From Archaeoglobales archaeon (lineage in GTDB: Archaea > Halobacteriota > Archaeoglobi > Archaeoglobales > Archaeoglobaceae), in assembly GCA_003662985.1 (NCBI GenBank), contig QMZD01000010.1, positions 1 through 14,504 of the forward strand: 14,504 nucleotides of DNA, written 5' to 3'. Numbering within the stretch: the first letter of the stretch is position 1; each line of letters begins with the position of its first letter. Made by a program: the position numbers and the translations under genes. Positions 1 to 14,504 of this stretch are shown here, piece after piece. Below the pieces are notes generated by a model. The model searched no databases, had not been told where the DNA came from, and saw nothing but the letters and a program-made list of their open reading frames with translations.

Positions 1-2127
1 GGCTATGACAGGACCGATATTGGATATTGCCGAGACTATGTACTCCTGCTGCTCCTTTAAACTCTTCTTCGTCTTTCCTGTGTGAAGGACAACCTCCCTA
101 GCTTTAAGTTCTTGCTCCCTCCTCGCTATAGCCATCAGAATTTCTGCTGTTTCTTTAGATGATTTCGTCTGGATTATGGGGATGCCGAGGTCAACGACTA
201 TTGCAGCTAATGCCCCCCTGATCGCATTAGGATGCAGCCTACCGTAGAGCTCTCCCTCTATTATCAAGACTGGTCTCGAATAGCTCTTTCTTAAGTTAAG
301 AAGCTGGGAAAAAAGATCTCTTTCACCTTTTATAAGGCTCTCAATGAAATCATCAGACGTCTTTCTCTCCACGGCCACTCTATCACTCAGAACGTAGTCG
401 GCAACCTCGAGGTTCTTTACTTTCAGCTCAACGTTCGAGTACAGCTCCTTTACCACACCACTCTTCATTTCCCTCGAATCCACGTAGATCAAGATGTTCT
501 TCGCCTTTTCAGCTTCTTTTTCCAATTCATTCGAGGTTTCAAAGTGGAAAAGGGTACTCTGTCCCTTTCTTTTCATGCTTTCCTTTATCCTGTAGATCTG
601 ATCGTACATCATTCTTTCCTTCCTCAGACTGCTCCAGTAATATACCTCATCCCTTGTCCCTTTTGTAATCAGCACAACTATCTTCCCCTTTCTCGCCCTT
701 CCAGTCCTTCCTTTCCTCTGGATCGTTCTTATCTCTGAGGGGACAGCCTCGTAAAAAATAACGAGATCCGTTGATGGAATATCCAATCCTTCCTCGCCTA
801 TCGATGTCGCAACGAGAACGTTGAATTCACCTTCTCTGAACTTCGATAACACCTCCACCTGCTCCCTCTGCTTCATTCCGCGATCATCAACTCTATTCGA
901 TTGCCCGATGAACTTCGATGCTCTAACCCCTTCAATCCTGTTTATTTCATTGACTAGGGTCTCGGCGGTATCTCGATAGCTACAGAAAACGATTATTCTT
1001 GTGTCGTCCGCTATTTCATCCTTTATTATCTCTTTCAGCTTCTCCAGCTTGGGATGATCTACTCTGCAATTCAGGGCTTTTAACATAGCTTCGCGAAAGA
1101 CAGTATCTGACAAAAGATTTTTCGCCGCTCTACTCCCTCCTCTCGCCTTTCCTTCCTTTATAAGCCTCCTCAGATAATTTTTAACGGCCTCAATGCCCTG
1201 AGTTTCAATCAGCTCGATTCCATGGGAGATTTTCAGAATCTCTGCCATAATCGATATCGCTTCGAAAATAGCCGGATCCTTGCTTTCCATCGCCTCGGCA
1301 TGCATAGCTTCTTGCAGAGCAAGTAGTTCACGCTTCGATAGATCCGGACTGGCGTTAAAACCGAGACTTTCAAGCCTCTTAAATCTAAGCCTAATTGCCC
1401 TCTCAAATTTTTCCCTCACTTCCTTAAGCTCCTCGGGCATATCAACTTTAATCCACTCGATCTTTTTACCATGAACGTAGGGCCTGACATCGATGTCGTG
1501 TTCCGTTCTGATCTCGATCTCCTCTATTCCAAGATTCTCCACAACTTCTGTTATCCTCTCAACATCGCTTCCAGGAGAGGCGGTGATTCCAAGTATAAGC
1601 GGATTTTCAGCCTCTTTGAGGTATCTTTTAGCAATGAAAACATAGGAATAGTTCCCAACAGCCCGATGGGCTTCATCAAAGGTAACATGCACGACATTCT
1701 TTAAAAAGAACTTTCCGGAGACTATATCGTTCTCTATCACCTGAGGGGTTGAAACTATTACCTTAGCTTTTTCGTACAGTTCCTCTCTTTTCTCGGGTGC
1801 AATCTCACCGGAAAGGGAAACTATCTCCTCAGGATCGAGCCTGAGATTCTTTCTCAGAAAACTTGCGTGCTGCTCAACCAGAGGCTTGGTAGGAGCAAGA
1901 AAAAGGGCTTTTCCATCAAAATTGAGAAGTCTTGAGGCTATGACATACAAAGCGATAACGGTTTTTCCCAATCCTGTGGGAAGTACAACGAGGGTGTTTT
2001 TCATTAAAGCCGTTGCGGCAATTGAAACCTGGTATGCTCTTCTCTCTATCGCTTTATCTTTGATGAGCGGATGGCTAATGTATTCAATTTCAGCAAAGGT
2101 GAATTTCTTTGAGTTTAAACTCTCCAC
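1..2127 (-). CDS. hef: Hef-type fork-structure helicase/nuclease (XPF family), 5' part, 3' end outside the window
   Basis: Partial gene of 709 codons, open to the left edge in one frame. The N-terminal half is an SF2 helicase of the FANCM/Hef kind: Walker A PTGLGKT at residues 50-56, DEAH box at 151-154, and a conserved C-terminal helicase segment ending in the motif QRKGRTGRARKG. The C-terminal part is an ERCC4/XPF nuclease with the catalytic motif ERKTSDDF at 587-594 preceded by VADYVLSDR. The visible end, AISNIGPVIA, is where the helix-hairpin-helix tail of Hef normally begins. The family unwinds stalled or branched replication forks and cuts the fork structure. The chosen start is a GTG at 2127, placed 24 bases after a good TATA box, so the mRNA is probably leaderless; homologues begin close to the EYISHPLI segment found soon after. 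It is transcribed away from the radical SAM gene. No frameshift seen. Confidence 0.95.
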   Translation of the reverse strand, partial: MESLNSKKFTFAEIEYISHPLIKDKAIERRAYQVSIAATALMKNTLVVLPTGLGKTVIALYVIASRLLNFDGKALFLAPTKPLVEQHASFLRKNLRLDPEEIVSLSGEIAPEKREELYEKAKVIVSTPQVIENDIVSGKFFLKNVVHVTFDEAHRAVGNYSYVFIAKRYLKEAENPLILGITASPGSDVERITEVVENLGIEEIEIRTEHDIDVRPYVHGKKIEWIKVDMPEELKEVREKFERAIRLRFKRLESLGFNASPDLSKRELLALQEAMHAEAMESKDPAIFEAISIMAEILKISHGIELIETQGIEAVKNYLRRLIKEGKARGGSRAAKNLLSDTVFREAMLKALNCRVDHPKLEKLKEIIKDEIADDTRIIVFCSYRDTAETLVNEINRIEGVRASKFIGQSNRVDDRGMKQREQVEVLSKFREGEFNVLVATSIGEEGLDIPSTDLVIFYEAVPSEIRTIQRKGRTGRARKGKIVVLITKGTRDEVYYWSSLRKERMMYDQIYRIKESMKRKGQSTLFHFETSNELEKEAEKAKNILIYVDSREMKSGVVKELYSNVELKVKNLEVADYVLSDRVAVERKTSDDFIESLIKGERDLFSQLLNLRKSYSRPVLIIEGELYGRLHPNAIRGALAAIVVDLGIPIIQTKSSKETAEILMAIARREQELKAREVVLHTGKTKKSLKEQQEYIVSAISNIGPVIA

Positions 2128-2146
2128 GGATGAAGGAGAGCAGAAG

Positions 2147-2155
2147 AATATAAAA
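2147..2155 (-). promoter_or_regulatory. TATA box of hef
   Basis: On the minus strand the sequence reads TTTTATATT, centred 24 bases before the GTG at 2127. This is the usual archaeal distance from TATA to transcription start and supports a leaderless GTG start. There is no Shine-Dalgarno sequence in front of the GTG. Confidence 0.6.
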
Positions 2156-2196
2156 GGTTTAGGGGGTGTTTGAAACTGGATTCTATTAATGGTGGG

Positions 2197-2214
2197 ATTG
2201 GCTATTATACCAAT
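2197..2214. promoter_or_regulatory. Short inverted repeat between hef and the radical SAM gene
   Basis: ATTGG and CCAAT arms of 5 bases flank an 8-base AT-rich centre. It sits between the two divergent promoters, just ahead of the TATA box of the radical SAM gene, so it could be an operator. The arms are short and could occur by chance. Confidence 0.2.
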
Positions 2215-2220
2215 GGACGC

Positions 2221-2229
2221 ATACTTTTA
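2221..2229 (+). promoter_or_regulatory. TATA box of the radical SAM gene
   Basis: The sequence ATACTTTTA is centred about 28 bases ahead of the GTG at 2254. With no Shine-Dalgarno sequence before the GTG, a leaderless transcript starting at or near 2254 is likely. Confidence 0.45.
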
Positions 2230-2253
2230 TTCCAGAAAATGTAATAGATTCTT

Positions 2254-3276
2254 GTGCAGTGCAACTTAATCAAACAAGGGTTCGAACGAGGTTCGTGTGA
2301 TGTTAAGGTCAACGACAAGGTTAAGCGGGCATGTGAGGCTACGTTAAAATTCAATGGCACTTGGCATCGGCTCATCAAGTCTATCCATCTCTCTCGGCCC
2401 GAGGACTACCTCAGCATCTACCAGAGCGGTTGCAATCATAGCTGTTTGAAATGCCACTCTTGGTATTTCACGCAGATTGCAAATGGGTATTGGCTTTCGA
2501 CAGATCAGATTGCTGAGACCGCTGAAGAATACGAGAAAAGTGTTACAGTGAAAGAGCCGAGAAAAAGGGCTACAATGTGGCATGCAACAGACCTTTGCAG
2601 ACATTGCGGCAGTTGTGTTTTAGTTGGCAGGAGGGGAGAGCTTTGCCCAAAGAAGCTGTCACCTGAGCAAATAGTATGGAGTCCCCAAGGATACGGGCCG
2701 GCAAGAAACATAGTCGCCTTTACCGGGGGCGATATCGTTTGCAAAGCTGAGTTTTACGCTGAGGCTGCCGAAAAGATAAAAGAGAAGACAAAGCTGTGGG
2801 TTCTGATAGAAACAAACGGATACGGATTAACTCCCAAAAATTTGGATCTACTGGCAAATATGGGAGTCGACAGCTTCTGGCTGGACATCAAAGCATACAA
2901 CGAAGAGATCTATAGAAAACTGTGCGGAACGACCAATCGCTGGATTTTAAAAACTCCTGAGTGGATCGTTGAGAGGGAATTCGTTTTAGAGATCTGCATG
3001 CTTTACGTCCCACATTGGATTGAGATCGATCAGCTAAAAGCCGTTGCAAAGTTAATTGCCGATATCGACGAGCGGATACCTTTCACAATTCTCGCATACT
3101 TCCCGGAGTATAAGATGAAGGTAAGAAGTCCGAACTTAATGGAAATGATTCAGGCTTGTTTGGCCGTTAGAGATGCCGGAATCAAAAACGTCAAGCTCGG
3201 AAACTTGGGTGTGTTTGCAAAGAGCGATGAAGAGGTAAATCTTTTGTTTGGAGTTCTTGGGGATGAGATTCTATAA
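2254..3276 (+). CDS. Radical SAM protein with an additional cysteine cluster (pyruvate formate-lyase activase-like)
   Basis: 340 residues. The radical SAM iron-sulfur motif CNHSCLKC (C60, C64, C67) is followed by aromatic residues as in activase-like members, then by the GGD element near 158-160 (FTGGD), matching the SAM-binding GGE motif, and by IETNG at 185-189. Between them lies a second cluster of cysteines, C115, C118, C121 and C131 (CX2CX2CX9C), which could hold an auxiliary iron-sulfur cluster. The family cleaves S-adenosylmethionine to make a 5'-deoxyadenosyl radical; the substrate here is unknown. Start is GTG, chosen from the leaderless promoter; a start further in cannot be excluded because the first 40 residues carry no motif. 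It ends one base before the stop of the convergent CDP-alcohol transferase gene. No operon partner points to a pathway. Confidence 0.85.
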   Translation: MQCNLIKQGFERGSCDVKVNDKVKRACEATLKFNGTWHRLIKSIHLSRPEDYLSIYQSGCNHSCLKCHSWYFTQIANGYWLSTDQIAETAEEYEKSVTVKEPRKRATMWHATDLCRHCGSCVLVGRRGELCPKKLSPEQIVWSPQGYGPARNIVAFTGGDIVCKAEFYAEAAEKIKEKTKLWVLIETNGYGLTPKNLDLLANMGVDSFWLDIKAYNEEIYRKLCGTTNRWILKTPEWIVEREFVLEICMLYVPHWIEIDQLKAVAKLIADIDERIPFTILAYFPEYKMKVRSPNLMEMIQACLAVRDAGIKNVKLGNLGVFAKSDEEVNLLFGVLGDEIL

Positions 3277-3277
3277 T

Positions 3278-3829
3278 TTAGGATACTGCCTGCATTTTCC
3301 TCACCGTATGGGCCATTCTGTGGATTGTGGTCAGAATCCCCAAGAAGGCTATAATCGCAAGGGTTGCAAAATACTGCTGAAGAAGTAAGCCGATCATTAT
3401 TATCGCCAACCTCGTGTCCCTGCTGCCTATACCAACCTTACATTCAACGTTATACGCTTCCGCCATCGCCCGTGAGATGCTCACGCCAAAGGAGCCGATT
3501 ATAGCAAGTATCCCGATTGCCCAAAGGTCTGAGGGGTTTAAACCTACGATACCTATGATGATGGCAGCATCAACGAACCTGTCGAAAATTCTGTCCAAAT
3601 ACCCTCCCAAAGCAGTGACTCTGCCAGTCAATCTGGCGAGATCACCGTCTGTACAGTCTAGAATTTGCGAAATGAAGATGATGATGACCCCTTCAAAAAT
3701 TCTCCCATAGTATATAATTAATCCGGCCAAGATTCCGATTGCAGAAGCTATGATAGTGATGAGATTGGGGCTGACATTATATTTTGAGAGAAAACGAGCA
3801 AGAGGCCTAGAAAACCTCCGATAGACCAT
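3278..3829 (-). CDS. CDP-alcohol phosphatidyltransferase family membrane protein
   Basis: 183 residues from the first ATG. The family signature is complete: D58, D61-G62, A65-R66, G75, D79 and D83 (DGX2ARX8GX3DX3D), which binds two metal ions and moves a phospho-alcohol from a CDP-alcohol to an acceptor hydroxyl. The rest is hydrophobic helices, consistent with about six membrane spans. It is divergent from a nucleotidyltransferase whose product could be its CDP-linked substrate. Candidates are di-myo-inositol-phosphate-phosphate synthase or an archaetidyl-inositol-phosphate-type synthase; the sequence alone does not decide. The true start is probably earlier: the in-frame upstream segment DYFLTE resembles the normal N-terminus of relatives, a strong GGAGGTGAT lies at 3868-3860, and no ATG, GTG or TTG follows it in frame, only ATT at 3856 (see findings). 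Confidence 0.85.
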   Translation of the reverse strand: MVYRRFSRPLARFLSKYNVSPNLITIIASAIGILAGLIIYYGRIFEGVIIIFISQILDCTDGDLARLTGRVTALGGYLDRIFDRFVDAAIIIGIVGLNPSDLWAIGILAIIGSFGVSISRAMAEAYNVECKVGIGSRDTRLAIIMIGLLLQQYFATLAIIAFLGILTTIHRMAHTVRKMQAVS

Positions 3830-3909
3830 TTCTGTCAGAAAATAATCCCATTTAATAAAATCACCTCCCAGTGGGTAAATCTTAAATAATCTGACATTTA
3901 AATGTTTTT
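3830..3909. promoter_or_regulatory. Divergent promoter region between CDP-alcohol transferase and nucleotidyltransferase genes
   Basis: For the plus gene, CTTAAATA at 3881-3888 is centred 25 bases before the ATG at 3910, giving a leaderless mRNA. For the minus gene, TTTAAAT at 3897-3903 predicts a start near 3874, just ahead of a near-perfect Shine-Dalgarno sequence GGAGGTGAT (3868 to 3860). The two TATA boxes are only about 15 bases apart, so the genes probably compete for or share transcription factors. Confidence 0.5.
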
Positions 3910-4653
3910 ATGGAGGCTGTTATCCTAGCAGCGGGTTATGGTTCTAGGCTTGGTTACGTCACCGATAATATCCCCAAGTCACTTATCACCATCGGTGGTA
4001 AAACCCTGCTGGATAGGACTTTAAAAATACTCAGAAAAAACAACGTTAGAGATATCGTAATCGTTACCGGATACAGGAGAGATAAAATCCTTGAGCATCT
4101 AAAGGAGAAATACTACCTCAACATAAATTTCGTTCATAATCATGATTACGATACAACAAACAATATTTACAGCCTCTATCTGGCAAAAAAAGCCCTGTCA
4201 GGAGGTGATTTCTACATCATCAATTCCGACGTTCTCTTTCATGAAAGAATCTTTCAGCATCTCCATGCCAGCAGAAAGAAGGGGCTTGTTCTGTCGGTTG
4301 ATACAACGAAGAAGCTAACAGATGAGTCGATGAAGGTTGTTTCAATTGGAGAAAGGCTCATCTGGATAAGCAAGAAGATACCCATCCAAGAAGCTTCAGG
4401 GGAGTACATCGGGCTCGCAAAGGTAACCGAAGAGGAACACGCTAAGCTTTTCAGATCGCTGAAACATGTCATGAAAAATAAAGGTGTTCACGTTTTTTAC
4501 GAGGATGCTTTCCAGCACATGATGGATACGGGCAGCAGCGTTACCTACGAGCCAACAAGGGGTCTTCCATGGATAGAAATCGATACCCTCGAAGATCTAA
4601 GGATAGCAAGAGAAAAAGTATATCCGAGAATAGTGAGGGCTAAATATCAGTAG
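3910..4653 (+). CDS. Sugar/polyol-phosphate nucleotidyltransferase (possible inositol-1-phosphate cytidylyltransferase)
   Basis: 247 residues, cytoplasmic. The N-terminus has the nucleotidyltransferase signature LAAGYGSRLG with K23 following (PKSL), then NNIYSLY near 84-90, IINSDV with metal-binding D107, and the C-terminal element WIEIDTLEDL with D225. This arrangement is that of the LicC/COG1213-like group, which makes CDP-choline or CDP-inositol, rather than that of large dTDP/GDP-sugar enzymes. In Archaeoglobus and other thermophiles, inositol-phosphate cytidylyltransferase and the following CDP-alcohol transferase are often fused or paired; here they are separate and divergent. The substrate is therefore inferred: inositol-1-phosphate is the leading guess, another sugar phosphate is possible. 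Start is the ATG 25 bases after the TATA box. Confidence 0.8.
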   Translation: MEAVILAAGYGSRLGYVTDNIPKSLITIGGKTLLDRTLKILRKNNVRDIVIVTGYRRDKILEHLKEKYYLNINFVHNHDYDTTNNIYSLYLAKKALSGGDFYIINSDVLFHERIFQHLHASRKKGLVLSVDTTKKLTDESMKVVSIGERLIWISKKIPIQEASGEYIGLAKVTEEEHAKLFRSLKHVMKNKGVHVFYEDAFQHMMDTGSSVTYEPTRGLPWIEIDTLEDLRIAREKVYPRIVRAKYQ

Positions 4654-4694
4654 AAAGATTATTTTTCCGCAGATACGACGTTCCTTTGATTCCA

Positions 4695-4708
4695 TTATTT
4701 TATTTTAT
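4695..4708 (+). terminator. T-rich probable terminator of the nucleotidyltransferase gene
   Basis: A TTATTTTATTTTAT tract lies about 40 bases after the nucleotidyltransferase stop, with an earlier short T run at 4662-4666. Archaeal termination depends on such T-rich tracts. It overlaps the end of the convergent DUF22 pseudogene. Confidence 0.35.
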
Positions 4709-5161
4709 CTACGTCCACTGACAGAAGATCTGATGCTTCTTTCAGCAGCTTTAAGATTCTCTCACTCCCACTAATAATATTGTATTGAGAACCTTGAGAA
4801 TCCCAGCTATCTCTCCCTTCTTTATCGCCTTCAAACAACAGGTATAAACAGAGCATGGGTAACTTGTGTTTTTCTTCAATCTTTTTTTTTGCTTCCCCAC
4901 ACGGTGAACATCCAAAAGCGCCCCAATGGATGTCTTCATTACAAAGAGTGGAGGAAACCACAGTATTAGGCTCGAGTTCGATGTCCTCCACCTTACTGCT
5001 TCACCCTCGATTTCTATTGTTCCATCGGCAACAAGAATCTCCCACTTACCGTATGGTGTTTCCTCATGACCGTAAGGTGGTATTTCAATTTCTTCCCGAT
5101 AGATATTCCCGTTATCAGCGTAAACGATCTTAGCCTTGCCGATCGGTTTTGATCGTTCCAA
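4695..5161 (-). pseudogene. Decayed DUF22-domain gene with several frameshifts
   Basis: The DUF22 pattern can be followed from a TTG at 5161 to a TAA at 4695, but only by hopping between two frames. Frame A carries the N-terminus (KIVYADNGN, WEILVADG), frame B continues with VEDIELEPNTVVSS, frame A resumes with VMKTSIGALLDVHRVG (equivalent to IMRHALGTVVDVV of the intact relatives), frame B gives EAKKKIEEKHKLPM, frame A gives AIKKGEIAGILKVLN (equivalent to EVKKGDLIGVLKV), and frame B ends with LLKEASDLLSV. That makes about five frame changes in 156 codons. The first, near 4992-4996, is explained by loss of one A: GTA-AAG-GTG-GAG would restore VKVED. It begins 21 bases after the stop of the RHH regulator gene on the same strand, so the two probably formed an operon. 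A run of sequencing errors is unlikely because neighbouring genes are intact. Confidence 0.85.
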
Positions 5162-5182
5162 AGATAGCTTTTCTAGTGGAGG

Positions 5183-5725
5183 CTAATTTTCGATAATGAT
5201 TATTTTCCTATAGTACTCCTTTATCTCTGCATTGAATTCCATTGCCTCAAAAACACCTTTCAAAAACTCCTCAAGGATTCTCTGTTCATTTTTTACAGAC
5301 AAAACAAGGATATAAGTCTTTTTAGAATCCAGTTTTAGTCTGAACCAGTTTTCATGTTCTAAATACCCTAAAACCTCTTCAATTGAATGAAATCCACGTT
5401 TACGAAACTGGATTCCATGTTCGTAGCCAACATTTTTTACAACCTTAAAGAACTCCTCTCTTTTCTTCTCATCTATCATCTCAAGGATCGCTGACCAAAT
5501 CTCGATATCTACTATAACGTGTTCTTCACCAGATAAAAGCTCTGAATATATCAGCGCATCCTCAAACGCCTTTAGATCTCCATTTTTTGACATTCTAGAC
5601 AAAATATTTATGGATCTACGGACAATCTCAGATATTGACTTTTGTTCTCTTTCGACGAGTTCCTCTAGTATACGATAGGTAGAAGGATCGACCGCAACAG
5701 AAAGTCTCCTAGTTTTTAGTGCCAT
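5183..5725 (-). CDS. Ribbon-helix-helix (CopG-like) regulator with a large C-terminal domain, copy 1
   Basis: 180 residues. Residues 6-46 form a ribbon-helix-helix DNA-binding domain: the strand RRLSVAVD, then two helices with the SISEIVRRSI pattern. Residues 57-180 are an unrecognised domain shared with the paralogue at 13442: E67-H-V-I-V-D-I-E-I-W, FRKRGF, YLEHENWFRLKL, LVLSVKNEQ and a basic YRKIIII end. By analogy with NikR-like proteins, the C-terminal part may sense a ligand or set oligomerisation; which ligand is unknown. It lies directly upstream of the DUF22 pseudogene, and its paralogue sits beside the intact DUF22/TSUP cluster, so both may regulate DUF22 genes. The ATG at 5725 is 27 bases after a TATA-like element, giving a leaderless start. 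Confidence 0.8.
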   Translation of the reverse strand: MALKTRRLSVAVDPSTYRILEELVEREQKSISEIVRRSINILSRMSKNGDLKAFEDALIYSELLSGEEHVIVDIEIWSAILEMIDEKKREEFFKVVKNVGYEHGIQFRKRGFHSIEEVLGYLEHENWFRLKLDSKKTYILVLSVKNEQRILEEFLKGVFEAMEFNAEIKEYYRKIIIIEN

Positions 5726-5748
5726 TGGCTACAGTTAAAACTCATTTC

Positions 5749-5756
5749 ATAAAAAT
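5749..5756 (-). promoter_or_regulatory. TATA-like element of the RHH gene
   Basis: On the minus strand the sequence TTTTTATG is centred 27 bases before the ATG at 5725. There is no Shine-Dalgarno sequence before the ATG. Confidence 0.4.
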
Positions 5757-5773
5757 TTTTCCTACTCAACACC

Positions 5774-5793
5774 AGAAATTAAAAGAAATTAAA
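5774..5793. repeat. Tandem 10-bp repeat upstream of the RHH gene, possible operator
   Basis: AGAAATTAAA occurs twice in direct tandem (5774-5783 and 5784-5793), one helical turn apart, about 20 bases upstream of the TATA box of the RHH gene. RHH proteins often bind tandem sites on one face of DNA, so this may be an autoregulatory site. AT richness makes chance likely enough to keep confidence low. Confidence 0.3.
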
Positions 5794-5806
5794 TTTTACA
5801 AAAATA

Positions 5807-6001
5807 TTACCTACTTGGTGAAAACAGAAACAGTAAAATTATCAGGATCAGGAACCCTCCCATCATGAAGATCATAAAATTCCTCTGCTTTTTCCTTTCT
5901 TTCTCAAGAGTTCGCTGGCATTCCTCGCTACATGTTATTTCATCGGGCTCAATCGCTTTACCACAAATGACGCAATGCCTATGAGGAACTATACCCGGCA
6001 A
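5807..6001 (-). CDS. Small zinc-ribbon membrane protein, DUF2116-like
   Basis: 64 residues. The N-terminus has a zinc ribbon made of H9-C10-x2-C13 and C24-x3-C28 (HCVICGK, TCSEECQ), followed by a charged helix (LEKERKKQRN) and a single hydrophobic membrane segment at about residues 43-60, then a short SPSR tail. This layout matches archaeal DUF2116 proteins as I remember them; function unknown, probably a membrane-anchored zinc-finger facing the cytoplasm. The start is a TTG at 6001, chosen because a strong Shine-Dalgarno sequence GGGGGTGAT precedes it by the right distance and no ATG is available nearby. It is the last gene before the miniature transposable element, which inserted just upstream of its promoter. 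Confidence 0.8.
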   Translation of the reverse strand: MPGIVPHRHCVICGKAIEPDEITCSEECQRTLEKERKKQRNFMIFMMGGFLILIILLFLFSPSR

Positions 6002-6032
6002 TTAGATCACCCCCTGAACATTTGATTGATCA

Positions 6033-6041
6033 TTAATAAAC
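6033..6041 (-). promoter_or_regulatory. TATA box of the zinc-ribbon membrane protein gene
   Basis: The minus strand reads GTTTATTAA here, preceded by a purine-rich AGAAAA resembling a BRE at about 6042-6047. A transcript starting near 6012 would carry the GGGGGTGAT ribosome site. The left target duplication of the transposable element begins at 6047, at the edge of this promoter. Confidence 0.45.
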
Positions 6042-6046
6042 TTTTC

Positions 6047-6055
6047 TTAATGAAT
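6047..6055. repeat. Left target-site duplication of the miniature element
   Basis: TTAATGAAT, identical to 6345-6353, directly abuts the left terminal inverted repeat. A perfect 9-base copy on each side is the mark of transposase-made insertion. Confidence 0.85.
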
Positions 6056-6134
6056 GGCTTTGGGACAAAATTACCCAACCCTGATTGCAAACAGGTTGTG
6101 CTACAGCGATTCATGCTAAGAATTCAACCGAAAA

Positions 6135-6143
6135 GTATTTAAG
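6135..6143 (+). promoter_or_regulatory. Promoter of the DUF2080-like gene inside the element
   Basis: A BRE-like CCGAAAA (6128-6134) is followed by GTATTTAAG, centred 27 bases before the ATG at 6166. The element therefore carries its own archaeal promoter. Confidence 0.5.
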
Positions 6144-6165
6144 TATTTCTATGGATATACTAAAT

Positions 6166-6324
6166 ATGAGGAGGGTTGAGGTGAAGAAAGGTGACTTCGT
6201 GCTGAGAGAAGAGGTGGAGGTTGTTTTTGAGAAGAAAGTCACACCCTTTGGCAATTCAGCTAAAGTTGATGTTCCAAAGAGGTATATCGGGTGGAGAGCT
6301 TATGTAATCGTTGTCAGGGATTAG
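6166..6324 (+). CDS. DUF2080-like transposon-encoded small protein
   Basis: 52 residues from the ATG at 6166. The core FEKKVTPFGNSAKVDVPKRY matches the archaeal DUF2080 family of transposon-encoded proteins (pattern VTxxGNSxKVxVPKxxxG), which looks like an AbrB/SpoVT-type swapped-hairpin DNA-binding fold; this fold assignment is inference. It lies wholly inside the 289-bp element and its stop is only 4 bases from the right inverted repeat. A longer reading frame opens at 6085, but the promoter spacing and the family N-terminus support 6166; the methionine at 6151 is an alternative. It may bind the element's ends or regulate transposition. Confidence 0.75.
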   Translation: MRRVEVKKGDFVLREEVEVVFEKKVTPFGNSAKVDVPKRYIGWRAYVIVVRD

Positions 6325-6344
6325 GAGAATTTTGTCCCAAAACC

Positions 6345-6353
6345 TTAATGAAT
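6345..6353. repeat. Right target-site duplication of the miniature element
   Basis: TTAATGAAT, identical to 6047-6055, directly after the right terminal inverted repeat. Confidence 0.85.
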
Positions 6354-6360
6354 AAAAAAG
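6351..6360 (-). terminator. T-rich tract ending the gene at 6372-6680
   Basis: On the minus strand the sequence reads CTTTTTTATT, 12 bases after the stop codon of the upstream gene. It partly overlaps the right target duplication, so the element inserted at the end of this transcription unit. Confidence 0.35.
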
Positions 6361-6371
6361 TTAGAATTCGA

Positions 6372-6680
6372 TTACTTAGGGAGATAAATCTTGTCGGAAC
6401 TTATCTTTATATCCTCATGCAACCCATATTTCTCAACAAAGTAATCCCTCTTTTGTGGATCGGTACTTTTCATAGAGTCAAGAACAGCGAAAATAAAATC
6501 CCGGATGCTAGATTGCAATTCTATGAGTATGTACTTCTCTTTCTCCTTGGGGTTCTTCATACCTATGTAATCAGCATATTCCTCTATGAAGTCGATCCAT
6601 CTTTTAGGAACATAAACCTTAATCCAACAACCTATTTCACCCGAAGGGAGTTGTTCACATTTAATTTTATTTATATCCAT
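6372..6680 (-). CDS. Hypothetical protein, 102 residues, possibly ribbon-helix-helix-like
   Basis: Not recognised. The sequence is hydrophilic and gene-like. A strand IKVYVPK is followed by a helix (RWIDFIEEYADYIG) and a second helix (YILIELQSSIRDFIFAVL), an order reminiscent of a ribbon-helix-helix DNA-binding protein, then a charged tail ending in KIYLPK. The reading frame is open from an ATG at 6701, but I prefer the ATG at 6680, because a Shine-Dalgarno-like GGGGTGGTGGGG directly precedes it and a TATA box at 6725-6731 predicts a transcript start near 6702. That would make the odd MKKGWWG segment the ribosome binding site rather than protein. It follows the 62-residue gene on the same strand after a 170-base AT-rich gap. 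Confidence 0.6.
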   Translation of the reverse strand: MDINKIKCEQLPSGEIGCWIKVYVPKRWIDFIEEYADYIGMKNPKEKEKYILIELQSSIRDFIFAVLDSMKSTDPQKRDYFVEKYGLHEDIKISSDKIYLPK

Positions 6681-6724
6681 ACCCCACCACCCCTTTTTCA
6701 TAATTTTTATCCTTTTTTACAACA

Positions 6725-6731
6725 CTTTATA
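6725..6731 (-). promoter_or_regulatory. TATA box of the hypothetical gene at 6372-6680
   Basis: The minus strand reads GTATAAAGTG around here. The predicted start near 6702 leaves a leader of about 20 bases that contains the GGTGG ribosome site. Confidence 0.4.
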
Positions 6732-6850
6732 CCTTCTTATGTGCATTTCATATTATTTATTTTTTGTGATAAATTTTTACAATATTAATCATTATGAATG
6801 TAAAATTTAATATTTCTCTATAATTCGGAACAATTAAAAATAGATTTAAG

Positions 6851-7039
6851 CTAGATAGTATTTGAATTAAGATATGTACCAGGCTCTCTAAGATACTTTT
6901 TCTCTAAATGCTCAATGGATGTTTTATCAATAGGTGCAAAAAGATCCCCCGTAGTTGGTGGATCAATAAATTCTGCAAGAGAGTCAAAGTCGATTAACCT
7001 TCTGATCATATCTACAATATCACTAAATTTTAATATCAA
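6851..7039 (-). CDS. Small hypothetical protein, 62 residues
   Basis: Not recognised. It starts with a TTG at 7039, supported by a strong Shine-Dalgarno sequence AGGGGGTGA (7054-7046) six bases ahead, the same arrangement as in the zinc-ribbon gene at 6001. The sequence is acidic and helical: KFSDIVDMIRRLIDFDSL, then a proline-rich DPPTTGDLFAPIDKT turn, then IEHLEKKYLREPG. No membrane segment. It diverges from the single-DUF22 gene at 7167 and shares a 127-base promoter region with it. The motif-free sequence allows no function call; a small regulatory or antitoxin-like partner is only a thought. Confidence 0.6.
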   Translation of the reverse strand: MILKFSDIVDMIRRLIDFDSLAEFIDPPTTGDLFAPIDKTSIEHLEKKYLREPGTYLNSNTI

Positions 7040-7098
7040 TTAATTTCACCCCCTACTAATTAATAAAATTTAATTTCAAGTAATATTTAAATTTTCCG

Positions 7099-7126
7099 AA
7101 TTCCAGAAAACCAATTCCAGAAATCC
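7099..7126. repeat. Tandem 14-bp repeat directly upstream of the DUF22 promoter, possible operator
   Basis: AATTCCAGAAAACC (7099-7112) is followed at once by AATTCCAGAAATCC (7113-7126), 13 of 14 bases identical, and then by the BRE/TATA of the DUF22 gene. Two in-phase direct copies just upstream of a core promoter are typical of an activator or repressor site; one of the RHH proteins is a natural candidate, though the same motif is not found beside the RHH genes. Confidence 0.5.
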
Positions 7127-7135
7127 AACGAAAAA

Positions 7136-7147
7136 GTATTTTAATTA
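7136..7147 (+). promoter_or_regulatory. Core promoter of the single-DUF22 gene
   Basis: A BRE-like CGAAAAA is followed by GTATTTTAATTA, centred about 25 bases before the ATG at 7167. The start is leaderless; no Shine-Dalgarno sequence is present. Confidence 0.55.
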
Positions 7148-7166
7148 TTAAGACCGAGCTGAAAAC

Positions 7167-7649
7167 ATGTCCTCTAAAAAAATCGAGGTCGTATATTGGA
7201 AAGACAGAATAAAGGGTAAAGTAGAAAGGAAGATTATTGAGATCGAACCTTTCGGATTTCAGCTAAGCTCAATTGCTGAGTGGAAAATGCTCATATCTTC
7301 CAAAGAGACCGAAGTGAGAGAGAATGAAATAAGCATAATCAATGTTGAGGAAATAAAACTTCCAAAAAACGCTGTAATCTCCATTCTCCCAGTAATGAGA
7401 CATGCTTTAGGTGTAATACTTGATATTTACAGCCCAAACGGTATAAAGAAAATAGAGGAGGAAAGAACAATAACCCAAGCCGTTTTCCTTCCAGTTTCCA
7501 GTGGAAAGATTAAAAAAGGTGAATTAATCGGGGTTATAAACGTCCAGTACGTCAAAACCAGTACCCTAAGTAAAATATCCGAAATGCTCTCCAAATGGGC
7601 TGAGAGTGCGAAATGGGTAGAAGATGTTGGCGGGATAAGACTTGACTAA
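7167..7649 (+). CDS. DUF22-domain protein (single domain)
   Basis: 160 residues, soluble, no signal peptide. One DUF22 domain covers about residues 6-128: the N-terminal strand VVYWKD, the EPFG turn, EWKMLISS, then LPKNAV at 65-70, VMRHALG at 76-82, VFLPVSSG at 106-113 and KKGELIGVINV at 116-126. A helical tail (about 131-150) follows. As I recall, Pfam DUF22 is archaeal, occurs in one to three copies per protein and has no known function. The repeated GELIGV/GDLIGV turns and short strands suggest an all-beta barrel. It converges on the membrane gene at 7702 and is transcribed opposite to the other intact DUF22 genes. Three other DUF22 loci (two intact, one decayed) lie in this window, so this is an expanded local family. 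Confidence 0.85.
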   Translation: MSSKKIEVVYWKDRIKGKVERKIIEIEPFGFQLSSIAEWKMLISSKETEVRENEISIINVEEIKLPKNAVISILPVMRHALGVILDIYSPNGIKKIEEERTITQAVFLPVSSGKIKKGELIGVINVQYVKTSTLSKISEMLSKWAESAKWVEDVGGIRLD

Positions 7650-7656
7650 TTTTTTT
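7650..7656 (+). terminator. T-run after the single-DUF22 gene
   Basis: Seven T residues immediately follow the stop codon. The rest of the 52-base convergent gap to 7702 is A/T only in long stretches and T-rich on the minus strand as well, so it may end both transcripts. Confidence 0.45.
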
Positions 7657-7701
7657 GATAACTAAAAATTAAATAAATTTTAAAATTTTAGTGAATTTTT
7701 A

Positions 7702-8151
7702 TCAATGCCCAGCATGAATGATTCCCAGAGCACTTGCCGTCAAGATTAAAGCCACGACAAAAGCAAATACCACAAAGAAGTATTCTCTATCTCTGAAAAG
7801 CGCAAACGTTGAACCCCAGACACCAAAGACTGCAGCCATGCATGCCAGAGCAATTCCCAGCATTGCGATTCCATCACCGGTATTCAACTTACCTAAATAC
7901 CAATGTCCCTTGGGATTAGTTCCTGCACACTTCTCCCAGATTGCCGAGGGGTTATCTCCACCCCACAACCCATTCAGCAAACAGGTTGAGTCTATGTAAT
8001 TCGCATTTGTGGTTAGGATCATAGAGACCCCGATTATAGAGAGTACTGTACCAGTTAGAACAATCCAGTAAGCAATCTCACCATAAACAACTCCAGATAA
8101 CGGGGGTTTTGGTCTGAACTCGGGCCCAAACTTACCCTTAATTTCTTGCAT
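7702..8151 (-). CDS. Small membrane protein downstream of a TSUP transporter (DUF1634-like)
   Basis: 149 residues from the ATG at 8151, chosen because GAAGGTGGT lies five bases ahead; a GTG at 8160 would add three residues. Three hydrophobic segments at about 24-46, 94-117 and 124-145. Between the first and second is a 45-residue polar loop with two cysteines (C57, C75) and several W/G residues, probably outside the membrane and possibly disulfide-linked. The cytoplasmic N-terminus is rich in K/R and P. The start lies 12 bases after the transporter stop, so the two are translated from one mRNA. Small membrane proteins of the DUF1634 type often accompany TauE/SafE (COG0730) transporters; the resemblance is in position and topology, and family membership is not certain. 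It may be an accessory subunit. Confidence 0.7.
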   Translation of the reverse strand: MQEIKGKFGPEFRPKPPLSGVVYGEIAYWIVLTGTVLSIIGVSMILTTNANYIDSTCLLNGLWGGDNPSAIWEKCAGTNPKGHWYLGKLNTGDGIAMLGIALACMAAVFGVWGSTFALFRDREYFFVVFAFVVALILTASALGIIHAGH

Positions 8152-8163
8152 TATTACCACCTT

Positions 8164-9180
8164 CTAGATATAACCCAGCATTGTAAGCGACTGCTGAACC
8201 AGTCTTAATCCAGAGATAACCATAATTCCAATAATTAGATACCTTACAAAGCCTGCCTTCACCCTAATCATTATCTTAGCCCCGATTATCGTCCCGACTA
8301 TCAACCCTATCATACAGGGAACTGCAAAAAGAGGGAATATCGTGCCCTGCATTACATAAGGCCAGATTGCGGCGGTATCTCCAATCCCAATGAGAACTTT
8401 GCTGCTCGCCGCTGCAACCTTTAAAGGCGCCATCATAACAAGATTTAGCACTGGCACCATCGCCCAACCTGCACCAAGCCCAAAAAGACCGGATATCAAA
8501 CCCACACCAGAGAAAAGGATTAAGCCAAGCCAAGATCTCGTTACCTGATATTGCACAACTGAGCCTAGAGATTCCTCCCAATATGACATGGCAAGGCCAA
8601 CCCTTTGTGTAAACCTATCGACTTTTCTTATTTCGGGATACTCTATTCTACCACCTGCAAAAATAAATAACATTGCAATTAGAATCACCAAACTACCGAG
8701 CGAGAGTCTCACAAAAGCTTCACCAGTTACCCCCATAGTCTGTTTGATGTAAACGGCAAGCAGTGCACCAGTCACAGCAGACGCTGAATAGGGAACCGCT
8801 GCGAAATAGAGTAATCTTATGTTTGCTAGTCCTCTCCTCAAAAAAGGTCTGGCTGCAACAAGTGCTCCTGCCATTGCAACAAACAAACCAGTTCCCCTAA
8901 TTATCAACCCATCGATAGGTGTAAAACCCATCATTAAAGGGGTGAAAATAACACCCCCTCCCACTCCAGCTAGAACCGCCACAATCCCAATAAAGATACT
9001 GATTACCAGAAAAAGTATAAAGAATTCAACTGGGGAGAGGCCCATACTGCTCGGAGATTCCTCTGCAGCAACTGTTCCCGAAAGTCCTGTGATGATGAGA
9101 AGAACTAAACCTAGCAAAGATATTTTGCTCCGATAAGAATTACATAATGCTTTAGATAATCTAGAGAGATAAGATTTCAA
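8164..9180 (-). CDS. TauE/SafE (TSUP) family transporter 1
   Basis: 338 residues from a TTG at 9180; GTG codons at 9189 and 9186 are alternatives, but they lie inside the GGGTGGTGG ribosome site and the TATA box predicts a start near 9191, so the TTG fits best. About nine membrane helices. The two internal family repeats are visible (numbered from the GTG at 9189): GVGGGVIFTPLM at 75-86 and GLGAGWAMVPVLN at 237-249, the latter followed by a small-residue helix (KVAAASSKVLIG). A hydrophobic N-terminal segment ending in TVAAEES could be a signal peptide or extra helix. TSUP members export sulfite, sulfoacetate, taurine-derived or other anions, or import sulfate; the substrate cannot be read from the sequence. 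It is followed by the three-helix membrane gene, and lies in the same direction as the DUF22 genes upstream. Confidence 0.88.
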   Translation of the reverse strand: MKSYLSRLSKALCNSYRSKISLLGLVLLIITGLSGTVAAEESPSSMGLSPVEFFILFLVISIFIGIVAVLAGVGGGVIFTPLMMGFTPIDGLIIRGTGLFVAMAGALVAARPFLRRGLANIRLLYFAAVPYSASAVTGALLAVYIKQTMGVTGEAFVRLSLGSLVILIAMLFIFAGGRIEYPEIRKVDRFTQRVGLAMSYWEESLGSVVQYQVTRSWLGLILFSGVGLISGLFGLGAGWAMVPVLNLVMMAPLKVAAASSKVLIGIGDTAAIWPYVMQGTIFPLFAVPCMIGLIVGTIIGAKIMIRVKAGFVRYLIIGIMVISGLRLVQQSLTMLGYI

Positions 9181-9189
9181 TACCACCAC

Positions 9190-9369
9190 CCTATATGTTC
9201 TATATTAGTCTCACTATATAAGCGTTATGAATTTAAACTACAGTTGATTAAATTTTAATACTAAAGAAGCAGAGTGCAACATTTCAACGAAAAAGGTTCA
9301 TGATAAATCATTAAGGTACGTACCACTAGAACTAATTTAGAATGGAAATTTGGTAATATATTGGTTAAA
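9190..9369. other. AT-rich gap with two short palindromes
   Basis: No reading frame worth calling. It contains ATGAT-AA-ATCAT (9300-9311) and the perfect 10-base palindrome GGTACGTACC (9315-9324), both upstream of the promoter of TSUP transporter 1 and downstream of the small gene ending at 9370. Either could be an operator or part of a 3' end structure; nothing shows which. Confidence 0.3.
9215..9221 (-). promoter_or_regulatory. TATA box of TSUP transporter 1
   Basis: The minus strand reads TTATATA, predicting a transcript start near 9191 and a leader of roughly ten bases that carries GGGTGGTGG before the TTG at 9180. The transporter and the small membrane gene therefore have their own promoter within the cluster. 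Confidence 0.55.
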
Positions 9370-9513
9370 TCAATTTTTCTTCCATAGGTATGGCCAATCC
9401 GATTTGATGAATACTTCAGGATCTATTGAAATTACATTGTCTATTTTTTTTAATATTCTCACGATCATTTTGAAAGTAGAGTGATTCGTAAGTTTATACT
9501 TGTACTCAAGCAT
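9370..9513 (-). CDS. Small protein (47 residues) sharing the C-terminal tail of the neighbouring DUF22 protein
   Basis: Reads from an ATG at 9513, preceded by GGTGGT at a suitable distance, to a TGA at 9370. The first 29 residues (MLEYKYKLTN, then FKMIVRILKKIDN) are helical and basic; the last 18, SIDPEVFIKSDWPYLWKK, repeat the tail of the DUF22 protein encoded just upstream (9662-10159). The DNA of this tail is identical for 52 bases. The part before it (VRILKKIDNVI) also loosely resembles the linker VEKLQEFDRTV of the DUF22 protein. It is either a truncated DUF22 copy that kept only the tail, or a genuine small partner using the same docking segment. It has an open frame and ribosome site, so it may be expressed. 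Confidence 0.5.
   Translation of the reverse strand: MLEYKYKLTNHSTFKMIVRILKKIDNVISIDPEVFIKSDWPYLWKKN
9378..9429. repeat. 52-bp direct repeat, copy 1
   Basis: Identical over 52 bases to 9673-9724, 295 bases away and in the same orientation. It encodes the shared tail DPEVFIKSDWPYLWK on the minus strand. Flanking DNA is not identical. Confidence 0.9.
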
Positions 9514-9661
9514 TCAACCACCATCTAATGTTATGTGTACTTATTATATTAATGTTGTTATGATAATTTAGTTTATTGTACTAACTTAAAACTCACAATA
9601 GCAAAGAGTAGTGGATGATATGACATAAGTCAAAAATTGATTAAAGAGTAACATTTAAACG
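9514..9661. other. AT-rich gap between the single-DUF22 gene and the 47-codon gene
   Basis: No gene seen. On the minus strand a TATA-like AATATAATAAG near 9545-9555 could drive the small gene ending at 9370. A short stretch, TATGACATAAGTCA, near 9618-9631 contains a loose inverted repeat. Confidence 0.25.
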
Positions 9662-10159
9662 TCAGTCTCTTCTCTTCCATAGGTATGGCCAATCCGATTT
9701 GATGAATACTTCAGGATCTATTGAGACCGTCCTATCGAATTCCTGAAGTTTTTCGACGAGAACAGACTTGGGTTTTTCAACCATTATTCTAACACATCCG
9801 ACACCTAGAAGTTCTCCCCTCCTAATACTACCATTTTCAACAGGAAGAAAGACGACATGACTTATCTTTTGAGGGGACTCAAGTCTTTTAAATTTCCCTT
9901 CTTCGACGACAGCGATTAAAAAACCCAGTGCATGTCTGAATCTATCGAGAAGAGATAGTATTCCATTTCCAGGGATGTGTATTTCTCTTATTTTAACAAT
10001 TTTTACGGAATTTGCTTCAACTTCAACATCCTCATCACAAATAATTGGCTCAAAATAAGCCCCCGGACCTATGAAGTAACCATACTCTCCAACTTCAATT
10101 TCTTCCACTTTATAGGAATTGTCATGTATTCTATCTCTGTAGGTTATTTTAACTTTCAT
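9662..10159 (-). CDS. DUF22-domain protein (single domain) with a distinct acidic/aromatic tail
   Basis: 165 residues, soluble. DUF22 domain at about 2-124: ITYRDR, EYGYFIG, a divergent centre IPGNGILSLL, then FRHALGFLIAVV at 74-85, VVFLPVENG at 102-110 and RRGELLGVGCV at 113-123. The tail at 146-163, SIDPEVFIKSDWPYLWKR, is unusual for the family here and is repeated in the small protein at 9370-9513; the triple-DUF22 protein ends with a similar short EPDWPF. The ATG at 10159 is 25 bases after a TATA box, so the start is leaderless. It lies between the triple-DUF22 gene and the second transporter on the same strand. Confidence 0.82.
   Translation of the reverse strand: MKVKITYRDRIHDNSYKVEEIEVGEYGYFIGPGAYFEPIICDEDVEVEANSVKIVKIREIHIPGNGILSLLDRFRHALGFLIAVVEEGKFKRLESPQKISHVVFLPVENGSIRRGELLGVGCVRIMVEKPKSVLVEKLQEFDRTVSIDPEVFIKSDWPYLWKRRD
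9673..9724. repeat. 52-bp direct repeat, copy 2
   Basis: Identical to 9378-9429. It lies within the 3' end of the single-DUF22 gene and encodes its tail. Confidence 0.9.
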
Positions 10160-10179
10160 AAGCTTAAGTTAACAACATA

Positions 10180-10187
10180 CTATAAAA
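10180..10187 (-). promoter_or_regulatory. TATA box of the single-DUF22 gene at 9662-10159
   Basis: On the minus strand TTTTATAG is centred 25 bases before the ATG at 10159. The gene therefore has its own promoter even though the triple-DUF22 gene ends only 59 bases upstream. Confidence 0.5.
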
Positions 10188-10218
10188 TTCTCACCTTTTT
10201 AAAGATATAAGAAGAGAG

Positions 10219-11535
10219 TCAAAATGGCCAGTCGGGTTCCCCAAGTCTCTCTCCCATCTCATCGAGCCAGCTGTCCAACCACCCTCTCACTTTGGCAAAT
10301 GTTCCAATCTCAATTGGATACATGCTGATGACTCCGAGAAGTTGATTTTCCCTTATCTCACCATTCATAATTGGTAGGAAAAGTATCCTGTCAATCACTC
10401 TATCCTCCTCAATTTTCTTCGGGGGGCCTTCAGGTACTAGATCGATAAATGTTCCATAGGCATACCTCATAATATTCAGAGGGTAGGTGACAGTATTTTT
10501 TGGGATTTTTATGGTTTTTATCCTGACTATACATGGTTCTCCGGATTTCACTTTCTTATTTTCATTGGCAATCAACACCTCCCAAGAGGCTAAGAGAGAT
10601 CTCCTATAGCCGAAAGGTTCGACTTTTACCTCCTCCTTTACGATTCCCTTCCCACTCCTGTAAACTACGTTGACTTTCTCCGTTTCCATTTCTTTTAAAA
10701 CCGCACTTAGGTTGCTGTTCCCAACATAAAAAACATTCAGTACACCGATCAAATCACCTTTTTCCACAATCCCGTCATCAATGGGAAGAAAAATTGCCTG
10801 ATTTATCACCTTCTCCTCTTCAACCCTCCTAGGTTTACCCAACTGAATAACGTCAATCACCGAACCACGGGCATTCTTCATTATCGCAAGGGGTACTACC
10901 ACTGTATTAGGAGGTAGGTTCACGTTTTTTACTTTGATTCTCACGATTTCCCCCTTTCTGATTTCCACGTTCTCATCCGCTACAAGAGTTCTCCACACAC
11001 CTACAGAGGTGCTCGTATAGCCCAGAACTTTGGTTTTTATTTGCTCTCTATGGACATTTCCGTTATCCCTCCAAGTTAAGTTTGCCTCAAGAGTTTCTTC
11101 TTTTAACTCAACTTCGGGTATGCTGATGCTCATCAATCTCCTGGGCAATCCTGTTCTAAGAAAGATTACTTTCAAAACACCAATTAGATCCCCTTTCTTC
11201 ACTTCACCGCTTTCGACTGGAATAAAAAGGACTTGATCTATGCATTTCTCATCCTCAACCCTTGTGGGAATCCCACACTCAACCACATCCACAACGGTAC
11301 CAAGGGCATGCCTCATGATGTGGAGGGGTCCAACCATTGTGTTCTTGGGAGTCTTAACCGTTTTCACTTTAATTACGGTAGGCTTACCTTTTTTAACGTG
11401 AACATCCTCATCGGCAACCAAGGTTTTCCACTGCGTTATTGGGCCCATCCTATACCCAAAGGGTTTCAATTCTATCCGGAACGTTTTTACTCTCCCTCCT
11501 ACGTGATCTACCCAGTATACCATGCTGGCTTCCAT
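10219..11535 (-). CDS. Protein with three tandem DUF22 domains
   Basis: 438 residues from the ATG at 11535; an in-frame TTG at 11556 would add seven. The ATG is preferred because AGGTGAT lies three bases ahead (seven from the GGAGG position) and the TATA box predicts a transcript start near 11545, after the TTG. Three domains at about 5-128, 148-271 and 287-409. Each has the pattern PKNT or PPNT, then PL-IM-(R/K), then G-VVDV, then EE/ED-(K/R)-ID or IN, FLPI/V, G-(V/I)-KGDLIGVL. MRHALG occurs intact in domain 1 only; domain 2 has MKNARG and domain 3 MRYAYG, and the KGDLIGV turn becomes ENQLLGV in domain 3, so the copies have diverged. No signal peptide or membrane segment. The tail ends in LGEPDWPF. 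Triple DUF22 proteins are a known arrangement of this family; role unknown. Lies just downstream of TSUP transporter 2. Confidence 0.87.
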   Translation of the reverse strand: MEASMVYWVDHVGGRVKTFRIELKPFGYRMGPITQWKTLVADEDVHVKKGKPTVIKVKTVKTPKNTMVGPLHIMRHALGTVVDVVECGIPTRVEDEKCIDQVLFIPVESGEVKKGDLIGVLKVIFLRTGLPRRLMSISIPEVELKEETLEANLTWRDNGNVHREQIKTKVLGYTSTSVGVWRTLVADENVEIRKGEIVRIKVKNVNLPPNTVVVPLAIMKNARGSVIDVIQLGKPRRVEEEKVINQAIFLPIDDGIVEKGDLIGVLNVFYVGNSNLSAVLKEMETEKVNVVYRSGKGIVKEEVKVEPFGYRRSLLASWEVLIANENKKVKSGEPCIVRIKTIKIPKNTVTYPLNIMRYAYGTFIDLVPEGPPKKIEEDRVIDRILFLPIMNGEIRENQLLGVISMYPIEIGTFAKVRGWLDSWLDEMGERLGEPDWPF

Positions 11536-11565
11536 CCCATCACCTAGATATTTCAATGATTAACT

Positions 11566-11574
11566 ATTATAAAT
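11566..11574 (-). promoter_or_regulatory. TATA box and ribosome site of the triple-DUF22 gene
   Basis: The minus strand reads ATTTATAAT, predicting transcription from about 11545, immediately followed by AGGTGAT (11545-11539) and the ATG at 11535. The very short leader decides the start in favour of the ATG. Confidence 0.5.
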
Positions 11575-11620
11575 ATTTTCCTTCAGATTTCGCTATCGAA
11601 AATTAGATTATCAACAAATT

Positions 11621-11644
11621 TAAATAAAATAAAATAAAAATAAG
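11621..11644 (-). terminator. T-rich tract after TSUP transporter 2
   Basis: The minus strand carries CTTATTTTTATTTTATTTTA 20 bases after the transporter stop, a typical archaeal terminator. It separates the transporter from the triple-DUF22 gene, which has its own TATA box, so the genes form a directional cluster rather than one obligatory operon. Confidence 0.5.
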
Positions 11645-11661
11645 TTCTTGGAATCTATGAA

Positions 11662-13089
11662 CTACTCTGAGGCAGAGGTGCTTCTTACACTTGCAGCCCA
11701 AGTTTTAATACCTTCATAGCCTTCTTGGCTTATCTTTTTGGCGAGATCGTCCTTTAACGCAGTAACGTTCACGAAATCGAGGAAGTTGTGTGCGAAGCTT
11801 CCATGGACAATTGACCAATAGATTGCCGCTCCAATAACTCCAAGTGCAAGTGCGATAGACATTATTGGACTTGCATGTGGTATGGTTGTGACAAACTGAG
11901 GCCACCAGTTAGGATCTCTGAAAAGCAGGTAGTAGTTTATGCCCGTGAGGATCCCAAATACTATCATCCTCTTAACGAGTGCTGATTTTTTGTGTTCCGC
12001 TGCTGTAACTGCCTTTTCAAGCAACCCCATATTCTTGAGCTCTTTCCTAACGTTGAAGATGGGGACGAGAACGATCGGAGTAACTGACACCATTGCGAAG
12101 ACCATTATCGGGAATACCAGGGAATCGAACAAATTGACCAGCCCTTCATCCAGAGTTATCCATCCAAGTTGCACCAGATAACCCGGAACCGCGAGAGCTC
12201 TGCTGACAGTAACGATAAGCATAACAACGGCCATTGCAAGTTTTATGTAATACTGCCTAACGTAAGTCGTTCCGACAGCCCCGATTTGAACACCAATCAA
12301 CGAGGCCGCAAGAATCAGAGTTGTCAGCCTGAAATCAACCGCACCCATCAAATATGCCCAAGTAAATGTTCCTGTCGCACCCATTACGAAGGCTATCCCA
12401 AGTTCAGTTCCACTTGCAACAGCGCTTGATGCGCCGAGTACATAGATCATGGATGGAACACCGATAAAACCGCCAACCGCTATTGTGGCAGCAAGGAAAC
12501 CCGTTGCAAATCCAGTCGGTACGGTTAGCCAGAGAGACTGAGTTCTTCCTGCAACCTCAAACTTGATCATTGGAGGTAACCTGAATTTCTTTTCAAGCTT
12601 CTTTGCAAATTCAGGTTCAGTATCCTCAATACCATATTTTCTCGATTTGTATACATCCCTTAAAAGCATGGCAGCCACACTTGGGAGAATTATGAGAAAA
12701 GCGATACTCACATAGAGATTCGTACCGACTGGCCCAAGAGTTTCTAAAATTACTTTTTGAACCTGAATCCCCACCTGTACACCCGCAATAGCTGAAATAG
12801 CCATGAGAATTGCCAATTTAACGTCTAAATGCCCAACCTTTTTCCTTCTCCACGCTCCAATCATAGCTTTCGGAAACTTATGACACATGTTACTGGCAAC
12901 AGCGATGGGTCCGTAAACACCTATCGACATCATCCCGGGCGTGAGGACGAAGGCTCCACCGCTTCCGATGAAGCCGCTGAGCATCCCCCCGAAGAATCCC
13001 AGAGCCAGCAGGAAAATTATCTCATTGACACCGATATGAATGAACATATCCGGTGTCATCGCTGCCCCACCTGCAGCAAAACCCCCCAT
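11662..13089 (-). CDS. TauE/SafE (TSUP) family transporter 2, long form
   Basis: 475 residues, longer than the usual 250-350. Family repeats: GSGGAFVLTPGMM at 42-54 followed by SNMCHKFPKAMIGAWRRKKV, and AVGGFIGVPSMIYVLGA at 204-220 followed by SAVASGTEL. The extra length comes from a charged cytoplasmic loop at about 144-177 (DVYKSRKYGIEDTEPE and following) and a C-terminal extension with two or more extra helices and an NWWP motif. The start ATG at 13089 has GGAGGTGG at the right distance. This long form with the conserved CHKFPKA segment resembles permeases found in sulfate-reducing bacteria and Archaeoglobus that are suspected of moving sulfate, sulfite or a related anion; substrate not proven. 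It is the first gene of the minus-strand cluster and diverges from the RHH regulator at 13442. Confidence 0.88.
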   Translation of the reverse strand: MGGFAAGGAAMTPDMFIHIGVNEIIFLLALGFFGGMLSGFIGSGGAFVLTPGMMSIGVYGPIAVASNMCHKFPKAMIGAWRRKKVGHLDVKLAILMAISAIAGVQVGIQVQKVILETLGPVGTNLYVSIAFLIILPSVAAMLLRDVYKSRKYGIEDTEPEFAKKLEKKFRLPPMIKFEVAGRTQSLWLTVPTGFATGFLAATIAVGGFIGVPSMIYVLGASSAVASGTELGIAFVMGATGTFTWAYLMGAVDFRLTTLILAASLIGVQIGAVGTTYVRQYYIKLAMAVVMLIVTVSRALAVPGYLVQLGWITLDEGLVNLFDSLVFPIMVFAMVSVTPIVLVPIFNVRKELKNMGLLEKAVTAAEHKKSALVKRMIVFGILTGINYYLLFRDPNWWPQFVTTIPHASPIMSIALALGVIGAAIYWSIVHGSFAHNFLDFVNVTALKDDLAKKISQEGYEGIKTWAASVRSTSASE

Positions 13090-13441
13090 TCATTACCACC
13101 TCCTTTCGGTCACCAAAAGAGAAAAGAAGGACTTCTTGGGTCCATTTACACCTTTTGTGTTACTAAATCTCTCTAATCTTACAGGATTATTCATTACTAT
13201 TTCATAACAGGTTTCAATTATTTTTTCAAATACCATACCCTATACCAACTTTAACTGGAAATAAATGTTTTTGTGTAAGATTATTTTTGATTAACTAGTA
13301 AGCTTAATGTAACCTACAAATCATGTGCTCTTAATACATATTAATAAATATTAATTTTCAGTAGTGGATTAAACCAACATAGCATAATAACTAATATTAT
13401 TTAACAATAAAGTTTATTAATTATACATAATACCATTACAT
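13090..13441. promoter_or_regulatory. Divergent control region between TSUP transporter 2 and the RHH regulator
   Basis: 352 bases, very AT-rich near the regulator, no gene. The transporter side begins with GGAGGTGG at its ribosome site; I could not pick a clear TATA box for it, so its leader may be more than 50 bases. The regulator side has TTTATTAA (13413-13420) about 26 bases before the ATG. A palindrome, ATTAATA-AA-TATTAAT (13340-13355), lies upstream of the regulator, with a further TTAATA at 13331, and is the best operator candidate in the gap. Confidence 0.45.
13340..13355. promoter_or_regulatory. Palindrome upstream of the RHH gene, possible operator
   Basis: Perfect 7-base arms ATTAATA/TATTAAT around AA, preceded by a third TTAATA copy at 13331-13336. 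RHH dimers bind such short repeated half-sites. The low complexity of the region means chance is a real alternative. Confidence 0.3.
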
Positions 13442-13975
13442 ATGGCCGGAAAGCTAAGGAGACTGTCCGTCGCCATGGATGAAGAGACAAACAAAATACT
13501 TGAAGAACTCGTACACAAAGAAAACAGAACTGCATCTGAGATCATAAGACATGCCATTAACCAGTACTACCATTTCAGAGACATCTCACCTGAGTCAATC
13601 AAAATTTATTCAGAATTACTATACGGTAGGGAATACATAATCCTCGATATTGAACTCTGGATTGCCATGCTCGATGAGCTCAACGAGAAAGCTTCCGATA
13701 GATTCTGGGAGAACGTCAGGAGGTTGGCTGAAGCTCACTCATGGCAGATAAGGAACAAGGGCTTCAAAGATTTGGTTGAGGTGATGAGATACCTCGAATA
13801 TGAAAATCTTTTCAGAGTTAAATTGAATGGTGATAAAAACGTGACACTCGTCCTATCATCAAGAAATGAACAGAAATTCCTTAAAATATATCTTGAATCC
13901 CTTCTCGACAATCTTGGATATCGCGTAAAGATTATTGAAGGATTGCGAAAGATAATGATTACAGAAGAAGATTAG
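13442..13975 (+). CDS. Ribbon-helix-helix (CopG-like) regulator with a large C-terminal domain, copy 2
   Basis: 177 residues, paralogue of the protein at 5183-5725. The RHH domain is at 5-44 (KLRRLSVAMD, helix NKILEELV, then TASEIIRHAIN). The C-terminal domain from about 54 shares the same landmarks: YSELLYGREYIILDIELW, QIRNKGF, YLEYENLFRVKL, LVLSSRNEQKFL, and a basic end LRKIMI. Differences lie mostly in the helix joining the domains, which is shorter here. Position, divergent from the TSUP/DUF22 cluster, suggests it controls that cluster and itself. Leaderless ATG after a TATA-like TTTATTAA. What the C-terminal domain senses is unknown; a sulfur anion or metal would fit the context. Confidence 0.82.
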   Translation: MAGKLRRLSVAMDEETNKILEELVHKENRTASEIIRHAINQYYHFRDISPESIKIYSELLYGREYIILDIELWIAMLDELNEKASDRFWENVRRLAEAHSWQIRNKGFKDLVEVMRYLEYENLFRVKLNGDKNVTLVLSSRNEQKFLKIYLESLLDNLGYRVKIIEGLRKIMITEED

Positions 13976-14353
13976 ATTCGAGCTCGGATAGATTAGATTA
14001 ACCATTTTAATCTATTCTGGAGTATGGAAGTAGGAATTCTGTAGCTTTTAGCTTAAAAAGGGCGGTCGAATAAGAACGAAAGATCGAGAAAAATTAAGTA
14101 ATAAAAGTAACAGGTAATACCAACTCCAAGTGCCGATGGCAATTCTCCTGATATAGGAACCATTCCTACAGGGGTCTTACAACGTCTAGAGCCGGCATGC
14201 ACCTAAAATTGGTAAAAAAGTTCATGTCCTATATCCTCTTCACACCCGTAATCCGATAAAGAGACCAAAGTTTACCGTCATAAAACATATACCCAGAAAA
14301 CTCACGAACTTTGAAGACTGGAAAACTCGAGGACCGAAAGACCACAAACTATA
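13976..14353. other. Region without a convincing gene, containing hairpins and a possible transposon remnant
   Basis: About 380 bases. An 8-bp hairpin TAGATTAA-CCATT-TTAATCTA (13994-14014) follows the RHH stop. Further on is a stronger hairpin at 14147-14172 and a 9-base inverted repeat GATATAGGA (14150-14158) with TCCTATATC (14227-14235) that would compete with it. Short open stretches exist on both strands: plus 14111-14203 reads QVIPTPSADGNSPDIG and on to EPACT, resembling the degenerate tails of archaeal TnpB proteins; minus 14203-14053 reads a 49-codon GTG frame with PVGMVPISGELPSALGVG. None has promoter or family support, so no gene is called. Confidence 0.4.
14147..14172. other. Hairpin CCTG-ATA-TAGGAA-CCA-TTCCTA-CAGG
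   Basis: Six paired bases around a 3-base loop, extended by four more pairs past a 3-base bulge. Its left arm also takes part in the longer 14150-14158/14227-14235 inverted repeat, so two mutually exclusive folds are possible if the region is transcribed. Confidence 0.4.
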
Positions 14354-14392
14354 AAGTTAAAAATTTAAAAAATAGAAAATAAATAAATCTGG
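14354..14392 (-). terminator. T-rich tract after the right-edge gene
   Basis: The minus strand carries long T runs (ATTTATTTATTTTCTATTTT and on) 18 bases after the stop at 14410, typical of an archaeal terminator. Confidence 0.4.
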
Positions 14393-14409
14393 TTGTATGA
14401 AAACTATAA

Positions 14410-14504
14410 CTATTTATATACCGGCTCAAGAATTACGACCTTATCGGATTTGAGAACACTTACATCCACTTGTGTTTCGGGCAAAGCTCCGAAATGCATC
14501 GGGA
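14410..14504 (-). CDS. C-terminal end of an unidentified protein, 5' part outside the window
   Basis: Thirty codons and a TAG at 14412-14410, open to the right edge. The visible end reads MHFGALPETQVDVSVLKSDK and then VVILEPVYK, balanced in composition and followed by a terminator-like T tract, so it looks like a true gene end. I do not recognise the family from this fragment. Confidence 0.55.
   Translation of the reverse strand, partial: PMHFGALPETQVDVSVLKSDKVVILEPVYK

Follow-up and report, generated by a model that had tools for sequence, protein, structure and literature searches.

The genes of this locus raise the question of whether DUF22, a protein family for which Pfam gives no function, takes part in the transport of anions. 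In the 14,504 nt of contig QMZD01000010.1 from a heat-loving Archaeoglobales archaeon that were analysed (the window), DUF22 genes lie among genes for two TauE/TSUP transporters and an RHH regulator. The initial annotation rightly described DUF22 as being without known function, and proposed that it is either a soluble partner of anion exporters or an enzyme whose substrate is the sulfur compound being exported. In the open literature, whole-word searches found DUF22 only in work on plant OSCA genes and did not find PF01629. Our answer is a tentative one: the genes may form a conserved, sensor-controlled anion-transport module of the Archaeoglobaceae in which DUF22 would serve as a soluble, non-catalytic regulatory partner.

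Gene organization

Pfam searches confirmed the gene content given previously, with three intact DUF22 genes (one of them triple), two TauE genes, a DUF1634 gene and a divergent RHH regulator. The features are as follows.

13442–13975, plus strand: RHH regulator 1, with an RHH N-terminus (RHH_1, 31.2 bits; cut-off 20.5) and a sensor-like C-terminal domain of about 120 residues; diverges from the transporter operon
13090–13441, no strand: divergent intergenic region between TauB and regulator 1, carrying the block AATAAATGTTTTTGTG at 13260–13275
11662–13089, minus strand: TauB, long TauE/TSUP transporter, 475 aa (PF01925, 121 bits; cut-off 32.6)
10219–11556, minus strand: DUF22 triple-domain protein, 445 aa (three PF01629 domains, 391 bits; cut-off 25)
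9662–10159, minus strand: DUF22 single-domain protein, 165 aa (PF01629, 103 bits; cut-off 25)
9370–9513, minus strand: short frame, 47 aa, whose last codons are those of the 9662–10159 gene (55 bp direct repeat and translation)
8164–9189, minus strand: TauA, short TauE/TSUP transporter, 341 aa (PF01925, 115 bits; cut-off 32.6)
7702–8160, minus strand: DUF1634 small membrane protein, 3 nt from TauA (PF07843, a marginal 28.1 bits; cut-off 27.5)
7167–7649, plus strand: DUF22 single-domain protein, 160 aa, convergent to the operon (PF01629, 117 bits; cut-off 25)
6851–7039, minus strand: small conserved protein, 62 aa, of a family (c105) also present in relatives L107, L129 and L148
6372–6701, minus strand: small conserved protein, 109 aa, like family c111, without a Pfam match; counterparts of 101–105 aa, paired by eye, occupy the same place in L078, L090, L107 and L129
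5807–6001, minus strand: DUF2116 treble-clef protein, 64 aa (PF09889, 80.6 bits), which adjoins the second regulator in L078 too
5183–5725, minus strand: RHH regulator 2, a paralogue 44% identical to regulator 1 (RHH_1, 29.6 bits; cut-off 20.5), in the same position in L078, L090, L107 and L129
4751–5161, minus strand: decayed DUF22 gene (PF01629, 41.6 bits)

The last of these had been described as a fourth, decayed DUF22 gene, and correctly so, since its match covers only positions 1–88 of the 106 in PF01629 and, by our reading, its coding is split between frames. The regulator beside it is indeed a second one, but at 44% identity it is a paralogue and not the copy that had been supposed. Likewise, the small gene said to share its tail with a neighbour does so through a 55 bp direct repeat (9375–9429 and 9670–9724, 98% identical) that duplicates the last codons of the 9662–10159 gene, but it is most likely a gene fragment. 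The window gave no matches in Rfam or tRNA scans, and no USP gene was found by Pfam among the 17 window proteins scanned.

Conservation in relatives

Relatives repeat much of the gene order of the window. Its gene set is found again in L129, and is kept in L078 and L090 without a triple DUF22 gene at that place; L107/L108 carry it as two separate pieces and L142/L150 in part. The cluster, which had been taken to begin at 7167, extends as a conserved unit to about 5183, with regulator 2, the DUF2116 gene and the genes at 6372–6701 and 6851–7039 all recurring in some of the relatives. Since the relatives hold much of this set together, DUF22 probably helps to run transport.

A different explanation is that lineage-specific duplication spread DUF22, TSUP, USP and RHH paralogues as one block, with DUF22 functionally unlinked to transport. 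Decayed copies do exist, and DUF22 domains with a TauE gene nearby are clustered on the tree (24 label changes, against a mean of 64 with shuffled labels), which indicates a limited number of independent joinings. Twenty-four changes nevertheless still amount to many joinings or losses, and across the relatives the gene order shifts while the membership of the cluster stays, so that we regard mere neighbourhood as unlikely.

Association of DUF22 with TauE, RHH and USP genes

A preference of DUF22 genes for TauE and RHH neighbours had been set beforehand as one half of the test of a functional link, a joint response of the genes being the other. DUF22 was present in 142 of the 392 genomes drawn, and neighbourhoods were compared in all 37 Archaeoglobaceae and in 49 of the 105 others (47 for TauE, two genomes, G045 and G273, being excluded from that search and their DUF22 rows omitted). 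Matches of the same kind less than 50 to 600 nt apart, the limit depending on family and script, were merged into one gene. Two regulator fragments and 8, 10 and 2 TauE rows were omitted before counting, the 10 all being on contigs other than that genome's DUF22 contig, as were the final USP rows, most of them the second part of a gene already represented.

Within the Archaeoglobaceae, a TauE gene lies within 3 kb of 34 of the 102 DUF22 genes (18 genomes) and of 29 of the 91 regulators (16 genomes), where 2.1 and 1.6 respectively are expected on the assumption of uniform placement and with contig breaks ignored. On the same basis RHH genes are near 22 of the 102 DUF22 genes (1.15 expected), and USP genes are near DUF22 in 16 of 48 cases in 11 genomes (1.1 expected). 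The association of DUF22, TauE and RHH genes in this family is not due to chance. Outside the family the preference vanishes: none of 57 DUF22 genes in 47 genomes has a TauE gene within 10 kb, and DUF22 is thus no general TSUP partner. Even in the Archaeoglobaceae about half of the DUF22 genes (54 of 109, fragments counted) have no gene of the TauE, RHH or USP kind as close as 3 kb. The idea of a soluble partner of anion exporters therefore fits some DUF22 paralogues and not the family as a whole.

DUF22 outside the TSUP clusters

Among the 40 outside loci that were fetched, in 6 of which the gene caller left the DUF22 frame uncalled, the gene for ATP-synthase subunit D is on the same strand and 4–10 nt from DUF22 or overlapping it in 6. 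A Zn-ribbon-like gene, whose match scores under its Pfam cut-off, is beside DUF22 in 13, with FpoA next in 7 of those 13. Archaeoglobaceae DUF22 genes also adjoin CcmE/CcmF and HdrD-like genes, as well as Nuo and other Hdr genes that were named by eye. These contexts, together with the single-domain form of all 36 DUF22 genes called outside the Archaeoglobaceae, raise the possibility that archaeal membrane ion-translocating complexes generally have DUF22 as an accessory factor, be it for their assembly, their stability or energy-state regulation, and that the expanded Archaeoglobaceae paralogues were recruited to TSUP once and late. However, further conserved contexts, namely LonB with TldD/PmbA, ribosomal protein S8e, an aminotransferase, and a Pcc1-like and kinase-like pair read by eye, are not membrane complexes, and the neighbours of DUF22 could merely be old ones; we consider such a general role somewhat improbable.

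Predicted fold of DUF22

The AF2 model of the DUF22 protein at 7167–7649 (pLDDT 87.6) predicts a dUTPase-like fold, with dUTPases making up 48 of the 50 Foldseek matches listed and 49 of the 50 VIA rows listed, the remaining row being a dCTP deaminase. DUF22 differs from the dUTPase/dCTP deaminase superfamily in that motifs 1, 3 and 4 are missing from nearly all of 93 DUF22 sequences. Scored with the known dUTPase motif patterns, these motifs appeared in 0, 3 and 4 of the 93 and a short motif-2 pattern in 12, whereas motifs 1, 3 and 4 were recovered in 27, 30 and 29 of 30 dUTPase/DCD proteins. Profile–profile comparison by hhalign with archaeal dUTPase and dCTP deaminase was also non-significant (local P 0.025 and 0.039, probability <2%; global P 0.37; best of 21 unrelated controls P 0.097), the local alignment being roughly colinear. 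The 18 Pfam families touched by the 93 DUF22 relatives (E ≤0.5) do not include dUTPase, the triple protein matched no PDB sequence (E ≤1), and NCBIfam gave no family for any of the three DUF22 genes.

These results bear on the suggestion that DUF22 acts enzymatically on the sulfur compound that is exported, for which the neighbourhood is all that speaks. A different active site is conceivable, but with the dUTPase motifs missing, and with other contexts that consist of energy conservation and housekeeping genes and are too varied for a single sulfur reaction, we consider this proposal highly improbable.

Counted by DUF22 domains, 62 triples are internal and 37 genes are singles, with pieces of broken genes among them; the 8 doubles are at contig edges (2) or in broken-looking genes (6). 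Unbroken genes hold either one domain or three, an indirect sign of a trimer or a fused pseudo-trimer. A bolder proposal, and one that we think quite unlikely, is that DUF22 proteins are non-catalytic dUTPase-fold trimers that sense the energy state of the cell by way of a nucleotide or a similar ligand and adjust how active archaeal membrane ion-moving machines are. Single-domain forms would do so in methanogens and related archaea, where their genes neighbour those of ATP-synthase subunit D and F420H2 dehydrogenase, while fused pseudo-trimers would have been recruited with RHH sensors and USP to TSUP transporters in the Archaeoglobaceae.

The regulator and its intergenic region

RHH_1 was matched in 27 of 29 members of the regulator family. 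The C-terminal half of the regulator model matches Bet3, H-NOX and DmpR structures, and may thus be sensor-like, resembling TRAPP/H-NOX/DmpR sensors. No V4R family is among the 25 Pfam families listed, of 43, for the 29 members (E ≤0.5), and the window regulator itself matched no V4R/TRAPP/H-NOX-like sensor profile. Against PDB sequences it gave only two weak matches (E 0.19 and 0.57), and in NCBIfam only aCcr1, below threshold (17.1 against 60 bits). DmpR is built on sigma-54; the window regulator would be akin to one-component regulators of the DmpR type in its sensor-like half but differs in that its DNA-binding part is RHH. A type II toxin–antitoxin pair of RHH and DUF22 was set aside because the regulator has a large sensor-like domain and DUF22 mostly occurs without the regulator.

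TauB has the regulator divergently upstream in 12 of 28 regulator copies; 11 were flagged by script, and the window adds one more, with a spurious frame of 55 residues in between. We regard 13090–13441 as a candidate TauB promoter/operator; within it, the block AATAAATGTTTTTGTG shows few changes among relatives (MAFFT, five genomes), and our own reading of this block is a minus-strand BRE/TATA.

Transporters and expression

TauA and TauB, which match PF01925 far above its cut-off, are probably sulfur-anion transporters. Such genes are described as plentiful in sulfate reducers, and A. fulgidus VC-16 is listed with 11 in a column that we take as TSUP/CysZ (PMC5840216). The proposed sulfite carrier of A. 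fulgidus, AF1562, is reported as constitutive, and the passages on AF1562 mention no DUF22 partner (PMC3949148); we take it to be a locus other than the DUF22/TSUP cluster. Array data show AF0121m and AF0123–AF0124 up on H2/CO2 with thiosulfate (PMC3949148). We place these genes in the A. fulgidus DUF22/TSUP cluster, and the published array supports a joint response of the cluster genes only indirectly. Between 98 and 120 kb of the A. fulgidus genome, a crude hydropathy count picks out no multi-span proteins other than its two TSUPs. The locus names AF0110 and AF0112 are our assumption, and nothing was found in the open literature that has AF0110 with SepRS or AF0112 with Archaeoglobus. Neither TauE nor TSUP was found there together with DUF1634.

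The USP family offers a precedent for the control of a transporter by a small soluble protein: in it, TeaD is described as regulating TeaABC (cited in PMC3673472) and Rv2623 as regulating Rv1747 (PMC5549992). USP genes adjoin DUF22/TSUP in many Archaeoglobaceae, although the window cluster lacks one, and DUF22 differs in being predicted all-beta, with no USP match seen.

Proposed mechanism and significance

For the sensor-controlled module that we tentatively favour, we envisage that an RHH dimer occupies the stretch between TauB and the regulator, and that binding of a small ligand to its TRAPP/V4R/H-NOX-like C-terminal domain releases or retunes it. The operon would then yield the two TSUP transporters with DUF1634 and DUF22. 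DUF22, with a dUTPase-like fold devoid of the dUTPase motifs, would assemble as a trimer from single-domain genes or as a fused pseudo-trimer from triple ones. It could bind some small ligand, which may be a nucleotide, and tune the transporters much as certain transporters are tuned by USP proteins. The likely substrate would be a sulfur oxyanion of sulfur respiration, such as sulfite or thiosulfate.

In summary, DUF22 gains a predicted fold, a hypothesis for its assembly and two conserved sets of partners, TSUP, USP and RHH in the Archaeoglobaceae and ATP synthase and Fpo genes elsewhere. The cluster itself, which is conserved and carries a putative sensor of its own, is a candidate module for moving toxic sulfite or thiosulfate in sulfate-reducing archaea and for regulating that movement.

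Gene content of the window

Pfam bears out each gene named for the cluster in the initial annotation, together with the decay of a fourth DUF22 gene. The matches are as follows.

4751-5161, decayed DUF22 gene, matching family positions 1-88 only, its coding split over frames
5183-5725, minus strand, second RHH regulator, 44% identical to the first
7167-7649, DUF22
7702-8160, DUF1634
8164-9189, minus strand, TauE (TSUP family; short TauE gene)
9662-10159, DUF22
10219-11556, DUF22 triple
11662-13089, minus strand, TauE (TSUP family; long TauE gene)
13442-13975, plus strand, RHH regulator with a sensor-like C-terminal domain

The second regulator does carry the RHH domain, but it is a paralogue rather than the copy that had been supposed; the small gene described as sharing a tail does share one, which is a 55 bp stretch duplicated from the end of the gene at 9662-10159. 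A DUF2080 'putative transposon-encoded' protein at 6085-6324, within the conserved cluster, is a hint of past insertion. Elsewhere, a CDP-alcohol phosphatidyltransferase gene (3278-3829, minus strand) and a nucleotidyltransferase gene (3910-4653, plus strand) diverge, a pair reminiscent of the halves of the di-myo-inositol-phosphate enzyme, which some Archaeoglobus carry as a fusion. The window is the entire contig C10 (14,504 bp) of an incomplete 2.15 Mb genome, and most of the named relatives found with its DUF22 genes belong to Archaeoglobus or other Archaeoglobi.

A conserved module in Archaeoglobaceae

The regulator, two TSUPs and DUF22 form a conserved, non-random module, joined by DUF1634 in some relatives and by a universal stress protein (USP) in many. 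We compared the hit coordinates of DUF22, TauE and the regulator in the 37 Archaeoglobaceae genomes with DUF22 (of 55 searched), taking uniform placement as the expectation. TauE lies within 3 kb of 34/102 DUF22 genes (2.1 expected; 18 genomes) and of 29/91 regulators (1.6 expected; 16 genomes), and the regulator within 3 kb of 22/102 DUF22 genes (1.15 expected), counts that are non-independent trials because the genomes are related; when DUF22 genes that neighbour each other count as one locus, TauE is near 26/91 loci (1.96 expected). The same set as in the window is found in L129, in L078 and L090 with the triple absent between the long TauE gene and the single DUF22, and in L142 and L150 as far as the contig ends; A. 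sulfaticallidus, whose regulator is 83% identical to that of the window, has it as two separate pieces (L107, L108). Members also decay in places: A. fulgidus has a broken DUF22 gene (G117:C1:111879-113065, L101), and another genome (G127:C10:192101-192827) has a broken TauE no more than 3 kb from DUF22.

In the loci examined, 12 of 28 regulator copies lie divergently upstream of a long TauE gene, of which 11 were flagged by script and the twelfth is the copy in the window, in which a spurious short frame had come between. Within the intergenic region (13090-13441), the block AATAAATGTTTTTGTG at 13260-13275, upstream of the long TauE gene, has few changes across five aligned genomes, and a second conserved stretch lies nearer the start codon of that gene; these could be candidate operator or leader elements. 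The RHH-plus-sensor family occurs in 140/392 genomes of the phylum, mostly as one or two copies each outside Archaeoglobaceae.

USPs bind ATP and can regulate transporters. Clustering of the genes up to four positions from DUF22 in Archaeoglobaceae loci gave them as the largest single family (26 loci), with TauE split into clusters of 20 and 14 loci. USP genes lie within 3 kb of 16/48 DUF22 genes (1.1 expected; 11 genomes) and of 19/64 TauE genes (1.5 expected; the nine of those genomes with a TauE table), and none was found by Pfam among the scanned proteins of the window cluster. Regulation of the ectoine transporter TeaABC by TeaD is the subject of an entry in the references of PMC3673472, and PMC5549992 describes interaction of the ABC transporter Rv1747 with Rv2623.

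Expression in A. fulgidus

Genome G117 is A. fulgidus, because its Sir2 and SepRS proteins match full length the PDB chains 1ma3 and 2du3, which we take to be assigned to that species. In this genome the segment at 109.3-117.5 kb holds a DUF22 triple, a frame judged transposase-like by eye, a second DUF22 that is broken, and TauE, USP, TauE and RHH. Its first TauE is gene 107 to 136 from base 1, varying with the frame length cut-off; AF0110 and AF0112 are presumably SepRS and Sir2-Af2, and these names agree with placing AF0121-AF0124 in this cluster, the numbers being matched to the cluster rather than to single genes. Hocking et al. (2014; PMC3949148) report 'permeases (AF0121m, AF0123-AF0124)' and the USP AF1526 as up on H2/CO2 with thiosulfate versus lactate, and propose AF1562, another TauE homologue, for sulfite import. 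Those permeases are three genes, whereas two TSUPs are seen in the cluster, and a crude hydropathy count shows no other multi-span protein at 98-120 kb.

Where the TSUP link stops

The predicted preference of DUF22 for TSUP and RHH neighbours holds within Archaeoglobaceae; outside the family TauE lies within 10 kb of 0/57 DUF22 genes, although 84 TauE matches were counted in the 47 genomes searched. Since, in addition, 54/109 Archaeoglobaceae DUF22 genes (fragments counted) have no TauE, RHH or USP within 3 kb, the partnership is a property of some paralogues. TauE-near DUF22 domains group on the domain tree, with 24 label changes where 50 shuffles gave 64 on average and no fewer than 56.

The strongest rival, that DUF22 serves membrane energy complexes generally and was recruited to transport here, draws on some of the other contexts of DUF22. 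Among the neighbours of the 54 genes are AOR, aminotransferase, CcmE/CcmF and HdrD-like genes, with Nuo and further Hdr genes recognised by eye. Among 40 outside loci fetched (34 with a called DUF22 gene), a gene of about 168 residues, Zn-ribbon-like by a Pfam match under the cut-off, adjoins DUF22 in 13, with FpoA next in seven, and an A-type ATP synthase subunit D gene lies on the same strand, 4-10 nt from DUF22 or overlapping it, in six. We consider this rival rather unlikely.

The subunit D loci (L196, L198, L199, L201, L203, L204) come from families f12, f14, f21 and f34. DUF22, the Zn-ribbon-like gene and fpo genes are co-directional in L171-L175, L178 and L207 (f5); the pair occurs with no FpoA nearby in L170, f31 and f36. 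In other outside loci DUF22 occurs with a Pcc1-like and kinase-like pair (by eye), or with LonB and TldD/PmbA peptidase genes; the latter context (L076, L089, L127, L152, L182 and L189) is shared by Archaeoglobaceae and f9.

Proposed function

We favour a transport role, in which the sensor domain of the regulator would read a small ligand, the regulator would control the divergent promoter region with its kept block at 13260-13275, the TSUPs would move a sulfur oxyanion, and DUF22 would regulate the transporters as a non-catalytic trimer or pseudo-trimer. The earlier alternative, an enzyme acting on the exported sulfur compound, is unlikely. The 36 DUF22 genes called outside Archaeoglobaceae are all single-domain. 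Whole-word searches for DUF22 and PF01629, over mostly non-subscription papers, turned up no published account of the predicted DUF22 fold, of the rule that unbroken genes carry one or three domains, or of the ATP synthase and Fpo partners. The transporter-regulator and energy-complex readings can be joined, in a combined form that we consider quite improbable. Modules of transporters plus a sensor are of a familiar type; the parts of this one are new.
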